This document shows positions 1 to 64,000 of a stretch of 64,000 nucleotides of DNA, one piece after another. Within the stretch, counting starts at the first letter, position 1. Every line of letters starts with the position of its first letter. The stretch spans positions 1 through 64,000 of the forward strand of contig JABARP010000005.1 in the NCBI GenBank assembly GCA_019186825.1, written 5' to 3'. Origin of the DNA: Pyrinomonadaceae bacterium (GTDB lineage: Bacteria; Acidobacteriota; Blastocatellia; Pyrinomonadales; Pyrinomonadaceae). Made by a program: the position numbers and the translations under genes. The notes beneath the pieces are model-generated. The model was not told the origin of the DNA. It saw only the letters and a list, made by a program, of their open reading frames with translations, and made no database searches.

Positions 1-2
1 AT

Positions 3-77
<75 letters not shown>

Positions 78-296
78 GAGAAAGGTGTGTGGCTCCCACG
101 CGTCGCGAAATACGGAGCTAATGATGTCAACGTTCCACAAGAAAGACGCGATCCACAACTATCATGTTAATTCAGCTTCTCAGGTTTCGCCATCTAAGCC
201 ACTGATATAATTGATAGTACACGATTTAGGTGCTGAGCTGAAAAAGCAGATCGCAATCTAATTCTATCGGCTGTTCCGTGACCTTAGAAAGTCTAA

Positions 297-339
297 GCCG
301 GCCAGTTTCGGTATCTAAGACTTACCGGAATCGGCCGGC
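297..339. other. Long imperfect hairpin between the two tRNA genes
   Basis: A 7-bp GC arm (297-303, GCCGGCC; 333-339, GGCCGGC) continues, after two mismatches, into an 8-bp inner stem (TTTCGGTA against TACCGGAA, one wobble) with a short loop. It lies about 24 bp past the 3' end of tRNA-Gly in its direction of transcription. It could therefore be a processing or termination structure, but it lacks a clear U-tract. The rest of 78-362 holds nothing else I can recognise. Confidence 0.5.
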
Positions 340-362
340 CTGGAACTGCCTACCTTAAAAAT

Positions 363-437
363 TGGAGCGGGAGACGAGGGTCGAACTCGCGACTTCGACC
401 TTGGCAAGGTCGCGCTCTACCACTGAGCTACTCCCGC
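363..437 (-). tRNA. tRNA-Gly (GCC)
   Basis: The minus strand gives acceptor GCGGGAG/CTCCCGC, D-arm GCTCAGTGGTAGAGC, an anticodon stem with GCC in the loop, T-arm GAGTTCGACCCTC and an encoded CCA (363-365). A near-consensus promoter lies directly upstream. Confidence 0.96.
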
Positions 438-451
438 AATGGCAAATGATA

Positions 452-479
452 ATTTTAGCGTCTCGAATCCAATTGTCAA
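452..479 (-). promoter_or_regulatory. sigma70-type promoter of tRNA-Gly
   Basis: On the minus strand, TTGACA (474-479, perfect -35) is followed after 16 bp by TAAAAT (452-457, five of six matches to the -10 consensus). Transcription would start about 8 nt before the tRNA 5' end at 437. Confidence 0.7.
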
Positions 480-493
480 GCCGAGCCAAAATT

Positions 494-2128
494 TCATTCG
501 CCAACCGTCACATCCTTCAGAAAACCCCAGTCTCCGCTCGGATTGATGTGAATATTGCCGATCCTCTTTGTGGCAACTACAAGATTAGCAGGGTACCAAA
601 GCGGTAGAAGCGGCACATCGTCCGAAACCAGATTCCATGCCTTCTGATACAGTACTTTGGCAGCTTCCTTATCGGTCGAGTCTATCGCGGCGGTGACGGC
701 CTGGTCCACTTCGGGATTGCTGTAACGTCCACGGTTGCAACAAGATGCCGTCGGTCCGGGAATCTTTGCGGTCGTAAAAAGCTCGCGGAAAAATATCGGA
801 TCCTGATTACCTCCGATCCATACACCGGTATAAAGTTCGAAGTCGCCTTGGGCAAGTTTTTTTCTAAGAACATTCACATCCATCGTCTCAATACGAATGT
901 TCAAGCCAACATCATTCATCGAGCTTTGGAGGATCTGGGCATACTGGCTGACGGCCAGATTTCCGGCTCCGAACTTGAAGACGATCGGCTCGCCCTTGTA
1001 TCCCGCTTCGGCAAGCAGCTGCTTTGCCTTCGCGGGATCGTAATTGTATTGCGTTCCCGGTGTGTAGGCCCACGATTGTGTCGGAAGCACCGAAGAGGCA
1101 ACTTTTGCCTGTCCAAGGAGAAGATCGCGGACGATCTTTTCCCGATCGATCGAATACGCGATCGCCTTTCGGATCTTTACATCGTCGAGGACCGGGGTCT
1201 TAACGTTTAGGATGAGGTATTGGATGTTAGAGCCTTCTGATTGAACGACTTGGAGGTTCGGGCTCTCGGACAAGGACTTGATCGTATCGGCCGAAATATT
1301 GTTGGGATTCGGAGCGATATCGACACCGCCGGTCTGAAGCTCGGCTTGAAGCGAGTTTGCGTCCGTAATTGTCTTTAGGCGAAGCTTCTTGATCTTCGGT
1401 GGGCCGTCCCAATAGTCGGCATTCGCCTCCATCTCGACGATATTCTGCCCCGAGTCAAGACTTACGAACTTGAATGGCCCGGAACCGAGCGGTTTATCCT
1501 TTTGCTGTTCCGCCGAATCCTTCGGGATGATCGGGATAGTAACAAGATTGGAGAGCAATGTGGTCTTTAATGAGGGCCTAGCGATCTTAATGACGATCGT
1601 CTTCGCGTCCGGCGTCTCAATACCAGTTATATGAGGAACTTGCTTCGTTTCAGGGGCTTCGGTTGGGGCAGCACTATTTGCATTCGCCGGTGCAGCCGGT
1701 TTCTTTGCCTCCGGCTTTTCAACCACGACCGAATCGTAGAACGCCTGCGCCTTATATCCTTTGCTGTTAAAGAGCGTGTCGAGCGTGTATTTCACGTCCT
1801 CTGACGTCAGTTCTTTCCCGTTGTGAAATTTCACGCCGTCCCGGAGCACGAACGTTATCGCGAGCCCATCCTCGGAGGTCTTGATCTCTTTCGCCAGCTC
1901 ACCAACATAGTCAAAGTTCTCATCCTTCTTTACCAGCGAGTTGAACATCAGATTCTTCACTCTCTCGGCCGCCGCATCGGAATTTGTCGATGTGATCGTG
2001 TCAAATGCAGTGAATTTCTCGGGTAGTGCGACGGTTACGACACCGGCGTCGCGGCGTCTGCAAGCTGTGGCTGCAATGGCGAACAGGAGAGCAAAAAGCG
2101 ATATTAGGACGAATGTTTTTTGTTTCAA
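494..2128 (-). CDS. ABC transporter substrate-binding lipoprotein, peptide/nickel family (SBP_bac_5)
   Basis: This 544-aa extracytoplasmic solute-binding protein of the oligopeptide/dipeptide/nickel class captures a ligand for an ABC importer. Residues 1-22 form a signal peptide ending in ATA-C23, a lipobox-like site, so the mature protein should be a lipoprotein. The family signature, a GVKFHNGKELTSEDV stretch, lies near residues 98-112. A Pro/Ala-rich low-complexity insertion at about 138-163 is not normal for the fold and is probably a surface loop. No permease or ATPase gene is adjacent, so it is an orphan binding protein here. It follows nagZ by 18 bp on the same strand, which suggests co-transcription and a possible link to cell-wall peptide uptake (inference). 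The ligand cannot be read from the sequence. Confidence 0.9.
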   Translation of the reverse strand: MKQKTFVLISLFALLFAIAATACRRRDAGVVTVALPEKFTAFDTITSTNSDAAAERVKNLMFNSLVKKDENFDYVGELAKEIKTSEDGLAITFVLRDGVKFHNGKELTSEDVKYTLDTLFNSKGYKAQAFYDSVVVEKPEAKKPAAPANANSAAPTEAPETKQVPHITGIETPDAKTIVIKIARPSLKTTLLSNLVTIPIIPKDSAEQQKDKPLGSGPFKFVSLDSGQNIVEMEANADYWDGPPKIKKLRLKTITDANSLQAELQTGGVDIAPNPNNISADTIKSLSESPNLQVVQSEGSNIQYLILNVKTPVLDDVKIRKAIAYSIDREKIVRDLLLGQAKVASSVLPTQSWAYTPGTQYNYDPAKAKQLLAEAGYKGEPIVFKFGAGNLAVSQYAQILQSSMNDVGLNIRIETMDVNVLRKKLAQGDFELYTGVWIGGNQDPIFFRELFTTAKIPGPTASCCNRGRYSNPEVDQAVTAAIDSTDKEAAKVLYQKAWNLVSDDVPLLPLWYPANLVVATKRIGNIHINPSGDWGFLKDVTVGE

Positions 2129-2146
2129 ATCAAATTCTCCCGGAAA

Positions 2147-3241
2147 CTATAAAGAACTGTTGAAGTCGGCGATCTCTTCTGAGAGGTCCCTGATCCTTGT
2201 TTCGTCGAAAGGCAGCGGCGCGGCCAAACTCTCTTTTGCGATCGAGATACGGCGGAGCGACTCATCTAGTCTCTCTTCCGAGATCCCGCCCGAGGCGACG
2301 GTTCTCTCGATCGCAGCATAGCCTGCTCGGACATTCGCGGGATCTGCACAAATACAAAGTACATCGGCACCCGCAACAAGTGCCATTCGGCAGGCGTCGC
2401 CGATGCCGTACCCGCGAAGGATCGCTCCCATCTCGAGGTCGTCTGTAAATACCAATCCGTCGAAGCCGATCTGTTTCCGAAGCAAGCCGGAAATGAAGGC
2501 TCCGCTCAATGACGACGGTAAAAGTGTGCCATTTTGGCCCTTTTCCTGCAAGGATACGCCGGAATACGCTGCGTGTGCGACCATTACGGCAACGTTTGGT
2601 CGAGGCAACAGCTCGCGATATGGATAAAGATCGACTTCGAACAGTTCATCGTCCGACAGCTCGATCGTCGGCAGTTCGTTGTGAGAATCTACCTTTGCTG
2701 CGCCAAGTCCCGGGAAGTGTTTTAGACAACCGAATATTTCGTGCTTTTGGAGACCGTTAAGAAATCCGCGAGCAAGGTGAACGACCTCTTCTTTCGAGTT
2801 TCCAAAAGGGCGCGTGAATAGGCCATTTGATGCACCTTTGCGTGCGTCATCCACAACATCGACCACAGGTGCAAAATCAGTGTTGATACCCAAGATGCGA
2901 AGCAATTCACCGACGATCGCACCCATCTTCTCGGCATCATTTGCTTTCGAAACATCTCCCGCCGCCGCAAGCGGAGTAACAATGCGTCGGAGCCGATCGA
3001 CCGTTCCGCCTTCTTGATCGATGCTGATGATCGGGTCGATCAATACCTCTCGAAGCCCCGTGCAAAGGTCGCGAACCTGCGAAGCTTCGCGAATGTTTCG
3101 AGCGAAGAGACACACGCCTCCCGGCTGTATCTCGCGAAGGAGTTCTTCAGTTGCGGCATCGATCTCCGGCCCGGCAATACCGATGCAAAAGAGTCGCCCG
3201 ATCTGACTTCGCCGGTCTTGATCTAAGACTGATGTGTGCAT
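2147..3241 (-). CDS. nagZ: Beta-N-acetylhexosaminidase NagZ-like (glycoside hydrolase family 3)
   Basis: This 364-aa GH3 enzyme would remove terminal beta-N-acetylglucosamine from muropeptides during peptidoglycan recycling. It has the family motif IDQEGG (74-79). KHFPG (174-178) is followed by DSH (185-187), the Asp-x-His pair used as acid/base in NagZ. TDDLEM (266-271) contains the nucleophile Asp. No signal peptide is visible, which fits a cytoplasmic NagZ. The second Gly-His-Asp part of the usual KHFPGHGD motif is altered here (KHFPGLGA). It starts 70 bp from the divergently transcribed HIT gene and is the first gene of a two-gene unit with the binding protein downstream. Confidence 0.9.
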   Translation of the reverse strand: MHTSVLDQDRRSQIGRLFCIGIAGPEIDAATEELLREIQPGGVCLFARNIREASQVRDLCTGLREVLIDPIISIDQEGGTVDRLRRIVTPLAAAGDVSKANDAEKMGAIVGELLRILGINTDFAPVVDVVDDARKGASNGLFTRPFGNSKEEVVHLARGFLNGLQKHEIFGCLKHFPGLGAAKVDSHNELPTIELSDDELFEVDLYPYRELLPRPNVAVMVAHAAYSGVSLQEKGQNGTLLPSSLSGAFISGLLRKQIGFDGLVFTDDLEMGAILRGYGIGDACRMALVAGADVLCICADPANVRAGYAAIERTVASGGISEERLDESLRRISIAKESLAAPLPFDETRIRDLSEEIADFNSSL

Positions 3242-3310
3242 AATTTCACAGTTCGCACGTCACGATAGCAAAACTTAATGCTACAGTAACGATTCAGCGA
3301 CGCAAAGACT

Positions 3311-3685
3311 ATGAACCAGGAAGTTACAGATGATTTTTATTGCGACTTTGTCTTCTCCGGTAAGGTTGATGTCGAGCGCGTGAGCGAGACAGAGAATGTA
3401 CTCGCCTTCAAACACACACGCCCGTTCTGGGAAACACATATTGTTGTCGTACCAAAACGGCACGTTGCCTCGCTGCTGACGATACTGCCCGAAGACGAAA
3501 GACTGCTTATTGAGTTGCTTGAAGTTGTAAACAAAGTTGCTACCGAAACGGTTGAACGGACCGGAGCCGCACGCGTGATCACCAATCTTGGGCGCTATCA
3601 GGAATCAAAGCATCTGCACTTTCACGTCTGCTCGGGAGAAAAGATCAGGCCGGACCAGCCTGTTCGATCGCTAGACCATTCGTGA
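3311..3685 (+). CDS. HIT family nucleotide-binding protein
   Basis: This 124-aa histidine-triad protein is of the Hint/HinT class, whose members hydrolyse nucleoside phosphoramidates or related nucleotides. The catalytic triad appears as HLHFHV near residue 99. The usual C-terminal pattern HxHxHxx is intact, and the N-terminal half has the expected P-(F/W)-x-x-H-x-x-V-x-P motif (PFWETHIVVVP). Its last 15 bp overlap the 3' end of convergent mutS. The physiological substrate is unknown. Confidence 0.88.
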   Translation: MNQEVTDDFYCDFVFSGKVDVERVSETENVLAFKHTRPFWETHIVVVPKRHVASLLTILPEDERLLIELLEVVNKVATETVERTGAARVITNLGRYQESKHLHFHVCSGEKIRPDQPVRSLDHS

Positions 3686-6319
3686 GCGAACCGACGCGAG
3701 CAATTCCTTTGCATCGGCGTCCGACAGATTCTCTAGGTCCGCGGAACGCAATGCCTCGATGGCATTTTCGTTCGCAAGCGAGAAGAGAGTTGCCTGCGAC
3801 GCGACCGACGAGGCAGCGGCCTTTTCAACGCCTGCCCTTGAAACGTCGGAGACGACTGCGAGCTCGTATTCCTCAAGCTTGGCGAGCACGCCTTTTGCAC
3901 GCAGGATCACTTCCGCAGGAAGGCCCGCAAGGCGAGCAACGGCAATTCCGTAAGATTTGGAGGCCTTGCCGGGAAGAAGTTTGTGAAAGAAAACGATCTG
4001 ACCATCTTCCTCGGTCGCAGTGATCTGATAATTCTTCGCCCCCGGTAGAAGATCGGCAAGCTCCGTAAGTTCGTGATAGTGCGTGGCGAAAAGCGTCTTT
4101 GCCGAGTGTTCGGGCGAATTGTGCAAATATTCCGCAACAGCCCACGCTATCGACAATCCGTCGAATGTCGATGTACCTCGGCCGATCTCATCAAGCAGGA
4201 TCAGGCTCCTCGCGGTCGAATTCCTGAGGATTGTCGCGGTCTCGGTCATTTCGACCATAAACGTCGAGCGTCCCGAAGCAACATCGTCTGAGGCGCCGAC
4301 ACGCGTCCAAACTCGATCGACGATCGGCAGCCGCGCGGCGGTCGCGGGAACAAATGAACCGATCTGCGCCAGGATCTGAATGATCGCGATCTGGCGTAGG
4401 ATCGTCGATTTGCCGCCCATATTCGCGCCTGTGACGATGAGAAGCCGGTCGGTCGAATTATTCAAATACGCATCGTTCGGAACGAACGAATCCTTCGTGA
4501 ATGCCTCGACGATCGGATGTCGCCCGGCGCGGATCTCCAGCTCGTCACCGTCATGAAGCGTCGGCATCACGTAGTTGCGTCGCGCGGCAGTTTCCGCCAG
4601 CGAACAGAGAACATCAAGCGTGGCGATCGATCTTGCCGTTACCTGCAAATGTCGCGTCTCCGCTTTGATCCGATCACGGATCGAAGCAAACAGTTCGCTC
4701 TCGAGTTTTGCGATCTGTTCCTCGGCCCCAAGCACTTTCGTCTCCCATTCTTTTAGTTCGGGGGTCGTATAACGCTCGGCATTCGCTAAGGTCTGACGAC
4801 GTTCGTAGTAATCTGGAACGCGGGCAAGCTGCGCTTTTGGAACCTCGATGTAGTAGCCGAATACGTTGTTGAAGCGCACCTTAAGGCTCGCAATGCCGCT
4901 TCGCTGACGCTCAGAATCTTCAAACAACGTGATCGTTTTCTTTACGTCGGTCGAGATGGAACGAAGTTCGTCTAGCTCGGCGTTGAATCCGCTCTTGATC
5001 ACGCCGCCATCAGAAAGCACGGCCGGCGGATCATCGCTGATGCCGTTGTCGATGAGCGAACGGATCTCGGGAAGTTCGAAGATATTCTCCGCGAGGACCT
5101 GGAGCAGGAGTGACGAGGCCTCGCTCAAGATCGAGTTCATCTGAGGTGTTTGTCCGATTGACCGTTTGAGTGCGATAAGATCACGCGGGGACGCAGTCCC
5201 AAGGTTCACACGCCCGATCAGGCGTTCGAGGTCTGCTACCTCCTTGAGCAGGAACCTCAGCTTTTCCCGCATGATCGAATCAAGCAATTCTTCAACCGCC
5301 GAAAGCCGCGTCTGGATCTCATTTCGCCGAAGCAGCGGCCGCAAAAGCCATTGCTTGAGAAGGCGGGCTCCCATTCCCGTTATTGTTTCATCGATCACGT
5401 CGCAAAGTGTTCTCTTGGACGCCTCGCTTCTTGATTCGAGAATCTCAAGATTTCTAAGCGTGAGATTGTCGAGGATCATGTGATCCGCCGAATCCAGGAA
5501 TTCGATCGAGGTTATATGATCGGCGGAGGCTCGCTGCGTGTCCTTCGCGTAGATAAGGCAAGCGGCTGCAGCGACGGTTGCCGCCTCTTTTCCATCCAAG
5601 CTGAAAGAATCGAGTGTGCGAACACCGAAATGGTCCAACAGTGAGCGCTTTGCATCCTCAGGGTCCAGCTTTTCCGCGGGAAGCTCAGTTACCACGACAC
5701 CGCTCGCGGGCTGTGGTTTGTCAAAAAGACCGGAGTTTTCGTTCGAGAGTCCGAGAGCAGCTTCCATACGACGCGCGATCGGCGCGGACGCAAGGATCTC
5801 CCGGGGCTTAAAACCTTCGACCTGCTCGCATATCTTCGCGAATGCATTGGCTCCTGTGCATTCGGTTACTAGCAGCCGTCCTGCTGACACCTCAAGGAAT
5901 GCCACGGCAAAATTCTCATCTTTGCCCGAAACAGCCGCCAGATAGGTCGATTCCCGCGAATCAAGCAACTGTGGGTCGATCGCAGTGCCGGGCGTAATCA
6001 CTCGAACAACATCGCGATTAACAAGTTTTACACCCTTGCCGGCCTCTTCGGTCTGTTCACAGATCGCTACTCGAAAGCCGTTTTTTATTAGTTTTGCGAT
6101 ATAGCCGCTTGCCGAATGGTGAGGAACGCCGCACATCGGCACCGGGTTTGGCGTATCCTTTTGGCGTGCGGTCAGGGTTATCTCGAGCACTCTTGAGGCA
6201 ACGACAGCATCCTCGTTGAACATCTCGTAGAAGTCACCTAGTCGAAAGAACAGGATCGTCCCGGGAAATCGGCTTTTGATCTCGAGATATTGCCGAAGCA
6301 TCGGTGTCGTATTTGCCAT
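3671..6319 (-). CDS. mutS: DNA mismatch repair protein MutS
   Basis: This 882-aa mismatch-recognition ATPase binds mispairs and recruits MutL. The mismatch-reading FYEMF motif is at residues 30-34. The Walker A motif GANMGGKST is at about 628-636, with GA in place of the common GP. It is followed by the Walker B/signature region DEIGRGTSTFDG and by ATHYHEL. Length and domain order match MutS1. It is transcribed divergently from the polysaccharide locus and converges on the HIT gene with a 15-bp overlap. MutL is not in the window. Confidence 0.98.
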   Translation of the reverse strand: MANTTPMLRQYLEIKSRFPGTILFFRLGDFYEMFNEDAVVASRVLEITLTARQKDTPNPVPMCGVPHHSASGYIAKLIKNGFRVAICEQTEEAGKGVKLVNRDVVRVITPGTAIDPQLLDSRESTYLAAVSGKDENFAVAFLEVSAGRLLVTECTGANAFAKICEQVEGFKPREILASAPIARRMEAALGLSNENSGLFDKPQPASGVVVTELPAEKLDPEDAKRSLLDHFGVRTLDSFSLDGKEAATVAAAACLIYAKDTQRASADHITSIEFLDSADHMILDNLTLRNLEILESRSEASKRTLCDVIDETITGMGARLLKQWLLRPLLRRNEIQTRLSAVEELLDSIMREKLRFLLKEVADLERLIGRVNLGTASPRDLIALKRSIGQTPQMNSILSEASSLLLQVLAENIFELPEIRSLIDNGISDDPPAVLSDGGVIKSGFNAELDELRSISTDVKKTITLFEDSERQRSGIASLKVRFNNVFGYYIEVPKAQLARVPDYYERRQTLANAERYTTPELKEWETKVLGAEEQIAKLESELFASIRDRIKAETRHLQVTARSIATLDVLCSLAETAARRNYVMPTLHDGDELEIRAGRHPIVEAFTKDSFVPNDAYLNNSTDRLLIVTGANMGGKSTILRQIAIIQILAQIGSFVPATAARLPIVDRVWTRVGASDDVASGRSTFMVEMTETATILRNSTARSLILLDEIGRGTSTFDGLSIAWAVAEYLHNSPEHSAKTLFATHYHELTELADLLPGAKNYQITATEEDGQIVFFHKLLPGKASKSYGIAVARLAGLPAEVILRAKGVLAKLEEYELAVVSDVSRAGVEKAAASSVASQATLFSLANENAIEALRSADLENLSDADAKELLASVRSRMV

Positions 6320-6372
6320 TTCTTTTGAAAATCAGAGTTTAGCGAACTAGCCGAAAACATTCAAAATGCTTA

Positions 6373-6401
6373 TTTTCAAAGCGGTTAGTATCTGTTACGA
6401 T
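6373..6401 (+). promoter_or_regulatory. Candidate promoter of the polysaccharide locus
   Basis: TTTTCA (6373-6378) and TACGAT (6396-6401) each match four of six consensus positions, with a 17-bp spacer, in the mutS/exporter divergent gap. It would give an approximately 80-nt leader before the exporter start at 6489. No better pair was seen in this gap. Confidence 0.4.
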
Positions 6402-6488
6402 ATTTGTTTGCATTTTGTGTTGGGTCACGTCGCTTTTTTCGGCCTCGGCTCTTTGGTGCGGGCGATCGCGTAACAAGGCAGGTATTGT

Positions 6489-7433
6489 ATGAAGTATATA
6501 CGCAGCTTATTTCTAATGAGTTTTGCGGTGTCCGCGCTGTGCGCGGTCGCTTTTGCGCAGGCTCCGACCGCGCGGGACGAACGATATCGCATTGGTTTCC
6601 AGGACGTGCTAGATGTTCAGGTCTTCCGGCATCCGGAATTGAATGTCAAAGTTCCGGTCAATCCGGACGGAAGAATATATCTTTATCGCCTCGATAAGCC
6701 GGTCGTGGCCGTCTGCAAAACGGAACGCGAACTCGCCGACGACATCATGGCTGCATACAAGGTCAGCTACCTGCGCGACCCGCAAGTTACCGTAACGGTT
6801 GCCGAGCAAAGATCACAGTCAATGGCCGTGATCGGCGCGGTCGAAAAGCCGGGAAGCTTCTACATTAGCCGCCAGCTCAACCTGCTTCAGCTGATCGCGA
6901 TGGCCGGCGGGCCGAGCAAAGAAGCCGGTACACGTGTGCTCGTAGTTCGCGTCGGCAGCAACACCGACTGCAAGACCGATGATGATTCGCAGGAACAGCC
7001 GAGCTTGATGACTTTCAAGATACGTGATCTCCAGGAAGGCAAGCAGAACCTCGAAATGCGTCCCGGCGATGTCGTCTCCGTGCTCAAATCAGACATCATC
7101 TATGTTTATGGGAATGTCAAAAAGCCCGGTCCTGTCGAGGTAAGAGAACCGATCACCTTAACGCAGGCGATCGCAAGTGCCGAAGGCTACACGAATGCGA
7201 CCGACAAAGACAGCGTCCGCATCTTGAGGCAGAAGCCGGACAGCCTCGAACGCGAGGAGATCGTTGTGAATCTTGCCGCCATTGAGAGTCAAAAGGCCAA
7301 GGATCCTTATCTCCAGCCGAATGATATCGTCGCGGTTTCAAAGGACAAGGCAAAAGCGATACTTTCCGGCATCGGCGAAGGCATCAAGAATGGTATCCCT
7401 CTCATATTTTCTAGAGGTATACCGGGGCTTTAA
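6489..7433 (+). CDS. Polysaccharide export protein, Wza-like (Poly_export + SLBB)
   Basis: This 314-aa outer-membrane/periplasmic component of a Wza/Wzc-type exopolysaccharide secretion system has an N-terminal signal peptide (1-23, AFA/Q junction). There is no lipobox cysteine at the cleavage site, unlike E. coli Wza. A Poly_export domain follows (YRIGFQDVLDVQVFRHPEL near 33), then SLBB-type domains containing VIGAVEKPGSFY and YVYGNVKKPGPVEV. It is the first gene of the large plus-strand locus and is followed 21 bp later by its usual partner, a tyrosine autokinase/chain-length regulator. Confidence 0.93.
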   Translation: MKYIRSLFLMSFAVSALCAVAFAQAPTARDERYRIGFQDVLDVQVFRHPELNVKVPVNPDGRIYLYRLDKPVVAVCKTERELADDIMAAYKVSYLRDPQVTVTVAEQRSQSMAVIGAVEKPGSFYISRQLNLLQLIAMAGGPSKEAGTRVLVVRVGSNTDCKTDDDSQEQPSLMTFKIRDLQEGKQNLEMRPGDVVSVLKSDIIYVYGNVKKPGPVEVREPITLTQAIASAEGYTNATDKDSVRILRQKPDSLEREEIVVNLAAIESQKAKDPYLQPNDIVAVSKDKAKAILSGIGEGIKNGIPLIFSRGIPGL

Positions 7434-7454
7434 ACTTTGGCCGGAAACACTTTT

Positions 7455-9932
7455 ATGAAGGAAACGCGAAACATCATCACGACCACGTCGCCGGAACCGG
7501 TGGAATTGCAACGCCCTCCGGACCCCGCGATCCCGACCACGGGACGATATCCAGGTTATAGTGCGACACCTCAGGGCGAAGGCTTTCAGCTGATCGACTA
7601 CTGGCGTGCTGTGCGGAAACGCCTTTGGCTGGTTGTCGGCATCGCCGTCGTGATGACGACGCTCGCAACGATCTATATTGCCCGCAAACCGAATGTCTAT
7701 CGAGCAAAGGCAGTTGTCCAGGTCGATAATGAACAGGTGAATCCGGATCTTGTCACAACAGACCGAGCCCGACCGATCTCGAACGCCGATCCTTCGTATT
7801 TCAACACTCAGCTTCAGCTCCTATGGAGCGAAAGCCTCTTACGCCGCGTCGTAAAAGAACACAATCTGGACGCCAATAAGGAATTCCAGGCGGCGGCAAA
7901 AGCCAGCTCCGGTTCGATGCTGGGCCGGCTCCTTAGATCCGTAGGACTCGCGAGTGGCGACAAACAAAAGCAGGAAGAGTCGGTGCCTATTGACCCGAAC
8001 TCCACCCTCGCCTCTGCAGATGAGATCGCCGAGGCAGTTCGCCTGACGCCGTTCGTCGAAGTTATCCGTCGGAACCTTAGCGTTGATCCGGTTCGCGAAT
8101 CTCGTGCAACGGTCAAGGACACGCGGCTTATCGAGATCTCTTATAGCGATACCGATCCTGACCTTGCGGCCTTTGTCGCGAATGCGATCGCAGAAACGTT
8201 TACGAACCAAAACCAGGAGAAACGCACCGGAACGAGCCGAAAGACCAACGATTTCCTACAGGAAAGGATCGCGAGTCTTCAATCTGACATTCGCAGGGAC
8301 GAAGAAAAGCTCGTTGAAATGACACAGAACGCGGGCATCCTCAAGACCTCGGACGATTCCACTATCGTGATGGATCGTCTCTCAGGTTTGAATAAGGCGA
8401 TGCTCGAGGCTGAGAATGCTCGCAAGAACGCAGAAGCAAATTACTTCGAGATCGCGAAATCGCCCGAGCGGCTTTCTGCGATGGCCGAAGCCGAAATGGC
8501 CCGCTTCATCACCGAGCAGCAGAACAATATCCGACAATTCCAATCCGACACACTAAAGAAGATCTCAGATCTCAGACAAGCAAGGGCTCTGAAATTGCAG
8601 GAATATCAGGAAGGTGCCCCGGAGATCAAGGAGATCGATGCTCAGATCACGAGCTATCAAAACTCGATAGACAACGCCGTCCAGAAATTCCAGAACGATC
8701 TCGACAAATACCGGGATTCCACCAAGAAGACCCTTCTTTATAACTTGCAGACAAAGTATCTGCAGGCAAAGGCCAACGAGGACAAGATCCGAGCTGATTT
8801 TAACAAGCAATTCGGCGAGGCGACCGGGCAGAATCAGTCTGCCGTAAGCCTTGCTTTGCTGAAGCAAACGATCGACACCAACAAGGGATTTTTGGAGAAT
8901 CTTCGCAAGCAGGTGAGCAGCAACGACGTCGCAGCCCAAGGCTCCGACAACAACATCACCGTAACTGAACCGGCAGTACCATCCAACATTCCGGTCTCGC
9001 CGCGAAGACTGACAACGGTGCTCGGTGCACTTTTCCTTTCTACGTTATTTGGGGTCGGCCTTGCACTTTTCCTTGAGTATCTCGACGATACGGTTCGTTC
9101 GACCGAAGAGGTCGAGAGCCTCCTTCAACTGCCTGCACTTGCCGCTATCCCAACTATCGACTCGATGCCAAAGCGGCGCCTTCAGCTTGTTGCCGAGAAC
9201 GGCGAGCCGGCGGATGATAATCTTGGCTCCGAGCTGCTGATTCACGCCGATCCGCGTTCGTCGCTTGCGGAGGCTTATCGCCAGCTTCGTACATCGATTC
9301 TGCTCTCAACCGCGGGCCATGCACCGAAGTCGCTCTTGATCACATCGAGCCTTCCGTCCGAAGGCAAGACGACGACAGCAACGAACACCGCGATCAGCCT
9401 TGCCCAAACGGGCGCGAGCGTCGTGATCATCGATGCGGATATGCGTCGCCCGAGGCTTCATTCCGTCTTTGGAATTAGCAATGCAGATGGCTTGAGCACG
9501 ATCCTCTCGAACGATCTTTCAGAGGCCGAGATCCTGAATATCATCACGCAGGACGAAAGCTCCAAGCTGCACCTGCTTACCTCTGGGCCTGTGCCGCCAA
9601 ATCCGGCCGAGCTTATCGGTTCGGACCAAATGGCAAAGCTGTTGAAGATGCTGCAAGGGCATTTCACTCACGTCGTTGTCGATTCTCCGCCGATCGCGTC
9701 ATTTACTGACGGCGTGCTGATCGCATCGATGGTCGATGGTGTCGTGCTGGTTGTAAATTCCGGCAAGAGCTCGCGCCAGGTTGTGCGGCGATCGCGGCAG
9801 CTACTCCTGGATATTGGGGCGAAGATCATCGGCGTCGTTTTGAACAACGTCAATCTCCGGTCCCAAGACAACTATTATTACTATCAAAGCTACTATACGC
9901 GCGATAACTATCGCTCGGACGACGAAGCTTAG
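7455..9932 (+). CDS. Polysaccharide biosynthesis tyrosine autokinase (Wzz + BY-kinase, Wzc-like)
   Basis: This inner-membrane co-polymerase and bacterial tyrosine kinase controls polymer length and export. The Wzz domain starts near residue 30, with TM1 at about 58-78, a long periplasmic coiled-coil section and TM2 at about 518-543. The cytoplasmic BY-kinase domain has Walker A (SSLPSEGKTTT, ~632), Walker A' (IIDADMRRPR, ~658) and Walker B (VVVDSPP, ~740). The last 20 residues carry seven tyrosines (YYYY, YY, Y), the expected autophosphorylation cluster. I chose ATG 7455, with GGAAA just upstream, rather than the in-frame TTG at 7437. This gives 825 aa. Confidence 0.93.
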   Translation: MKETRNIITTTSPEPVELQRPPDPAIPTTGRYPGYSATPQGEGFQLIDYWRAVRKRLWLVVGIAVVMTTLATIYIARKPNVYRAKAVVQVDNEQVNPDLVTTDRARPISNADPSYFNTQLQLLWSESLLRRVVKEHNLDANKEFQAAAKASSGSMLGRLLRSVGLASGDKQKQEESVPIDPNSTLASADEIAEAVRLTPFVEVIRRNLSVDPVRESRATVKDTRLIEISYSDTDPDLAAFVANAIAETFTNQNQEKRTGTSRKTNDFLQERIASLQSDIRRDEEKLVEMTQNAGILKTSDDSTIVMDRLSGLNKAMLEAENARKNAEANYFEIAKSPERLSAMAEAEMARFITEQQNNIRQFQSDTLKKISDLRQARALKLQEYQEGAPEIKEIDAQITSYQNSIDNAVQKFQNDLDKYRDSTKKTLLYNLQTKYLQAKANEDKIRADFNKQFGEATGQNQSAVSLALLKQTIDTNKGFLENLRKQVSSNDVAAQGSDNNITVTEPAVPSNIPVSPRRLTTVLGALFLSTLFGVGLALFLEYLDDTVRSTEEVESLLQLPALAAIPTIDSMPKRRLQLVAENGEPADDNLGSELLIHADPRSSLAEAYRQLRTSILLSTAGHAPKSLLITSSLPSEGKTTTATNTAISLAQTGASVVIIDADMRRPRLHSVFGISNADGLSTILSNDLSEAEILNIITQDESSKLHLLTSGPVPPNPAELIGSDQMAKLLKMLQGHFTHVVVDSPPIASFTDGVLIASMVDGVVLVVNSGKSSRQVVRRSRQLLLDIGAKIIGVVLNNVNLRSQDNYYYYQSYYTRDNYRSDDEA

Positions 9933-9956
9933 TAGAGGAAGCGATCTATAATTTTT

Positions 9957-10952
9957 ATGAGCGAACAGACACGTGTTCTGGTTACGGGTGCGGGTGGCTT
10001 TATCGGAAGCCACCTTGTGACCTATCTGAAAGACAAGGGGTATTGGGTTCGGGGAGTCGATATTAAACGGCCTGAATTCAGCGAGTCGGCTGCTGACGAA
10101 TTCCTCCTGCTCGACCTCCGGCGTTGGGAGAATTGCCTGGAGGCGACCAAAGGGATAGAGGAAGTTTACGCTCTTGCTGCCGATATGGGCGGCATGGGCT
10201 TTATTTCATCGCATCACGCGCAGATCCTTTACAATAATTCGCTCATCAACCTGCACACGCTCGAAGCCGCCCGCGAGAACGGCGTCAAGCGCTATCTTTA
10301 TACGAGTTCCGCATGCATTTATCCTGAGTTTCTTCAGGAGGAGACTGACGTCAAGCCTTTGAAAGAGGAAGATGCATATCCGGCATTCCCTCAAGATGCA
10401 TACGGGTGGGAAAAGCTCGTTTCCGAGCGCCTATGTCATCACTATCGTGAAGATTACGGCATCGAGACGCGAACCGTCCGTTTTCATAACATCTTCGGCG
10501 AAAAGGGAACGTGGGAAGGCGGCCGCGAGAAGGCACCGGCCGCAATGTGCCGCAAGATCGCAACCGCAAAGCTTACCGGCGACAACGTGATCGAGATCTG
10601 GGGTGACGGCGAACAAACACGCTCCTTTTGCTACATCTCCGATTGTGTCGAAGGCCTCTACCGGCTTATGCGTTCAGATTTCCACGAGCCGCTCAATCTT
10701 GGCCAGGATCGGATGGTAACCATTAACGAACTTGCCGACATGGTCGCAAAGATCGGTGGTGTCGAGATCGAGAAAAAGCACATCGACGGGCCGCAAGGCG
10801 TTCGCGGACGCAATTCGGATAATACGCTGTTGCGCAAAACACTCAATTGGGAACCTTCGGTCTCGCTCGAAGAAGGCCTTGCGACAACCTACGCCTGGAT
10901 CGAAGAACAGGTCCGCGAGAGCCTCGCGCAAGCGAGTGAAAAAGCCGCCTGA
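9957..10952 (+). CDS. GDP-mannose 3,5-epimerase-like NAD-dependent epimerase (extended SDR)
   Basis: This 331-aa extended SDR has an NAD-binding GAGGFIGSH motif (11-19). The sequence closely follows the plant GDP-mannose 3,5-epimerase pattern: LAADMGGMGF, SSACIYPE (~117-124, containing the catalytic Cys), YGWEK (~148-152, the YxxxK pair), and FGEKGTWEGGREKAPAA. That family converts GDP-D-mannose to GDP-L-galactose and GDP-L-gulose. In an exopolysaccharide locus it would supply an L-hexose for the repeat unit (inference). The kinase gene upstream is 24 bp away, so it belongs to the same transcript. Confidence 0.85.
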   Translation: MSEQTRVLVTGAGGFIGSHLVTYLKDKGYWVRGVDIKRPEFSESAADEFLLLDLRRWENCLEATKGIEEVYALAADMGGMGFISSHHAQILYNNSLINLHTLEAARENGVKRYLYTSSACIYPEFLQEETDVKPLKEEDAYPAFPQDAYGWEKLVSERLCHHYREDYGIETRTVRFHNIFGEKGTWEGGREKAPAAMCRKIATAKLTGDNVIEIWGDGEQTRSFCYISDCVEGLYRLMRSDFHEPLNLGQDRMVTINELADMVAKIGGVEIEKKHIDGPQGVRGRNSDNTLLRKTLNWEPSVSLEEGLATTYAWIEEQVRESLAQASEKAA

Positions 10953-10966
10953 ACCCTGCCTAGATA

Positions 10967-11851
10967 ATGTCTGAGAACGCGCGCAAGGTCGCGATCGTCA
11001 TCCCGGTCTATAATCGTCGAGAGATCACGCTGCAAGGCCTTCGGAGCCTTGCGCGCATCGACCAGGCCGGCCTCGATGTCCGGATCTTCATTGTCGATGA
11101 TGGGTCAACCGATGGAACCTCCGCGGCGATCGCCCAAGAATTCCCGGACGTCGTGATCATTCACGGTGACGGAACGCTCCACTACGCCGCGGGTACGAAC
11201 CGCGGTATCGAGGCTGCCCTCGAATGGAACGCCGACCTCATCGCAACAATGAATGATGATGCGGTCTTTCACGAGCAATTCCTTCAGCGCCTGATCCGGA
11301 CGGCAGATGCGAATCCACGCTCCATCGTCGGCGGCCTTCTGTTGCTCTGGGACGAGCCGCACAAGGTCTTCCAGGTCGGCCAAACTTGGCACACGTCAAA
11401 AGGTGGATGGGTCATTCCGAGCGATTGGACGGCGTTTAGCGTGCCTCAAACGGCATTTCCGGTCGAGTGCCTAGTTGGGAATTGCCTATTGCTTCCTGCC
11501 GCCGCAATTCGCGAATGCGGGCTAATGGACGAGAAACGTTTCCCGCACGGTTGGGGCGATGCCCAATGGATGATGCGTTTTGCAAAGGCCGGGTGGAAGC
11601 TGCTCGTCGAGCCGAAGGCATATGTCTGGTGCGAGCCGAACACCTATCCAAAACCGCTGCACGAGATGTCTAAGGGCAAGATCCTTCGGACGCTGCTATT
11701 GGACAAGCGGCATCCGCTTAACCTTTCGAGACAGTTCATCGCGCGTTGGGAATCTGCTCCGACACGGTCAAAGGCAGTTGCGAGCTTCATCGTCTATTTG
11801 GGGCAGTTGGCAGGCAAGACACTCGGGTTCGTCTCCGGCGGTAAGAAATAG
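10967..11851 (+). CDS. Glycosyltransferase family 2 (rhamnosyltransferase-like)
   Basis: This 294-aa inverting GT-A enzyme has an N-terminal nucleotide-sugar fold: VAIVIPVYNR, then IVDDGSTDGT (residues ~44-53). The metal-binding acidic motif MNDDA replaces the usual DxD. The middle region carries GWGDAQWMMRF-like acceptor-site residues typical of rhamnosyl/galactosyl transferases. It should act at the cytoplasmic membrane in repeat-unit assembly. The donor and linkage are not readable. It starts 15 bp after the epimerase and stops 8 bp before the next glycosyltransferase. Confidence 0.88.
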   Translation: MSENARKVAIVIPVYNRREITLQGLRSLARIDQAGLDVRIFIVDDGSTDGTSAAIAQEFPDVVIIHGDGTLHYAAGTNRGIEAALEWNADLIATMNDDAVFHEQFLQRLIRTADANPRSIVGGLLLLWDEPHKVFQVGQTWHTSKGGWVIPSDWTAFSVPQTAFPVECLVGNCLLLPAAAIRECGLMDEKRFPHGWGDAQWMMRFAKAGWKLLVEPKAYVWCEPNTYPKPLHEMSKGKILRTLLLDKRHPLNLSRQFIARWESAPTRSKAVASFIVYLGQLAGKTLGFVSGGKK

Positions 11852-11858
11852 TGCATTG

Positions 11859-13091
11859 ATGACAAGCGAGCGACAAAAAGCGTGGGAAGCGGCAGGCCCG
11901 CTGACGATAAATTTGATCTGGCCCTACACGACCTGGGGCGGAGCACAGATCTATTTCCTCTCGCTCGTCCGCAACGCTCCAAAGATATGGAAATTCCGCG
12001 TCATCGTGCCGGAAGGTTCGGATCCTGAATTGATGAGGCTCTTCTCGAACGCCGGTGCCGATCTCTTTTTTCTTTCGCATGTCCGCAACCCGACACCCGC
12101 ACAGGGGATCGTTGAAAAGCTGAAACGGCAGCTTCGCCGGTTGAGGTCAGAGCAGGAGATACTTGCGTTCGTCAGGGAACGGACGTCTCCCGGTGATATC
12201 TACCATATCGAAGCGGGGCCATGGCAATCGGTCTCTCTCCTGAAGAAGCTTGCACGACGCGGTAAGACATTCGTTACGGTGCAAAACGCGATGCCGAGCA
12301 ATGTCTCCGAAGCCCGAAAGCGTGCATGGAGCCGCCGAATGACCGCTCTACTTTCAATGCCGAGCTTTGAGCTTTTCGGCGGAAATCAGCACGCGGTCGA
12401 CGACATCCGCACGTTCTTGCCGGCCGAGCTTCATAAAAAGGTCACGATCTCGCGAGCGACCTTTTCGCGAACCGACGTTAATGAGGCACTCGCCATGCCG
12501 CTCCGCCGGGAACAGGTGCTGTCAGGCCTCGGCTTGCGTCCGGAGAAGCTTACGGTGATCGCCGTCGGCCAGTTCATCGACCGCAAAGGGCGATGGGACT
12601 TTCTTGAGGCTGCGAAGCTTCTAAAGGACACATTTCAGTTCATTTGGGTTGGACCAACGCACCTCGATGCCGGCGAGGCCGCGAGAGTAAAGGACTACGG
12701 CGTCGCCGGATCGTTCAGGTATGTGCTTTCAGAGGACGCCGGCCGCTCGCGCGCAGAGATCCTCGCCTTCTTCCGCAACGCCGATATTTTTGCCCTGCCG
12801 AGCTATTGGGAAGGCCTGCCCGTTTCGATCCTCGAAGCAATGGCTTTAGGACTACCGATCGTTTCAACGCGGATCAACGGTATTCCTGAAGCAGTTGTGA
12901 ACGACACAACGGGATTTATCGTTGAAGCGGGCGATGCTCCTGCATTCGCGGCCGCGATAAAGAAGCTCGAGGATGCGCCTACTCGCAAGCGTCTGGCTGA
13001 AGGCGCACTTGCTGCTGCCACCGGCGAGTTTGAAGAGATCGTCTCGGTTTCGAATGTCTTCGATCGATACATTAATGCCGAAGCGCCGTGA
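11859..13091 (+). CDS. Glycosyltransferase family 4
   Basis: This 410-aa retaining GT-B enzyme has a C-terminal half with IAVGQFIDRKGRWDFLEA and the GT4 donor-site signature around PSYWEGLPVSILEAMALGLP (E-x7-E near the end of the donor domain). The N-terminal half has a Gly-rich acceptor loop (WGGAQIYF). The reading frame is open further upstream, but that part is only antiphase sequence of the GT2 gene. ATG 11859 lies just past the GT2 stop and gives the standard GT4 start. It acts in repeat-unit synthesis, with sugar specificity unknown. Confidence 0.9.
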   Translation: MTSERQKAWEAAGPLTINLIWPYTTWGGAQIYFLSLVRNAPKIWKFRVIVPEGSDPELMRLFSNAGADLFFLSHVRNPTPAQGIVEKLKRQLRRLRSEQEILAFVRERTSPGDIYHIEAGPWQSVSLLKKLARRGKTFVTVQNAMPSNVSEARKRAWSRRMTALLSMPSFELFGGNQHAVDDIRTFLPAELHKKVTISRATFSRTDVNEALAMPLRREQVLSGLGLRPEKLTVIAVGQFIDRKGRWDFLEAAKLLKDTFQFIWVGPTHLDAGEAARVKDYGVAGSFRYVLSEDAGRSRAEILAFFRNADIFALPSYWEGLPVSILEAMALGLPIVSTRINGIPEAVVNDTTGFIVEAGDAPAFAAAIKKLEDAPTRKRLAEGALAAATGEFEEIVSVSNVFDRYINAEAP

Positions 13092-13160
13092 CCTTCGGCA
13101 TTGGCGGCAAACGAATGATATTCTTTCTAGAGAGACGATTCGGTCAGGTTAGGGTTTTGT

Positions 13161-13835
13161 ATGACACCACGATTGGTTCAGCGATTGGATTTTCTGGATG
13201 AAGTTTGCGCCGGAAAGCGCGTGCTGCATCTAGGCTGCGCCGACAGCCCTTATACCGACGAAGCGATCGCTGCAGGAACACTCCTTCACGGCAGGCTTTC
13301 GAAGGTCGCCGCAAGCGTTACCGGCCTAGACGGCGATGTTGAAGGCCTCGAAAAACTCCGCCGCGCAGGCTACGACGATCTAGTCGTCGGCGATCTTGAA
13401 AAACTCGGCGAGGCCGAGCTTGACTCGAATTTTGACGTCATCGTCGCGGGCGAGATCATAGAGCATCTGAACAACCCGGGCATTTTTCTTGAGGGTGTCC
13501 GGACGCTCATGAATCCGTCAACAAAGCTCGTCGTGACCACGATAAATGCCTACTGCGGAATGCGCGCGATCTACTATTCGCTGACTCGGGGAAAGGGAAC
13601 GCACGAACCGGTCCATCCCGACCACGTCGCGTACTATTCGTATTCGACGCTCAATCTATTGTTGAAGCGGCATGATCTGGCCGTGGACGATTTTCTCTTC
13701 TACGATATGGGAACCGACCATCGGAAAACGACACCCTGGTATCTGAAGGTCTTCAATGACGTAAGCGTAGCGTTCTCTCGCCAATTGGCGGATGGTGTGA
13801 TAGCTGTATGCAGCAAAGGGCAGCAAGAGGCGTGA
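13161..13835 (+). CDS. Class I SAM-dependent methyltransferase
   Basis: This 224-aa Rossmann methyltransferase has motif I VLHLGCADSP (~20-29), an acidic residue after beta2 (TGLDGD), and a motif IV region FDVIVAGEIIEHL typical of small-molecule/sugar methyltransferases of the Methyltransf_23/UbiE-like group. In this context it probably methylates a glycan residue or lipid-linked intermediate (inference). It is separated by 69 bp from the GT4 gene and by 13 bp from the polymerase gene. Confidence 0.8.
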   Translation: MTPRLVQRLDFLDEVCAGKRVLHLGCADSPYTDEAIAAGTLLHGRLSKVAASVTGLDGDVEGLEKLRRAGYDDLVVGDLEKLGEAELDSNFDVIVAGEIIEHLNNPGIFLEGVRTLMNPSTKLVVTTINAYCGMRAIYYSLTRGKGTHEPVHPDHVAYYSYSTLNLLLKRHDLAVDDFLFYDMGTDHRKTTPWYLKVFNDVSVAFSRQLADGVIAVCSKGQQEA

Positions 13836-13848
13836 GTAAGTAAATTAG

Positions 13849-15378
13849 ATGGCGACACGGATCTTTTCAGCAACAGGAGACGCAACGCGAAACCCGCTTC
13901 CCGCGATCGCGATAATGGCTTTCGCCGTGATTGCGGGCCTTGTCGCGCTTCTAATGATGTCCGGCACGTCGCTCGGGATCCCGTATCCGTATTTGCTCCC
14001 ATGGCTGGTCGCGCTTGCGATCGTGATGGCGATACCGCTGATCATTCTGAAGAGGCGTGGGAAGTTCACGCTTGCCGATCCGATAATTTTTGCGACCCTT
14101 TCATACTTCTATCCGGCATTCGTGCTGGGAGGGCTGTCGCTCGCCACGGGATTCTCACACCCATACTTCCTCGCTTTCGTGCAGGACCCGCAGATAAATT
14201 ATCCGTATACGGTACTGATCATTATCCTCGGATACGTTGGGCTTGCGGCAGGCTATTTCCTGCCGCTTGGCAGACACATTGGCACGTTCATCGAGCGTCA
14301 TCTGCCCAAGGCCGACTACGCTCCTGATAGCTTCGGCATCCCGGGTTCGGTGCTCCTTTTTCTCGGGATCGGAAATACGGTGCTCGCGGTCGGGCTTGGT
14401 CTTATCGGTTACCAAAGGGCGAGCGAGATCGGAACCTACGACGGCTTGATCTTCTTGACGACACTCTTCTGGCTCGAAGCGAGTTTTGTTTTGTGGTTCA
14501 TCATCTTTAGCCGACAAAAGTTCGATGTGCGTTCGGCAATTCTGCTGGTGCTCCTGGCCGTGACGGCCCTCTCAAAGGCTCTTTATGCAGGCAATCGCGG
14601 CAGCGTCATCCAGATCTTTATTGTCATCGCTCTTGCCTACACGCTCTCCGGTAGGAAGTTTCACCTTAAACAATCTGTATTCGCGGGTGCGGTTCTCAGC
14701 GTAGCTTTGCTGCTTGGGACGATCTATGGAACAACATTCCGCAGCGTCAAGGGCGATGAATCGACGTCAAACCTGACATCGTATTCAGGTAACATTCTGG
14801 AGACGTTGGATAAGATCGGCTCAAACGCAGAATTCTCGACCCTTAATTCCGGCTTTAACACATTTGCCGAACGCATCGACCTTGTAAGCTCTGTTGCGGT
14901 CGTCGTGTCAAATTACGAACAGCTTGCACCATACGAAGAGAGCTATGGGCTCGACAACAATATCTTAAAGGACCTTTCAAGCTTTATGGTTCCGCGTGTT
15001 CTGTGGCCGGACAAACCGGTCGCTTCTGAACCGCATCAATACAGCGATCTTTATTTCAATTACAGCGAGAACTCATTCGGGATCACTCCGATGGGCGACC
15101 TTATAAGAAACTTTGGGCCTATCGGCGTTCCGATCGGGATGCTGATCATTGGCTTGCTCCTTCGCATTCTGTATCGGACCTTCGTTGAGGATCAGAAGGT
15201 CATCCTTTGGCGAGCGGCGATATATTTTATGATCCTTACCTCCGTCTCCTACGAGAGTTTCTATGCCTCGATCATCCCGTACGGCTTTAAGGTCGGGACT
15301 ACGGCAACCGTCGGCGTTCTGCTACTCATCTTTATGGCTCGCGCACTAGGTGCAAAAAAGAACCCCGCTGTGCAATAA
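13849..15378 (+). CDS. Wzy-like O-antigen/exopolysaccharide polymerase (multi-pass membrane protein)
   Basis: This 509-aa polytopic membrane protein has about a dozen hydrophobic segments and a long central extracytoplasmic loop (about residues 295-390). That loop holds FNTFAERIDLVSS and the PRVLWPDKP motif typical of oligosaccharide repeat-unit polymerases. It would link undecaprenyl-pyrophosphate-bound repeat units in the periplasm. Wzy proteins diverge strongly, so the call rests on topology, the PR-x-LWPxKP motif and its place among glycosyltransferase genes. A Wzx flippase was not found in the window. Confidence 0.8.
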   Translation: MATRIFSATGDATRNPLPAIAIMAFAVIAGLVALLMMSGTSLGIPYPYLLPWLVALAIVMAIPLIILKRRGKFTLADPIIFATLSYFYPAFVLGGLSLATGFSHPYFLAFVQDPQINYPYTVLIIILGYVGLAAGYFLPLGRHIGTFIERHLPKADYAPDSFGIPGSVLLFLGIGNTVLAVGLGLIGYQRASEIGTYDGLIFLTTLFWLEASFVLWFIIFSRQKFDVRSAILLVLLAVTALSKALYAGNRGSVIQIFIVIALAYTLSGRKFHLKQSVFAGAVLSVALLLGTIYGTTFRSVKGDESTSNLTSYSGNILETLDKIGSNAEFSTLNSGFNTFAERIDLVSSVAVVVSNYEQLAPYEESYGLDNNILKDLSSFMVPRVLWPDKPVASEPHQYSDLYFNYSENSFGITPMGDLIRNFGPIGVPIGMLIIGLLLRILYRTFVEDQKVILWRAAIYFMILTSVSYESFYASIIPYGFKVGTTATVGVLLLIFMARALGAKKNPAVQ

Positions 15379-15404
15379 TACGCATTTCCGTTTGCGCGTT
15401 TACG

Positions 15405-16412
15405 ATGTCAAAAGTTGTCTTCACAAATGGCTGCTTCGACCTTATTCACCCCGGCCACATCGACCTTCTCAATAAGGCGAAGGCTCTGGGCGATAAGCTC
15501 ATCGTTGGCCTGAATAGCGACTCATCCGTCCGCCAAATGAAGGGTGTCGGCCGGCCTGTGGTTTCCCAGGAAGCTCGAAAAGCTGTTCTTCTCGGCCTAA
15601 AAGCGGTAGATGATGTTGTCATTTTCGACGAGCTAACGCCTGAGAACATCATTCGCGAAATTCGCCCAGACGTGCTCGTAAAGGGCGGCGATTGGCCCGT
15701 CGATCAGATCGTCGGGGCCGACTTCGTCAAAGGCAATGGCGGTGACGTCGTCTCGATACCATTGGTCGACGGATTTTCAACATCGGCGATCCTGGCAGAG
15801 CTAAACAGCGACAAGAATGCGCAACCCGAACCGAACGGTGATGCCGTCTCGGTCTCGATAAAGGAACATCGCGATGTGTTCGCGACGTTTGAGGACGCTG
15901 TTGGCGAGGCGATTCGCAACTCCGCAAGATTGATCTCTGAAACGTTTGCATCGGGCGGCAAGGTCTTGATCTGCGGTAACGGTGGGAGTGCGGCTGACGC
16001 CCAGCATATCGCGGCAGAATTTGTCGGCCGCTACGAGACCGAGCGCATCGCGCTTCCTGCGATCGCCCTGACGACCGACACGTCGGCGCTCACCGCACTC
16101 GCGAACGACTACGATTTTGAGCGAATATTCGCACGACAGGTCGAGGCGCTTGGCCGCGAAGGCGATTGCCTTATCGCGATAAGCACGAGTGGGAATTCGC
16201 CCAACGTGCTCTCAGCCGTAATGTCGGCGCGCTCCCGCAAGATGAAGATCATTGGATTTACGGGAGCAAATGGCAAACGCCTTGCGGGCCTCTCGGATGT
16301 CGCGATCGTGGTGCCTTCGGCGCGGACTGCACGCATTCAAGAAGGGCACATCACGGCAGCCCATATTATCTGCGAGTTGATAGACATCGCGACGCCGGTT
16401 GCGAGCAATTGA
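15405..16412 (+). CDS. Fused heptose-1-phosphate adenylyltransferase / sedoheptulose-7-phosphate isomerase (HldC-GmhA fusion)
   Basis: This 335-aa protein joins two steps of ADP-heptose synthesis. Residues 1-~133 are a cytidylyltransferase-like domain with the HPGH nucleotide motif (15-18) and KGGDW, matching the second half of E. coli HldE. Residues ~150-335 are a SIS-fold GmhA isomerase (GNGGSAADAQHIAAEF near 192, ISTSGNSPN, EGHITAAHIICELID). An acidic/polar linker joins them. Both domains look complete. The more usual fusion is kinase+adenylyltransferase (HldE). Here the kinase is separate and follows directly, with stop and start sharing one base. Confidence 0.9.
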   Translation: MSKVVFTNGCFDLIHPGHIDLLNKAKALGDKLIVGLNSDSSVRQMKGVGRPVVSQEARKAVLLGLKAVDDVVIFDELTPENIIREIRPDVLVKGGDWPVDQIVGADFVKGNGGDVVSIPLVDGFSTSAILAELNSDKNAQPEPNGDAVSVSIKEHRDVFATFEDAVGEAIRNSARLISETFASGGKVLICGNGGSAADAQHIAAEFVGRYETERIALPAIALTTDTSALTALANDYDFERIFARQVEALGREGDCLIAISTSGNSPNVLSAVMSARSRKMKIIGFTGANGKRLAGLSDVAIVVPSARTARIQEGHITAAHIICELIDIATPVASN

Positions 16413-17374
16413 TGACAATTCTCGATAACTTTCAAAACACAACGGTCGCTGTTATCGGCGACGTAATGCTCGACCGATATTGGTGGGGCAGTGTCAGCCG
16501 GATCTCGCCGGAGGCTCCAGTGCCGGTCGTTAAGATCGAGCGTATGACCCTTGCAGCAGGCGGCGGTGCAAACGTAGCGGCGAATATCGCCGCCTACGGA
16601 GCAAAATGCATCTTGGTCGGCCTGGTCGGTGACGACGATGCCGGCCTCCAGATACGGCAGGTCCTCGCCGGATCGGGCGTTTCGGATTCACACCTTGTAA
16701 CATCTGATCGCCCTTCGACGGTTAAAACACGTCTTGTGGCGCACAGCCAGCAGGTTGCGCGTATCGATCAGGAAGATTCGACACCTTGTTCGGGCGACGT
16801 CGAATCTGAGCTCCTCGATCAGATCACTTTGGCCATCTCGGCAGCGAACGTGGTCGTGCTGTCGGATTATGCAAAGGGTGTGCTTAGCGACCGTGTGATC
16901 GCCTTCGCTATCGAATGTGCAAAGGCGGCCGGTGTAAAAGTGTTGGTCGATCCAAAAGGCAAGGTTTACGACAAGTATCGCGGAGCAACACTCCTAACAC
17001 CGAATCGCAGGGAAGCGGCCGAAGCAGTGAATCTCGACGAACACGCCCCAAACCTCGTCCAAACAGCGGGAAAGCAGCTTTTGGAAACCTTAGAGGTCGA
17101 TTCATTGCTGATCACCGAAGGCAGCGAAGGGATGAGCCTATTCAGGCGAAACGAACCTTCGGTTCATTTGCCGGCCCTCGCAAGGGCAGTCTTCGATGTA
17201 ACCGGCGCCGGCGACACCGTGATCGCAACCCTCGCAACGGCCTTGGGCTCGGGTGCCGACCTCGAATCTGCTGCCAGGCTTGCGAATATCGCGGCCGGAC
17301 TTGTCGTCGAACAGTCTGGTACAACAACACTTACGCTCTCTGAGTTAAAGCAGCACCTTAACGATACGCCTTGA
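16412..17374 (+). CDS. hldA: D-glycero-beta-D-manno-heptose-7-phosphate kinase (PfkB family)
   Basis: This 320-aa ribokinase-fold kinase is highly like the N-terminal half of HldE. It has GDVMLDRYWWG and RISPEAPVPVVK near the N terminus, the AAGGGANVAANIA loop, and the catalytic anion hole/base motif DVTGAGDT near residue 265. It phosphorylates heptose-7-phosphate at C1 to give the substrate for the adenylyltransferase domain encoded upstream. ATG 16412 overlaps the preceding stop by one base (TGATG) and was chosen over an antiphase upstream extension. The pathway phosphatase GmhB and epimerase HldD are not in the window. Confidence 0.93.
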   Translation: MTILDNFQNTTVAVIGDVMLDRYWWGSVSRISPEAPVPVVKIERMTLAAGGGANVAANIAAYGAKCILVGLVGDDDAGLQIRQVLAGSGVSDSHLVTSDRPSTVKTRLVAHSQQVARIDQEDSTPCSGDVESELLDQITLAISAANVVVLSDYAKGVLSDRVIAFAIECAKAAGVKVLVDPKGKVYDKYRGATLLTPNRREAAEAVNLDEHAPNLVQTAGKQLLETLEVDSLLITEGSEGMSLFRRNEPSVHLPALARAVFDVTGAGDTVIATLATALGSGADLESAARLANIAAGLVVEQSGTTTLTLSELKQHLNDTP

Positions 17375-18444
17375 ATTTCGAGAACATCCTTGTAATGCGG
17401 ATCGGCCATCTGGGTGACACGCTCGTGGCATTGCCGGCATTCTGGGCACTTCGCACCGCATTTCCTCGCGCGAAGATCACGCTCCTGTCAAACTCCGACA
17501 AAAAGAACGTAAACTACCTCGCACCAGGCTCGATCCTGCCTCCAAGCGGCATTTTCGATGAATTTATCGATTATCCAACCAATGTGTCGGCAGCAGAAAG
17601 CATATTGGGGGCTGTAAAACTCGGACGCTCAATGCGGGAAAGGGAGTTCGACGCGGTGTTCTATCTAATGCCGCGGGCCCGGACCGCAAAGCAAATAGCC
17701 CGCGATCGGACCTTCTTTCGTCTCGGCGGGATTCGAAAGGTTTTTGGGCTCGATTATACGGCGAAACACTCCCTTGCAGGGCCGATCCCGTCGCCGGCTC
17801 CCGTCATCGATAGCGAAGCGAAATTCCTTCTCGATCTTCTTGAAGATGCCGGTGTGGCCATCGACCGCGATGAACTGAAAACAGATCTCTTGCTGTCGCC
17901 CGCAGAGAAAAAGCGTGCCGTAGACTTTCTGGCGGAAAGCGGTGTCCTTAACAGCCAAAAACTCATTGCCATCGCGCCCGGCAGCAAGTGGGAGTCGAAG
18001 ATCTGGTTCGAGGACCGATATGCCGAGGTTGTCGAAGCCTTGATCGACGAACACGACGTTTATCCGGTGATCCTCGGCGGGCCGGAAGACCGTGAGCGCG
18101 GAGAGAGGTTGCTTGCGCGTTGGGGAAGAGGCATGAACGCGGCCGGGGAACTGAAGGTTCGCGAGTCCGCCGCCTTGCTCGAAAACTGTTCGCTTTACCT
18201 CGGCAATGACACGGGAACAATGCATCTTGCGGCATCGGTCGGCGTGCGATGCGTGGCGATATTTGCGGCGATCGATTATCCTGGACGCTGGACCCCTTTT
18301 GGTAGCGGACACGAGGTCTTCAGGCGTTCCGTCGAATGTGAAGGCTGCCACACGCCGGCTTGCTTCAACAACCATAAATGCCTGCGCGAGGTAGCGGTCG
18401 ATGAGGTCATCGAAGCCGCAAAGGCTGTGCTTTCCGCTGAATAG
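17371..18444 (+). CDS. ADP-heptose:LPS heptosyltransferase-like (GT9)
   Basis: This 357-aa GT-B glycosyltransferase of family 9 would add L-glycero-D-manno-heptose to LPS core or another glycan. Its features are ILVMRIGHLGDTLVALPA at the N terminus, IAIAPGSKWESKIW in the middle, GNDTGTMHLAASVG (donor site) near residue 275, and a C-terminal Cys cluster (CEGCHTPACFNNHKC) common in GT9 proteins. The start is TTG 17371, overlapping the kinase stop; an internal ATG at 17395 would delete the first beta strand. Co-location with the HldC-GmhA and HldA genes supports ADP-heptose as donor. Confidence 0.88.
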   Translation: MNFENILVMRIGHLGDTLVALPAFWALRTAFPRAKITLLSNSDKKNVNYLAPGSILPPSGIFDEFIDYPTNVSAAESILGAVKLGRSMREREFDAVFYLMPRARTAKQIARDRTFFRLGGIRKVFGLDYTAKHSLAGPIPSPAPVIDSEAKFLLDLLEDAGVAIDRDELKTDLLLSPAEKKRAVDFLAESGVLNSQKLIAIAPGSKWESKIWFEDRYAEVVEALIDEHDVYPVILGGPEDRERGERLLARWGRGMNAAGELKVRESAALLENCSLYLGNDTGTMHLAASVGVRCVAIFAAIDYPGRWTPFGSGHEVFRRSVECEGCHTPACFNNHKCLREVAVDEVIEAAKAVLSAE

Positions 18445-18519
18445 TGGCCTCAGGTTGAGCAATACTTCAGTATTTGAGACAATTCGCCCTGATCTGCTGT
18501 CTGTTTCGATCCAAAACAC

Positions 18520-19419
18520 GTGCCTTCACAAGATAAAAATCTAAAGGTCCTTATACTCGGCTCAACCGGAATGCTCGGGCACAAACTCGTTCAGTGCCTT
18601 TCTTCGCATTTTGACACTTACTCTACGATCCGCGGGAACTTCGCTTCGATCGAGCGCTACGGGATCTTTTCCAAAGATCGGATCGTCGAAAATATTGAGG
18701 CGACGGATGCCGCAGCACTCGAACGCGTGGTCCTCGAGGTGTCTCCGGATGTCGTTATCAATGCCATCGGCGTTGTAAAGCAAGTGCCATCTGCGAAGGA
18801 TGTGATATCCACGCTCGAATTGAATTCCATATTGCCGCAGAGGCTTGCGATCCTCTCAAAAAGGTTCGGCTTTCGACTCATCCATTTCAGCACCGATTGT
18901 GTTTTTGACGGTGGGCGCGGAATGTACACCGAACAGGACACGCCGAACGCTCTTGACCTCTATGGCAAGAGCAAACAGCTTGGCGAGATCTCTCAACAAA
19001 ATGCGTTGACGATACGCTCATCGATCATTGGAAGGGAATTGAACAGTTCGCACGGCCTTGTCGAATGGTTCCTTTCAAACCGAGGTGCGAGCGTCTCGGG
19101 GTACACGACAGCTATCTATAGCGGCTTTCCAACGATCGTAATTGCAGATATAATTAGCGATTTGATCGTCCGTCACCCGGATCTAAGCGGCGTTCACCAT
19201 ATAGCGTCAGAGCCGATAAACAAATACGAACTGCTTGGCCTCGTCGATGAATTTTACGATGCAGCGGTCGAGATCGAACCGTCCGACCAGCTTGTTATCG
19301 ACAGGAGTTTGGACGGCTCCGCATTCAACGCTCTGACAGGGTTTAAGCCCGATGACTGGCCGACGATGATCCAAAAGATGGCGGCAGACCCGACCCCTTA
19401 CGACGAATTTCATAAATGA
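18520..19419 (+). CDS. RmlD-like SDR reductase (probable UDP-4-keto-L-sugar 4-reductase)
   Basis: This 299-aa short-chain dehydrogenase of the dTDP-4-dehydrorhamnose reductase group has GSTGMLGHKL (NAD(P)-binding), STDCVFDG, and YGKSK (the YxxxK catalytic pair). It starts at GTG 18520 with no obvious Shine-Dalgarno. Its two downstream neighbours are CapE/WbjB- and WbjD/CapG-like enzymes of UDP-N-acetyl-L-fucosamine-type pathways. It lacks the C-terminal cupin domain of CapF/WbjC, so it better matches the WbvR-type reductase used for UDP-L-RhaNAc/L-QuiNAc (inference). Confidence 0.82.
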   Translation: MPSQDKNLKVLILGSTGMLGHKLVQCLSSHFDTYSTIRGNFASIERYGIFSKDRIVENIEATDAAALERVVLEVSPDVVINAIGVVKQVPSAKDVISTLELNSILPQRLAILSKRFGFRLIHFSTDCVFDGGRGMYTEQDTPNALDLYGKSKQLGEISQQNALTIRSSIIGRELNSSHGLVEWFLSNRGASVSGYTTAIYSGFPTIVIADIISDLIVRHPDLSGVHHIASEPINKYELLGLVDEFYDAAVEIEPSDQLVIDRSLDGSAFNALTGFKPDDWPTMIQKMAADPTPYDEFHK

Positions 19420-20462
19420 GCACACTCGAAGGCAAACGCATACTCGTTACCGGCGGCACAGGTTCGCTCGGCCAAACACTCGTTCGGCGAATTTTGACCG
19501 GAGAGATGGGACGCCCTGAGAGCGTTACGGTTTTTTCGCGAGATGAGGCAAAGCAGCACTATATGCGGCTCGATTTTCTCGACCGAAAGGCTGCAACCGA
19601 CGATATCATCTATCAGAATTCGCAAGACCTTCTGCAATTCCGTATCGGCGATGTCCGCAACTATCCGGCTCTACTTGCCGCAATGCGCAGTTCCGATGTC
19701 GTCTTTCACGCCGCCGCTCTAAAGCAGGTCCCGTCGTGTGAATACTTTCCGCTCGAAGCCGTCCAAACGAATATCGGCGGTGCTGAGAATGTCGCACGTG
19801 CCCTTCGCGAGAACGACCTGCCCGTCGAACTCGTCGTCGGTATTTCGACCGACAAGGCTTGTAAACCGATAAATGTGATGGGAATGACGAAGGCCCTGCA
19901 GGAACGCGTTCTTCTCGAGGCCAATCGTGATTGCCCGAAGGTCAACATCAACTGCGTCCGGTACGGCAACGTCATCGCCTCTCGCGGTTCGATCATCCCG
20001 CTCTTTGTCGAGCAGATCCGCGAAGGACGCCCGGTTACGATCACGCTTCCCGAGATGACGCGTTTTCTCCTGAGTTTGGATCGTGCCGTCGATACGGTCT
20101 TCGAGGCTGTCCGGAGTGACCGACGCGGATGCACGTTCATTCCGAAGGTACCGGCGGCGAAGATCACGGATGTCGCCAACGTGCTGATGGGCGAGAATAA
20201 AGTCGAAGTGATCTTCACCGGTATCCGTCCCGGGGAGAAGATCCACGAGATAATGGTCTCCGAAGAGGAATGTTTTCGCACGATCGAATCCGGCGATTAT
20301 TATGTGATCCTGCCGGTTCTTCCTGAATTGCGCGACGGCGTCGATTTCGAGGCCGCGCTTACGAGCGAATATTCATCACGGAACGACAACATCGCCGGCG
20401 ACGAATTACTACAGTTGCTGACCGAAGCCGATTCTGAGATAAGGCGGTTCGCCACAAATTAG
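19416..20462 (+). CDS. UDP-GlcNAc 4,6-dehydratase/5-epimerase (CapE/WbjB/FnlA type)
   Basis: This 348-aa polysaccharide-biosynthesis SDR has TGGTGSLG (NAD-binding), HAAALKQVPSCE, and STDKACKPINVMGMTK. At the SDR YxxxK position the sequence reads MGMTK, Met in place of Tyr. I recall this substitution in CapE/FnlA-type enzymes. RFGNV-like RYGNVIASRGS and GIRPGEKIHE complete the family pattern. The enzyme would convert UDP-GlcNAc to a 4-keto-6-deoxy-L-hexosamine intermediate that the neighbouring reductase and 2-epimerase process. It overlaps the upstream reductase by 4 bp. Confidence 0.88.
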   Translation: MSTLEGKRILVTGGTGSLGQTLVRRILTGEMGRPESVTVFSRDEAKQHYMRLDFLDRKAATDDIIYQNSQDLLQFRIGDVRNYPALLAAMRSSDVVFHAAALKQVPSCEYFPLEAVQTNIGGAENVARALRENDLPVELVVGISTDKACKPINVMGMTKALQERVLLEANRDCPKVNINCVRYGNVIASRGSIIPLFVEQIREGRPVTITLPEMTRFLLSLDRAVDTVFEAVRSDRRGCTFIPKVPAAKITDVANVLMGENKVEVIFTGIRPGEKIHEIMVSEEECFRTIESGDYYVILPVLPELRDGVDFEAALTSEYSSRNDNIAGDELLQLLTEADSEIRRFATN

Positions 20463-20477
20463 GATCCAATTTGCCCT

Positions 20478-21578
20478 ATGAAGGTAATGACAATATTCGG
20501 GACGCGTCCCGAGATCATCCGCTTAAGCCTTGTCCTAAATATGCTCGATCAGCATTGCGAGCACGTTACAGTCCACACAGGACAGAATCATCAGGAGAAT
20601 TTAAGCGACGTCTTCGTTCGCGAGCTCGAGGTCCGTACGCCGGATGTCGCCCTCGGCATCAAATCTTCATCTTTTGCGGACCAGGCGGGCCAGATCCTAG
20701 CGCGATGCGATGAAGCGATCGAGCTGCATAAGCCCGACCGCATTTTGATCCTCGGCGATACGAATAGCGCTCTTTCGGCGGTCGCGGCTGCCCGCCGCGG
20801 CATTCCGGTGTTTCATATGGAGGCCGGAAATCGCTGTTTTGACGACCGTGTTCCCGAAGAGATCAACCGCCGTATCATCGACCATTCGAGCAATGTGCTG
20901 ATGCCTTACACTCACCGCAGCAAAGAGAACTTGTTGCGGGAAGGAATTGAGCGCGATCGAATATTTGTTACCGGCAACCCGATCTACGAGGTACTCGAAT
21001 ATTTCGGGCCGAAGATCGATGCGAGCGACGCCCTCGAAAAGCTCGGCGTGGCGCAATTCGATTATCTTCTGGTAACGCTTCACCGCGCGGAGAACGTCGA
21101 TACGCACGACCGGCTTGCGAGCATCGTCGAGGGCCTAAGCCGAACCGCCGAACGCTATGGAAAGCCTTGCCTTGTCAGCGTTCACCCGAGAACGGCGTCA
21201 AAGCTTACTGAATTCGGCATTGCACCCTCGAGCGACAAGGTCCGGCTGCTCGACGCAATGGGATTTTTCGATTTCGTAAAGCTCGAAAAGAACGCTCTCG
21301 CGGTGCTTACCGACAGCGGAACGGTGCAGGAAGAATGTTGTATCTTCAAGATCCCGAATGTAACGCTTCGCGATGTTACGGAGCGTGCAGAAACGATCGA
21401 ATGCGGCAGCAATATTTTGAGCGGTGCAACTCCCGAAGCGATCATCTCCGCCGTCGAACTCGCTCTTGCGCAGCCCGCTTCGTGGACGCCGCCGGATGAG
21501 TATCTAGCGGCCAATGTTTCGAGCACGGTGACAAAGGTATTGCTTGGATATCACAGCCAGCGAAAGCATCATTCGTAA
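20478..21578 (+). CDS. UDP-N-acetylglucosamine 2-epimerase family protein (WbjD/CapG/FnlC type)
   Basis: This 366-aa GT-B-fold epimerase has TIFGTRPEIIR at the N terminus, GDTNSALSA, HMEAGNRCFDDRVPEEINR, HPRTASK and TDSGTVQEECC. The EAGNRCFD variant, rather than the EAGLRTGD of WecB, is characteristic of enzymes that epimerise C2 of UDP-6-deoxy-L-hexosamines. With the two genes upstream it forms a three-enzyme set making UDP-L-FucNAc or UDP-L-QuiNAc. The 15-bp gap to the CapE-like gene indicates one transcript. Confidence 0.88.
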   Translation: MKVMTIFGTRPEIIRLSLVLNMLDQHCEHVTVHTGQNHQENLSDVFVRELEVRTPDVALGIKSSSFADQAGQILARCDEAIELHKPDRILILGDTNSALSAVAAARRGIPVFHMEAGNRCFDDRVPEEINRRIIDHSSNVLMPYTHRSKENLLREGIERDRIFVTGNPIYEVLEYFGPKIDASDALEKLGVAQFDYLLVTLHRAENVDTHDRLASIVEGLSRTAERYGKPCLVSVHPRTASKLTEFGIAPSSDKVRLLDAMGFFDFVKLEKNALAVLTDSGTVQEECCIFKIPNVTLRDVTERAETIECGSNILSGATPEAIISAVELALAQPASWTPPDEYLAANVSSTVTKVLLGYHSQRKHHS

Positions 21579-21609
21579 GTTCTACCCGCTCAAGCGACAC
21601 GACCGAGAG

Positions 21610-22782
21610 ATGCGGCCCCGAATTTTGATCTTCTGCGACTACTATCTGCCCGGATTCAAAGGCGGAGGCGGAATGTGGTCGGTCGTAAATCTCGTTGATA
21701 GGTTCAAAGCGGAATATGATTTTTCCGTCGTAACTCGGGATCACGATCTCGCGGAAACTTCTCCGTACCGCGACATCGTCCGGGGAGACTGGAACAAGGT
21801 CGGGAACGCCAAGGTCTTTTTCTTTGAAAAGGGCGAGCTGACCGCAAAGCGCGCCGCTGAATTGGCTGCCGAGGTCAGGCCAGATGCGGTCTATCTCAAC
21901 AGCGTATTCAGCTTGCCGGTGCGTCGATTCCTCTCTGCCCGGCGTAAACGGCTTATTGACGATGTTCCGGTCATCCTTGCTCCTTGCGGTGAGCTCTCAA
22001 AGGCCGCTCTCGCAATTAAGCCTTTTAAGAAGAAACTCTTCTTGACATACGCCAAGGCGGTTGGGCTTTACAATGGCGTGATCTGGAAAGCGTCATTCGA
22101 CGCTGACGCGTTAGATATTCGCGATGTGTTTGGGCAGGATGTTGAAGTGATGACCGCTCCTGACCTCGTCCCTGAAACGATCTTGCCGGATTACTCGCCG
22201 AGCTGGAAGCCGAAGAAGGAGCCGGGCAGCGTAAGATTCGTGTATCTTTCAAGGATCTCGCCGAAAAAGAATCTCATCTACCTGCTCGAAAGGCTGAAGG
22301 AGATTCGCGTGGGCGACGTTACCCTTGAGATCATCGGCCCCGTCGATGACGAAGCATATTGGCGACAGTGTGAACGCGCGATCGCGGAATTGCCGGCAAA
22401 TGTAAAGACCCGACGCCTTGGCGCGTTCCCAAATCGCGAAGCACTTAGACTTGTTGCAAAAGACCATTTTTTCGTAATGCCGACGCTCAACGAGAATTTC
22501 GGCTATGTCTTTATCGAGGCACTCGCAGCGGGCTGCCCGATCTTGATCAGCGATAACACAGTTTGGACCGACATCGAAGAGAAGAAGGCGGGCTGGCAGA
22601 TACCGCTCGATAACCCGGAGCGCTTTGTCGAAACGATGAACGAGTGCATCGGGATGCAGGGTCGAGAATATACCCAGATGTCGAACAGTGCTCGCGAGTA
22701 CGCTCTTGATTGGCTTAGCCGCACTGAGATCAACGAGGCGACGGCAGCCGTGCTTGCACGTGCGGTCGAGGGCAGGGTTTGA
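21610..22782 (+). CDS. Glycosyltransferase family 4
   Basis: This 390-aa GT-B glycosyltransferase has YYLPGFKGGGGMWSVVN at the N terminus (acceptor-side Gly loop), VYLSRISPKKNLIYLLE, and the donor motif NENFGYVFIEALAAGCPIL near residue 295 (E-x7-E). A TTG at 21544 is in frame but lies inside the previous gene. ATG 21610 starts exactly at the first beta strand (RPRILIFCDY) and was preferred. It is one of three GT4 enzymes in the locus. Specificity cannot be inferred. Confidence 0.87.
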   Translation: MRPRILIFCDYYLPGFKGGGGMWSVVNLVDRFKAEYDFSVVTRDHDLAETSPYRDIVRGDWNKVGNAKVFFFEKGELTAKRAAELAAEVRPDAVYLNSVFSLPVRRFLSARRKRLIDDVPVILAPCGELSKAALAIKPFKKKLFLTYAKAVGLYNGVIWKASFDADALDIRDVFGQDVEVMTAPDLVPETILPDYSPSWKPKKEPGSVRFVYLSRISPKKNLIYLLERLKEIRVGDVTLEIIGPVDDEAYWRQCERAIAELPANVKTRRLGAFPNREALRLVAKDHFFVMPTLNENFGYVFIEALAAGCPILISDNTVWTDIEEKKAGWQIPLDNPERFVETMNECIGMQGREYTQMSNSAREYALDWLSRTEINEATAAVLARAVEGRV

Positions 22783-22790
22783 CGCAGAAG

Positions 22791-24044
22791 ATGCCCGAGT
22801 ACCGGAACGAGCCATCACCGACTGAAACCAAGCCGAGACTCTGGGTCGTCTCGGAGCTTTACTATCCGGAGGTAACCTCGACCGGCTACTACCTAACGCA
22901 GATCGCCGAAGGATTGACGGACACATTTGATGTGAAAGCACTTTGTGGACAACCGAATTACTCCGCGCGCGGCACTCGTGCACCTAAGCGTGAGGTTCGC
23001 TGCGGCGTCGAGATCTTTCGTGCTGCCGGAACAACTCTCAACAAGAATGTGATATTGTTCCGCCTCGTGAATATGTTGACGCTCGGGCTATCGACATTCT
23101 TCCTCAGCCTTCGTCAATTTCGAAAGGGCGATCGAGTACTCGTCGTAACGAATCCGCCGACGCTGCCATTCGTGATCGCGGTCAGTTCGCTTTTTCGCGG
23201 AGCGGCATATACACTGCTCATCCACGACAACTATCCGGAGATCCTTATCGCGGCAGGGAAGGCCGGCGACAGAAGTCTGATCGTCAAGTTTCTCGGATTT
23301 TGGAATCGCTGGCTTTACAAGCACGCAGCGAGGATCATCGCCGTTGGACGGGATATGCGCGAACTACTCAATTCAAAGACCAAAGGCCTCGATGTTTCGA
23401 TTTCCGTGATACCGAACTGGGCGGAACTTGAAACCGTCGAGCCTCGGCCGCGTGCCGAAAACTCCTTGCTCAAAGAGCTTGGCCTCTCCGACAGGTTCGT
23501 TCTACTTTATGCGGGTAACATGGGCTATCCGAACGATATTGAGACGATTCTCGCAGCAGCAAAGGTCTTGAACGCTGACCCGAGCTCGCGTTTCCACTTT
23601 GTATTCCTCGGAGCGGGTGTGAAACTATCGTCCATAAAGAAATTCGTTGCTGAGAACAGGCTTTCGAATATCACGCTTCTCGACCCGAGGCCGCGGTCCG
23701 AGCAGATCGATTTCTTGAACGCTTGCGATGCCGGATTGGTCTCGCTCGTCCCCAAAATGAAGGGCGTTTCGATGCCAAGCCGCACGTACAATATTCTTGC
23801 GGCCGGAAAACCGATCGTCGGGATCACTGAACCCGAAAGCGAGGTCGATCTTGTGATCAAGGACGACGCTGTCGGCGTCAATGTCGAACCAGGCGATGTT
23901 GACGGGCTTCTCAATGCGTTGAAGGACCTCGCTGACGATCCGAAGGCACTTGCCGCAATGGGTGAGAGAGCGCGTGCGGCGTCATGCGAGAAATACTCGC
24001 TAGAGACCGCTTTGACGGCGTATCGGAGGGCATTGCTTGGATGA
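22791..24044 (+). CDS. Glycosyltransferase family 4 (WbuB-like position)
   Basis: This 417-aa GT4 protein has WVVSELYYPEVTSTGYYLTQIAEGL at the N terminus, LLYAGNMGYPNDIETIL, and the donor-site segment VPKMKGVSMPSRTYNILAAGKPIVG. The MPSRTYNILAAGKP style is typical of WbuB/WcaI-like transferases. In FucNAc loci WbuB follows the sugar-nucleotide genes, as this gene does, so transfer of the L-aminosugar is a reasonable guess (inference). ATG 22791 (AGGG 13 bp upstream) is preferred to the in-frame TTG 22779. Confidence 0.83.
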   Translation: MPEYRNEPSPTETKPRLWVVSELYYPEVTSTGYYLTQIAEGLTDTFDVKALCGQPNYSARGTRAPKREVRCGVEIFRAAGTTLNKNVILFRLVNMLTLGLSTFFLSLRQFRKGDRVLVVTNPPTLPFVIAVSSLFRGAAYTLLIHDNYPEILIAAGKAGDRSLIVKFLGFWNRWLYKHAARIIAVGRDMRELLNSKTKGLDVSISVIPNWAELETVEPRPRAENSLLKELGLSDRFVLLYAGNMGYPNDIETILAAAKVLNADPSSRFHFVFLGAGVKLSSIKKFVAENRLSNITLLDPRPRSEQIDFLNACDAGLVSLVPKMKGVSMPSRTYNILAAGKPIVGITEPESEVDLVIKDDAVGVNVEPGDVDGLLNALKDLADDPKALAAMGERARAASCEKYSLETALTAYRRALLG

Positions 24045-25075
24045 ACACGCAGTTTCTTCTGGTCCTCGCCCTCGTAGCGACCGCCCTATCTGCCGCGGGC
24101 GTGTTCTTCGTCCGCCGATGGACGCTTGGGAAGGGAATGCTCGACATTCCGAACGAACGAAGTTCGCATTCGGAACCAACTCCGCGTGGTGGCGGCATCG
24201 TGATAGCGATCGTATCGCTTGCGGCATACGTTATTTTTTGCGTCGGCTACCATTCCGCGATCTCATACGGATTTCTTGCCGGTGCGATCCTCATCGTCGC
24301 AGTAAGTTGGATCGACGATGTTCGAGACCTGCCGCCGTTTGTTCGGATCGCGGCACATACCGTTGCAGCGGCCTTGCTTCTTTTTGACCGCGGGCCGTAT
24401 CCGATATTCTTCGGCACCCAACAGGCCGAGCTCTCAACCGCTCTCGAGTTCATAGTCTCGCTTCTTTTCATCGTGTGGCTCGTCAACGCGTACAACTTTA
24501 TGGACGGCATCGACGGGATCGCCGGAGTGCAGGCGTTGGCGGCCTCGGCCGGCTGGTGCTTTCTCGGCGTTGTCTCCGGCGAACCTGCGATCGCGGTTTT
24601 GGCGTGCGTAATTTTCGCCTCAACGCTAGGGTTTCTTTTCTTCAACTGGCAGCCCGCTAAGATCTTTATGGGCGACGCCGGCAGTGCCTTCCTAGGCTTT
24701 ACCTTCGCGGGTATCGGCCTGCTTGCAGCACCAAACTCCGGAAGCCGCATTCTCGCTCTCCCGATCGCCTGTCTGCTTGTCTGGCCTTTCCTATTTGACG
24801 CGTTTTATACGTTGATAAAGCGACTACTTCGGCGGGAGAAGATCTGGCACGCACACCGCAACCACATCTATCAGCAGCTCGTACGACGCGGTTATTCGCA
24901 CGCAGCAGCTTCGACCTGCTACGGCATCCTCGCTCTCTCGATCACGGTCATTACCGTAACGATGCCGACGATCGGCCACAGCCTTGTACCGGCGTGGGTC
25001 GCCGCAGCAATGGTCGGAACTCTCCTCCTCGGCATCGAACAACTGGTCGGCGTGCGGAAGACCTCACAACAATGA
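24041..25075 (+). CDS. Undecaprenyl-phosphate sugar-1-phosphate transferase (MraY/WecA/WbpL family)
   Basis: This 344-aa polytopic transferase attaches the first sugar-1-phosphate to undecaprenyl phosphate and initiates the repeat unit. It has DIPNERSSHSEPTPRGGG (conserved first cytoplasmic loop), SWIDDVRDL, NAYNFMDGIDGIAG and KIFMGDAGSAFLG, and the C-terminal HRNHIYQQL motif shared with WecA and WbpL. About ten hydrophobic segments are visible. A strong GGAGGG (24025-24030) sets the start at ATG 24041, which overlaps the previous stop (ATGA). In this context the substrate may be UDP-GlcNAc or the L-aminosugar. Confidence 0.92.
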   Translation: MNTQFLLVLALVATALSAAGVFFVRRWTLGKGMLDIPNERSSHSEPTPRGGGIVIAIVSLAAYVIFCVGYHSAISYGFLAGAILIVAVSWIDDVRDLPPFVRIAAHTVAAALLLFDRGPYPIFFGTQQAELSTALEFIVSLLFIVWLVNAYNFMDGIDGIAGVQALAASAGWCFLGVVSGEPAIAVLACVIFASTLGFLFFNWQPAKIFMGDAGSAFLGFTFAGIGLLAAPNSGSRILALPIACLLVWPFLFDAFYTLIKRLLRREKIWHAHRNHIYQQLVRRGYSHAAASTCYGILALSITVITVTMPTIGHSLVPAWVAAAMVGTLLLGIEQLVGVRKTSQQ

Positions 25076-25875
25076 CAGCTTCCACGTACGGCCAAAACTT
25101 CATCTCATTTGGCGTTCCCGTGCGTTTTGAATCGCGGAACGCACGCCTTTTTCAGAAAGCGATCGAAACGGCAGACCGTGCACTCATCGGAAACCTAACA
25201 CCCACGCGAAAAAGGCCCGAGCATATTTTCACCTTTGGCCGCGACAAAGAACGCGGGATCTTTGTCGAACACAATGGCGATCTCGCAACCTGCGGCGAGA
25301 TCGAACGCGGCGTCTTCAAATATTTTGATAGCTACCTGCGTGTCCGCATAGGGGAATACTGCCCGAACCGCGTTTTCATTCATTCGGGTGTGGTCGCTCT
25401 CGACGGTAAGGCTCTCCTTATTCCGGGCAATAGTTTTTCCGGAAAATCGACACTCGTGCTCGAACTCGTTAGGCTTGGGGCAGAGTATTTTTCCGACGAA
25501 TTTGCGATCCTTGATGAGCAGGGAAATGTGCATCCGTATGCTAGGCCAATAAATATGCGGACCGATGACGGGAAATATCGGCCCTACACGGTCGATGTAG
25601 GTAGTTCCAAAACGTCCCACAGAGCCGGACTTCCCGTCGCCGCCGTTCTGTTCACAAAATACAAAGAAAGCTCGCGTTTCCGCCCCAAAATATTGAGTCC
25701 CGCGGAAGGCATAATGTCGGTAACTCCATTCACATTGCCCATCAGGGTCAACCCGGCATACTCAATTCGGGTGTTGCAGCAGGTGATGAATAATGCTCTA
25801 ATCATAAGGTCGAAGCGAACTCACGCGCCCCGCTTTGCACAAATATTGTTGCAGTACCTTAACGATTTTTTGTAA
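25072..25875 (+). CDS. HPr-kinase-like P-loop protein (HprK-related kinase A type)
   Basis: This 267-aa protein has a HprK-type P-loop, GNSFSGKST (119-127), followed by the acidic strand GAEYFSDEFAILD (136-148) that matches the HprK region after the P-loop. There is no N-terminal HPr-kinase regulatory domain and no sign of an HPr/PTS substrate nearby. ATG 25072 overlaps the WecA-like stop (ATGA), so it is translated with the polysaccharide operon. Related kinases accompany PqqD-domain proteins in uncharacterised cassettes and in some lasso-peptide clusters (family knowledge). Here the next gene is a PqqD fusion. The substrate is unknown; a peptide Ser/Thr or a sugar are possibilities. Confidence 0.82.
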   Translation: MTASTYGQNFISFGVPVRFESRNARLFQKAIETADRALIGNLTPTRKRPEHIFTFGRDKERGIFVEHNGDLATCGEIERGVFKYFDSYLRVRIGEYCPNRVFIHSGVVALDGKALLIPGNSFSGKSTLVLELVRLGAEYFSDEFAILDEQGNVHPYARPINMRTDDGKYRPYTVDVGSSKTSHRAGLPVAAVLFTKYKESSRFRPKILSPAEGIMSVTPFTLPIRVNPAYSIRVLQQVMNNALIIRSKRTHAPRFAQILLQYLNDFL

Positions 25876-25930
25876 AATATAGCGTTTTCACGTTTTATCG
25901 TAACGTCTTGTTGTTCATTGGAGGATCTGA

Positions 25931-26428
25931 ATGTCTGAATTGCAAACACCAAAAGCCCGAAAACGCGGGCTTGTCGTGCAGGAAATGCCCGGCGAAATGC
26001 TGGTCTATGATACGGAAACGAACAAGGCTCACTGCCTTAATGACAGTGCCGCCTTTGTTTGGACCTCCTGCAATGGTGTGAATACGGTCAGCGATATCGT
26101 TCGCGAGTTCGAAGCGAAAGCAAAAGGAACTGTTACCCAAGACTTCGTCTGGCTCGCGATCGACCAACTCAGTAGCAAAGGTTTGCTTGAGACGAAGATC
26201 GAACCGAGATTCAAGGGCAAAAGCCGCCGCGACGTCCTTAAAAGCATCGGTCTTGCCTCTGTTGCCGCATTGCCGATCATCGCGTCGCTCGCCGCTCCGC
26301 AGAGTGCACTCGCCGCGACCTCATGCAACTGCTCACGCCACTCGGACTGCCCGCAGCTCGGGACTCCCTGCCTGACCAATATGTGCGCGAACACGGGGAT
26401 GACGCCGGCGTTTACATGTACCGCTTAG
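25931..26428 (+). CDS. PqqD-domain protein with internal twin-arginine signal and six-Cys C-terminal tail
   Basis: This 165-aa three-part protein begins with a PqqD-like domain (residues ~15-92): LVYDTETNKAHCLNDSAAFVW, then TVSDIVREF and ending in helix LAIDQLSSKGLLE. Next comes a Tat-type signal within the chain: SRRDVLK at 98-104, a hydrophobic core at 105-121, and ALA/A at 126-129. Last is a 37-residue tail with six cysteines (132, 134, 140, 147, 152, 163). PqqD domains bind precursor peptides for modification enzymes, so the tail may be a peptide carried in cis (inference). A strong GGAGG precedes the ATG and a terminator follows. No radical SAM or other maturase is in the window. Confidence 0.8.
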   Translation: MSELQTPKARKRGLVVQEMPGEMLVYDTETNKAHCLNDSAAFVWTSCNGVNTVSDIVREFEAKAKGTVTQDFVWLAIDQLSSKGLLETKIEPRFKGKSRRDVLKSIGLASVAALPIIASLAAPQSALAATSCNCSRHSDCPQLGTPCLTNMCANTGMTPAFTCTA

Positions 26429-26465
26429 GCAATCTTGTAGGTTATCGGTCCTTTCCTTTGGCGTA

Positions 26466-26493
26466 GGCGGCATTTTGCCGCCTTTTCCTTTTT
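26466..26493 (+). terminator. Rho-independent terminator after the PqqD-fusion gene
   Basis: GGCGGC/GCCGCC stem (26466-26482, loop ATTTT) followed by TTTTCCTTTTT. It lies 37 bp after the PqqD-fusion stop and before the nucleotidyltransferase gene. Most transcripts of the polysaccharide locus should end here, with limited read-through into the last cassette gene. Confidence 0.88.
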
Positions 26494-26530
26494 GCTTCGA
26501 CGCGAAGCGTGTTACTTTGGTACCGAACCA

Positions 26531-27412
26531 ATGCAATACGATCCTGATCAAGCCGAAGATGAGGTCTTTGACGAATACCGCTGGAGCACGATATACCGCG
26601 CAACTCAGCAGAAAAAGATCGTCGAGGCTTTTCGGCTTTTTCGGTCGGAAGGCATCGAACCCGTACTATTCAAAGGTTGGGCCATCGCTCGGGCGTTTCC
26701 CGAAAGCGTGAGCCGGATTTCGTCTGATACTGACCTCGCAGTTTCTTCCGCGGACTTTCCGCGTGCCGAGGCGATCCGAACATCTCCTGCAGGCCGCAAG
26801 CTTGTCATCGATCTTCACAACGAATTCTCCCGGCACGATTCGCTCGACTGGGACACTCTGTTCGCAAGATGTGAAACTGCCGAGATCGACGACGAAGTGA
26901 TACGCATTCTCCGGCCCGAAGACCACTTGCGTGTCGTCTGCGTGCACTGGCTGATCGACGGTGCTCAGTATCGCGAAAAGCTCTGGGACATCTATTACCT
27001 CGTCGCGAACCGCCCGAAAGAGTTCGATTGGCAAATGTGCCTCGACGAGGTCGAACCCAAAAGGCGCCGTTGGATCATTTGCGCGATCGGCCTTGCGGCA
27101 AAGCATTTCGGACTCGACCTGAGCGGCACGCCTATCTCAAATGCGGCAGATACTCTGCCGGGATGGTTGAATGCTCGCGTCGAGAAAGAATGGGCATCGA
27201 CGACAAAACTCGAGCCGCTCGGTGGGCAAATTCGCAACCCTCGGAAGTTCCTGATACAGCTAAAGAAACGTACGCCGCCGAATCCCATCGCAGCGACCGT
27301 CGATGTTGGCGGAAGTTTTGATTCAAAGGTCAGGCTTCATTATCAACTCCACTCATTCGGCCGCCGAGGTCTCGCGTCCCTTCGCCGCTCTTTGTCGTAT
27401 AATAGGCCCTAA
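26531..27412 (+). CDS. Nucleotidyltransferase-fold family protein (NTP_transf_5-like)
   Basis: This 293-aa protein of the uncharacterised nucleotidyltransferase family has VLFKGWA (45-51) and the metal-binding SDTDLAV (65-71), matching the KG...D-x-D pattern. A conserved LDLHNEF-like strand (VIDLHNEFSRHD) and a helical C-terminal half follow. This family frequently accompanies HprK-like and PqqD-like genes in exopolysaccharide loci (family knowledge), so it likely belongs to the same cassette although a terminator separates them. ATG 26531 was chosen because the in-frame TTG 26492 lies inside the terminator tail. Substrate unknown. Confidence 0.75.
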   Translation: MQYDPDQAEDEVFDEYRWSTIYRATQQKKIVEAFRLFRSEGIEPVLFKGWAIARAFPESVSRISSDTDLAVSSADFPRAEAIRTSPAGRKLVIDLHNEFSRHDSLDWDTLFARCETAEIDDEVIRILRPEDHLRVVCVHWLIDGAQYREKLWDIYYLVANRPKEFDWQMCLDEVEPKRRRWIICAIGLAAKHFGLDLSGTPISNAADTLPGWLNARVEKEWASTTKLEPLGGQIRNPRKFLIQLKKRTPPNPIAATVDVGGSFDSKVRLHYQLHSFGRRGLASLRRSLSYNRP

Positions 27413-27415
27413 GAC

Positions 27416-28048
27416 GTGAGATCGGCATCCGAAGTCATAATATCGATCGAAGCAGGCATACTTGGCGGCAGCGTTTCAATCAGAACCGCCGGCCGCCTGT
27501 TCTCGTATTCCGGCGGTGCAGACTCAAGTCCGAAGGCCGAGCTGCTCCTGCCGAAGATCGACGATCTGATGCACAAGGCTGCAGCCTCTCCCAAAGACGT
27601 AACGCAAATAATTGTGTCCGCTGGCCCCGGGAGTTTTACCGGCATCCGCATCGGTATCGCAACGGCTCTCGGCTTTGCGAATGCGGTCGGGGCAACGTTG
27701 AGAAAGATCCCGCTTCTTCCCGCGATGGCATCTGCGGCTGACGGGGTCGTCTGCTCGTCGGTGCCGGTCGGACGAGGAATGTTCGCCTCTCAGATTTTTG
27801 ATGTTGCTGTCGATTCGATCGCACAGCTCAAACCGGCGTTTCTGCACTCATCTATTGACGAGCTTCAGCCGACCATCGACGACCTCAAAGTCGGGCATCT
27901 CGTCTCATTGAAAGGGGTTCACCAAGGGCCGGCCATGGCGGAGGTCGTCGAGATCGACAACCTTGCCGAACAGCTGATCCTGGCCGCGTCCGACCCGCGA
28001 ATCCTCGAATCTGAACCGATTTTTTTATCAAAACCCGGCAATGTCTAA
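27416..28048 (+). CDS. tsaB: tRNA threonylcarbamoyladenosine biosynthesis protein TsaB
   Basis: This 210-aa ASKHA-fold protein partners TsaD in forming the t6A base at position 37 of ANN-decoding tRNAs. The signature SAGPGSFTGIRIGIATALGFAN (residues ~62-83) is intact and the N terminus IISIEAGILGGSVSI matches the first strand pair. The C-terminal part is shorter and less conserved, as usual for TsaB. It starts at GTG 27416, three bases after the nucleotidyltransferase gene, and overlaps rimI by 8 bp. tsaD and tsaE are not in the window. Confidence 0.92.
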   Translation: MRSASEVIISIEAGILGGSVSIRTAGRLFSYSGGADSSPKAELLLPKIDDLMHKAAASPKDVTQIIVSAGPGSFTGIRIGIATALGFANAVGATLRKIPLLPAMASAADGVVCSSVPVGRGMFASQIFDVAVDSIAQLKPAFLHSSIDELQPTIDDLKVGHLVSLKGVHQGPAMAEVVEIDNLAEQLILAASDPRILESEPIFLSKPGNV

Positions 28049-28508
28049 ACCTCACAGAATTCGCCCCATCGAGCCCGCACACATTGCGGCATTGATAGAG
28101 CTTGGAAGGGAAACGAACCTGAGTCCCTGGGCGGCTCACGATTATCTCTCGGAGCTCAAGGACAAGAACTCAATAATGCTCCGCCTCGAAACAGACGAGA
28201 ACCGCACGATAGGGTTTATCGTGGGGCGCCTGATCACGTGTGCGGACGCCGTTGCGGTCGATGCCGAGATCTATAACATTGCGGTCTCGCCCGAGCACCA
28301 ACAGGAGGGAAACGGGCAGATGCTCTTTGACGAGTTCCTACGCCATTGCCGCGAACGAGACGTACGCCGGATCTGGCTCGAAGTGCGGGTCTCGAACGAG
28401 CAGGCTATCGCGTTCTACGTCCGTAACTCCTTTGCCGTCCAGCAATTACGGAAAGACCTTTACCGCGCACCCGCCGAAGACGGCTTTCTCATGAGCCGAA
28501 CGCTTTAG
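28041..28508 (+). CDS. rimI: Ribosomal-protein-alanine N-acetyltransferase RimI-like (GNAT)
   Basis: This 155-aa GNAT acetyltransferase acetylates a protein N terminus (RimI acts on ribosomal protein bS18). It has the acetyl-CoA loop VSPEHQQEGNGQML, where Q-x-x-G-N-G matches the Q/R-x-x-G-x-G/A motif, and the C-terminal LEVRVSNEQAIAFY typical of RimI. The 8-bp overlap with tsaB reproduces the widespread tsaB-rimI pairing. Confidence 0.92.
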   Translation: MSKPHRIRPIEPAHIAALIELGRETNLSPWAAHDYLSELKDKNSIMLRLETDENRTIGFIVGRLITCADAVAVDAEIYNIAVSPEHQQEGNGQMLFDEFLRHCRERDVRRIWLEVRVSNEQAIAFYVRNSFAVQQLRKDLYRAPAEDGFLMSRTL

Positions 28509-28641
28509 TCTGCCCTTGTCCGATACTTTTTACTTGCTTCGCGAAGCCTCTTGAGCTAACATCAGGGTAAGCCCGATGCCAGAAAGCGCTAATGGCCCGG
28601 ACTCGGGCTTTAGACCATTGAAAAGTGAGGACAAACACGCT

Positions 28642-28872
28642 ATGGATATGTCAACAGCGGACCCTGTCCGCGACGAATTGCTAAGGACCAGTCAGCAATT
28701 TCGCGACCTCGTCAATCAACACGCAGAACACGAGAAACGCCTCAGTGAACTCCAGCATCTCAGCTTTCCATCAGACGAAGAACAGAACGAAGAAACTGTC
28801 CTGAAGCGACAGAAACTAGCGATCAAAGACGAAATTTATGCAATGATGCATCACGCACAGGCAGGACATTAG
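28642..28872 (+). CDS. DUF465/YdcH-family small protein
   Basis: This 76-aa soluble, highly charged helical protein has FRDLVNQHAEHEKRLSELQ and VLKRQKLAIKDEIYAMM, the conserved LK-x-QKL-x-LKDEI pattern of the YdcH family, whose members form antiparallel coiled coils of unknown role. ATG 28642 with GAGG 12 bp upstream is preferred. An in-frame ATG at 28576 would add 22 residues with no family match. It stands alone between rimI and a bidirectional terminator. Confidence 0.8.
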   Translation: MDMSTADPVRDELLRTSQQFRDLVNQHAEHEKRLSELQHLSFPSDEEQNEETVLKRQKLAIKDEIYAMMHHAQAGH

Positions 28873-28904
28873 AGAGATGATTTCCGTGCCTCGTAAATAG
28901 GTTC

Positions 28905-28941
28905 AAAAAGGCATCCGGTGTTTCAGCCGCGATGCCTTTTT
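28905..28941. terminator. Bidirectional terminator between convergent genes
   Basis: Perfect inverted repeat AAAAAGGCATC (28905-28915) / GATGCCTTTTT (28931-28941) with a 15-nt loop. The A- and T-runs make it work on both strands, serving the DUF465 gene (+) and the beta-propeller gene (-), whose stop codon overlaps the T-run. Confidence 0.9.
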
Positions 28942-30040
28942 ACTTTCCGCAGGCTCCGGTGCTGTAGGCCGAAACGCTGGCGGGTGAGAGTATGTAAACT
29001 CTTCCGCCGCCACTCCCGGCCGCGATCGCCGCGTCATCAAGCTGGAGTTGCGAATCGATCCTGCCGCTCTCGGTCATAACGGCCGTTGCGGTCTTGGTGT
29101 TCTCGACGAAGACCAGCAGCCGCTTTTCATCCAGGACGGCGATACCGCGGACTCTGTCCTGCAGCCGAACCTTCCAGTTAACGTGGCCCGAGCCTTTGCC
29201 GATCGAGTAAAGAAAGTTGTCATAAGATGACGCGATCAGCTGGCCGTCAACTTCGTTGATCCCGCGGATCCGAGCACCTGCACGATATTTCCATTTAGGC
29301 TTCGGATCTCCATCTGTGTCCAGCCGCAATATCTCTCCCCGGTCATCCGCCATAAAGACACTATTGCCTTCAAAGAGGACCACATTAGCCGGGTGCTTCA
29401 CCTCGACCGAGAACAGTGATTCGCCACCCGAGAGCGTTATCCCCGTGACTCTCTTCTCGCCCGTCGCGACGATCAGGAGCGAGCCGTTGACGGTCGGGAC
29501 CGCCGTGAGTCCACCCGCAAACTTTAGCTTCCACTTCAGCTCGCCCGAGCCAAAATCGAACGCCGCAATTTCTCCTGTACTCGATGCTGCCGTTATAATT
29601 CCAGCTGCTCCGTCAAGATAGATCGGTCCGGAGCCGGCAAGTTCAGCCTTCCATGCGAGAATGCCCGTCTCTTTACTCAGAACACGCAAGGTAGTGGTAG
29701 TGTCCTTCGCACCCGTAGACGGGGAAGGGCGCGTCGCGATCGCCACGTGGGAATCGACCACGACGATGTTCGAAACGACCTCGCCGCCAAATTCCGCACT
29801 CCAGAGCTTCGCCCCCGAAACCACATCGACCGCGATCAGGCTGCCCTTATCCGTCGTTACATATATCGCCTTCGCGTCGGCTGCCGCGAACCGGAAATAG
29901 ACATCATTATCGGAATAGCTCCAGCACTTGACAGGATCCGAACCAGGCTTTTTTTTGGTCGTTTCGAGAGTTTGCGGACGCACGATCCCGGCCGCAAAAA
30001 GTGCGAGAATGCATCCGAAAATAGCGATGAAGAATTTCAT
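28940..30040 (-). CDS. Secreted PQQ-type beta-propeller protein (BamB-like)
   Basis: This 366-aa exported protein has a signal peptide at residues 1-~22, followed by repeated blades with the pattern I-x-A-x-D-x-x-x-G-x-x-x-W (LIAVDVVSGAKLWSAEF, IAAFDFGSGELKWKLKF, LYSIGKGSGHVNWKVRL). This is the Gln/Trp-docking repeat of PQQ/BamB propellers. It could be a scaffold for outer-membrane assembly or an uncharacterised periplasmic propeller. BamB proper is usually near der/hisS, which are absent. The frame is open much further upstream, but that segment is antisense to ssb, so ATG 30040 is the start. Confidence 0.85.
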   Translation of the reverse strand: MKFFIAIFGCILALFAAGIVRPQTLETTKKKPGSDPVKCWSYSDNDVYFRFAAADAKAIYVTTDKGSLIAVDVVSGAKLWSAEFGGEVVSNIVVVDSHVAIATRPSPSTGAKDTTTTLRVLSKETGILAWKAELAGSGPIYLDGAAGIITAASSTGEIAAFDFGSGELKWKLKFAGGLTAVPTVNGSLLIVATGEKRVTGITLSGGESLFSVEVKHPANVVLFEGNSVFMADDRGEILRLDTDGDPKPKWKYRAGARIRGINEVDGQLIASSYDNFLYSIGKGSGHVNWKVRLQDRVRGIAVLDEKRLLVFVENTKTATAVMTESGRIDSQLQLDDAAIAAGSGGGRVYILSPASVSAYSTGACGK

Positions 30041-30098
30041 TTGCCAGCGAAATGGACAGGCCCTTGCGGGCAAAAGGTCAATTCTAGCACGAGGCTCT

Positions 30099-30126
30099 TT
30101 GACCGTGATATATTTGAAGCTATACT
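30099..30126 (+). promoter_or_regulatory. Promoter of ssb
   Basis: TTGACC (30099-30104), 16-bp spacer, TATACT (30121-30126), each five of six to consensus. Transcription would start near 30133, giving a leader of about 37 nt with AGAGG before the ssb ATG. Confidence 0.7.
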
Positions 30127-30169
30127 TGTCCGAATAGTTCGAAAAAATATCACCACCAGAGGATTCTGA

Positions 30170-30637
30170 ATGTCGTTCAATAAGATCACCATCGTTGGCA
30201 ACCTGGGCAAAGACCCCGATCTCCGTTACACCCCGCAAGGCGTCGCCGTATGCAGCTTCACGATGGCGACCAACGAAAAGAGACGAGATAAATCCGGCGA
30301 ATTGCAGGACGTTACCACCTGGTTCAAGATCACTCTCTGGCGACAGCAGGCCGAGAACGCGGCAAAATACTTGACCAAAGGCTCCGTCGTTTACATCGAG
30401 GGACGTCTGCGGATCGAGGAGTGGACCGACCGCGACAACAATAACCGATACACGCTCGACGTTCAGGCAACCGATATGCAATTCATCGGCTCGCGAAGCG
30501 GCGGCGAATACTCCGGCGGTGGTGCCGAAGAGGATCATCAGCCTCAGTACACCGGCGGCGGCCAGTCAGCGTCATCAAGTGCGGGAGCCGCACCGGCCTC
30601 ATCTACAACACCGGTCGACGACGACATCCCGTTCTAA
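30170..30637 (+). CDS. ssb: Single-stranded DNA-binding protein
   Basis: This 155-aa OB-fold protein coats single-stranded DNA during replication and repair. The N-terminal OB domain (1-~108) begins NKITIVGNLGKDPDLRYTPQG and includes WFKITLW and VYIEGRLRIEEW. A Gly/Ser/Ala-rich disordered linker leads to the acidic tip DDDIPF, which binds partner proteins. Its own promoter is visible at 30099-30126. Confidence 0.97.
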   Translation: MSFNKITIVGNLGKDPDLRYTPQGVAVCSFTMATNEKRRDKSGELQDVTTWFKITLWRQQAENAAKYLTKGSVVYIEGRLRIEEWTDRDNNNRYTLDVQATDMQFIGSRSGGEYSGGGAEEDHQPQYTGGGQSASSSAGAAPASSTTPVDDDIPF

Positions 30638-30680
30638 CACTCCCGGCAGCGTAGCCGCCAACTGCATTTCAGCCTAACGA

Positions 30681-30701
30681 CGGCGAAGCTAATCTTCGCC
30701 G
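30681..30701 (+). terminator. Hairpin after ssb (weak terminator candidate)
   Basis: CGGCGAAG (30681-30688) / CTTCGCCG (30694-30701) perfect 8-bp stem with a 5-nt loop, 44 bp after the ssb stop. There is no T-run afterwards, so intrinsic termination is uncertain. It could also be the edge of the repeat region that follows. Confidence 0.4.
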
Positions 30702-31035
30702 CCCGCTGCCGCGAGATTCGACCCTTCGCGTCCTTCGCGGGCTTTGCTTCGCGGCCTTTGCGTTTTTCTGCCGATCGAAGACGCATTGCGTTCTCTTTTC
30801 ACTTTCCGCAATTGCTTTAACGCAAAGGACGCAAAGATATTCGCAAAGTTCGCAAAAGCCGCTGCCGCGAGATTCTTTCCCTTTGCGTCCCCTACGGCCT
30901 CTCCTTCGCGTCCTTCGCGGGCTTCACTTCGCGAACTTTGCGTTTCCTGCCGATCCAAAACGCAATGTCTTGCCTTTTCACTTTCCGCATTGGCTTTAAC
31001 GCAAAGAACGCGAAGATATTCACAACGACGCTGCG
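30702..31035. repeat. Two tandem ~157-bp diverged intergenic repeats rich in CTTTGCG/CGCAAAG
   Basis: Two copies start at 30702 and 30859 with CCGCTGCCGCGAGATTC. They share TTCGCGTCCTTCGCGGGCTT, TTTTCACTTTCCGCA, and TTTAACGCAAAGRACGC followed by AAGATATTC. Within each unit, left-side CTTTGCG words are the reverse complement of right-side CGCAAAG words, so each copy could fold into a long imperfect hairpin. Frames are open across it, but the translation is repetitive and unlike neighbouring genes, so I read it as non-coding. Confidence 0.75.
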
Positions 31036-31117
31036 GTGAAAAACTACCTAACCAAATTGTCAAACATCAACCAGCCACAGAAAGAATATCCGACAACCGC
31101 GCTCGTTTGAACCCCAA

Positions 31118-31179
31118 AATGCACGAATTGTATGAAAATGCACGGAATGCACGAATTGATACAGAATGCACAGAATGCA
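31118..31179. repeat. Short repeat cluster of ATGCAC words
   Basis: AATGCACGAATTG occurs at 31118 and again at 31146. Further ATGCAC or ATGCAG words lie between and after them, spaced about 9 or 18-19 bp. Together with the 157-bp repeats it fills the ssb-accA gap (30638-31235), in which I see no gene. Confidence 0.6.
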
Positions 31180-31235
31180 GGTATTCAACAGGCCTTTGCC
31201 TGAATGCAGTGCGGTCGGGGAACTTTATTCGAGGC

Positions 31236-32057
31236 CTAGATCCATTCGCCCATTTTTCGGAACTTCTTGTAGCGGTCGGTGACGAGTGTTTTTGGGTCTT
31301 TTGCGGAGAGCTCGTCAAGCGTCGCGATCAGCCTTCTCTTTAGCGTGTCGGCAACCTTCTCAAAAGCAGCTTGAGAAGCTTTATCATCTTCGACCGGCAT
31401 CTTCCACGGCTCAGGTTCGGGTACGATCTCGTCGATGATATCGAACTCCTTGAGGCTGCTGGCGGTGAGCTTTAGGCCCTCGGCGGCATCCGGAGCCCGG
31501 CCTGCATCCTTCCAAAGGATAGCGGCACACCCCTCCGGCGTGATAACGGAATAAACTGCATTCTCCATCATCAGAACGCGATCGCCGATACCAATGGCAA
31601 GAGCACCGCCGGAACCGCCTTCGCCAAGCACGACGACGATGACCGGAACTTTCAGCGAAGCCATCTCACGCAGGTTGAACGCGATCGCTTCGGCCTGTCC
31701 GCGCTCTTCTGCGTCGATGCCGGGATAAGCCCCGGGCGTGTCGATTATCGTGATGATCGGCCGGCCGAATTTCTCCGCCATCCGCATCACGCGCAAAGCC
31801 TTTCGATAGCCTTCGGGTTTTGACATCGCGAAATTCCGATGTCGGCGCTCGTTGATGTCGCGGCCTTTCTGCTGACCGATCACGCAAACTTCGCGGCCAT
31901 CGAGCCGCGCAAAACCGACGACCATTGCAGGATCGTCCGCATATCGCCGGTCGCCATGGACCTCGATAAAGTCGGTAAAGACCGAACTGAACAGATCCAT
32001 CGCATAAGGACGCTCGGGATGACGCGCCGTTTGGACACGCTCAAAAGCTGTTGTCAT
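31236..32057 (-). CDS. accA: Acetyl-CoA carboxylase carboxyltransferase subunit alpha
   Basis: This 273-aa alpha subunit of the carboxyltransferase transfers CO2 from carboxybiotin to acetyl-CoA, the first step of fatty-acid synthesis. It has [54 protein letters not shown] and [15 protein letters not shown]. The usual N-terminal ~45-50 residue helical extension is absent, and an in-frame TAA just upstream of the ATG confirms the short form. It lies 20 bp downstream of dnaE on the same strand. The partner accD is not in the window. Confidence 0.96.
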
Positions 32058-32077
32058 AAGCTGTTATCTTAGCATTT

Positions 32078-35000
32078 TCAGTGCCATTCTACGCGGTAGC
32101 CCAACGATTCGATCTCGCTGAGAACGCTCGGCGAGAGCTGAACCTTAGTGGCCGGCGAATGCAATCTTACGTCGACGCCGTGATCGACGAGATCGAGATA
32201 GACGCCGCACCGACCCGGACTGTTAGTCAGTAGCACGAAGAGCCCTTCCAGCTTATCGCGGCGGGCAAGGCTTTCCGGCACCGCGATCGAGATCGAACTT
32301 GCGTTCGCCATCGCGGCTTCAGCGAGGGAAGTAACCTCCGAGATGATGATGCTTACTTCCTGGTTCTCGGTCGATTCGAGCTTGCCGGTGATGACCACAA
32401 CTTGATCGTCTTGAAGAAGGGAACTGAATTTTGTCTGAGCCTCGGACCATGCAACGCATTTCGCGTTCCCCGAACGATCTTCAAGCCGCAACGTGCAGAA
32501 CCGTTTGCCGGTCTTGCTGTAACGAATTGAAGATGCCGTTACTACGCCGGCAACACGCACAAGATCGCGCGAATTCGCTTCTGCAACTACTGAGATCGGC
32601 GGTACGCCCGAAGCCTCCAATTCCGCAGCGAACGCGTCGATCGGGTGAGCGTAGAGATAGAACCCGATCGCCGCCTTTTCATTCTTCGCGATCTCTTCGA
32701 GCGTCCAGGCCGGTACGTCCGGCAATGGCGCTTCCACGGCATCCGTCTCGTTTGCCGCCGCCGCAAAAAGGCCGCTTTGACCACGTTCACGATCCTCGGC
32801 TGCGCGTGCACCCGCTTGCATCGCCGGACCGATGTGGGCGTGGAGCTTCGCGCGCCACTTTGCCGGAGCTTCACCATCAGGACGCAAGGTATCGAATGCA
32901 CCCGCCGCAATGAGGCTCTCAATGCCGCGGCGGTTCACAACCCCCGGAGCAAGGCGGGAGACGAGGTCAGATAGCGAGGTAAACTTTCCGCCGGCTTCCC
33001 GTGCAGCAATGATCGCCGAAATGCTGTTCGCCCCGAGTCCCTTGATCGCACTTAAGCCAAACCTTACCGCCGAGTCAGACGGCGTGAATCCCAATCCACT
33101 CTCGTTGATGTCAGGCGGCAGGAGCTCGAGGCCCATCTGCTTCAACTCGTTCGAATACTTGAAAACCTTTGCCGCGTCATTAGCTTCGTGCGAAAGTACG
33201 GCCGCGTAAAAATACGCAGGATGATGAGCCTTCAAATATGCGGTTCGAAACGCGACAAGCGCATACGCGATACTGTGGCTGCGGTTGAAACCATAGTCCG
33301 CAAACTTCGCCATCAGCTCGAAGATATCTGTCGCAAGCTTCTTATCGATCTTCCGCTCGACCGCGCCTGCAACGAACTTATCGCGGTGCTTCGCCATCTC
33401 CTCGATCTTCTTCTTGCCCATCGCACGGCGCATCAGGTCTGCGTCGCCGAGGCTGTATCCGCCGAGCTTTTGAGCGATCTGCATGATCTGTTCCTGATAG
33501 ACGAAAACGCCGAATGTCGGCTTTAAGAATTCCTCCATCTCGGGAACCATGTACTCGACCTCTTTGACGCCGCGGCGACGGTCAACGAAATCGTCGATCA
33601 TGCCGCCGTCGAGCGGGCCGGGACGATAAAGGGCATTGAGAGCGGAGAGATCCTCGAGGTTCTCCGGCCGCATACGGCGGCAAATGTCCTGCATCCCCGA
33701 AGATTCGAACTGGAAAACGGCGTCCGTTCTGCCCTCGGCAAAGAGCCGCATTGTCTCAGCGTCGTTCGTCGGGATGGACTTCCAGTCGATCGTCGCGCCG
33801 GTTCGCTCCTTTAGATTCCGAAGACAATCCTCGATGATCGTGAGGGTTGTGAGACCGAGAAAATCCATCTTGAGCATCCCGACCTTCTCGAGGTCGCCCA
33901 TCGGATACTGGCTAGTCAATTCTTCCTTTGGAGAGATCGCGACCGGAATGAGTTCGTGGAGCGGTTTCGGGCTGATCACAACGCCTGCGGCGTGGACCGA
34001 CGTGTGCCGCGAACAACCCTCGACCCGTTTGGCAAGATCGAACAAGCCTCGCACCCTCGCGTCCGAGTCGATCATCTGCTTTAGTTCCGGGACTTCCTTG
34101 ACTGCCTGATCGAGACTGATGTTTCGGCCCCGACGCGGCGGCGGTAAGAGTTTTGCGACCCGTTCGACCTCACCGACTGACATCCCAAGCACACGCCCAA
34201 TATCCTTAACAGCGGCGCGGGATGCCATTGTGCCGAATGTGACGATCTGACAAACAGAATCGCGTCCGTAAAGGCGCGTTACGTGGTCGATGACGTCCGA
34301 CCGACCGCGTATGCAAAAATCGATGTCGATGTCGGGCATCGAGATTCGCTCCGGATTGAGGAAGCGTTCAAAGAGAAGCTCGTGTTCGATCGGATCGACG
34401 TCCGTGATGCGCAGACAGTATGCAACGAGAGAACCCGCCGCCGAACCGCGTCCCGGGCCTACCGGAATACTCTGCTCACGTGCATAACGGATAAAATCCC
34501 AAACGATCAAAAAGTATCCCGGGAAGCCCATTCCCTTGATCGTGTCGATCTCGCGCCTAAGCCGTTCTTCGTAAACGCCGAGGTCGTATTTAAGGGCGTT
34601 CGCCTCGATCAGCGGCAGCCAGTCGCTTGCCTTGCGGTCCTCAAAGCCTTCCCACGCTATCGCTTCGAAATATGCGTATTCATCCGTCGAGCCGAATTCT
34701 GCAGGAATTGGAAAGGACGGGAGTTGTCGTGCATCGTCACCTTGCGGAATGACGAGCGTACACATCTCGGCGATCTTTACGGTGTTCTCGAGTGCTTCAG
34801 GGAACTCATCGCCAAATAGCTCCCACATCTCGCCTTTCGAGCGCAAATACCTAATCGGCTCTTCCGCAAGGTCATTCGATAGGATACGGCCGTCCTCGAG
34901 TGCAAGAACCGCTTCACGCGCCCTGGCGTCTTCCCGATCGAGATAAAAGACGCTATTCGTCGCAACGAGAGGCAGCGAGAGCTGTTTTGCAAGATCGGCG

Positions 35001-35602
35001 ATTCGGCCATTCAACTGCTTATCCGGCCGGTCAAGGATCTCAAGGTAAAAACGCTCAGGACCAAGGATCTCGGCAAGTTTCGTAGCGTGATCTACGGCCT
35101 TCTCCGAGGCGCCCGAGCGGAGGTAGTGAGCGATCGCACCATTATCTCCACCGGAAAGAGCGATAAGGCCCTTAGAGCGTTCAGCAAGTAACTCAAGATC
35201 GATGCGCGGTCGATGATGTAGACCTTCTTTGAAGGCCATCGAGGCGAGATAGGAAAGATTCTTGTAACCGTCAAGGTCCGTGGCCAGCAGAACGAGGTTG
35301 TAGAATCCGCGCTCACCCGCAGCGACCGTCGCCGTCCGGTCAAAACGGCTTCCGTTCGCTACAAAGGCCTCATAACCGATGATAGGTGAGATCTCCTTGC
35401 CCTTAAGGGTATTGAAGAATGAAACCGCGCCGTACATATTGCCGAGATCCGTTATTGCACACGCAGACATCTCGAATTCCGCGAGTTTTTGGGCAAGCGG
35501 CTTTAATTGGACTGTACTCCTCAAAAGACTATAATCTGTATGCAAATGCAGGTGGACAAAGTCCTTCACGTCTGGCTTTGATGTGGCAGTTTTGGACGGC
35601 AT
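32078..35602 (-). CDS. dnaE: DNA polymerase III subunit alpha
   Basis: This 1174-aa replicative polymerase has an N-terminal PHP domain (HLHLHTDYSLL at 17-27), a polymerase core with the catalytic PDIDIDF motif near residue 420, TFGTMASRAAVKDIGRVLG, SCRHTSVHAAGVVIS-like and YRPGPLDGGMIDDFV. A tandem HhH region (GLGANSISAIIAAR) and a C-terminal OB domain (VRVAGVVTASSIRYSKTGKR) follow. Length and order match DnaE1-type alpha. Its ATG is only 2 bp from the divergent miaB ATG. It is followed by accA in one operon. Confidence 0.97.
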   Translation of the reverse strand: MPSKTATSKPDVKDFVHLHLHTDYSLLRSTVQLKPLAQKLAEFEMSACAITDLGNMYGAVSFFNTLKGKEISPIIGYEAFVANGSRFDRTATVAAGERGFYNLVLLATDLDGYKNLSYLASMAFKEGLHHRPRIDLELLAERSKGLIALSGGDNGAIAHYLRSGASEKAVDHATKLAEILGPERFYLEILDRPDKQLNGRIADLAKQLSLPLVATNSVFYLDREDARAREAVLALEDGRILSNDLAEEPIRYLRSKGEMWELFGDEFPEALENTVKIAEMCTLVIPQGDDARQLPSFPIPAEFGSTDEYAYFEAIAWEGFEDRKASDWLPLIEANALKYDLGVYEERLRREIDTIKGMGFPGYFLIVWDFIRYAREQSIPVGPGRGSAAGSLVAYCLRITDVDPIEHELLFERFLNPERISMPDIDIDFCIRGRSDVIDHVTRLYGRDSVCQIVTFGTMASRAAVKDIGRVLGMSVGEVERVAKLLPPPRRGRNISLDQAVKEVPELKQMIDSDARVRGLFDLAKRVEGCSRHTSVHAAGVVISPKPLHELIPVAISPKEELTSQYPMGDLEKVGMLKMDFLGLTTLTIIEDCLRNLKERTGATIDWKSIPTNDAETMRLFAEGRTDAVFQFESSGMQDICRRMRPENLEDLSALNALYRPGPLDGGMIDDFVDRRRGVKEVEYMVPEMEEFLKPTFGVFVYQEQIMQIAQKLGGYSLGDADLMRRAMGKKKIEEMAKHRDKFVAGAVERKIDKKLATDIFELMAKFADYGFNRSHSIAYALVAFRTAYLKAHHPAYFYAAVLSHEANDAAKVFKYSNELKQMGLELLPPDINESGLGFTPSDSAVRFGLSAIKGLGANSISAIIAAREAGGKFTSLSDLVSRLAPGVVNRRGIESLIAAGAFDTLRPDGEAPAKWRAKLHAHIGPAMQAGARAAEDRERGQSGLFAAAANETDAVEAPLPDVPAWTLEEIAKNEKAAIGFYLYAHPIDAFAAELEASGVPPISVVAEANSRDLVRVAGVVTASSIRYSKTGKRFCTLRLEDRSGNAKCVAWSEAQTKFSSLLQDDQVVVITGKLESTENQEVSIIISEVTSLAEAAMANASSISIAVPESLARRDKLEGLFVLLTNSPGRCGVYLDLVDHGVDVRLHSPATKVQLSPSVLSEIESLGYRVEWH

Positions 35603-35604
35603 CT

Positions 35605-36930
35605 ATGAAAAAAGTTTATCTCGAAACCTATGGCTGTCAAATGAACGTCTCCGATTCGGAGCGCGTCGCGACGGCCCTTGGCCGAGACGGTTTTGAGATA
35701 ACGACAGACGCCGAAAACGCCGATGTTGTACTGATAAATACTTGCTCAGTTCGCGAAAAGGCAGAGCAAAAACTCTATACCCAGGTCGGTAGGATCCGCC
35801 ATGCAGACGGACCGAAACCCGTCGTCGGCGTCCTTGGCTGCGTTGCTCAATTAGAAGGCGAAACACTACTGAACAAGATCCCCGGAGTGGATTTTGTTGT
35901 TGGCACGCGAGCCGTTGGCCGCGTAAGCAACATTCTCGGCCGAACCATCGCCGGCGAAGACGGGATCGTTGATCTCGGCGAACGCGACGACGATTACGAC
36001 TGGACCGTAGCCGACACACATCGGCATTCGCCCTATGTGGCGTTCTTACCGATAATCGAAGGCTGCAATAAATTCTGCACATACTGCATCGTGCCTTTCT
36101 CGCGAGGGCGCGAACGTAGTTTGCCTGCGGACCAGCTGATCCAAGAGGTGCTTGACCTTAAGAGCCGCGGCGTCAAAGAGGTCCACCTGATCGGCCAGAA
36201 CGTAAATAGTTATCGGCCCGAGACAGAGACTGGCCTAGAGGGATTTGCAGGGAAGTCGGCCTTCTCGCGGCTGCTTCGTGCAGTTGCAGCCACCGGAATC
36301 GAGCGAATAAAGTTCACAACGTCATTTCCCCGTGATTTCCACGAAGACATTGTCGAGGCCATCGAAACGCACCCGAACCTCTGCAACTGGGTGCATTTGC
36401 CCGTTCAGTCCGGCAGCAACCGCATTCTGAAGCTCATGAAACGCGGGCACACGATCGACCGCTATCTAAAGCAGATAGATAGGATCCGCTCCTCAAGCCG
36501 CGATATTGCGATCACAACGGACATAATCGTTGGTTTTCCGGGCGAAACTGAAGAGGATTTCAAGGATACGGTCGAGCTTGTGAGATACTGTGGCTTTGAT
36601 AGCGCGTATATTTTCAAGTATTCGCCGAGGCCCGGCACACCCGCGTTCGAAATGGAGGACACGGTCTCATTCGCCGAGAAGACCCTGCGTTTCCTTGAGC
36701 TTGAGAACGTGCAGAAAGCGTGTCAACAGAGGCGTTTAGAGCGATATAACGATAAAGTCCTTGAAGTTTTAGCGGAAGGCACTTCGGCCCGCACCGAAGG
36801 CGGTATCACGGGCCATTCTACCTGCCACAAGGTCGTGAACTTCGTTGGCGATCCTAAACAGTTAGGCTCGATCGCAAACGTAAAGATCACACAAGTTAAA
36901 GCAAATTCTATGTTTGGAGAGGTCGTTTAA
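35605..36930 (+). CDS. miaB: tRNA-2-methylthio-N6-dimethylallyladenosine synthase MiaB
   Basis: This 441-aa radical-SAM methylthiotransferase adds the 2-methylthio group to i6A37 of tRNA. The N-terminal UPF0004 domain contributes cysteines (YGCQMN, NTCSVRE, GCVAQ). The radical-SAM CNKFCTYC motif follows PIIEGC near residue 155, and a C-terminal TRAM domain ends the protein (HKVVNFVG). ATG 35605 gives the canonical MKKVYLETYGCQMN start. The sequence upstream in this frame is antisense to dnaE. Confidence 0.97.
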   Translation: MKKVYLETYGCQMNVSDSERVATALGRDGFEITTDAENADVVLINTCSVREKAEQKLYTQVGRIRHADGPKPVVGVLGCVAQLEGETLLNKIPGVDFVVGTRAVGRVSNILGRTIAGEDGIVDLGERDDDYDWTVADTHRHSPYVAFLPIIEGCNKFCTYCIVPFSRGRERSLPADQLIQEVLDLKSRGVKEVHLIGQNVNSYRPETETGLEGFAGKSAFSRLLRAVAATGIERIKFTTSFPRDFHEDIVEAIETHPNLCNWVHLPVQSGSNRILKLMKRGHTIDRYLKQIDRIRSSSRDIAITTDIIVGFPGETEEDFKDTVELVRYCGFDSAYIFKYSPRPGTPAFEMEDTVSFAEKTLRFLELENVQKACQQRRLERYNDKVLEVLAEGTSARTEGGITGHSTCHKVVNFVGDPKQLGSIANVKITQVKANSMFGEVV

Positions 36931-36931
36931 C

Positions 36932-37414
36932 ATGGAAGAAACATCAAAATTGATCGAGGTAAAGATCGGCGCCTTGATAATGGATCCAAACACGAACACA
37001 CCCATCGTGGTGCTTAAGAGCCTTGATTCCGAGACCGTGCTTCCAATATGGGTCGGAGCCTTTGAGGCCAATGCGATCGCTATTGAGATCGAGAAGATCG
37101 TGCCGCAGAGGCCGATGTCCCATGATCTGATGCGGAACCTGGTGATCGAGTGCGGCCTTCATGCGACCGCAGTGGTAGTCACAGACCTTGCCGAGAATAC
37201 CTTTTACGCCCGTATCGAATTCATTGATAAGAAAGGAGATAAGGTGCTCCTTGACGCCCGTCCTTCCGATGCGATCGCTCTTGCACTGCGGCTGGACTGT
37301 CCGATCTTTGTCGATCAAAAGGTGATCGATCTTTCAGCAGCGAGCGGAGTCGGAGGAAGCACCCCCGAGGGCGATATGCCGCCGCCGGAAGACTGGCCGG
37401 AACTGATCGGCTAG
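36932..37414 (+). CDS. Bifunctional nuclease family protein (DUF151/BFN)
   Basis: This 160-aa protein of the BFN/DUF151 family, whose members are reported to have RNase and DNase activity, has PIVVLKSLDSETVLPIWVGAFEANAIA, RPMSHDLMRNL, and ARPSDAIALALRLDCPIFV, which together cover the whole conserved domain. The tail is Pro/Gly/acidic. ATG 36932 has a strong GGAGAGG (36916-36922). The 1-bp gap after miaB indicates co-transcription. Confidence 0.88.
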   Translation: MEETSKLIEVKIGALIMDPNTNTPIVVLKSLDSETVLPIWVGAFEANAIAIEIEKIVPQRPMSHDLMRNLVIECGLHATAVVVTDLAENTFYARIEFIDKKGDKVLLDARPSDAIALALRLDCPIFVDQKVIDLSAASGVGGSTPEGDMPPPEDWPELIG

Positions 37415-37423
37415 CTCATTGCA

Positions 37424-37591
37424 GGCTTACAACATAATCCTTATTATCAGACGCAGATGATGTTCTACTTCTGATTGCGTGTTCTGCAACAGGACCGCTC
37501 GGCTCTCCCTACTCCCTGCCTGAAGTACGACGTACCTGACTCTATAGGCCCGCCCTTGGTCGCCGGACGGTCGGCCTCGCGATTGTAAGTC
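37424..37591. other. Non-coding segment with a long-range closing stem upstream of metK
   Basis: The gap 37415-37713 has no gene. GGCTTACAA (37424-37432) can pair with TTGTAAGTC (37583-37591), nine pairs with one wobble, enclosing about 150 nt. Inside lie smaller stems, for example ACGCA/TGCGT near 37452 and GTACG/CGTAC. TTTT follows the 3' arm. I do not recognise a SAM riboswitch, 6S RNA or other known class; it could be the 3' region of the upstream transcript or an independent RNA. Confidence 0.3.
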
Positions 37592-37624
37592 TTTTGTCAG
37601 CGCTTATCTCAGGGTTGCTCCGCT

Positions 37625-37654
37625 TTGACACAGAGCGTCTTTTCCTACTATCAT
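37625..37654 (+). promoter_or_regulatory. Promoter of metK
   Basis: TTGACA (37625-37630, perfect) and TATCAT (37649-37654, five of six) with an 18-bp spacer. Expected start near 37661, leaving a 53-nt leader to the TTG start at 37714. The structured segment upstream would not be part of this transcript. Confidence 0.65.
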
Positions 37655-37713
37655 TTACGTTTTGCCAAAGGTCGCTTCGATCGATCGATAATACCAATAG
37701 GAGCTTTATTAAC

Positions 37714-38877
37714 TTGAGCAACGGAAATTTCCTATTCACTTCGGAATCAGTAACCGAAGGCCACCCAGACAAGATCGCCGACAATATTTCAGACGCGATC
37801 CTTGACGCGATCCTTGAACAGGATCCGAACGGCCGCGTAGCCTGCGAAACCTTGGTCACCACGGGACTTGCAGTCGTTGCCGGAGAGATCACCACGACAG
37901 CAACTGTCAACTACAAACAGATCATCCGTGAGACGATCGAAGAGATCGGCTATCACAACGCCGAATTCGGTTACGACTCGAATACCTGTTCGGTGATCGA
38001 TGCTATCGGCACACAATCACCGGATATCGCCCAGGGCGTGGATACGGGCGGTGCGGGCGATCAGGGCCTTATGTTCGGCTATGCTTGTAACGAGACGCCG
38101 GAACTGATGCCTATGCCGATCCAGATGGCACACAATCTAACCCGCAAGCTCTCTGAAGTTCGTCGTGACGGCACGCTTCCCTACCTTCGCCCGGATGGCA
38201 AATCGCAGGTTTCGATCGAGTACCGCGACGGCAAGCCGTTTCGAGTTGAGGCGGTGGTCATTTCGACCCAGACCGAAGATCTTCCGATCGAACAGATCCG
38301 CGCCGACATCCTCGATAAGGTCATCAAGCCGACGATTCCCGCTGACCTGCTTGATGAGAATACGAAATATCACATCAACCCGACCGGAAAGTTCGTGATC
38401 GGCGGCCCGATGGGCGACGCTGGTGTAACGGGCCGCAAGATCATCGTTGATACGTACGGTGGTTATGCCCCGCACGGCGGCGGTGCATTCTCGGGCAAGG
38501 ATCCGACGAAGGTCGACCGTTCCGCAGCTTATATGGCCCGCTACATCGCAAAAAACGTTGTAGCGTCCGGCCTAGCAGATAAGTGCACGGTGCAGCTCGC
38601 ATATGCGATCGGCGTGGCTGAGCCCGTTTCGGTCCTTATCGATACCCACGGCACAGGAACAATTGACGACGAACGCATCTCGGAGATCGTCAAACAGAAC
38701 TTCAGCCTTACGCCGAAAGGCATTATCGAAACCCTCGACCTGCGTCGCCCCATTTACAAGGCTACCGCACGCTTTGGCCACTTCGGCCGTGCGAATGACG
38801 AGTTCTCCTGGGAAAAGACCGATAAGGCCGAAGCCCTTCGTGACGCAGCCGAGAAGGCGGTCGGAACGAACGGTTAA
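37714..38877 (+). CDS. metK: S-adenosylmethionine synthetase
   Basis: This 387-aa methionine adenosyltransferase makes SAM from methionine and ATP. It has [24 protein letters not shown] at the N terminus, [12 protein letters not shown] and [18 protein letters not shown] (the phosphate-loop [16 protein letters not shown]). The start is TTG 37714, set by AGGAG ten bases upstream (37699-37703) and by the canonical N-terminal alignment. An open frame extends 40 codons upstream without family similarity. Confidence 0.97.
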
Positions 38878-38890
38878 AATTTAAAACCTC

Positions 38891-40226
<1,336 letters not shown>

Positions 40227-40256
40227 GTTCCCTTCCTTTCATATCGATTTAGCTTG

Positions 40257-40289
40257 GATCCGGCTGCTTCAACCAGCCGGATCTTTTTT
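40257..40289. terminator. Rho-independent terminator between ahcY and lptFG
   Basis: GATCCGGCTG (40257-40266) / CAGCCGGATC (40274-40283), ten perfect base pairs with a 7-nt loop and TTTTTT (40284-40289). It serves ahcY (+). Its T-run overlaps the stop codon of the convergent lptFG gene. Confidence 0.92.
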
Positions 40290-42708
40290 ACGTCCGGATC
40301 CGCGAGATGAGATAGATTCCGAGCGTTGCAAATCCGAGAACTGGTGCCCAAACGGCAACGACCGGCGGAAGGCTGCCGGAAATACCGTACTGCTCGAAAA
40401 TATTCGTCAGGCCGATGAACAGTAGCCATAAGCCGACCGCAATGCTTAGCGAGGAGACCATAGGTGCCCTCCTCAACGAAATTCCCCATGGAGCAGAAAA
40501 AAGAACGATGATCAGCGGGACAAAAAGCGACGCAAACCGCTTCTGGACCCCGACCGAGTAAGCGTACTGTTCCGATTCAGCACTCGCCGCCTTCGCAGAC
40601 TCCGCAAGCTCGATGATGGAAAGGTGATTCGGCTTCGCACTCACATTCCTGAACGGATCGAACTCTGCCGGCAATTCCACTTCCCTCATCGGATTCTCAT
40701 TTAGCCTTTCTGAGTCCCGCGAAACGGCCACTACACCTTCCAGCTTTACCTTTGATCCCTCAAACTTCCCCGCCGTTGCGCGGTACACGGTTTGCAAACT
40801 TTCTCTATCACCCGAGAATTCGAGGACGATGATTTCGCTCGCGCGCGTTCGGAGATCAACGTTCTCGCTAGGCTTGCTCTTGTCGTTATCAGACGCACGG
40901 TAATTCGCATCTCCTTCACTGCCTGAGATTCCCCCGCGCGGCGATGCGAGCTCCGCGATCGGCCGGTTTGCTTTTTCGTTATCAGACGCTGACCCATCGT
41001 TTCTCGTACTACCGAGCACATAGGAGAAGATATACTTCCCTTCCGTCGTCCAAAGGCGCTTTGGCTGTACCTGTTTCCCGCCACTGCGAAGCTCTGCACG
41101 GACTTCGTCCTGGATCTGATTTGCTCTGGGTGCGATTGTCTCCTGCACTGCAAAATCCGCGACACCGAGTAGCAGTGCAAGGGCCAAGCACGGCAGCAGC
41201 AACCGGAACATACTCTGGCCTGCCGCCGCCCACGTCACGAGTTCGTTGTTCCGTGACTTGATCGCATACGCGGCAAGTACTGCGATCATAGCCGCCGACG
41301 GAGCGATCTGCAGATATGCGAACGGGATAAGAAACGTAAGATACTTGGTGAGCATCCATCCGCCGTTGTCGACGATCGATGCGAAACGCCACGTATCAAA
41401 CGCCGTAAAGATCAGGAAGACAATAAGAAGAAATGCCGTTGAGAGAAGGAAGTACCACGCAACGCTCGCCGTAATATCGAAGTCGCGAAGACCCGAGGTA
41501 ACATCAACTAACCTGTTCTTTAAGGACAGCCCGCTCGAGCGTCCTTTCATTTGCCCCAGGCGGGATGTGACGACATTCGATATCGATTCCGCGAACCGAA
41601 GCCTTGGACTGTAGGCGAGCCATACCATTGCCGCGATACTCGCGACGAGTGGCAGGAGACTCGCGATCGCAACCGGGAGCACACCTGTTCGGGCGAGCTG
41701 TTCGCCGGAGAATGCGACCAGGTAATACCCGATCAATGCTGCCAGAGCAAGTGCGATCCCAAAGCCGCGTCCGCCACGACGAAAACGCAGCACCATTATC
41801 GTGCCCAAAAGGCAAAAGATGAACGGCGTAAGCGACATCACAAACCGCCTGAACAGGACGATCTGGGCCTCGGTCCGCGTCTTGCCCTCTGCGTTTGCCG
41901 CGACATCCGTAAGGTCATCAAGGCCAAGTTCGTCGGGCAGGCGAACGGCAGTCGCGAGGCGACTCAATAATTCGGCCCGCTTTGTTTTCAAAGCCACGCG
42001 AATATCCTTGATCCGCTCAAAGGCATACTTGCCGCCCGTCTCAGCCTCCGGGATCGTGATCACGGCGGCGTTTTCGAGTACGAGTTCGGTGGCTTCGCCG
42101 GCGATCTCGATCCTCCCGATATCTGATGTGATCAACCGGTAGACACCATTCGCCGGATCCAGCTGGGAAATGAATACACGTTTTAGGTATCCGGTCTGGG
42201 GATCGGAATCGCGGGCAAGGATCGTAAAACCGTCGATCTCCGTATAAAAGATGCCGGGCTCGATAGGCGATTCGAACTTCGAGATAGCGGAGCGCATGGC
42301 GACTTCCCGCACAAGTGCCGCGGCAAACGGCACCCCCTTTAGGTTCACGAAGAGAGCGAAAAGCGACAACACGATCCCGAGCACGACGATCGGCACTGCT
42401 ATTTGAACATTGCCAACGCCGGCGGCTCGAATTGCCGTCAACTCACTGTCACCCTGCAGTTTTGAGAGGCCGATTATCGTGCCCACCAAAACCGCCATTG
42501 GACAGGTAAACGCAATGACGTTCGGGATGAGGCCGATCATCAGCTGCCATATGAGGCCGCTCGGGATATTTACGTTAAAGAATAATTCAGAATATCGGCT
42601 TGCCTGCTGGAGGAAAAGAATGACGGTCAGCAAAACCCACGAAAAAAGAAAGTACGGAACAACCGCACCCAATAAATACCGTGAGATGAGCCAGCTAACC
42701 CTTTTCAT
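40288..42708 (-). CDS. Fused LptF-LptG lipopolysaccharide export permease
   Basis: This 806-aa protein contains two complete YjgP/YjgQ permease units in one chain. Residues 1-~375 form an LptF-like half: SWLISRYLLGAVVPYF, CPMAVLVGTIIGLSKLQGDSELTAIRAAG and a periplasmic jellyroll. Residues ~405-806 form an LptG-like half: DFDITASVAWYF, NNELVTWAAAGQSMFRLLLPCL, a jellyroll with a low-complexity polar insert, and C-terminal TMs. LptF and LptG are normally separate and form a heterodimer over LptB to extract LPS from the inner membrane. No frameshift or stop is seen at the junction. It follows recO by 14 bp. Confidence 0.9.
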   Translation of the reverse strand: MKRVSWLISRYLLGAVVPYFLFSWVLLTVILFLQQASRYSELFFNVNIPSGLIWQLMIGLIPNVIAFTCPMAVLVGTIIGLSKLQGDSELTAIRAAGVGNVQIAVPIVVLGIVLSLFALFVNLKGVPFAAALVREVAMRSAISKFESPIEPGIFYTEIDGFTILARDSDPQTGYLKRVFISQLDPANGVYRLITSDIGRIEIAGEATELVLENAAVITIPEAETGGKYAFERIKDIRVALKTKRAELLSRLATAVRLPDELGLDDLTDVAANAEGKTRTEAQIVLFRRFVMSLTPFIFCLLGTIMVLRFRRGGRGFGIALALAALIGYYLVAFSGEQLARTGVLPVAIASLLPLVASIAAMVWLAYSPRLRFAESISNVVTSRLGQMKGRSSGLSLKNRLVDVTSGLRDFDITASVAWYFLLSTAFLLIVFLIFTAFDTWRFASIVDNGGWMLTKYLTFLIPFAYLQIAPSAAMIAVLAAYAIKSRNNELVTWAAAGQSMFRLLLPCLALALLLGVADFAVQETIAPRANQIQDEVRAELRSGGKQVQPKRLWTTEGKYIFSYVLGSTRNDGSASDNEKANRPIAELASPRGGISGSEGDANYRASDNDKSKPSENVDLRTRASEIIVLEFSGDRESLQTVYRATAGKFEGSKVKLEGVVAVSRDSERLNENPMREVELPAEFDPFRNVSAKPNHLSIIELAESAKAASAESEQYAYSVGVQKRFASLFVPLIIVLFSAPWGISLRRAPMVSSLSIAVGLWLLFIGLTNIFEQYGISGSLPPVVAVWAPVLGFATLGIYLISRIRT

Positions 42709-42722
42709 AAGATCGGCAGAAC

Positions 42723-43481
42723 CTAGCGCCGGATTTGGACTCCTGCCTGCAGGGCCCTGTCAACCCTTTCGTACCCGGTCGCACGCCCTATCATTCGCTT
42801 AAGGAGCGAAGACAATTTTTTGATCGAATCTTCCGCTGCCGGCTCTGACGCAAAGGTCATTGGTGACTCTTTTCGCGTCCGTTGAATGATGTTCCGCTCA
42901 ATGGCGGTGAGTGTTTCGCCGCCTGAGCTCTTCCGACATCGTGAACAGATCAGCTGAAACTCCGCCCCAACCTGTGCATCTAGGTCGTCCCCGATCGCAA
43001 GATCGCAGATCGAGCATACTTCCCAGCTCGGGAAGAAACCGCCAAGGCGAAGCAGCCACGCTTCAAAATAGAGCGATATCGGCCGGATCGCTTCAGGGTG
43101 CTCTCGAACCGCTGACAAAGAGGCATTCACCATTCTGTACATTGCCGGATCAGGGTCTTCGGCAGGTAAGCACGCGATCAATATGTCGATCAAGTATGCG
43201 AATTCCGTAAGCAGTTCCGGCGAACTGACCAGATCGAACGCTGACTCGATGACCTCGACCTTGTCAAGGTCGACGAGTTCGCGCGTTTCCTTTTGAAAAT
43301 ACGCGGCATTCACCCGCGAGAGCGGTTCAAGGCCGCTGCCGAACTTGCTCTTGAGGCGTTTCGCCCCTTTTGCCACGGCCCTGACAATACCGTGATCCGC
43401 CGTCAACAGAACCGCGATCTTGTCGGCATCGGCCAGATCGTAGCTTCGCAGGACGATGCATTCTGTCTCAACCACGGCCAT
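42723..43481 (-). CDS. recO: DNA repair protein RecO
   Basis: This 252-aa recombination mediator works with RecR to load RecA. It has an N-terminal OB domain (ECIVLRSYDLADADKIAVLLTADHGIVRAVAKGAK), a helical middle, and a four-cysteine zinc site (CSICDL ... CSRCRK). It lies between the small membrane protein gene (19-bp gap) and lptFG (14-bp gap) in a minus-strand operon. Confidence 0.93.
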   Translation of the reverse strand: MAVVETECIVLRSYDLADADKIAVLLTADHGIVRAVAKGAKRLKSKFGSGLEPLSRVNAAYFQKETRELVDLDKVEVIESAFDLVSSPELLTEFAYLIDILIACLPAEDPDPAMYRMVNASLSAVREHPEAIRPISLYFEAWLLRLGGFFPSWEVCSICDLAIGDDLDAQVGAEFQLICSRCRKSSGGETLTAIERNIIQRTRKESPMTFASEPAAEDSIKKLSSLLKRMIGRATGYERVDRALQAGVQIRR

Positions 43482-43500
43482 ATGCTATTAAAGTATTGCT

Positions 43501-43674
43501 TTAACTTGGGGGCAGAAAGTAAAGTATCCAGGCAAGTACCAGGCTTATGATCATGAACTGGAGGAACGTCTTTCCCGCATACCAAAGGCGTTGCTTGGTC
43601 GTACCGGTTGCGAACACACCAAACGCGACGGACACAAAAAAGGCGAAAAGTACCAAATAAATGAAATGGATCAT
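43501..43674 (-). CDS. Small membrane protein (57 aa)
   Basis: A 57-residue open frame beginning MIHFIYLVLFAFF has two hydrophobic segments (about residues 3-22 and 38-54) separated by a short basic loop containing TTKQRLWYAGK, and ends in PPS. A strong GAGGAG lies six bases before the ATG. The ATG overlaps the stop of the upstream gene (ATGA, 43671-43674), a translational-coupling arrangement. The function is unknown, but spacing, SD and coupling support a real gene between the 126-aa membrane protein and recO. Confidence 0.72.
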   Translation of the reverse strand: MIHFIYLVLFAFFVSVAFGVFATGTTKQRLWYAGKTFLQFMIISLVLAWILYFLPPS

Positions 43675-44051
43675 GCTTTTCTCCTCAGTTTGATGTCAAC
43701 GCAGTCGATAACGGCGAGGTAGTTCAAAAGCCCCGCAAGTTCGAGGAACCGGCCGCCATATTCAAAGGTCGCAAGGGCAGCGATATGCTTATCGGGCTGA
43801 GCTGCTAGAAAGTAGCTGACAAATCCGCCGAGCCCGTTGCCCATACGCGATACGAAGTTCAGCAAATAGAGCAACTGCCCATCCTGATAGCTGAATCCGG
43901 GATAGTATGCACCGCCGTTTATGATCGCAAGGGCGAACAGGGCCCACACTACCACGCCGATCACCACGGCACGGACAACCTTCCCCTGCAAAAAGTAGCC
44001 GGCTCCGGGGACGAACCATGCAGCAATGATCAATAGTATCGGTTTATCCAT
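43671..44051 (-). CDS. Small integral-membrane protein of unknown function
   Basis: This 126-aa protein has about three to four hydrophobic segments. The N terminus LLIIAAWFVPGAGYFLQGKVVRAVVIGVVVWALFALAII carries the PGAGYFLQGK motif found in small membrane proteins with a TM2-like hairpin. A GFVSYFLAAQPDKH loop and a C-terminal LLNYLAVIDCVDIKLRRK close the protein. ATG 44051 is preferred to the TTG two codons upstream. It is placed between an amidotransferase-like hydrolase gene and the 57-aa gene. I cannot assign a function. Confidence 0.72.
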   Translation of the reverse strand: MDKPILLIIAAWFVPGAGYFLQGKVVRAVVIGVVVWALFALAIINGGAYYPGFSYQDGQLLYLLNFVSRMGNGLGGFVSYFLAAQPDKHIAALATFEYGGRFLELAGLLNYLAVIDCVDIKLRRKA

Positions 44052-44059
44052 TTGCAAAA

Positions 44060-44815
44060 TTAGGCCTGATGAGCCGAGGACGCCTTCGCCCGTTGTGTTT
44101 CACGGCAACGATCCGCAAACCACCGAAATATCGCTGCAGAGAGGTCGTCGGACTTCCAACTAAGCTCAGGATGCCATTGAACTCCGAGAACGTGCCGTTC
44201 AGGCCGCGTGTCCTCGATGCACTCAACGATGCCATCCGGCGCCCAAGCAGTCGCCTTAAGATTCGCACCGATATTCCTAAGCGCTTGATGATGGTGTGAG
44301 TTCACACGACACTCCAAAGTCTTTTCAGGAAGAAATCCGGAAAGTAGACCTTTCTCAACACGGATCGAGTGCGAGTTACGGCCGCGCGGAATTCCCTGTT
44401 CGTGCTTGATCGGTTCTTTGACCTCCGATCCGATATCTTGAATCAAGCTGCCGCCTCGGTGCACATTCAATGCCTGCATCCCGAAGCAGATGGCCAAGAC
44501 CGGAAGATTCCGTGCCTCAGCCGCATCGAGAACCAAACGGTCGACCACATCCTTTTCCGGAACTACTCGACCGAGCTTTGGATGTGGGGCCTCACCAAAT
44601 AGGTTCGGATCGACGTCGGAATCGCTACCGGGAAGCAAAATGCCATCAAGGTCAGCGGCAACCGCTGATATGTAGTCCTCGTTCGGGATCAGGGCGATAT
44701 GGACCGGCGTGCATCCCATTGCCTCTACGGCTTCGCTGTAATCGCGCCCGAGGTAGAACCTATCGGTTTCCAACTCCAAACGCATTGTTATCCCGACTCG
44801 CGGCCTAACGGTCAT
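44060..44815 (-). CDS. Class I glutamine amidotransferase-like hydrolase (peptidase C26/PuuD type)
   Basis: This 251-aa alpha/beta hydrolase of the gamma-glutamyl hydrolase group has ILLPGSDSDVDPNLFGE, the nucleophile elbow ICFGMQALNVHRGGSLIQDI with Cys near residue 109, and the catalytic His/Glu in VQWHPE near 226. The family removes gamma-glutamyl groups, for example from gamma-glutamyl-GABA. The true substrate here is unknown. It is the first gene of the minus-strand operon leading to recO and lptFG. Confidence 0.85.
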   Translation of the reverse strand: MTVRPRVGITMRLELETDRFYLGRDYSEAVEAMGCTPVHIALIPNEDYISAVAADLDGILLPGSDSDVDPNLFGEAPHPKLGRVVPEKDVVDRLVLDAAEARNLPVLAICFGMQALNVHRGGSLIQDIGSEVKEPIKHEQGIPRGRNSHSIRVEKGLLSGFLPEKTLECRVNSHHHQALRNIGANLKATAWAPDGIVECIEDTRPERHVLGVQWHPELSWKSDDLSAAIFRWFADRCRETQRAKASSAHQA

Positions 44816-44853
44816 AAACTTTTATGTTCGGCTAAAGTGCCTTTTTAGTCAAT

Positions 44854-44882
44854 TTGAGGATTTGTTATTAAACCCGTATCAT
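44854..44882 (+). promoter_or_regulatory. Promoter of hslVU
   Basis: TTGAGG (44854-44859), 17-bp spacer, TATCAT (44877-44882). The predicted start falls at about 44889, directly at the first ATG (44890), so the mRNA would be leaderless or use the second ATG at 44905. Confidence 0.6.
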
Positions 44883-44889
44883 TTTTCAT

Positions 44890-45435
44890 ATGCAGAGCGA
44901 TAATATGCGGATACGTTCGACGACCGTCCTGCTTGTCCGTAAAGGCGGTGAGGTTGCGATGGCCGCGGATGGCCAGGTTACCTTGGGCGAAACGATCATC
45001 AAGAGTTCGGCAAAGAAACTTCGCCGTTTAAGCAACGGAGCCGTCATCGCAGGATTTGCAGGTTCTACCGCAGACGCTTTCGCTCTTTTGACACGCTTCG
45101 AGTCTAAGCTCGACGAATATCAGGGCCGCCTGGAACGTGCCGCGATCGAACTGAGCAAAGACTGGCGTACCGACAAATATCTTCGGAATCTCGAGGCACT
45201 GCTGATCGTTGCGGATAAAACCGACGCATTCTTGATCTCCGGAAAAGGCGATGTCATCTCGTCGGACGACGGCCTGCTGTCCGTAGGTTCGGGTAGTATG
45301 TACGCGCTTGCAGCGGCCAGGGCTTTGCTAAAACATACTTCGCTTTCGGCAAGCGAGATCGCAAAAGAATCCCTTAGGATCGCGGGCGAGATCTGTATCT
45401 ATACCAATAACGAGGTCGCCCTCGAAGTATTGTAA
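44890..45435 (+). CDS. hslV: ATP-dependent protease subunit HslV
   Basis: This 181-aa proteasome-like peptidase forms the proteolytic core of HslUV. The mature N-terminal catalytic Thr lies in [37 protein letters not shown] and [14 protein letters not shown] are the family hallmarks, and a short propeptide precedes the Thr. Two candidate starts, ATG 44890 and ATG 44905, lie next to the promoter; I kept 44890. hslU follows without a gap. Confidence 0.95.
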
Positions 45436-46824
45436 ATGGCTATCTTTTTAGGCGGCGAAATAGCTGCTACCGCACCAAAACTCGACTCTCTGACCCCACG
45501 CGAGATCGTCGCGGAACTCGATCGATACGTTGTAGGTCAATCCGCCGCGAAACGTGCCGTCGCGGTAGCTCTCCGAAATCGGATCCGGCGTCAAAAGCTT
45601 TCACCCGAGATCGCGGAGGATGTGCTTCCAAAGAACATTCTGATGATCGGACCCACCGGCGTCGGAAAGACAGAGATCGCACGCCGGCTCGCACGCCTTG
45701 CTAACTCACCGTTTATCAAGATCGAAGCGTCGAAGTTTACTGAGGTCGGCTATATGGGCCGCGACGTCGAGAGTATGGTGCGTGAGCTTGTCGAAGTCGG
45801 TGTCGATATGGCGAAGCAGGCGACCTTTGAGGAAGTGCGGCCTCGTGCAGAGGCAAATGTCGAGGAAAAACTGCTCGACATCCTTTTCCCCACTCCGAGC
45901 TACTCCGCCGATAGCGACGGCGCTGATGCATCAGAAGCTTCCACGCAAAGCACCCGCGAAAAGCTTCGCGCGCAGCTTCGCAATGGCTCGCTTGACGGCC
46001 GTTCGATCGAGGTCAGCACTCAGGATCGTTCAAATGCCACGATAGATTTTATCGGCGGCCAGGGGATGGAGGAAATGGGCGTCAATTTACGGGATATGTT
46101 CGGAAATATGTTCCCGAGCAAAACCGTCAATCGTCGTGCGACCGTTGCAGAAGCCCGCGAATTCCTGCTCCGCGATGAGCTTGAATCCTTGACTGATATG
46201 GAATCCGTTAGTCGTGCAGGCATTAAGAAGACCGAGCAAAGCGGCATCATATTTCTCGACGAGATCGACAAGATCGCTGGACGTGAGGCCGGCAATAGCC
46301 CGTCGGTTTCGCGCGAAGGCGTACAACGCGACCTTCTTCCGATCGTCGAAGGCACGAACGTCAACACAAAATACGGGATGGTCAGCACCGACCATATCCT
46401 GTTCATCGCAGCGGGTGCGTTCCATGTCGCAAAGCCCGCGGATATGATCCCGGAACTTCAGGGCCGCTTTCCGATCCGTGTCGAACTCGAACCGCTTACG
46501 ATCGACGACCTGAAGCGGATTTTGACCCAGCCGAAGAATTCCCTACTCAAACAATATCAAGCGCTGCTTGAAACGGAAGGCGTCGAGTTGGAGTTCACTG
46601 CCGATGCGATCGACAAGATAGCTGAGATGACCGAGGAGCTTAATCGTTCGACCGAGAACATTGGGGCTCGGCGACTGCACACCCTTGTTGAGAAACTACT
46701 TGAAGAGATAAGCTTCGAAGGCGGCGAACTTAAGGAAAAACATCAAAAGATAGACGCTCCCTACGTTTCGGACAAGCTCGGTGGTCTGATAAAGGATCAG
46801 GATCTGAGGCAATATGTTCTCTAG
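45436..46824 (+). CDS. hslU: ATP-dependent protease ATPase subunit HslU
   Basis: This 462-aa AAA+ unfoldase of HslUV has LTPREIVAELDRYVVGQSAAKRAVAVALRNR at the N terminus, Walker A GPTGVGKTE (~72-80), the pore-loop GYMGRD, an I-domain (residues ~130-260, rather polar), Walker B IIFLDEIDKI (~272) and the sensor/arginine region ENIGARRLHT. ATG 45436 directly abuts the hslV stop. Confidence 0.97.
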   Translation: MAIFLGGEIAATAPKLDSLTPREIVAELDRYVVGQSAAKRAVAVALRNRIRRQKLSPEIAEDVLPKNILMIGPTGVGKTEIARRLARLANSPFIKIEASKFTEVGYMGRDVESMVRELVEVGVDMAKQATFEEVRPRAEANVEEKLLDILFPTPSYSADSDGADASEASTQSTREKLRAQLRNGSLDGRSIEVSTQDRSNATIDFIGGQGMEEMGVNLRDMFGNMFPSKTVNRRATVAEAREFLLRDELESLTDMESVSRAGIKKTEQSGIIFLDEIDKIAGREAGNSPSVSREGVQRDLLPIVEGTNVNTKYGMVSTDHILFIAAGAFHVAKPADMIPELQGRFPIRVELEPLTIDDLKRILTQPKNSLLKQYQALLETEGVELEFTADAIDKIAEMTEELNRSTENIGARRLHTLVEKLLEEISFEGGELKEKHQKIDAPYVSDKLGGLIKDQDLRQYVL

Positions 46825-47905
46825 GCGAACCCGCTCATTTATTGGACTTTTTTGCCTAGTGGTCGCCGCTGTTTCAGTCGGCTGCGGTAAACGTGGTGCT
46901 CCTCGGCCGCCAAAAGAAAAGGTGAGCCAGCGGGCCGAGGTTTCAGGCTTTCAGCGTGGGAATACCGTCAAGATATCCTGGAAGATGCCGGCTCGAAACG
47001 CTGGCAAAGGAAGCGTGTTAAATATTGACCGAGTTGATATTTACCGCCTCTCTGAACCGATAACTTCACCGCGCTCTCTTACGGTTGAGGACTTTTCATC
47101 GCGATCGAATATCATAAAGACCCTAAAGATCGTCGATGACGATTTTGGCGGCAAGATCTTGTCTTACACGGACGAGCTTCAATTCGCTGCTCAACCCGTA
47201 AGGCTTATCTACGCGCTCAGATTTGCTAACGCCTCGGGACAAAAGGCTGCATTCTCGAACTTCCTTTTGATCGAGCCCGCAGGCCGCGTCGCTTCAGAAC
47301 CATCCGCCCTTAGATCCGAGCTCTCGCAAGACGCCGTAACACTCACCTGGACACCGCCCGCGACGAATATCGACGGGACGACGCCCGTAAGTTTGCTCGG
47401 CTACAACATCTATCGCTCTTCGAGCGAAAAACAGCCCGCAAGGCTTTTGAACAAGGCACCTGTAACTGAGACCGAATTCCGCGATGAGTTCTTCGAGTTT
47501 GGAAAGCAATATTTCTATTTTGTACGAGCGGTCTCGCTCGGGACCGGTTCCGAACCCGTTGAGAGCACTGAAAGCAACATCCTGGAGATCAAACCCGTCG
47601 ATACGTTTCCGCCGTCAGCGCCGACGGCAATAACGCTGGCTGTCGGCCAGGACCTGATCTCGATATTCTTCGCCACGAATCCTGAGAAAGATATCAAGGG
47701 CTATAAGATCTATCGCTCTACTGACAAGGACCTCGATCTCTCGAAATGGCAGCTGTTGACGCCGGAACTTCTTGAACGAAATTCGTTTCAGGATAAGACC
47801 GTCGAGAGTGGCAAAGAGTATTTCTACTACATCACGGCAACCGACACAGCAGGAAATGTCAGCCCGCCATCTGTGATCGTTTCGGAGACAACGCCTACCC
47901 GTTAA
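46814..47905 (+). CDS. Lipoprotein with fibronectin type III domains
   Basis: This 363-aa protein has a signal peptide ending VSVGC (lipobox; Cys near residue 24), followed by GKRGAPRPP, resembling the C-G-x-K-G-P-x-x-P start of small YifL/LptM-type lipoproteins. The remainder contains about three FN3-like beta domains (TVKISWKMPARN, AVTLTWTPPATN...YNIYRSSS, IKGYKIYRSTDKD...YYYITATDTAGN). It probably sits on the periplasmic side of a membrane. It starts 11 bp inside hslU, so it is translationally linked to it. Specific function unknown. Confidence 0.82.
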   Translation: MFSRRTRSFIGLFCLVVAAVSVGCGKRGAPRPPKEKVSQRAEVSGFQRGNTVKISWKMPARNAGKGSVLNIDRVDIYRLSEPITSPRSLTVEDFSSRSNIIKTLKIVDDDFGGKILSYTDELQFAAQPVRLIYALRFANASGQKAAFSNFLLIEPAGRVASEPSALRSELSQDAVTLTWTPPATNIDGTTPVSLLGYNIYRSSSEKQPARLLNKAPVTETEFRDEFFEFGKQYFYFVRAVSLGTGSEPVESTESNILEIKPVDTFPPSAPTAITLAVGQDLISIFFATNPEKDIKGYKIYRSTDKDLDLSKWQLLTPELLERNSFQDKTVESGKEYFYYITATDTAGNVSPPSVIVSETTPTR

Positions 47906-47911
47906 CAAGAT

Positions 47912-48553
47912 ATGAGCGAGTTGATCGGAGCAGATTTTCGACCGTCAAAGATCGTTTGCGTCGGGCGCAACTACGTTGACCATGCAAGAGAGCTTGGCAA
48001 TGAGGTCCCGAAAGCTCCGCTATTGTTCCTGAAAGCGCCTTCGGCTTTCGTCCCGAACGGTGAACCGATACTTATTCCCGAGCAATCCCAGCAAGTTGAA
48101 CATGAGGCTGAGCTCGGCATCGTTATCGCTGAACGCTGCAATGGCCTTCAGGATACCGACGATGTAAAGCGATACATTAAAGGTTTCACCTGCGTTAATG
48201 ATGTGACCGCCCGCGATATTCAACGCAGCGACGTCCAATTCACCCGTGCCAAATCGTTTGACACCTTCTGCCCGATCGGACCGCACATCGTAGCCGAACT
48301 GAATGTCGAGGACATCGGCGTTATTTGCCGCGTGAATGGTGAGGTCAGGCAGTCCGGGCGCACGTCCCAAATGGTTTTCTCACCTGCGTTTTTGATACGA
48401 TATATATCAAGACAGATGACGCTTATGCAGGGCGACGTTATCGCTACAGGCACGCCTGCCGGAGTTTCAAAACTCAACCCGGGCGATGTCTGCGAGGTCG
48501 AGATCGAGGGCATTGGAGTGCTTTCGAATCCGGTTTTTCCGGCAAAGGACTAG
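47912..48553 (+). CDS. Fumarylacetoacetate hydrolase family protein (acylpyruvase-like)
   Basis: This 213-aa FAH-fold hydrolase has KIVCVGRNYVDHARELGNEVP, the metal ligands in EHEAELGIVI (two Glu) and CVNDVTARDIQ (Asp), then KSFDTFCPIGP and MQGDVIATGTPAGV. Members cleave C-C bonds in beta-diketo acids such as acylpyruvates or decarboxylate oxaloacetate. The exact substrate cannot be assigned. It is 6 bp after the lipoprotein gene and 6 bp before the aldolase gene, probably in the hslVU transcript. Confidence 0.9.
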   Translation: MSELIGADFRPSKIVCVGRNYVDHARELGNEVPKAPLLFLKAPSAFVPNGEPILIPEQSQQVEHEAELGIVIAERCNGLQDTDDVKRYIKGFTCVNDVTARDIQRSDVQFTRAKSFDTFCPIGPHIVAELNVEDIGVICRVNGEVRQSGRTSQMVFSPAFLIRYISRQMTLMQGDVIATGTPAGVSKLNPGDVCEVEIEGIGVLSNPVFPAKD

Positions 48554-48559
48554 AAATTT

Positions 48560-49210
48560 ATGAAATTCTTTATTGATACTGCAAATCTGGACGAGATCCG
48601 CGAAGCCAACGAAATGGGCCTCGTCGATGGTGTTACTACAAACCCGAGCCTGATCGCAAAAGAAGGCAATGTTGATTTCAAAGAACACATCGGGAATATA
48701 TGCAAGATCGTCAAGGGCGATGTTTCCGCTGAGGTTACATCTCTTGATCTTGAAGGAATGTTGAAGGAAGGCCGCGAGTACGCGAAGATCGCCGACAACG
48801 TTGTGATCAAATGCCCGATGACCGTCGATGGAATGAAAGCGACCAGGAGGCTTACAGACGAGGGCATCTCCGTAAACGTCACACTTTGCTTTTCTTCCAC
48901 TCAGGCTCTGATCGCGGCAAAGGCAGGTGCAAAGTACATCTCACCTTTCATTGGCCGGCTGGACGATATCAGCCATGACGGAATGGAGCTCATCCACCAG
49001 ATCGTTCAAATCTACGATAACTACGGTTTTGCGACCGAGGTCCTAGCGGCTTCCATCCGCAGCCCGATGCATATCGTGAATGCTGCACTTGCGGGTGCAG
49101 ACGTTGCGACGATCCCGTTCAAGGTGATCACGCAGCTCATCAAACATCCCCTTACTGACAACGGCCTGGAAGCCTTCCTCGCGGACTGGAAAAAGAGCGG
49201 ACGTTCTTAA
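48560..49210 (+). CDS. fsa: Transaldolase-like fructose-6-phosphate aldolase
   Basis: This 216-aa small transaldolase-family protein has [32 protein letters not shown], the Schiff-base lysine in [44 protein letters not shown] and [13 protein letters not shown]. The family includes FSA and true short transaldolases, which the sequence alone does not distinguish. It overlaps the 3' end of the convergent 128-aa gene by 4 bp. Confidence 0.93.
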
Positions 49211-49593
49211 GCAGGTCCAACAACCAACGATCTTAATTCGCTCTGCAGTGAAGCAGCTTCTACGCTGTGCTGCAGAGCGTATTTGTATTTGTCCACAAAA
49301 TAGTCATCTCCGCCCTCCATGGACACGAGTTCGGCAACCTTCGCCTGAGCGGCATCAAGATCTTCTTCCCTGATGCCATCCTTTTGGTCGAACAGCTCGT
49401 CGATCTCGACGATCAGAAGCGAAAAACGTCGCAGCCACGCAAAATCGTCATTCTCCAAAAGGATGTTCAGGAACTGCCCGGCCGTTTGCTGCCCGTGGAT
49501 TCCCTCGTACAATCCCCGCTCAAGGTCAAGCATCGTTTTGTGCAGCTTGAGCAAAAGGTCCCGACATTGTTTTAGTCTTTCTTTCTTTTCCAT
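49207..49593 (-). CDS. Uncharacterised 128-aa helical protein
   Basis: This soluble, charged, mostly helical protein begins [20 protein letters not shown] Gly/Gln stretch [12 protein letters not shown] is in the middle, then [20 protein letters not shown] and an acidic helix [14 protein letters not shown] do not recognise a named domain. It is transcribed divergently from the SlyA/MarR gene, and the phased palindrome array lies between the two starts, so it is a probable target of that regulator. Confidence 0.68.
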
Positions 49594-49648
49594 CTAATTA
49601 ATCTTAGCTGACTTGCATAACAATTCATATCGAGCTAACTTTATTTTA

Positions 49649-49748
49649 TTAGCTGGCTAACCAAATAAGATTAGCACGCTAACGTTCTTTAATTAGCTTG
49701 CTAATCATTTTCAATTAGCGTGCTTCGTACTTCCCGTTAGCCCGCTAA
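49649..49748. promoter_or_regulatory. Array of five TTAGCnnGCTAA palindromes at exact 22-bp spacing (SlyA/MarR-type operators)
   Basis: Sites begin at 49649 (TTAGCTGGCTAA), 49671 (TTAGCACGCTAA), 49693 (TTAGCTTGCTAA), 49715 (TTAGCGTGCTTC, right half decayed) and 49737 (TTAGCCCGCTAA). A half-site GCTAA at 49634-49638 is in the same 22-bp register, and a further TTAGC at 49604 is one base off. The palindrome matches the known SlyA consensus TTAGCAAGCTAA. The last site ends 15 bp before the regulator ATG. Two-turn spacing places all sites on one helix face. Confidence 0.88.
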
Positions 49749-49763
49749 ATTTGAGCCCCAACG

Positions 49764-50228
49764 ATGGCACCAAGACCGGCAGAATTCGTTTTCGAACAAA
49801 CAATAAGCTTCGTTCTGGCGAGGACCTCTACGGCGTTTCGGAATTCCCTCGAGAAAAGCATGGCAACGATCGGCCTCCATGCGGGCCAGGCGTTCGTGCT
49901 GATCGAATTATGGAAGAGGAATGGCCAACGGCAGATCGACATTGCTTCGCAGCTTAATCTCGCCGCCCCGACCGTAAGCAAAATGATCAAAGGCCTCGTC
50001 GAGATCAATTTGGTTCGCGTCCAAAAGGTCGAAGATGATGCAAGGAGCACACGGGCCTTCGTCACCGAGAAAGGCCTTGCCATCCGAGCTGAGGTCGAAA
50101 CGCAATGGCATGAACTTGAGGAGTACACCCTCGCCGACCTCAACGAGACCGAACGCCTCATCCTGTTCGATCTCTTGAGCAAGCTTAGGAATACATATAC
50201 CGGCCGAGACCCCGAAGAAGACGAGTGA
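49764..50228 (+). CDS. MarR/SlyA-family transcriptional regulator
   Basis: This 154-aa winged-helix repressor/activator has helix-turn-helix QRQIDIASQLNLAAPTVSKMIKGLVEINLV (residues ~62-92) and wing DDARSTRAFVTEKG, both standard for MarR. Flanking helices give the dimer interface. The array of SlyA-like palindromes just upstream implies autoregulation and control of the divergent gene. No efflux or enzyme target is adjacent downstream. The universal stress protein gene 66 bp later has its own promoter. The effector ligand is unknown. Confidence 0.92.
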   Translation: MAPRPAEFVFEQTISFVLARTSTAFRNSLEKSMATIGLHAGQAFVLIELWKRNGQRQIDIASQLNLAAPTVSKMIKGLVEINLVRVQKVEDDARSTRAFVTEKGLAIRAEVETQWHELEEYTLADLNETERLILFDLLSKLRNTYTGRDPEEDE

Positions 50229-50249
50229 TCCGCCATAGCACGTAACCGG

Positions 50250-50258
50250 TGCTATAAT
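50250..50258 (+). promoter_or_regulatory. Extended -10 promoter of the universal stress protein gene
   Basis: TGCTATAAT (50250-50258) is a perfect TATAAT with the TGn extension. No good -35 is seen 17 bp upstream. Expected start near 50265; a strong AGGAGG (50278-50283) precedes the ATG at 50294. Confidence 0.6.
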
Positions 50259-50293
50259 TGAGAAAAACCCAGTTTCAGGAGGCTTTAACGTAA

Positions 50294-50746
50294 ATGAAGA
50301 TCATCCTTGCGGCCGATGGCACAAAACACGGGGACGCTGCGGCAGAAGCCATTAAGAACTTCGCGCTCTCGGGCACCGATTCGGTTCATATTGTCACAGT
50401 CGTCGATATGGCTGTGCCGCTCGGCATTGACGTTTACAGCGGATACCTTCCCGACACGACCGAGATCGAAAAGGCGGCTCGCGAGCATGCCGATAAGGTT
50501 ATTTCCTCGACGGTCGAAAAGCTAAAGGCCGAGTTTGCGAACGACCCGCCGGCGATTTCTAGTGATGTTCTTTTTGGCTCGCCGGATAGCCGAATAGTCG
50601 AAACGGCCGAGGAACTCAATGCGGATCTGATCGTTCTCGGGTCACACGGCTATAACCGTTGGGAACGCCTGCTGCTCGGTTCAGTCTCCGATTCAGTCGT
50701 GCATCACGCTCATTGTTCGGTATTGATCGTCCGGGATGCGGAATAG
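50294..50746 (+). CDS. Universal stress protein (UspA family)
   Basis: This 150-aa single-domain USP has MKIILAADGT at the N terminus, DLIVLGSHGYNRWERLLLGSVSDSVVHHAHCSVLIVR at the C terminus. The G-x2-G-x9-G-S/T ATP-binding motif (GSHGYNRWERLLLGSVS) is complete, so it probably binds ATP. Downstream DUF402 starts within its last codons. It is likely induced by stress, by analogy with the family. Confidence 0.92.
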   Translation: MKIILAADGTKHGDAAAEAIKNFALSGTDSVHIVTVVDMAVPLGIDVYSGYLPDTTEIEKAAREHADKVISSTVEKLKAEFANDPPAISSDVLFGSPDSRIVETAEELNADLIVLGSHGYNRWERLLLGSVSDSVVHHAHCSVLIVRDAE

Positions 50747-51209
50747 AACATTAACCGTTCGTTCGCTCGCGTACGACAAGAGTTTGCGCCGCGAATGGAC
50801 CGCAGAACTGATCAGCCAAACCTCCTCTCGGATCGATCTCGTAGGAGTTTTCGAAAGCACGGTCGAGCACCGCGACCTCGGCAGGATCGCGGCCGGCACG
50901 GTCTCATACGAATTCTACTGGCCCGACCGCTGGTACAACATCTTCCGGTTCGAATATCCCGACGGAGGGCTGCGAAATTACTATTGCAATGTAGCAATGC
51001 CTCCCGCAATTTCGGAGACTGCCCTAGAATACGTTGATCTTGATATTGATGTGTTGGTGTGGCCCGACCGGGAGCCGATCGTGCTCGACCGCGACGAATT
51101 TGAGGAGAATCGAAGAGCACTTTCCTATCCGGAGGAGGTCGTCGCAAAGGCAGAAGAGACCTTAAAGGAACTTCTTAACGTCGATAGTCTAACTTCACTA
51201 TTTGTATAA
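50736..51209 (+). CDS. DUF402 family protein
   Basis: This 157-aa protein has WYNIFRFEYPDGGLRNYYCNVAMPPAI and EYVDLDIDVLVWPDREPIVLDRDEFEENRR, the conserved core of DUF402. That family includes nucleoside-phosphate phosphatases and FomD, with an Asp-rich metal site (YVDLDIDV, DRDEFE). The function here is not known. It overlaps the stress-protein gene by 11 bp, and its stop is one base from the convergent FHA gene. Confidence 0.85.
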   Translation: MRNRTLTVRSLAYDKSLRREWTAELISQTSSRIDLVGVFESTVEHRDLGRIAAGTVSYEFYWPDRWYNIFRFEYPDGGLRNYYCNVAMPPAISETALEYVDLDIDVLVWPDREPIVLDRDEFEENRRALSYPEEVVAKAEETLKELLNVDSLTSLFV

Positions 51210-51210
51210 C

Positions 51211-52179
51211 TTACACGGATGGCCGTACTCTGAGAGTGTAGCTGCAAACAACGACCGCCATCCCCGGCTGCAGCTGATAGCGTTGTCCTGCCGGTAGCTC
51301 AAAATTTCCGATCTGGGCCGAATTTCGTCCCTCATTCAATACCCAGAATGAGCCGTTCTCTTCCATTCCGATGACAAGATGTCGGCGGCTGACCTCTACA
51401 TCGCCTGAAAGAGGAATATCGACCGGCTTCGATTTCGAACCTCGGCCGATTACGATCTGCCTCTGATAGATCGGGATCAGGTTTTGCCGCTGGCCGCCCC
51501 GCCAGACCTCAAGTTTATAGAGCTCTTTCGCCCTAGACGCGACGTGCGTCATCTCTTCGGCTTCCGGCACCTCCAACGGAACGGCCTGAGCAATGTCGCG
51601 TGCGGTTACAGGGTTCTTTAGTCGAGAGACCGTAGTCGGGGCCATGGGAGCCTTCGCTGGAGGCGGGACAGGCAGCGATGTCGGTATCGATACTTTGGCC
51701 CGCTCTTCAAGCTGTTCCATTCCCTTTGGTCTCGCGAGAACACCGGTCTTATTGGAAGTTGAATCCTCCCAGCTGTGTTCCACACGGATCTCGCCTTTGT
51801 CCAAAGTTCCGTCGATACGGAACTCTATACCGAATGAGCTCGTCTCGAGTTTTTTCTTCCCGGCGATCTCGCGGGCACGTTCGCCGAGGATGTGATAGAG
51901 GCCCTTCTCGAGCCCGCGGCGTTTCTCACCCTGCCATTCCTTATCGTCGTCCGTACTTAGGAAGACGGTGAATTCGCGCGGAATGATCACGGTTCCCTGC
52001 GGCAGCGGCACCATTTCTTCCTGAATGACGGCCTCGATCTTTTGAGCGATCGCGACAATGAACTGTTCTGCGCGGTTGCGCGCCTTTACGTTCGCATCGC
52101 GAGCGGCCTTTTCCAGCACCACTTCGACCGAATCTTCATCGATCCACCGTCGAACCTTTTCTAGAATGTTGGTTCCCAA
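51211..52179 (-). CDS. DUF3662-FHA domain protein (FhaA-like)
   Basis: This 322-aa cytoplasmic adaptor has an N-terminal DUF3662 domain (about 1-115: NRAEQFIVAIAQKIEAVIQEEMVPLPQGTVIIPREFTVFL), a Pro-rich linker, and a C-terminal FHA domain (about 225-322: IVIGRGSKSKPVDIPLSG, SRRHLVI, NSAQIGN) that binds phosphothreonine. In mycobacteria FhaA is phosphorylated by the PknA/PknB kinases and regulates peptidoglycan synthesis. The Ser/Thr kinase gene 5 bp upstream on the same strand suggests a similar pair. Confidence 0.88.
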   Translation of the reverse strand: MGTNILEKVRRWIDEDSVEVVLEKAARDANVKARNRAEQFIVAIAQKIEAVIQEEMVPLPQGTVIIPREFTVFLSTDDDKEWQGEKRRGLEKGLYHILGERAREIAGKKKLETSSFGIEFRIDGTLDKGEIRVEHSWEDSTSNKTGVLARPKGMEQLEERAKVSIPTSLPVPPPAKAPMAPTTVSRLKNPVTARDIAQAVPLEVPEAEEMTHVASRAKELYKLEVWRGGQRQNLIPIYQRQIVIGRGSKSKPVDIPLSGDVEVSRRHLVIGMEENGSFWVLNEGRNSAQIGNFELPAGQRYQLQPGMAVVVCSYTLRVRPSV

Positions 52180-52184
52180 TTTAC

Positions 52185-53687
52185 CTAATTCTCCTGTATA
52201 TCCACATACTTACCGTTCAGCCAGCCGTGGGTCGAATTCGGCCCGCCGACCCGTTCGCGGCCTTGCTCAACTATATCAACCTGGTACCAATTGTCTTGCG
52301 TTGCGACGATCCGTACGCGAGAATTTTTTGTCGCAAGCCCCACGGGATCATTGTTTGTGTTCGGTGACGGCCTAAGGTAGACATCGGTGTTCGCGATCGC
52401 GATCTTTGGCGAAATGCGGTTTCGAACGGACTCGAGTATCCCATTGTTTCGGAAATAAACTGCAGTGCCATAGAGCGCTCCGGTGAAGATCAACGCAAAT
52501 GCTAGAAAGATCGCAAGGCGACGCAAAGGCCCTTTCCATGCACGCTTTCTTCTCGGAGTCGGCGCAGCCGCCGGGACCGGCACTACCGGACGCGGAAGGG
52601 GTTCCCGCACCGGCTCGTAAGCCGGATAGTCAATGACCGCCCTTGAAGGCGGGAACGCAGCGGGCGGTTGGATATTCTCTCGTGCCGACGAATGCGTGTT
52701 CTCTTTAAGGACGGCCTCAAAGCTCGGCTGCTCAGGAACCAGCGGCGTATAACCGCGAGAGACGTGCGGCTGCGGCACCTCCGCAGAGCGTTTTACGCGC
52801 GTTTCCGGATCGAGGTCGGCAACGATATTTAGGACCGGGCCAAGGTCGAACCAGAACTCCTCGACGGACTGCGGCCTCCGGCTCGGATCGTCGGCGGTTG
52901 CCCGATTCAGAGCCTCCAAAAGGCTATCCGACCACTCTTCATCATTCGAACTAACAGGCAGCCCTTCGATCGGCCCGCCGGTGTAAGGCCTCGGCGGTTC
53001 GCGCGTAATGATCGTGTAAACGGTCTTTGCCAACGAATAAATATCCGCGGCGGGTGTAAGCCTTTCGGCAGTATCAGAAAAGTACGCCGGGCTATGCTCG
53101 GGCGGAGCATAGATGTTCGTGCCTACTCGGGTTATCGGCGAATCGGCTGCCGAGAACCGGGCGACGCCGAAATCGGCGATCTTAAGCGTTACGAGGTCCT
53201 CAGTAAGCAAAAGATTCTGCGGCTTGATATCGCGATGAATGATCCCGCGCGAATGTGCGTGTGCAAGGCCCGCGCATGCCTGCTCGATATACTTGAGCGC
53301 GGCATCGATCCGGAGCGGCCTATGCCTGATCAGCGACTGAATGTCGCCGCCGGCGAGATATTCAAGTACAAGATAGTGAAAGACGACGCCGGCAAGATCC
53401 CTGGCCGTTCCGTGTCCAAGGCGGCTGATGATATTCGGATGGCGAACACGATCAAGAGCGACCGCTTCATTCTGAAAATTCTCAACAAGTGTGCGTTCTA
53501 GGTCGAGATCGACGTCTTCCTGCAGAAAAACGTTGAGAGCCTTTATGACAACAGTACTGTGCGGTGACTGTGGAGCCGAAAGAGTGTCGCGAGCCACGAA
53601 TATCTCCGCATAACTCCCCTGCCCGAGCCGTTTGCTTACGTCGTACCGCTTATCAAGCCTGGAATTTGAAAGGGAAAGTTCTCTCAT
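52185..53687 (-). CDS. Membrane-anchored serine/threonine protein kinase with C-terminal SH3-like domain
   Basis: This 500-aa Hanks-type kinase has a Gly-rich loop GQGSYAEIFVA (~22-32), lysine in VVIKAL, catalytic HRDIKPQN (~146), DFGVARF (~171) and the activation-loop end GTNIYAPPEH. A Pro-rich juxtamembrane stretch leads to one TM (~386-404) and an extracytoplasmic bacterial SH3-like domain (~431-500: NTDVYLRPSPNTNNDPVGLATKNSRVRIV). Instead of PASTA repeats, the sensor is SH3b, which may bind peptidoglycan (inference). The partner FHA gene is immediately downstream. Confidence 0.92.
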   Translation of the reverse strand: MRELSLSNSRLDKRYDVSKRLGQGSYAEIFVARDTLSAPQSPHSTVVIKALNVFLQEDVDLDLERTLVENFQNEAVALDRVRHPNIISRLGHGTARDLAGVVFHYLVLEYLAGGDIQSLIRHRPLRIDAALKYIEQACAGLAHAHSRGIIHRDIKPQNLLLTEDLVTLKIADFGVARFSAADSPITRVGTNIYAPPEHSPAYFSDTAERLTPAADIYSLAKTVYTIITREPPRPYTGGPIEGLPVSSNDEEWSDSLLEALNRATADDPSRRPQSVEEFWFDLGPVLNIVADLDPETRVKRSAEVPQPHVSRGYTPLVPEQPSFEAVLKENTHSSARENIQPPAAFPPSRAVIDYPAYEPVREPLPRPVVPVPAAAPTPRRKRAWKGPLRRLAIFLAFALIFTGALYGTAVYFRNNGILESVRNRISPKIAIANTDVYLRPSPNTNNDPVGLATKNSRVRIVATQDNWYQVDIVEQGRERVGGPNSTHGWLNGKYVDIQEN

Positions 53688-53794
53688 CTGAAGACACGCA
53701 ACGAGGGGTTTGAAAGCGCTCCGCTTCTTCTCTCAACTCCAACACCGTTTACGATATCACAGATAGAATGTTCGCCATTAATCAAAACGAACGC

Positions 53795-53851
53795 AAAAAA
53801 CCGCCCGCAGCCTTGCTTTCAAGCCATTTAGCTCAAAGCAAAGCCACGGGC
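53795..53851 (-). terminator. Rho-independent terminator of the minor-pilin operon
   Basis: On the minus strand GCCCG-TG-GC-T-TTGCTTT pairs with AAAGCAA-G-GC-TG-CGGGC around a 15-nt loop, followed by GGTTTTTT. It sits 28 bp after the stop of the PilX-like gene and separates the pilin operon from the kinase gene. The remainder of 53688-53878 shows nothing else. Confidence 0.88.
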
Positions 53852-53878
53852 GTCCATGGTTAGGCCTTTAGTGTTCCT

Positions 53879-56842
53879 CTAGCTGTTCGTGCGCCGGAAT
53901 CCGGTTGTCTGCACATACTGGAAGAACGGCGTCGCCGGCGGCAAACGCGTCGGATCCAGGAACGTGCTGTCGAACACCCAGTTACGTCTCGGCGGGTCAT
54001 AGACCATGTCGCAACACTTGAATGCTCCGTTATTGTTTCGCGAGTTGAACAGGTTGATAAGCGAACCCGAGTAGTTCAGGTTGTCACCGGTCCAGTGTTC
54101 AAGGAACCGCTTGAAGTTGTGTACGCCGCCGTTGAGACGCGGCGATATGCCGCCCTGATTCGGAGTACCGTTAAGGCTCGCGATCGTGTCACCGGAGAGC
54201 ATTGCGAAACGAATTGTCGTATCGCTCGCGCATCGCGGGCCACAGCTTGTGTCTGCAAGGTCATAGGGGTAGCGGAAGCTCTCGCCGTCATTCCACGCGT
54301 TCGAGAGGATCGTAACAGCATCAGCTGCGATCGACGACGGGATATGTTGTGCCGTGTCGAATGGCAGATATTGATAGTATGGTGTGTTGCCTGTGCTCGG
54401 AACAGTTACGACACCCGTCGCATTGTAGTTGCCCCAAACATAGACGCCGTTCTCGGAAGCGACCGTGAATCCGCGAGTATTGGATGAACTCGACGAATCG
54501 TAGATACCGGGCACCGTCGTGCCGTTGATCAGGCGAACTCCGCGTCGGTAGTACTTATGGTCGTTGACCGCAGCAGCGTCCGCATAGATCGTGTCATCGC
54601 GATACCTTGCAGCCTCGTTGCCGTACGAGGTATCGAGAATTCCGTTTCCGTATTGACCAACTGGGTCGACGTCCTCGCCTTTCTGCAGGATGCCGTCGTT
54701 GCCCGGGGCGGCTCCGTATACGTCCTCCATATCATACTTACCGTTGAAATTCGCGTCGCCGCGACGGTCGGAAACATAAAGAACCCAACCATTCTCCTGC
54801 GGAACGTCCGCGGCCGTAAGCGAATGGCCCATCAAGGTCGAGAACGGAGTCCCGGTCGGGAAGCGGCCATCAAAATCTCCGCGCAAGAAGCGTCTCAGGT
54901 TGGCGACGTCGATATCGACCATACTCATTACGCCATTGCGTGCAACTTTCTTGTAGTCGTTGTAATAGACGTCGTCGTAATACGTCTTGCTCTTTGAATC
55001 GTAATAGAGGCCCTCGCGTGCATCGAACATCTCGATCGGGAATGGAACGATCGCCCTGTTCGTGCCATTGATAAGCTTCAACTGTCCAAAGTTCTCGTAC
55101 GCACTAGAGATCGCTCCGGCATCGTCGGGCGTACATCCGGCCGTGCATCCCGCAATGATCTTCGCGGCGTCCGCATTCGTATAACGAAGAACGTAGTTCC
55201 AGCCGCCGGCACCGTCATAGCTAATGACGTTCGGAGAGTTGTCCGGAATTGCCTCACCAGGGATCGCAAATCGTTGTAGCTTGATGATCGACCTGCTATC
55301 CGGATAAGTCGATGGAGCCTGAGCGGTGGTTGCCAAAATATTAGCCGATGGCGAACTAACGGTGCCGTTGTTCGCTTTTGTACCGCTGTAGCCACTGATA
55401 TTGATCGGCGACTGTTCGGTTACGCCAAGGCTTAAGAATTCGGCGGTCACATCTCTTGTCATCAGCACGCCGCTCGAGCTGTCGTACGAAACAGTCTCGA
55501 CCTTTAGCCATACTTGACGTGAGGTAGCATCGCCTGTAAAAAGCCTCTCGCCGTTGACACGAGTGGTTTGGTAACCGTCGGTCATCGGGAAATTCGCATT
55601 CATATCGTAGCCGCGCGAACGTCTGTCAAGAACGGTGTCGGCGGTATTTGGATCACCACTTCCGTCCCAGTTCCCATCAAGCCGGATCCCGCATGGACCG
55701 GTAACAGGTGAGCCGCCCGCCAAAGCACATCCCGGAAGCATTTCTTTTTTGTCAGCAAGGCTTATGCGAAGTCCGTTCTTATTCGAATATCTCTCACCTC
55801 TTGTGATCGCATCGTCCTTCGTTGCATCGGTAACGGCTTCGACCGTCCCCGCATTGTTCACAAGGTCGCCACCCGTCGCATCGGGCTTTTCCTTACCCCG
55901 CTTGATCATCTCGATAAGATCCGCATTTGGATTGACCTTTAGAGGTAGCCGTAGTTCGGCAACGCGTGCCTGAAGGTTACCGTCGAATTTTGCGCTTTGT
56001 GCAGCCCAGTTCGGATTCTTTTTGCTCGAGGGCATATCCGGATTGTCCGCAAAAACATTCGGAGTACCGTTAAGGACGCTTCCCTGTGTCGGAAAGAGCT
56101 GTTGGTTAACACCAGACGCGTTCTTGATATATGTCTTGTTGTTGCTACTGTCTCCGGTGTAGCCGTTACGCCAGGTCTGGGTAACGATCTCCTTGTGGGC
56201 CGTTACACGCGAATCGAAGTAAACACCTTCGCTGCCGGGTGAGACGAAAAAGTTTCCGTTCGAATGAACGCGTCCGCCGAAGCTGAATAGCGGTGGGCGG
56301 AAGAGCTCTAGATCATCATCGTAAAAGATACCGAACTGGAAGATCGGGATTCGATTGTTGAGGATGTTGCGCGTCAATTGGACCTGAACGCCTTGATTGT
56401 CTGTCGTTGTCGTAACGAGCTGCCAATTATCGCGCAACGCGATGAGTCCGCTGTACGGACCGCCGGTTAGCACCACATTCTCGCTGTTTGATGTCTGTTG
56501 CACATCCTGGACAAAGGTAAAGCCGGTCAATCCGGGCGGCATCGCATTCTTGATCTTTGTAAGATCTGCAGTTGTCGGACTTAATTTTGCGCCGAAAAGC
56601 TTGTTGAAGTTTCGCGTCATCGACTCGAGGCTTCCCTGAGCGGCGTAGAAGGTACGCGCCTCAGCCGTCTCGTTTCCAACGGCAGCGGCCTCAGCGGCCG
56701 TCCGGGTCATTGCCATTGCCGCAAACACACTGACAAGAGCCAGCACAAAGAGAGCGATAACGATCGCAGAACCGCGTTCGCTTGTTCCTATCGTTACCGA
56801 TACCTCTGAGGAATTCGTTGTCTTTTCTCTTCCAGTTTCCAT
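53879..56842 (-). CDS. Large PilX-like pilus assembly protein
   Basis: This 987-aa protein has a prepilin-like N terminus: ERGSAIVIALFVLALVSVFAAMAM with a G/S junction near residue 25, and no Glu at position +5, as in PilX/GspK-type minor pilins. Residues AAEAAAVGNETAEARTFYAAQGSLESM continue the PilX N-terminal helix. Most of the chain is a large Asn/Gly/Asp/Tyr-rich extracellular region, far longer than classical PilX (~170-200 aa). An EF-hand/dockerin-like loop GDANFNGKYDMED lies near residue 696. It is the last gene of a four-gene minor-pilin operon. Confidence 0.85.
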   Translation of the reverse strand: METGREKTTNSSEVSVTIGTSERGSAIVIALFVLALVSVFAAMAMTRTAAEAAAVGNETAEARTFYAAQGSLESMTRNFNKLFGAKLSPTTADLTKIKNAMPPGLTGFTFVQDVQQTSNSENVVLTGGPYSGLIALRDNWQLVTTTTDNQGVQVQLTRNILNNRIPIFQFGIFYDDDLELFRPPLFSFGGRVHSNGNFFVSPGSEGVYFDSRVTAHKEIVTQTWRNGYTGDSSNNKTYIKNASGVNQQLFPTQGSVLNGTPNVFADNPDMPSSKKNPNWAAQSAKFDGNLQARVAELRLPLKVNPNADLIEMIKRGKEKPDATGGDLVNNAGTVEAVTDATKDDAITRGERYSNKNGLRISLADKKEMLPGCALAGGSPVTGPCGIRLDGNWDGSGDPNTADTVLDRRSRGYDMNANFPMTDGYQTTRVNGERLFTGDATSRQVWLKVETVSYDSSSGVLMTRDVTAEFLSLGVTEQSPINISGYSGTKANNGTVSSPSANILATTAQAPSTYPDSRSIIKLQRFAIPGEAIPDNSPNVISYDGAGGWNYVLRYTNADAAKIIAGCTAGCTPDDAGAISSAYENFGQLKLINGTNRAIVPFPIEMFDAREGLYYDSKSKTYYDDVYYNDYKKVARNGVMSMVDIDVANLRRFLRGDFDGRFPTGTPFSTLMGHSLTAADVPQENGWVLYVSDRRGDANFNGKYDMEDVYGAAPGNDGILQKGEDVDPVGQYGNGILDTSYGNEAARYRDDTIYADAAAVNDHKYYRRGVRLINGTTVPGIYDSSSSSNTRGFTVASENGVYVWGNYNATGVVTVPSTGNTPYYQYLPFDTAQHIPSSIAADAVTILSNAWNDGESFRYPYDLADTSCGPRCASDTTIRFAMLSGDTIASLNGTPNQGGISPRLNGGVHNFKRFLEHWTGDNLNYSGSLINLFNSRNNNGAFKCCDMVYDPPRRNWVFDSTFLDPTRLPPATPFFQYVQTTGFRRTNS

Positions 56843-56864
56843 CGTCTTGTACCTACTTCAAATG

Positions 56865-57926
56865 CTAATTGGCTTCGTAGCCAAGGTTGCGTGTACTAAA
56901 GGTTGCCGTCTGCGTCTCTTGGAAAGGCTGTCCGTTCGTATTGTTCTCGACCGAGCGGACATCGACCGTTAGCCTGATCTGCCTAACTGCGGCAAGATTT
57001 GTCGGAATGTCATCTGCCGTACCAGCAATACCATCAGGCCCTGCGATCGGATTATCCGTGACCGTTCCGTCGTCCATAATGTATTGGATCTGGAAATTCT
57101 GAACGCCATAGATCAGCGGTGAATCGACCCAGTTGGTCGGTGTGGCACCGCCAACCGGAGGAATATTCGCGTACTCGCGTCGCGTTAGTGTGCCGTCTGG
57201 TGTGACGAAGTACGTAACCATTCTCACCTTTTGAATGCTGGCCGGTACCGTGATCATGCGCAATGTTCCGCCGGGACCCGCCTTGTTGATCCCAAGAACA
57301 TCTCCGTTCGAAAACTCGATCTTGTTCGAACCGCTCTTCGCAGTAACCAGGCCAAGCGTAGAACCCGAGCTGCCCGTTACAAGATAAAGATCGTTGACAT
57401 CGCAAAGCGCATTGCTTCCCGATAGCGGCACGATCTCATCGATCGTTCCGCCTGATTTCGTCGTCGCAGCGTTGACCTTAAGCGGCTGAGAGACGCCGCC
57501 GACTAGGTTGAAGTTCGAATCCTTAAAAAGGAACGTAACCTGGTCGGTCCTGACGTTTGGCGTCTGGTTGTACGTATTAAGTGTTCTATTGTCTCCGGCG
57601 ATGATAGGAGCAACCGTGTCGCGCGTCGTATCAGGGTCGTTCGGAATGCCCAAAAGCGTGCCGATGCGATTGTCCGTCAGGATCACGGTATTCTTCAACG
57701 GATATCCGAACCCTGCATTATAGGCATCGCGGCCAACCAGATTGAGTGCGATACGTACATTTTTATTCAAACCCGTCTTTTCGCTTACAACTGAACGCGT
57801 TGCCTTCGCAACGGACATAACGCCGAAAATACTGCCGGTCACGATCGTGAATATGGTGATCGAGATCAGAAGCTCTACGAGCGAAAAACCACTTTCATTC
57901 CGCGGCTTACTTACTGATGACATCAT
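56865..57926 (-). CDS. PilW-like type IV minor pilin
   Basis: This 353-aa prepilin has a cleavage site G/FSLVE (ESGFSLVELLISITIF near residue 13), with Glu at +5, followed by a hydrophobic helix and KTGLNKNVRIALNLVGRDAYNAGFG, typical of PilW. The globular part is mostly beta and includes a DGIAGTADDIPTN Asp-rich loop. It should be matured by PilD and initiate or stabilise type IV pilus or type II secretion pseudopilus assembly. It overlaps nothing and lies 5 bp after the PilV-like gene. Confidence 0.88.
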   Translation of the reverse strand: MMSSVSKPRNESGFSLVELLISITIFTIVTGSIFGVMSVAKATRSVVSEKTGLNKNVRIALNLVGRDAYNAGFGYPLKNTVILTDNRIGTLLGIPNDPDTTRDTVAPIIAGDNRTLNTYNQTPNVRTDQVTFLFKDSNFNLVGGVSQPLKVNAATTKSGGTIDEIVPLSGSNALCDVNDLYLVTGSSGSTLGLVTAKSGSNKIEFSNGDVLGINKAGPGGTLRMITVPASIQKVRMVTYFVTPDGTLTRREYANIPPVGGATPTNWVDSPLIYGVQNFQIQYIMDDGTVTDNPIAGPDGIAGTADDIPTNLAAVRQIRLTVDVRSVENNTNGQPFQETQTATFSTRNLGYEAN

Positions 57927-57931
57927 ATGGG

Positions 57932-58492
57932 CTATACTCCTGCGTCGCTTGCGATCGCGTAATCTGTTAGGACCGTTTGCAGAGTTTCCGTTCGCGGAAC
58001 GGCTCCGACGAAATATCGAACCTCAACCCGCACGTTGCGAAACCGGACGGGATTCACGCCCGGCGTCGGGCAATTGTAGGACGGGGCGTCGGGATCGCAC
58101 TCATCGACTATCGTGATCTGCCTTTGCATATTTGGAAGCGTCACACCGTCGTCGTCGGCCGTACCAATGATCTCGTCCGGCCCGGCACCTTCGTGTACAT
58201 CCTGAAACCCGACAACGAACACACCTTGGGGAACGCCGCCTGCGTCGGGGTTCGAACCAATATTCCCGACCGCATCCCAACCCAGACGGTCAGGGTCGGT
58301 TTCCTTCACCGACATGATCGATTCCATCGTCGAGGCAGCGATCTGCTTGGCGACCATCTGCTGCTCCTGCGAGCGTGCCTGAAGCACGGCACCGCCCATT
58401 CCCGACATAAGTGCAAGGATCCCGACCATCAAAATGACGATCGCGATCATTACGTCGATATACGAAAATCCGGATTCGTTTGTGGTTTTCAT
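57932..58492 (-). CDS. PilV-like type IV minor pilin
   Basis: This 186-aa prepilin has ESGFSYIDVMIAIVILMVGILALMSGM: cleavage after Gly, Phe +1, and Asp rather than Glu at +5. The following AARSQEQQMVAKQIAASTMESI segment (here VLQARSQEQQMVAKQIA) is usual for PilV. The C-terminal domain has an Asp/Gly-rich loop (GPDEIIGTADDDG). Position between FimT- and PilW-like genes supports the call. Confidence 0.85.
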   Translation of the reverse strand: MKTTNESGFSYIDVMIAIVILMVGILALMSGMGGAVLQARSQEQQMVAKQIAASTMESIMSVKETDPDRLGWDAVGNIGSNPDAGGVPQGVFVVGFQDVHEGAGPDEIIGTADDDGVTLPNMQRQITIVDECDPDAPSYNCPTPGVNPVRFRNVRVEVRYFVGAVPRTETLQTVLTDYAIASDAGV

Positions 58493-58502
58493 ATGCTTGA
58501 AC

Positions 58503-59168
58503 CTATTGTGTGCTGGCTACAAAACTTGTGCCGTCGTGTTTCCAAAGTCGAAGAGCTCCGCTGCCGCCGAAAAGTGTGATCGCTCGGACCTCGCCCTTGC
58601 TTCGAGTAACGCTGCTTCCCGGAATAGCTGGGGGCCAAATGTATATCGTGGCGCTGACCGGATTTCCGGCCGTATCAACCACTGTACCCTGGCTTTCGAA
58701 CCTTGCTACCCAAACCGAATGGCCGGACACCGTACTGCCGCCCTCCTGATGACCAACGCTATCGGTCGAAAACGAAATGTTTCCGTAATTCGGAGGATTC
58801 GGTGCCGTAACGCCTGCCGGCGGCCCATCGACCCGAATATCCTGAACATTGTCGAGCGGAATTCGTTTAATAAGGGTGTCCGGATCGGCGTTGTTCTCAT
58901 CGATCTGGAGAAGAGCGTTGTCGGTCAAGTCGATCTCGACCCGCATCGTGCGCCGACGCGTCATGGCAAGCTGCGAGGTTTCACGAATGACGTCAATGAT
59001 CCGAAGAGCCTGGTCGTCCGATCGATATACTTTGCGATAGCTAACTATGTATGGAATAGAGATCGCACATACGATCGCCAGCACGGACAAAGTAACGAAT
59101 AGCTCCGTCACCGAAAATCCGAGTTCGCCGGAGCGTCCGCCAGTCTTTATTTGCTTGCGGCAAGTCAT
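58503..59168 (-). CDS. FimT/GspH-like type IV minor pilin
   Basis: This 221-aa prepilin has LGFSVTELFVTLSVLAIVCAISIPYI, with site G/FSVTE and Glu at +5, then SDDQALRIIDVIRETSQLAMTRRRTMRVEIDLTDN, the R-x-x-A-x-x-x-R-x-x-x-x-V pattern of FimT/GspH. It is the first gene of the minus-strand operon. The divergent FHA gene starts 216 bp away. The gap 59169-59384 should hold both promoters, but I see no clear consensus pair. Confidence 0.88.
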   Translation of the reverse strand: MTCRKQIKTGGRSGELGFSVTELFVTLSVLAIVCAISIPYIVSYRKVYRSDDQALRIIDVIRETSQLAMTRRRTMRVEIDLTDNALLQIDENNADPDTLIKRIPLDNVQDIRVDGPPAGVTAPNPPNYGNISFSTDSVGHQEGGSTVSGHSVWVARFESQGTVVDTAGNPVSATIYIWPPAIPGSSVTRSKGEVRAITLFGGSGALRLWKHDGTSFVASTQ

Positions 59169-59384
59169 ATTGTTTAAAGAGTGTGTTTTCGTCGGGTAAA
59201 ACTCCCGCTGACTCCGACGGATACGTCGAAGGCGAAACAGGGAGCACTATCAAGAAGAAATGTGGAAGGGGGTTAGCTTTCCAAAAATATTTTGCCACAG
59301 TTGAACAGTGTTTTACAAGGGATTTTCAGATTTTTCTAAATTTGGGGAAATTCGCTACTATTGATTCCACTCGTATCTGATGTG

Positions 59385-60314
59385 ATGACAGAAGATAGCC
59401 CACAAAATACGCGATCTACATCCATCGACTCCCTTCTTCGGGGAGTTCTAGGAAAGCTCGGTGATATGTTCGATGGCCTTACCGGAAGGCAGCGTAAACC
59501 CTCAAGTAGCCTTTCAACCAGCGAGGTCATCGAGCGGATCAAGAAGGTTCTCGATACCGAGGCTCGCGATGTGCGTGGAAAGGGCAAGGTCGTGCCGCAC
59601 TCGATCGTGTTGAAAATGCAGTGGGATAAGTTCGCGACCGATGACAGCGACACGATCGGCGCTCTCGAAGACGAGTTGCTGATCGCCGCGATCGACCACA
59701 TTAACGACCGCAGGTATTACACCGCGGCACCAATGACCGTCGAGGTTAAGCCTGACTTTTTCACTGAAGGTATCAGGTTCATTGCTTCATTCGACCCGAC
59801 TTCGGATCGCGAAGAGGACGAGAGGGAGATCATGCTGTCAGTACCCTCCTTCGATGCGGCCGGAAAGGTCGCAAGTACAAACCAGCCTGTCGAGGTGGCC
59901 GACACAAGCTCAGGCGCCGCTCCAGAGCCGGATCGTGTGTACTTATGCTCCACCCGGTTCAGCGTTGGCGGCTTCGACGACGAGATCGTCATTCGAGTTC
60001 CGGCACCCGGCAGGATCAGTATCGGACGCACAGCCGAGAGCATGCTCACCATAGACGACACAAGCGTTTCAAAACATCACGCTACCCTCGCCATTTCTGC
60101 CGAGGGAAAAATGTCAGTCGCTGACACAGGTTCAACGAATGGAACGAAAGTGAGCGGTGAGAGGATCGCGTACGGCGAGGCTGTCGCCGTTGATAACGGC
60201 GGCACCGTAACTTTCGGTACTGTCGATGTAAAGTTCGCACTTCAGGAAGAGGCAAGCCCGGCAAGATCTGAGAACCCCGAAGAGGACGAGGGCGAGGAGC
60301 AGTTTGAAGGATGA
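59385..60314 (+). CDS. DUF3662-type FHA domain protein
   Basis: This 309-aa protein has an N-terminal region SEVIERIKKVLDTEARDVRGKGKVVPHSIVLKMQWDKF, which matches the DUF3662/FhaA N-terminal style. A C-terminal FHA domain (~205-290) contains ISIGRTAESMLTIDD, SVSKHHATL and DTGSTNGTKVSG, with all phosphothreonine-binding residues present. ATG 59385 is chosen over the TTG 59361. It overlaps the transpeptidase gene by 4 bp, so it is likely its regulator. Confidence 0.88.
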   Translation: MTEDSPQNTRSTSIDSLLRGVLGKLGDMFDGLTGRQRKPSSSLSTSEVIERIKKVLDTEARDVRGKGKVVPHSIVLKMQWDKFATDDSDTIGALEDELLIAAIDHINDRRYYTAAPMTVEVKPDFFTEGIRFIASFDPTSDREEDEREIMLSVPSFDAAGKVASTNQPVEVADTSSGAAPEPDRVYLCSTRFSVGGFDDEIVIRVPAPGRISIGRTAESMLTIDDTSVSKHHATLAISAEGKMSVADTGSTNGTKVSGERIAYGEAVAVDNGGTVTFGTVDVKFALQEEASPARSENPEEDEGEEQFEG

Positions 60315-62209
60315 ACATCGTTTTTGTTCTTCTCATCGATTGGAAATTCCTGCGGCCGGAATATATCTTCGGTGGCCAGGTGCTCGAGCGCACTCCGGCC
60401 GGTATCACGATCCTCTACCTGCTCGGCCTTCTTCTGCTGCTGATCTTTATTGGCGTTTTTCTTCTTGAGACCATTCGACGTCCGCGCCTTACCGCGGAAG
60501 GCTCTGTCCCGCCACGCGTGGCAAAACGCCTTACGGTCAACATTGCGAACCGCAGCATTTTCGTCTGGCAGATATTTTTCGTGATCGCTGCGTTCGCGGT
60601 ATTTGGATTTCACGTCTATTGGACAAAGTATGCCGACGAAGAGAACGATCAATTTCAGGCCCTTGCTTACAAGGATCTACGGCGACGGCGCACTAGTGCG
60701 GCAGACCTTCGCGGTTGGATACTTGACCGCACGGGAAAACTCGACGCATCGCTCGCATACTACAAACTTTCTCATAACGGTGGGCTTGATCGGGCATATC
60801 CGCTCGATCGGGAGATGGCCCATCTCTTCGGTACGGAACGAGGCACGCCCGGCCTTGAACGCTCTCTATTTTCGAAAACTTCCGGTCCCGCACCTGAAGC
60901 GTGGGACATTCTTTTCAAATATCGCGAACCGGAACCGGTTAATAAGGATGTCCGGCTTACGATCGACCGTCAGCTGCAGCAGTTTGTTGCAAAACAACTT
61001 GAAGGAAAGAAAGGTGCGATCGTTGTATTGAATCCACAGACCGGCGACGTCCTTGCGATGTACTCGAATCCGTCGTACAGCCTGGATGACGTTCGCACTC
61101 TCGACGGTTACTTGCGCCTTGAGTCCGACAAAGCCAACCAACCCCTTTTAAGCCGTGCAACGCGTCAATTCTATCCGCCTGGCTCGACCTTCAAAACGCT
61201 GACGATGGTCTCGGCATTCCGAGCCGGAAAGCAGGACGCGCTTTTTCCCGATCTGCCTTCGACTGCCGATCCGCCGTGCTACACGCCGTTCAAAGGTTCG
61301 CGACCGATCTGCGATGCTGGCGGAAGCTGCGAAATCTGCAGTACCGATGTGCCGCTACGAGAAGCCTTCAAAGTGTCGAGCAATCAATATTTCGCACAGC
61401 TCGCAAACTATCTTGGCAGAGAACGAATGGCCGAGACCGCACGTCAGTTCGGTATTGCGACTGTCGATGAGCCAAAGGATGCTCTGGTTCAGGGCTTCTT
61501 TCCGCAAGTCTGGAATACAAGCTCGGAACGTATCGCGAACTCCCTTAGTCCCAGGCAATCGACAATGGTCGTCGGCAAGAGCTTGACACTTTACGACTTT
61601 GGGTTGGAAGGCATGGGCCAGGGACTTGCGTCGCAGATGACGCCGTTTCAGATGGCCCTTATCGCGGCAGGGGCGGGCAATCTGAAAGGACAGCTCATTA
61701 AGCCGAAGATCGAAGCCGACCTTCCTCCACAGCCGTTTTCGCAGATCCTTTCTCCGCAGCAGGCGGCAATGGTACGCGAAATTATGTCCACTGTGACTGA
61801 GGAACCAGGCGGGACAGGCGGTCGAGTACGTGCAATCCTTTCGGGAACAGGAATAGCCGCCGGCGGTAAAACGGGAACGGCCGAACAGGACAATGTGCCC
61901 GTATATGACGAGGATGGACGACGAAAGTTCACGATCGTCAAAAAAACGGGGAAGAACGGCGAGGTGATCGAAGAAAAGAAATATATCACGCGCGATCGCA
62001 CTGACGGGTGGTTCATCAGCATCGCTCCTTTGGAGAATCCGCAGGTCGCGATCGCGGTCGTCGTTGAAGATATCGGAAGCCGCTTCGGCGGTGGAACAGC
62101 AGCCCCGATCGCCGCTGAGGTGATCTTGAAGGCTCGTGAACTTGGGCTCCTCGGCGATAAATATACGCCGAAGCCGGCGGCAACGAAACCCAAAGCAAAG
62201 AAGCGTTAA
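60311..62209 (+). CDS. Penicillin-binding transpeptidase (PbpA/PBP2-like)
   Basis: This 632-aa class B PBP crosslinks peptidoglycan. Two hydrophobic N-terminal segments (~28-50 and ~80-103) are seen, rather than the usual single anchor. The start of the pedestal RGWILDRTGKL follows. The transpeptidase domain has YPPGSTFKT with the active Ser/Lys (~288-291), VSSNQYF (SxN), and GGKTGTAEQ (~519-524). The overall pattern resembles mycobacterial PbpA. It overlaps the FHA gene by 4 bp and precedes the SEDS gene by 6 bp, so the pair should act as a peptidoglycan synthase. Confidence 0.9.
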   Translation: MNIVFVLLIDWKFLRPEYIFGGQVLERTPAGITILYLLGLLLLLIFIGVFLLETIRRPRLTAEGSVPPRVAKRLTVNIANRSIFVWQIFFVIAAFAVFGFHVYWTKYADEENDQFQALAYKDLRRRRTSAADLRGWILDRTGKLDASLAYYKLSHNGGLDRAYPLDREMAHLFGTERGTPGLERSLFSKTSGPAPEAWDILFKYREPEPVNKDVRLTIDRQLQQFVAKQLEGKKGAIVVLNPQTGDVLAMYSNPSYSLDDVRTLDGYLRLESDKANQPLLSRATRQFYPPGSTFKTLTMVSAFRAGKQDALFPDLPSTADPPCYTPFKGSRPICDAGGSCEICSTDVPLREAFKVSSNQYFAQLANYLGRERMAETARQFGIATVDEPKDALVQGFFPQVWNTSSERIANSLSPRQSTMVVGKSLTLYDFGLEGMGQGLASQMTPFQMALIAAGAGNLKGQLIKPKIEADLPPQPFSQILSPQQAAMVREIMSTVTEEPGGTGGRVRAILSGTGIAAGGKTGTAEQDNVPVYDEDGRRKFTIVKKTGKNGEVIEEKKYITRDRTDGWFISIAPLENPQVAIAVVVEDIGSRFGGGTAAPIAAEVILKARELGLLGDKYTPKPAATKPKAKKR

Positions 62210-62215
62210 TTACTC

Positions 62216-63997
62216 GTGTCTAACCGAACATTTATCCACGTCTGTGCCCTTCTGGTCGTTGTCTTTATGACGGCCATCGCGCACTATGCGATCAGTTATT
62301 CAGCACTGATCCGCGGTTATGAAACAAGTTCTCTCGTCGCGTATCGGAACGTCGGCCTCATACTGATACTCGCTCTTTTGCCCATCATCCTGCGAAAGCT
62401 TTTCTCCTATCGCGGATCCTGGATCCCATATACGGCGTGTGTCATTTTGTTCTCCATCGGGCTGACCGCGCAGTATCGCCTTTTTTCCGACCGCGAGTAT
62501 GTAGCAGATATCGACCCCGCGGTTCGTTCGAAGATCGAGAATTCTACGATGACCGATCGCGAAAAATCGCGTGCCTTGCTCGACGCAAAATTCGCAGCCA
62601 TCGCACAGGAGCGTGCGGCGAAGATCCGTACCGCTCAGATGCACTTCGTAACGGAGAATTACTCTGCCGAAAAGAAACAAATGGTAGGGCTGCCACCGTC
62701 CGATCCGCACCCGGTCGATCTTTCGCAGGAAACTCCACGCCCTGTGAAGGAATCGCTCTCCGGCACACTCTTTTCGTCGAATACTTGGATACCGCTATTC
62801 GCCATCGTCGCCTTCGTCGGCGTGTTCGTTCTCGTCCGTAGGGATGATGTGCAGAAGCTTCTTCAGGGCAACGGCGTTGTGATCGTGCTGCTTACGCTCG
62901 TACCGCTTTTCTTCGCGGCCCTGACCTCGCAGGCAGGAAAATTCCTCGGAAATATGACGCCGTGGGAGCCGGCGAAGGTTCCATTTCTGATCGGCTTCGC
63001 AGCGATCCTCGCGGTTCTTTACCGAGACCTTGCACGCACCTATTGGGGCCTTCCGAGAGCGAAGGACGTGCTGCCGCTCGTGTTCATGGCCGTCGTCCCT
63101 TTCTTGCCTTTCTTTGTCCTGAAAGATTTCGGGCAAATGATGGTCTTCAGCGCCGTGTATGCGACGCTCTACTTGATCGCCGTCCGTCGATTCTCGCAGC
63201 GGTTTGTTCTCGTTGGAACTGTCCTGCTCGCCGTTAGCATTTTGGTCGTCGGGGCCCTGCCGCCATCGACGCAGGCAAAGGTTCCGCTCCTTCCAACTCT
63301 TGCGAGTCCGGTTCGCACGATCCTTCCGCATCGGATCCAACAGCGGTTTCATCTGTGGCTCGATGGTTTCGATCCGCCTTCGCCTGACACCGTATGGTGG
63401 AAGGACGACTACGACCGATACTATGCCGACCTTGTAAAGAATGATCCGAAGCTTCCCGGAATGATCGAAGACGACCCGGCCCTTCAACGTTCGATCAACA
63501 CGGATGCGTGGTTCGATATGCTCGCATTCCAGCCTGCGCAGGCAACCTTCGGCATCGCGTCCGGCGGCGTTACCGGCCGCGGATTCGGACTCGGATATCC
63601 CGAGCTGATCCCCGTCTCGGACTCCGATTATATTTACGCCGCGATCGGCGAAGAACTTGGACTTTCAGGAGGTTTGTTGATAACCTTTGCACTAATTTTG
63701 TTCGTCACCGCGGGTGTTCAGATCGCGAGAGATTCGAGAGATATGTTCAGCAAGCTCTGCTCTATCGGGCTCGCAGCTTTTATCGGTTTCCAGGCACTTG
63801 TAAATATCGGCGGTATCACGCGGGCATTGCCTATGACGGGCATCACGCTCCCGTTCGTAAGTCACGGCGGATTCAGCCTTGTAACGAGTTTTGTAATGCT
63901 TGGGATGCTATTGGCATTCTCACATCGAAATGCAATGGATCGGCTTCGCGATACGGTAGTTCCCGAACCGGACAACGCGCATACTGCCGCAGCCTGA
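62216..63997 (+). CDS. SEDS-family peptidoglycan glycosyltransferase (RodA/FtsW-like)
   Basis: This 593-aa polytopic SEDS protein polymerises lipid II. C-terminal signatures are present: SDSDYIYAAIGEELGLSGG (~467-485) and GGITRALPMTGITLPFVSHGG near 540. A core segment KDFGQMMVFSAVYATLYL lies at about 303. It is longer than typical RodA/FtsW (~370-480). A ~95-residue charged, helical insertion follows TM3 (~90-185), and the large extracytoplasmic loop (~360-460) is expanded. GTG 62216 is the start. The stop lies 3 bp before the window end, so the protein is complete. Confidence 0.92.
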   Translation: MSNRTFIHVCALLVVVFMTAIAHYAISYSALIRGYETSSLVAYRNVGLILILALLPIILRKLFSYRGSWIPYTACVILFSIGLTAQYRLFSDREYVADIDPAVRSKIENSTMTDREKSRALLDAKFAAIAQERAAKIRTAQMHFVTENYSAEKKQMVGLPPSDPHPVDLSQETPRPVKESLSGTLFSSNTWIPLFAIVAFVGVFVLVRRDDVQKLLQGNGVVIVLLTLVPLFFAALTSQAGKFLGNMTPWEPAKVPFLIGFAAILAVLYRDLARTYWGLPRAKDVLPLVFMAVVPFLPFFVLKDFGQMMVFSAVYATLYLIAVRRFSQRFVLVGTVLLAVSILVVGALPPSTQAKVPLLPTLASPVRTILPHRIQQRFHLWLDGFDPPSPDTVWWKDDYDRYYADLVKNDPKLPGMIEDDPALQRSINTDAWFDMLAFQPAQATFGIASGGVTGRGFGLGYPELIPVSDSDYIYAAIGEELGLSGGLLITFALILFVTAGVQIARDSRDMFSKLCSIGLAAFIGFQALVNIGGITRALPMTGITLPFVSHGGFSLVTSFVMLGMLLAFSHRNAMDRLRDTVVPEPDNAHTAAA

Positions 63998-64000
63998 GCT

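Follow-up and report, generated by a model that had tools for sequence, protein, structure and literature searches.

A three-gene cassette follows a polysaccharide locus

The window analysed here is a stretch of 64,000 nt from a Pyrinomonadaceae bacterium (assembly GCA_019186825.1, contig JABARP010000005.1, positions 1–64,000, forward strand). It contains a polysaccharide locus, borne out by the annotation of neighbouring genes, whose final gene encodes a sugar-phosphate transferase (PF00953; 23984..25075, plus strand, as for all features below). Next come genes for an HprK-related kinase (25072..25875; 267 aa), a 165-aa protein that joins a PqqD domain, a Tat-type signal and a tail with six cysteines (25931..26428), and an NTP_transf_5 nucleotidyltransferase (26531..27412; 293 aa). 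All open reading frames and domains of this cassette described in the original prediction were recovered, as was the proposed coupling of the kinase gene to the sugar-transferase operon: the kinase ATG and the stop codon of the transferase gene overlap by four bases (ATGA). Annotation of the genes around it gives sugar genes and one tsaB-like gene.

A terminator-like hairpin (AGGCGGCATTTTGCCGCCT, followed by a T-rich tail; 26465..26483, plus strand) lies 3′ of the fusion gene. Similar hairpins follow 42 of 77 homologues of this gene, against 0.8 expected, but just 2 of 53 kinase genes and 1 of 50 nucleotidyltransferase genes. The fusion protein is therefore probably made in larger amounts than the downstream enzyme, which would suit a substrate.

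The fusion protein resembles a precursor with its own recognition domain

Within the 165-aa protein, the PqqD domain matches PF05402 at residues 22–64 with 31.7 bits (gathering cut-off 23.4). In the structure model, residues 14–86 (25970..26188, plus strand) adopt a RiPP recognition element (RRE) fold, for which leader binding is predicted. The best Foldseek matches of this domain were the leader-bound lasso B1 proteins 5v1v, 5v1u and 6jx3 (TM 0.72–0.78, normalised to the target), and PqqD itself was the best structural match of a second family member. PqqD-type docking domains usually recruit modifying enzymes. The domain holds two further cysteines that the original prediction did not mention, C35 and C47, conserved at 99% and 97% in an alignment of 75 members.

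Residues 98–128 (26222..26314, plus strand) form a putative Tat-type signal, with SRRDVLK at 98–104, a hydrophobic core and ALA/A at 126–129. It has the S/T-R-R-x-hydrophobic motif, core and AxA site of Tat signals. The RR pair is invariant in all 75 aligned homologues, A126 is kept in 53/75 and A128 in 60/75; an AxA follows the hydrophobic segment in 52/75, and some small-x-small site does so in 72/75. A TatC gene is present in the same genome. Together, these features support the predicted export signal, although two observations count against it: the RR pair lies about 100 residues into the protein, which is atypical, and neither Tat profile reaches its threshold (PF10518, 11.3 versus 22.7; TIGR01409, 13.6 versus 16.7).

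The predicted exported tail comprises residues 129–165 (ATSCNC...; 26315..26425, plus strand), 37 aa with six cysteines. The model places it outside the PqqD fold, contrary to the possibility that it is an integral part of that domain. C140, C147, C152 and C163 are 96–99% conserved among 75 aligned homologues, and six cysteines occur in 52 of the 72 tails scored. The tail is otherwise hypervariable: nonsynonymous change is 2–7 times that of the PqqD domain, cysteine patterns shift between members and their spacing differs strongly. By these sequence measures the protein behaves like a precursor, with a conserved leader part and a fast-evolving tail that retains its cysteines. Thus, the three parts assigned to it originally, namely an own recognition domain, a Tat-type signal and a separable Cys-rich tail, all appear well founded.

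The same features bear on another explanation, in which the Tat-like segment is an uncleaved anchor that leaves the PqqD domain in the cytoplasm and the Cys domain in the periplasm, while the kinase reads the periplasmic state or phosphorylates another target. Such a membrane sensor would fit the internal RR pair, the sub-threshold Tat profiles and the two extra conserved cysteines of the PqqD domain. We nevertheless consider it quite unlikely, given the AxA or similar small-residue site after the hydrophobic segment in 72/75 members, the hypervariable tail with changing Cys patterns, the 3′ hairpin, which suggests high product dosage, and the unfused relatives described below, in which the RR peptide is encoded on its own.

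The window tail was modelled with low confidence (pLDDT ~50), which counts against the main reading set out below; the tail of a knottin-type member was modelled as folded (pLDDT 85–89), which speaks for it. Five divergent members have the C..C..CC..C..C knottin spacing; the window tail instead begins with CxC. Pfam returned nothing for the window tail, and four divergent tails matched ICK-type profiles below threshold. Knottins (inhibitor cystine knots) and fulvocin C-related proteins (NF033852) are likewise Cys-rich secreted miniproteins, but with profiles below cut-off and a CxC-first tail we claim no homology. The ICK-type matches were taken as a resemblance in spacing rather than common descent, and homology to the fulvocin C family was dropped because the match was weak (16.9 versus 35 bits) and the true members in relatives lie at other loci.

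A Cys-rich peptide with a Tat-type signal might also bind metal through its six cysteines, Tat being used because the peptide folds around the metal in the cytoplasm. A parallel in layout exists, as DUF2063-associated RREs pair with DUF2282 precursors bearing Sec signal peptides (PMC12710340). That system shares with the window a signal peptide on an RRE-pathway precursor, but its signal is of the Sec type, its RRE sits on a separate protein and its enzymes are different. The annotated neighbours include no DUF692/MNIO enzyme, and the strongly varying cysteine spacing is unlike a fixed metal site; we regard metal binding as very unlikely.

Catalytic residues of the kinase and nucleotidyltransferase are largely conserved

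Family matches of the kinase are weak yet consistent. The best is TIGR04352 (HprK_rel_A; 50.6 bits, E 1.4e-13), far under its cut-off of 200 bits, which counts against our interpretation, and Pfam Hpr_kinase_C is matched only at E 0.009. The Walker A motif reads GNSFSGKST. In a 55-row alignment, K125, S141 and D142 are 100% conserved, H104 98% and E143 89%; of the His-Lys-Asp-Asp catalytic set, H104, K125 and D142 are conserved, while the last position is Glu in 89%. The nucleotidyltransferase matches PF14907 with 76.1 bits (cut-off 31.2) and has the DxD and third Asp of its family (D66, D68, D94); these residues, K48-G49, R62 and H96 are all 100% conserved in a 52-row alignment. A single-sequence search found no solved-structure relatives of either enzyme, and a plasmid search gave no match for the nucleotidyltransferase. 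The two proteins are likely the modifying enzymes of the cassette.

The candidate phosphorylation site is Ser131 (26321..26323, plus strand), since a Ser/Thr directly precedes the first cysteine in 49 of 57 kinase-linked members and 58 of 72 members overall. Of the 15 members whose fetched contig shows no kinase, 9 share this feature, and this non-universal Ser could reflect an ordinary signal-peptide preference.

The cassette is widespread in Blastocatellia

Of 98 related genomes, 62 carry a homologue of the fusion, in most cases at full length including the tail. It is a real and widespread family, commonly found in Blastocatellia (Acidobacteriota), which are soil bacteria. A family in which most homologues lacked the tail or the Tat motif would have spoken against the original prediction; most keep both.

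Among 46 loci with adequate flanks, the kinase lies within 3 kb in 39, the nucleotidyltransferase within 3.5 kb in 35 and both in 33, supporting the proposed partnership. Precursor and kinase co-occur tightly across the 98 genomes (58/2/3/35, uncorrected for relatedness). Some members have no nearby kinase (e.g. L077 and L083), which counts against the maturation pathway proposed below.

Alternatively, the peptide could be an unmodified disulfide miniprotein, the enzymes acting on the PqqD domain, a lipid-linked sugar or another partner and being needed for export or assembly alone. Indeed, no tail residues are conserved more strictly than the cysteines, models of knottin-type tails are folded, and members lacking a nearby kinase would fit. 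We judge this unlikely, because, in the two relatives that have been studied, peptides are phosphorylated or glycosylated by this set of enzymes (PMC9266682, PMC13381572), and because the kinase so closely accompanies the precursor.

Unfused cassettes and related pathways

The original prediction knew of no described function for this arrangement. This stands for the fusion, of which the searched literature (subscription papers being outside its coverage) holds no description, but needs qualifying for the gene set: an unfused system comprising these same enzymes already has a name at NCBI, HPr-rel-A (TIGR04352, HprK-related kinase A; TIGR04353, PqqD_rel_X), and very similar sets make phosphorylated peptides. 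In six unfused cassettes, from Sphingomonas, Vibrio and four Acidobacteriota, the order is [RR/Tat-like peptide]-[PqqD]-[HprK-related kinase A]-[NTP_transf_5]. PF14907 is also found in the Sphingomonas and Vibrio cassettes. The upstream RR/Tat-like peptide gene is present in 6/6, its RR motif having been judged by eye. An automatic Tat rule fits 70/75 fusion family members but just 1/6 unfused peptides, most being missed because of a K or R in their core, and a Tat profile scores one of the six, below cut-off (15.6 versus 16.7).

The window likewise clusters kinase, PqqD and NTP_transf_5. It differs in that PqqD and peptide form one protein, encoded after the kinase, in its Cys6 tail, and in scores far below the NCBI cut-offs (kinase 50.6/200 bits; PqqD, TIGR04353, 13.6/35 bits).

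Very similar sets, in which an RRE is combined with an HprK-like kinase and an NTP transferase, produce phosphorylated lasso and LPP peptides and are often located in capsule loci (PMC13381572, PMC9266682). The LPP pathway of Paenibacillus alginolyticus has the three genes also present in the window, and its genes likewise lie within a polysaccharide region; LppK phosphorylates Ser3 of the signal-peptidase-cut core (PMC13381572); leader cleavage of this type and a phospho-Ser near the core start are predicted for the window. In contrast, LPP has a discrete RRE, a short, separate precursor with a YxxPxVLxHQ motif that is absent from the 165-aa protein, and a dedicated SipW-like peptidase and MsbA-like exporter, neither of which is among the annotated neighbours of the cassette. 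LPP occurs in Bacillota, and no Cys-rich core was reported there (PMC13381572).

The paeninodin and pseudomycoidin lassos (PadeK, ThcoK, PsmK, PsmN) are also RRE-made peptides with an HprK-like kinase and a nucleotidyltransferase; PsmK phosphorylates Ser and PsmN puts a hexose on that phosphate (PMC9266682). No Asn-synthase-like cyclase or B2 protease is among the annotated neighbours of the cassette, however, and the lassos use an ABC transporter rather than a Tat-type signal and are modified at a C-terminal Ser, whereas the window target would lie near the core start.

Proposed maturation pathway

Our main reading, to which we assign a probability of about 0.6, is that the cassette makes a modified, secreted Cys-rich peptide from a precursor that carries the recognition element in cis. 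The PqqD domain would be an RRE fused to its own substrate and, in the cytoplasm, would recruit the HprK-like kinase to the tail, where the kinase would most likely phosphorylate the conserved Ser adjoining the first cysteine. The NTP_transf_5 enzyme would then probably put a sugar or nucleotidyl group on the phosphate. In a heterologous host, LPP products were not detectably altered by LppN (PMC13381572), and this step is therefore uncertain. Tat would next engage the internal twin-arginine signal, the PqqD domain remaining on the cytoplasmic side. Signal peptidase would cleave after AxA and free a 34–37-aa tail outside the membrane, where its cysteines may pair to give a compact miniprotein.

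We suggest tentatively, at somewhat less than even odds, that this is a new RiPP class of Acidobacteriota and Gemmatimonadota: precursors with a cis element, phosphorylated and further decorated on a conserved Ser and exported through Tat as folded disulfide miniproteins (knottins in some lineages), for use at the surface or against competitors. If so, the unfused HPr-rel-A cassettes would represent the same pathway with separate, unrecognised Tat-exported precursors. HprK-related kinase/PqqD/nucleotidyltransferase cassettes are named in databases, and none of the papers we found names a substrate for them. The fusion suggests a Tat-type exported peptide, which in each of the six unfused cassettes has its own gene upstream, and the substrate of HPr-rel-A-type cassettes is therefore directly testable. 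The combination of an RRE fused to its own substrate with a Tat-exported modified peptide was not found in the searched papers, and the family constitutes a large natural library of Cys-rich miniproteins from little-studied soil bacteria.

Compatible with the main reading, the decorated peptide might be covalently joined to the exopolysaccharide or cap it. The cassette closes the sugar locus throughout the genus, two unfused cassettes adjoin an exosortase and LPP clusters lie in capsule loci (PMC13381572), but we give this role a low probability: divergent members reside elsewhere, for instance close to genes for C25 peptidases or giant surface proteins, so a sugar locus is not required. No other maturase (radical SAM, cyclase, ABC exporter) recurs near these divergent members, whose neighbours encode a C25 peptidase, DUF4214 and TPR proteins, and housekeeping functions.

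The fusion gene lies in a conserved three-gene cassette

In the window, a polysaccharide locus ends with three co-directional genes: the first (25072-25875) encodes an HprK-like kinase, the second (25931-26428) a 165-aa PqqD-Tat-Cys6 fusion protein and the third (26531-27412) an NTP_transf_5 nucleotidyltransferase. The host genome comprises 28 contigs and 3.2 Mb and, going by its named close relatives, falls among Pyrinomonadaceae-type Acidobacteriota. Genes 5' of the cassette include two for glycosyltransferases and others for a heptosyltransferase-like protein, Polysacc_synt_2 and a UDP-GlcNAc 2-epimerase. The one directly before the kinase gene encodes a sugar-phosphate transferase, and its stop codon shares the sequence ATGA with the kinase start codon. 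On the 3' side come a tsaB-like gene and then an ORF resembling an acetyltransferase. The polysaccharide link is one of gene position and is absent in divergent members. Near such members we observed Peptidase C25 proteins (L081:12086-15067, L085:2371-5568 and L082:11529-15173), sometimes together with giant DUF4214 proteins.

Homologues of the fusion protein were found in 62 of 98 relatives, most including the tail (residues 129-165). Among 396 genomes sampled from the phylum, 62 had a homologue at a stricter threshold, the weakest hits matching the PqqD part only. Carriers also included contigs from metagenome-assembled genomes labelled Gemmatimonadetes or Vicinamibacteria and a Gemmatirosa kalamazoonensis plasmid with one member, and tandem copies occurred.

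Among 46 loci flanked by 2.5 kb or more on each side, the kinase gene lay within 3 kb of the precursor (fusion) gene in 39, the nucleotidyltransferase gene within 3.5 kb in 35, and both were nearby in 33. The kinase was the immediate 5' neighbour in 45 and the nucleotidyltransferase the immediate 3' neighbour in 42 of 62 clustered loci. Raw counts over the 98 genomes, which ignore kinship and so do not support a usable p-value, gave precursor and kinase together in 58, precursor alone in 2, kinase alone in 3 and neither in 35. Kinase residues H104, K125, S141 and D142 were kept at 98-100% (E143, 89%), and K48-G49, R62, D66, D68, D94 and H96 of the nucleotidyltransferase at 100%. At one locus (L039:11217-13100), a terminase-like gene separates precursor from nucleotidyltransferase, and in genome G011 (L040) the two are ~36 kb apart, as though mobile DNA had entered 3' of the precursor gene.

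The fusion joins a putative recognition element to a Cys-rich tail

Residues 14-82 of the window protein are predicted to fold into three strands followed by three helices (pLDDT mostly 77-90). The top PDB matches were the leader-bound lasso B1 proteins 5v1v, 5v1u and 6jx3 (TM 0.72-0.78 normalised to the target; modest E-values of 0.0016-0.04), and the model of a second member, L081, returned the same matches plus PqqD 5sxy. As modelled, the N-terminal domain is a RiPP recognition element (RRE).

In a 75-member alignment, both arginines of the RR motif were invariant, and tail cysteines C140, C147, C152 and C163 were conserved at 96-99%, as were C35 (99%) and C47 (97%) inside the PqqD domain (window 26033-26071). 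The unfused PqqD proteins inspected showed no evident equivalents of C35 and C47 at the corresponding place. One family member on a contig labelled Betaproteobacteria (L089:9989-10408), with a kinase match nearby, has only ASGKPPP as its tail, without cysteine.

The tail is a separate, fast-evolving module. In the window model it lies past the last PqqD helix with pLDDT near 50, and among five close relatives it showed ~2- to 7-fold the nonsynonymous divergence of the PqqD domain encoded by the same gene (dN/dS was not used because synonymous sites were near saturation), with all six cysteines retained. Most members carry six tail cysteines, typically SCxC-first, and others eight or more. Five have the knottin-type spacing C..C..CC..C..C, including L081, whose tail was modelled at pLDDT 85-89; four knottin-spaced tails matched knottin-type profiles at scores below cut-offs. 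This resemblance is one of spacing and gives no evidence for descent or activity. The PqqD-Tat-Cys gene on the Gemmatirosa plasmid is followed by one (L102:6135-7058) for a MauE-type protein that shows weak thioredoxin-like (AhpC/TSA) similarity; such a neighbour would be consistent with disulfide bonds forming in the tail. Relatives also encode true fulvocin C-related proteins (NF033852 above cut-off) at other sites (L031, G057:C59; L032, G052:C15), some of them duplicated.

Unfused HPr-rel-A cassettes encode corresponding parts separately

A Sphingomonas plasmid carries an NCBI-annotated 'HPr-rel-A system' consisting, in order, of a hypothetical protein, a PqqD chaperone, an HprK-related kinase A and a nucleotidyltransferase; the first of these carries an RR motif, a hydrophobic core and an ALA-type site. 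The layout recurs on a Vibrio plasmid, with an RR peptide and, at the PqqD position, an unannotated 84-aa ORF that gave no match in profile searches. Four Acidobacteriota genomes with a kinase above the TIGR04352 cut-off show the order RR peptide, TIGR04353 PqqD, kinase. In all six unfused cassettes, the RR peptide, identified visually and given low scores by automatic rules, ends ~290-310 nt 5' of the kinase, and PqqD occupies the gap. That two genes adjacent elsewhere are fused here independently supports joint action of RRE and Tat peptide. Exosortase (PF09721) genes lie beside two Acidobacteriota unfused cassettes (L107:3257-3835, L115:6737-7504).

Proposed modification and export of the tail

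Ser131 is the third residue past the predicted ALA/A cut and directly precedes the first cysteine; Ser or Thr occupies this position in 49 of 57 kinase-linked members. The pattern makes Ser131 a candidate phosphorylation site but is suggestive only, because such residues are common just past signal-peptide cuts. Tat export of the tail is predicted from the motif and the presence of TatC. The tail would be phosphorylated by the window kinase, which is most likely by analogy with studied peptide systems. In pseudomycoidin, a Ser is phosphorylated by PsmK, and the nucleotidyltransferase homologue PsmN adds one or two hexoses to the phosphate (PMC9266682, PMC8498205). In linear polyphosphorylated peptides, core Ser3 receives several phosphates from LppK, the leader is removed by a signal-peptidase-like enzyme, and LppN had no visible effect in a heterologous host (PMC13381572).

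A terminator-like hairpin follows the precursor gene

A terminator-like hairpin (26465-26483) starts 36 nt past the fusion-gene stop and probably causes partial termination, so that less of the downstream enzyme than of the precursor would be made. Similar hairpins with differing stems were present after 42 of 77 fusion genes (0.8 expected from shuffles), although these rows include relatives and the 42 are thus not independent events. The controls, taken from the same loci, had far fewer: 2 among 53 kinase genes and 1 among 50 nucleotidyltransferase genes.

Follow-up and report, generated by a model that had tools for sequence, protein, structure and literature searches.

A genus-conserved array of palindromes at 22-bp steps between divergent genes as a probable autoregulatory operator of the adjacent MarR-family gene

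Six palindromic sites, set in register at exact 22-bp steps, were found between two divergent genes in a window of 64,000 nucleotides, the whole stretch of DNA analysed from the genome of a Pyrinomonadaceae bacterium. The array is flanked by a minus-strand gene encoding a 128-aa protein (49207-49593) and by a plus-strand gene encoding a MarR-family regulator of 154 aa (49764-50228), its presumed binder, and the palindromes lie 15-137 bp upstream of marR. This 22-bp array is genuine and vastly exceeds chance expectation. We consider it probable that the array is the autoregulatory operator of the adjacent MarR, where side-by-side dimers would repress both marR, with or without the following usp gene, and the divergent 128-aa gene.

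The six sites start at 49627, 49649, 49671, 49693, 49715 and 49737. Sites 2 (TTAGCTGGCTAA, 49649-49660), 3 (TTAGCACGCTAA, 49671-49682) and 4 (TTAGCTTGCTAA, 49693-49704), which form the core of the array, and site 6 (TTAGCCCGCTAA, 49737-49748), which is retained chiefly in the closest relatives, are exact copies of TTAGCNNGCTAA. Five exact sites had originally been predicted at this spacing. The spacing held, but site 5 (TTAGCGTGCTTC, 49715-49726), which is less conserved in the genus, carries two mismatches, so that four exact copies remain. What had been described as an in-register half-site at 49634-49638 is indeed in register, but it turned out to be the right half of a sixth site (site 1; ATATCGAGCTAA, 49627-49638), also with two mismatches, whose left half is ATACC-like genus-wide and overlaps the presumed -35 of the divergent gene. 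Genome-wide (3.2 Mb), the exact TTAGCNNGCTAA occurs four times, and all four copies lie within the 22-bp array. The observed four-unit score was 38 of 40, against a maximum of 28 in dinucleotide-preserving shuffles of the upstream region, none of which (0 of 5000) reached 38. For arrays of the MntR-mneP type, at least three evenly spaced sites, some two helical turns apart, are expected; here there are six at 22 bp, and they are conserved in the genus.

Among 40 other genomes of the genus, 38 carry an ortholog of marR, and neither of the two without one is complete (78% and 89%). Those relatives that have names are MAGs of Acidobacteria, among them a Pyrinomonadaceae bacterium and OLB17. A clear 22-bp array, with at least one two-site match at no more than two mismatches, is present in 36 of these 38 marR-bearing genomes. 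The remaining two loci, L029 and L041, hold degenerate in-register sites, and weak sites were seen in a few orthologs in all (L029, L041, L051, L053 and L061). When best-phase site counts were summed over the 38 same-genus loci, a period of 22 bp gave 172, whereas each of the remaining periods between 18 and 26 bp gave only 38-40. The comparison of orthologous intergenic regions that had been proposed at the outset thus found site number and 22-bp spacing both conserved, with 2 to 6 or more sites among relatives.

Across the genus, the ten half-site positions of sites 2-4 are near-invariant while their two central bases and the spacers vary, and pairwise comparison of six close relatives gave a mean difference of 0.059 for half-sites, 0.617 for centres and 0.373 for spacers. 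Half-sites that stay constant while centres and spacers drift point to protein-binding sites under selection and not to a repeat tract. With MarR identity down to ~47% in the genus, this makes it exceedingly improbable that the array is a tandem repeat tract generated by slippage and devoid of regulatory function. The differing spacers also argue, as had been anticipated, against a recent duplication, but units have sometimes been copied locally, as slippage would have it. In L004 (ctttatttaa) and likewise in L005 (ctttatttca), spacer 1 has the same sequence as spacer 3, hinting that units were duplicated or underwent gene conversion within the array.

The regulator contains a MarR winged-helix domain (PF01047, 44.8 bits against a cut-off of 24.6), and, as judged from the DNA, it has the palindromic operator-like sites near its own gene that are looked for in the MarR family. 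Against the SlyA equivalog model PRK03573 it scored 29.1 bits, far from the cut-off of 120. By these profile scores, the adjacent protein is a MarR-family member and not SlyA: of the MarR/SlyA regulator first assigned to this gene, the family stands and the SlyA identity does not, and 'SlyA-type' fits the motif only. The proposed equivalence of the motif to the SlyA consensus was confirmed, as TTAGCNNGCTAA agrees with TTAGCAAGCTAA (PMC5797941). The AlphaFold model of the protein is too uncertain (pLDDT 52.7).

Within the family, marR orthologs occur in 9 of 29 genera. We scanned 119 family genomes for two-site matches with at most two mismatches and obtained 111 matches in 42 genomes, all of them at the marR locus and none elsewhere. 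Such matches were present in 42 of the 58 genomes with marR and in 0 of the 61 without it (Fisher p = 3e-19). Among 396 genomes across the phylum, no match at one mismatch or fewer was found outside the genus. A phased regulatory array for the divergent genes, the central claim of the original prediction, is therefore strongly supported, and its link to the adjacent marR is exclusive.

Position and co-occurrence are what tie the motif to this protein. The array might instead be bound mainly by another protein, either a paralogous MarR or a nucleoid protein, with the adjacent MarR merely one target, and since TTAGC-N2-GCTAA is read by the distant SlyA (PMC5797941), other MarR proteins could read it too. 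However, the array is found nowhere else in these genomes and is present only in genomes with this marR, and we regard such a binder as very unlikely. Single sites with at most one mismatch were not above the reversed-pattern control in the genome (36 versus 127), and no second array was found elsewhere in it, so the regulator looks local; a genome-wide regulon was rejected on the same two results. In a viral contig of 72.9 kb (IMGVR_UViG_3300032053_000048, L068), five exact copies of TTAGCNNGCTAA lie in an intergenic region (8243-8364), spaced 34, 34, 22 and 20 bp, and no MarR-like ORF was recognised by eye near these repeats.

The window yielded no consensus sigma-70 promoter, a point against the operator reading. 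The TTAGC at 49604 had been taken for an out-of-phase remnant of the array, but on the minus strand of related genomes TATAAT, TAGAAT or TAAGAT occupies this position, so that it resembles a -10 element. It is overlapped here by the presumed -10 of the divergent gene (TAAGAT, minus strand, 49601-49606). A TAnnAT-like element lies 7-12 nt upstream of the 128-aa start codon, 33 of 38 loci having an A at -11 and a T at -7, and the sequence at the same position is TATAAT in L018 and L024. This position would predict a nearly leaderless 128-aa transcript, and the GGTAT-like conserved left half of site 1, ~17 bp further upstream, would correspond to the -35 region. In 28 of 38 loci, 54-55 bp separate the first strong site from the 128-aa start codon, and several of the exceptions are off by about one 22-bp step, whereas anywhere from 22 to 90 bp lie between the last strong site and the approximate start of marR. 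This fixed distance to the one start and variable distance to the other indicate that the array keeps its register relative to the leftward promoter. In several relatives, TTGAT(T/A) is followed after 16-18 bp by a TATnnT element within spacers 1 and 2, suggesting a rightward marR promoter inside the array in some relatives only. An RNA element was considered and rejected, because there was no Rfam match and a centre of 2 nt leaves too little room for an RNA hairpin loop.

Taken together, the confinement of all exact motifs to this array, the exclusive linkage to marR, the selection on half-sites and the period of 22 bp argue for an autoregulatory operator of the adjacent MarR. Also in its favour are the sites that stay with marR where the divergent gene is missing, the ~20-24 bp that a MarR-family dimer covers (PMC2156107, PMC3737563) and the one dimer per 22-bp duplex in crystals of SCO3205; the weak sites of a few orthologs and the other spacings outside the genus count against it. 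One dimer would occupy each TTAGCNNGCTAA palindrome, and at 22-bp steps (~2.1 turns) up to six dimers could sit side by side on roughly one DNA face, so that a filled array would cover the whole intergenic region. The full array would repress the rightward marR(-usp) transcript as well as the leftward 128-aa gene, whose presumed -35 overlaps site 1 and whose -10 flanks that site, and a ligand would release the dimers. We infer that the adjacent MarR binds the sites, that it represses transcription both ways and that neighbouring dimers touch each other, that is, bind cooperatively.

It is also conceivable, though rather unlikely, that MarR binds the six sites independently, the array adding occupancy by number or soaking up regulator and 22 bp being the closest clash-free packing. 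MarR-family dimers cover ~20-24 bp (PMC2156107, PMC3737563), which places 22 bp near the minimum spacing, and the variation in site number between relatives is in line with independent binding. However, none of the 38 genus loci has a period of 21, 23 or 24 bp, a strictness greater than packing needs, and fixed 22-15-22 patterns in other genera likewise speak against it. Four sites with this 22-15-22 spacing were found in members of genera g16, g19, g6 and g23. The spacing is 23-15-23 in g27, 22-46-22 in L056 and, with degenerate sites, 22-15-22-15-22 in L043, and the g17 ortholog has two sites 23 bp apart. A 15-bp step (~1.4 turns) would place such arrays on roughly opposite DNA faces. With other genera at 23 bp or 22/15 bp, strict same-face contact is no general need of the protein. 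The uniform 22-bp array corresponds to one well-supported clade (100/99) of the MarR protein tree.

Beyond the operator function itself, we tentatively suggest, as a possibility that falls somewhat short of an even chance, that MarR behaves like a one-dimensional filament along its own operator and that the 22-bp lattice is a steep switch for two divergent genes. If this filament reading is true, the 23-bp pairs, the 22-15-22 patterns and the uniform 22-bp arrays would be a natural series in which operator geometry and cooperativity evolve with the repressor. The genus-wide phased array and the sister-genus geometries would allow spacing, dimer contact and switch steepness to be linked with a small purified protein.

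The usual picture of a MarR regulator is a single dimer at one or two operators. Searches of the open-access literature returned no MarR array with several strictly phased sites, which is weak evidence of novelty. The nearest mechanistic analogue is the MntR array at the mneP promoter of Bacillus subtilis, where four dimers bind cooperatively on 84 bp (PMC11275975). Like the array here, it is a row of small winged-helix dimer sites about two helical turns apart, beside or over a promoter. Cooperative contacts are documented for MntR, whereas those of the present array are presumed. MntR also differs in being a DtxR-type metalloregulator that activates mneP from weak sites not located before its own gene, in contrast to the MarR protein, strong palindromes and presumed autorepression here.

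SlyA of Salmonella and E. coli (PMC5797941, PMC2156107) resembles the present case in its consensus, which the array motif matches at the DNA level, in having a site upstream of slyA itself, and in that several dimers may bind one promoter region (hlyE). It differs in that at other promoters its sites are degenerate and lack phasing and that it acts on many target genes, against H-NS, whereas the adjacent MarR is no SlyA equivalog and has one locus. The MarR-family protein SCO3205 of Streptomyces (PMC3737563) likewise has operators between divergent genes including its own, with a dimer footprint of ~24 bp, and its crystals contain one dimer per 22-bp duplex with end-stacked DNA. Its two operators, however, are separate and independent and form no phased array.

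The gene order fsa, 128-aa gene (reverse), array, marR, usp and an NtdP-like gene, the last resembling the nucleoside tri-/diphosphate phosphatase NtdP, is kept in most genomes of the genus. The universal stress protein gene usp (plus strand, 50294-50746) usually lies directly 3' of marR and is possibly co-transcribed with it. The 128-aa gene is conserved beside the array in the genus, and searches of its product against Pfam and NCBIfam gave no match; the protein is kept in this genus as well as in several others and is predicted mainly from this conservation of its sequence. The sites still precede marR in L046 and L050, where the 128-aa gene is missing. In two g17 genomes, L063 (1152-1991) and L064 (1173-2039), the gene divergent from the orthologous marR encodes a pirin (PF02678), and homologs of the 128-aa gene lie nearby. 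As these loci without the 128-aa gene or with pirin show, the array sites follow marR and no single neighbour. The array offers a handle on the regulation of the conserved Acidobacteria locus fsa/128-aa gene/marR/usp, and the pirin beside the g17 marR may hint at an oxidative or electrophile signal.
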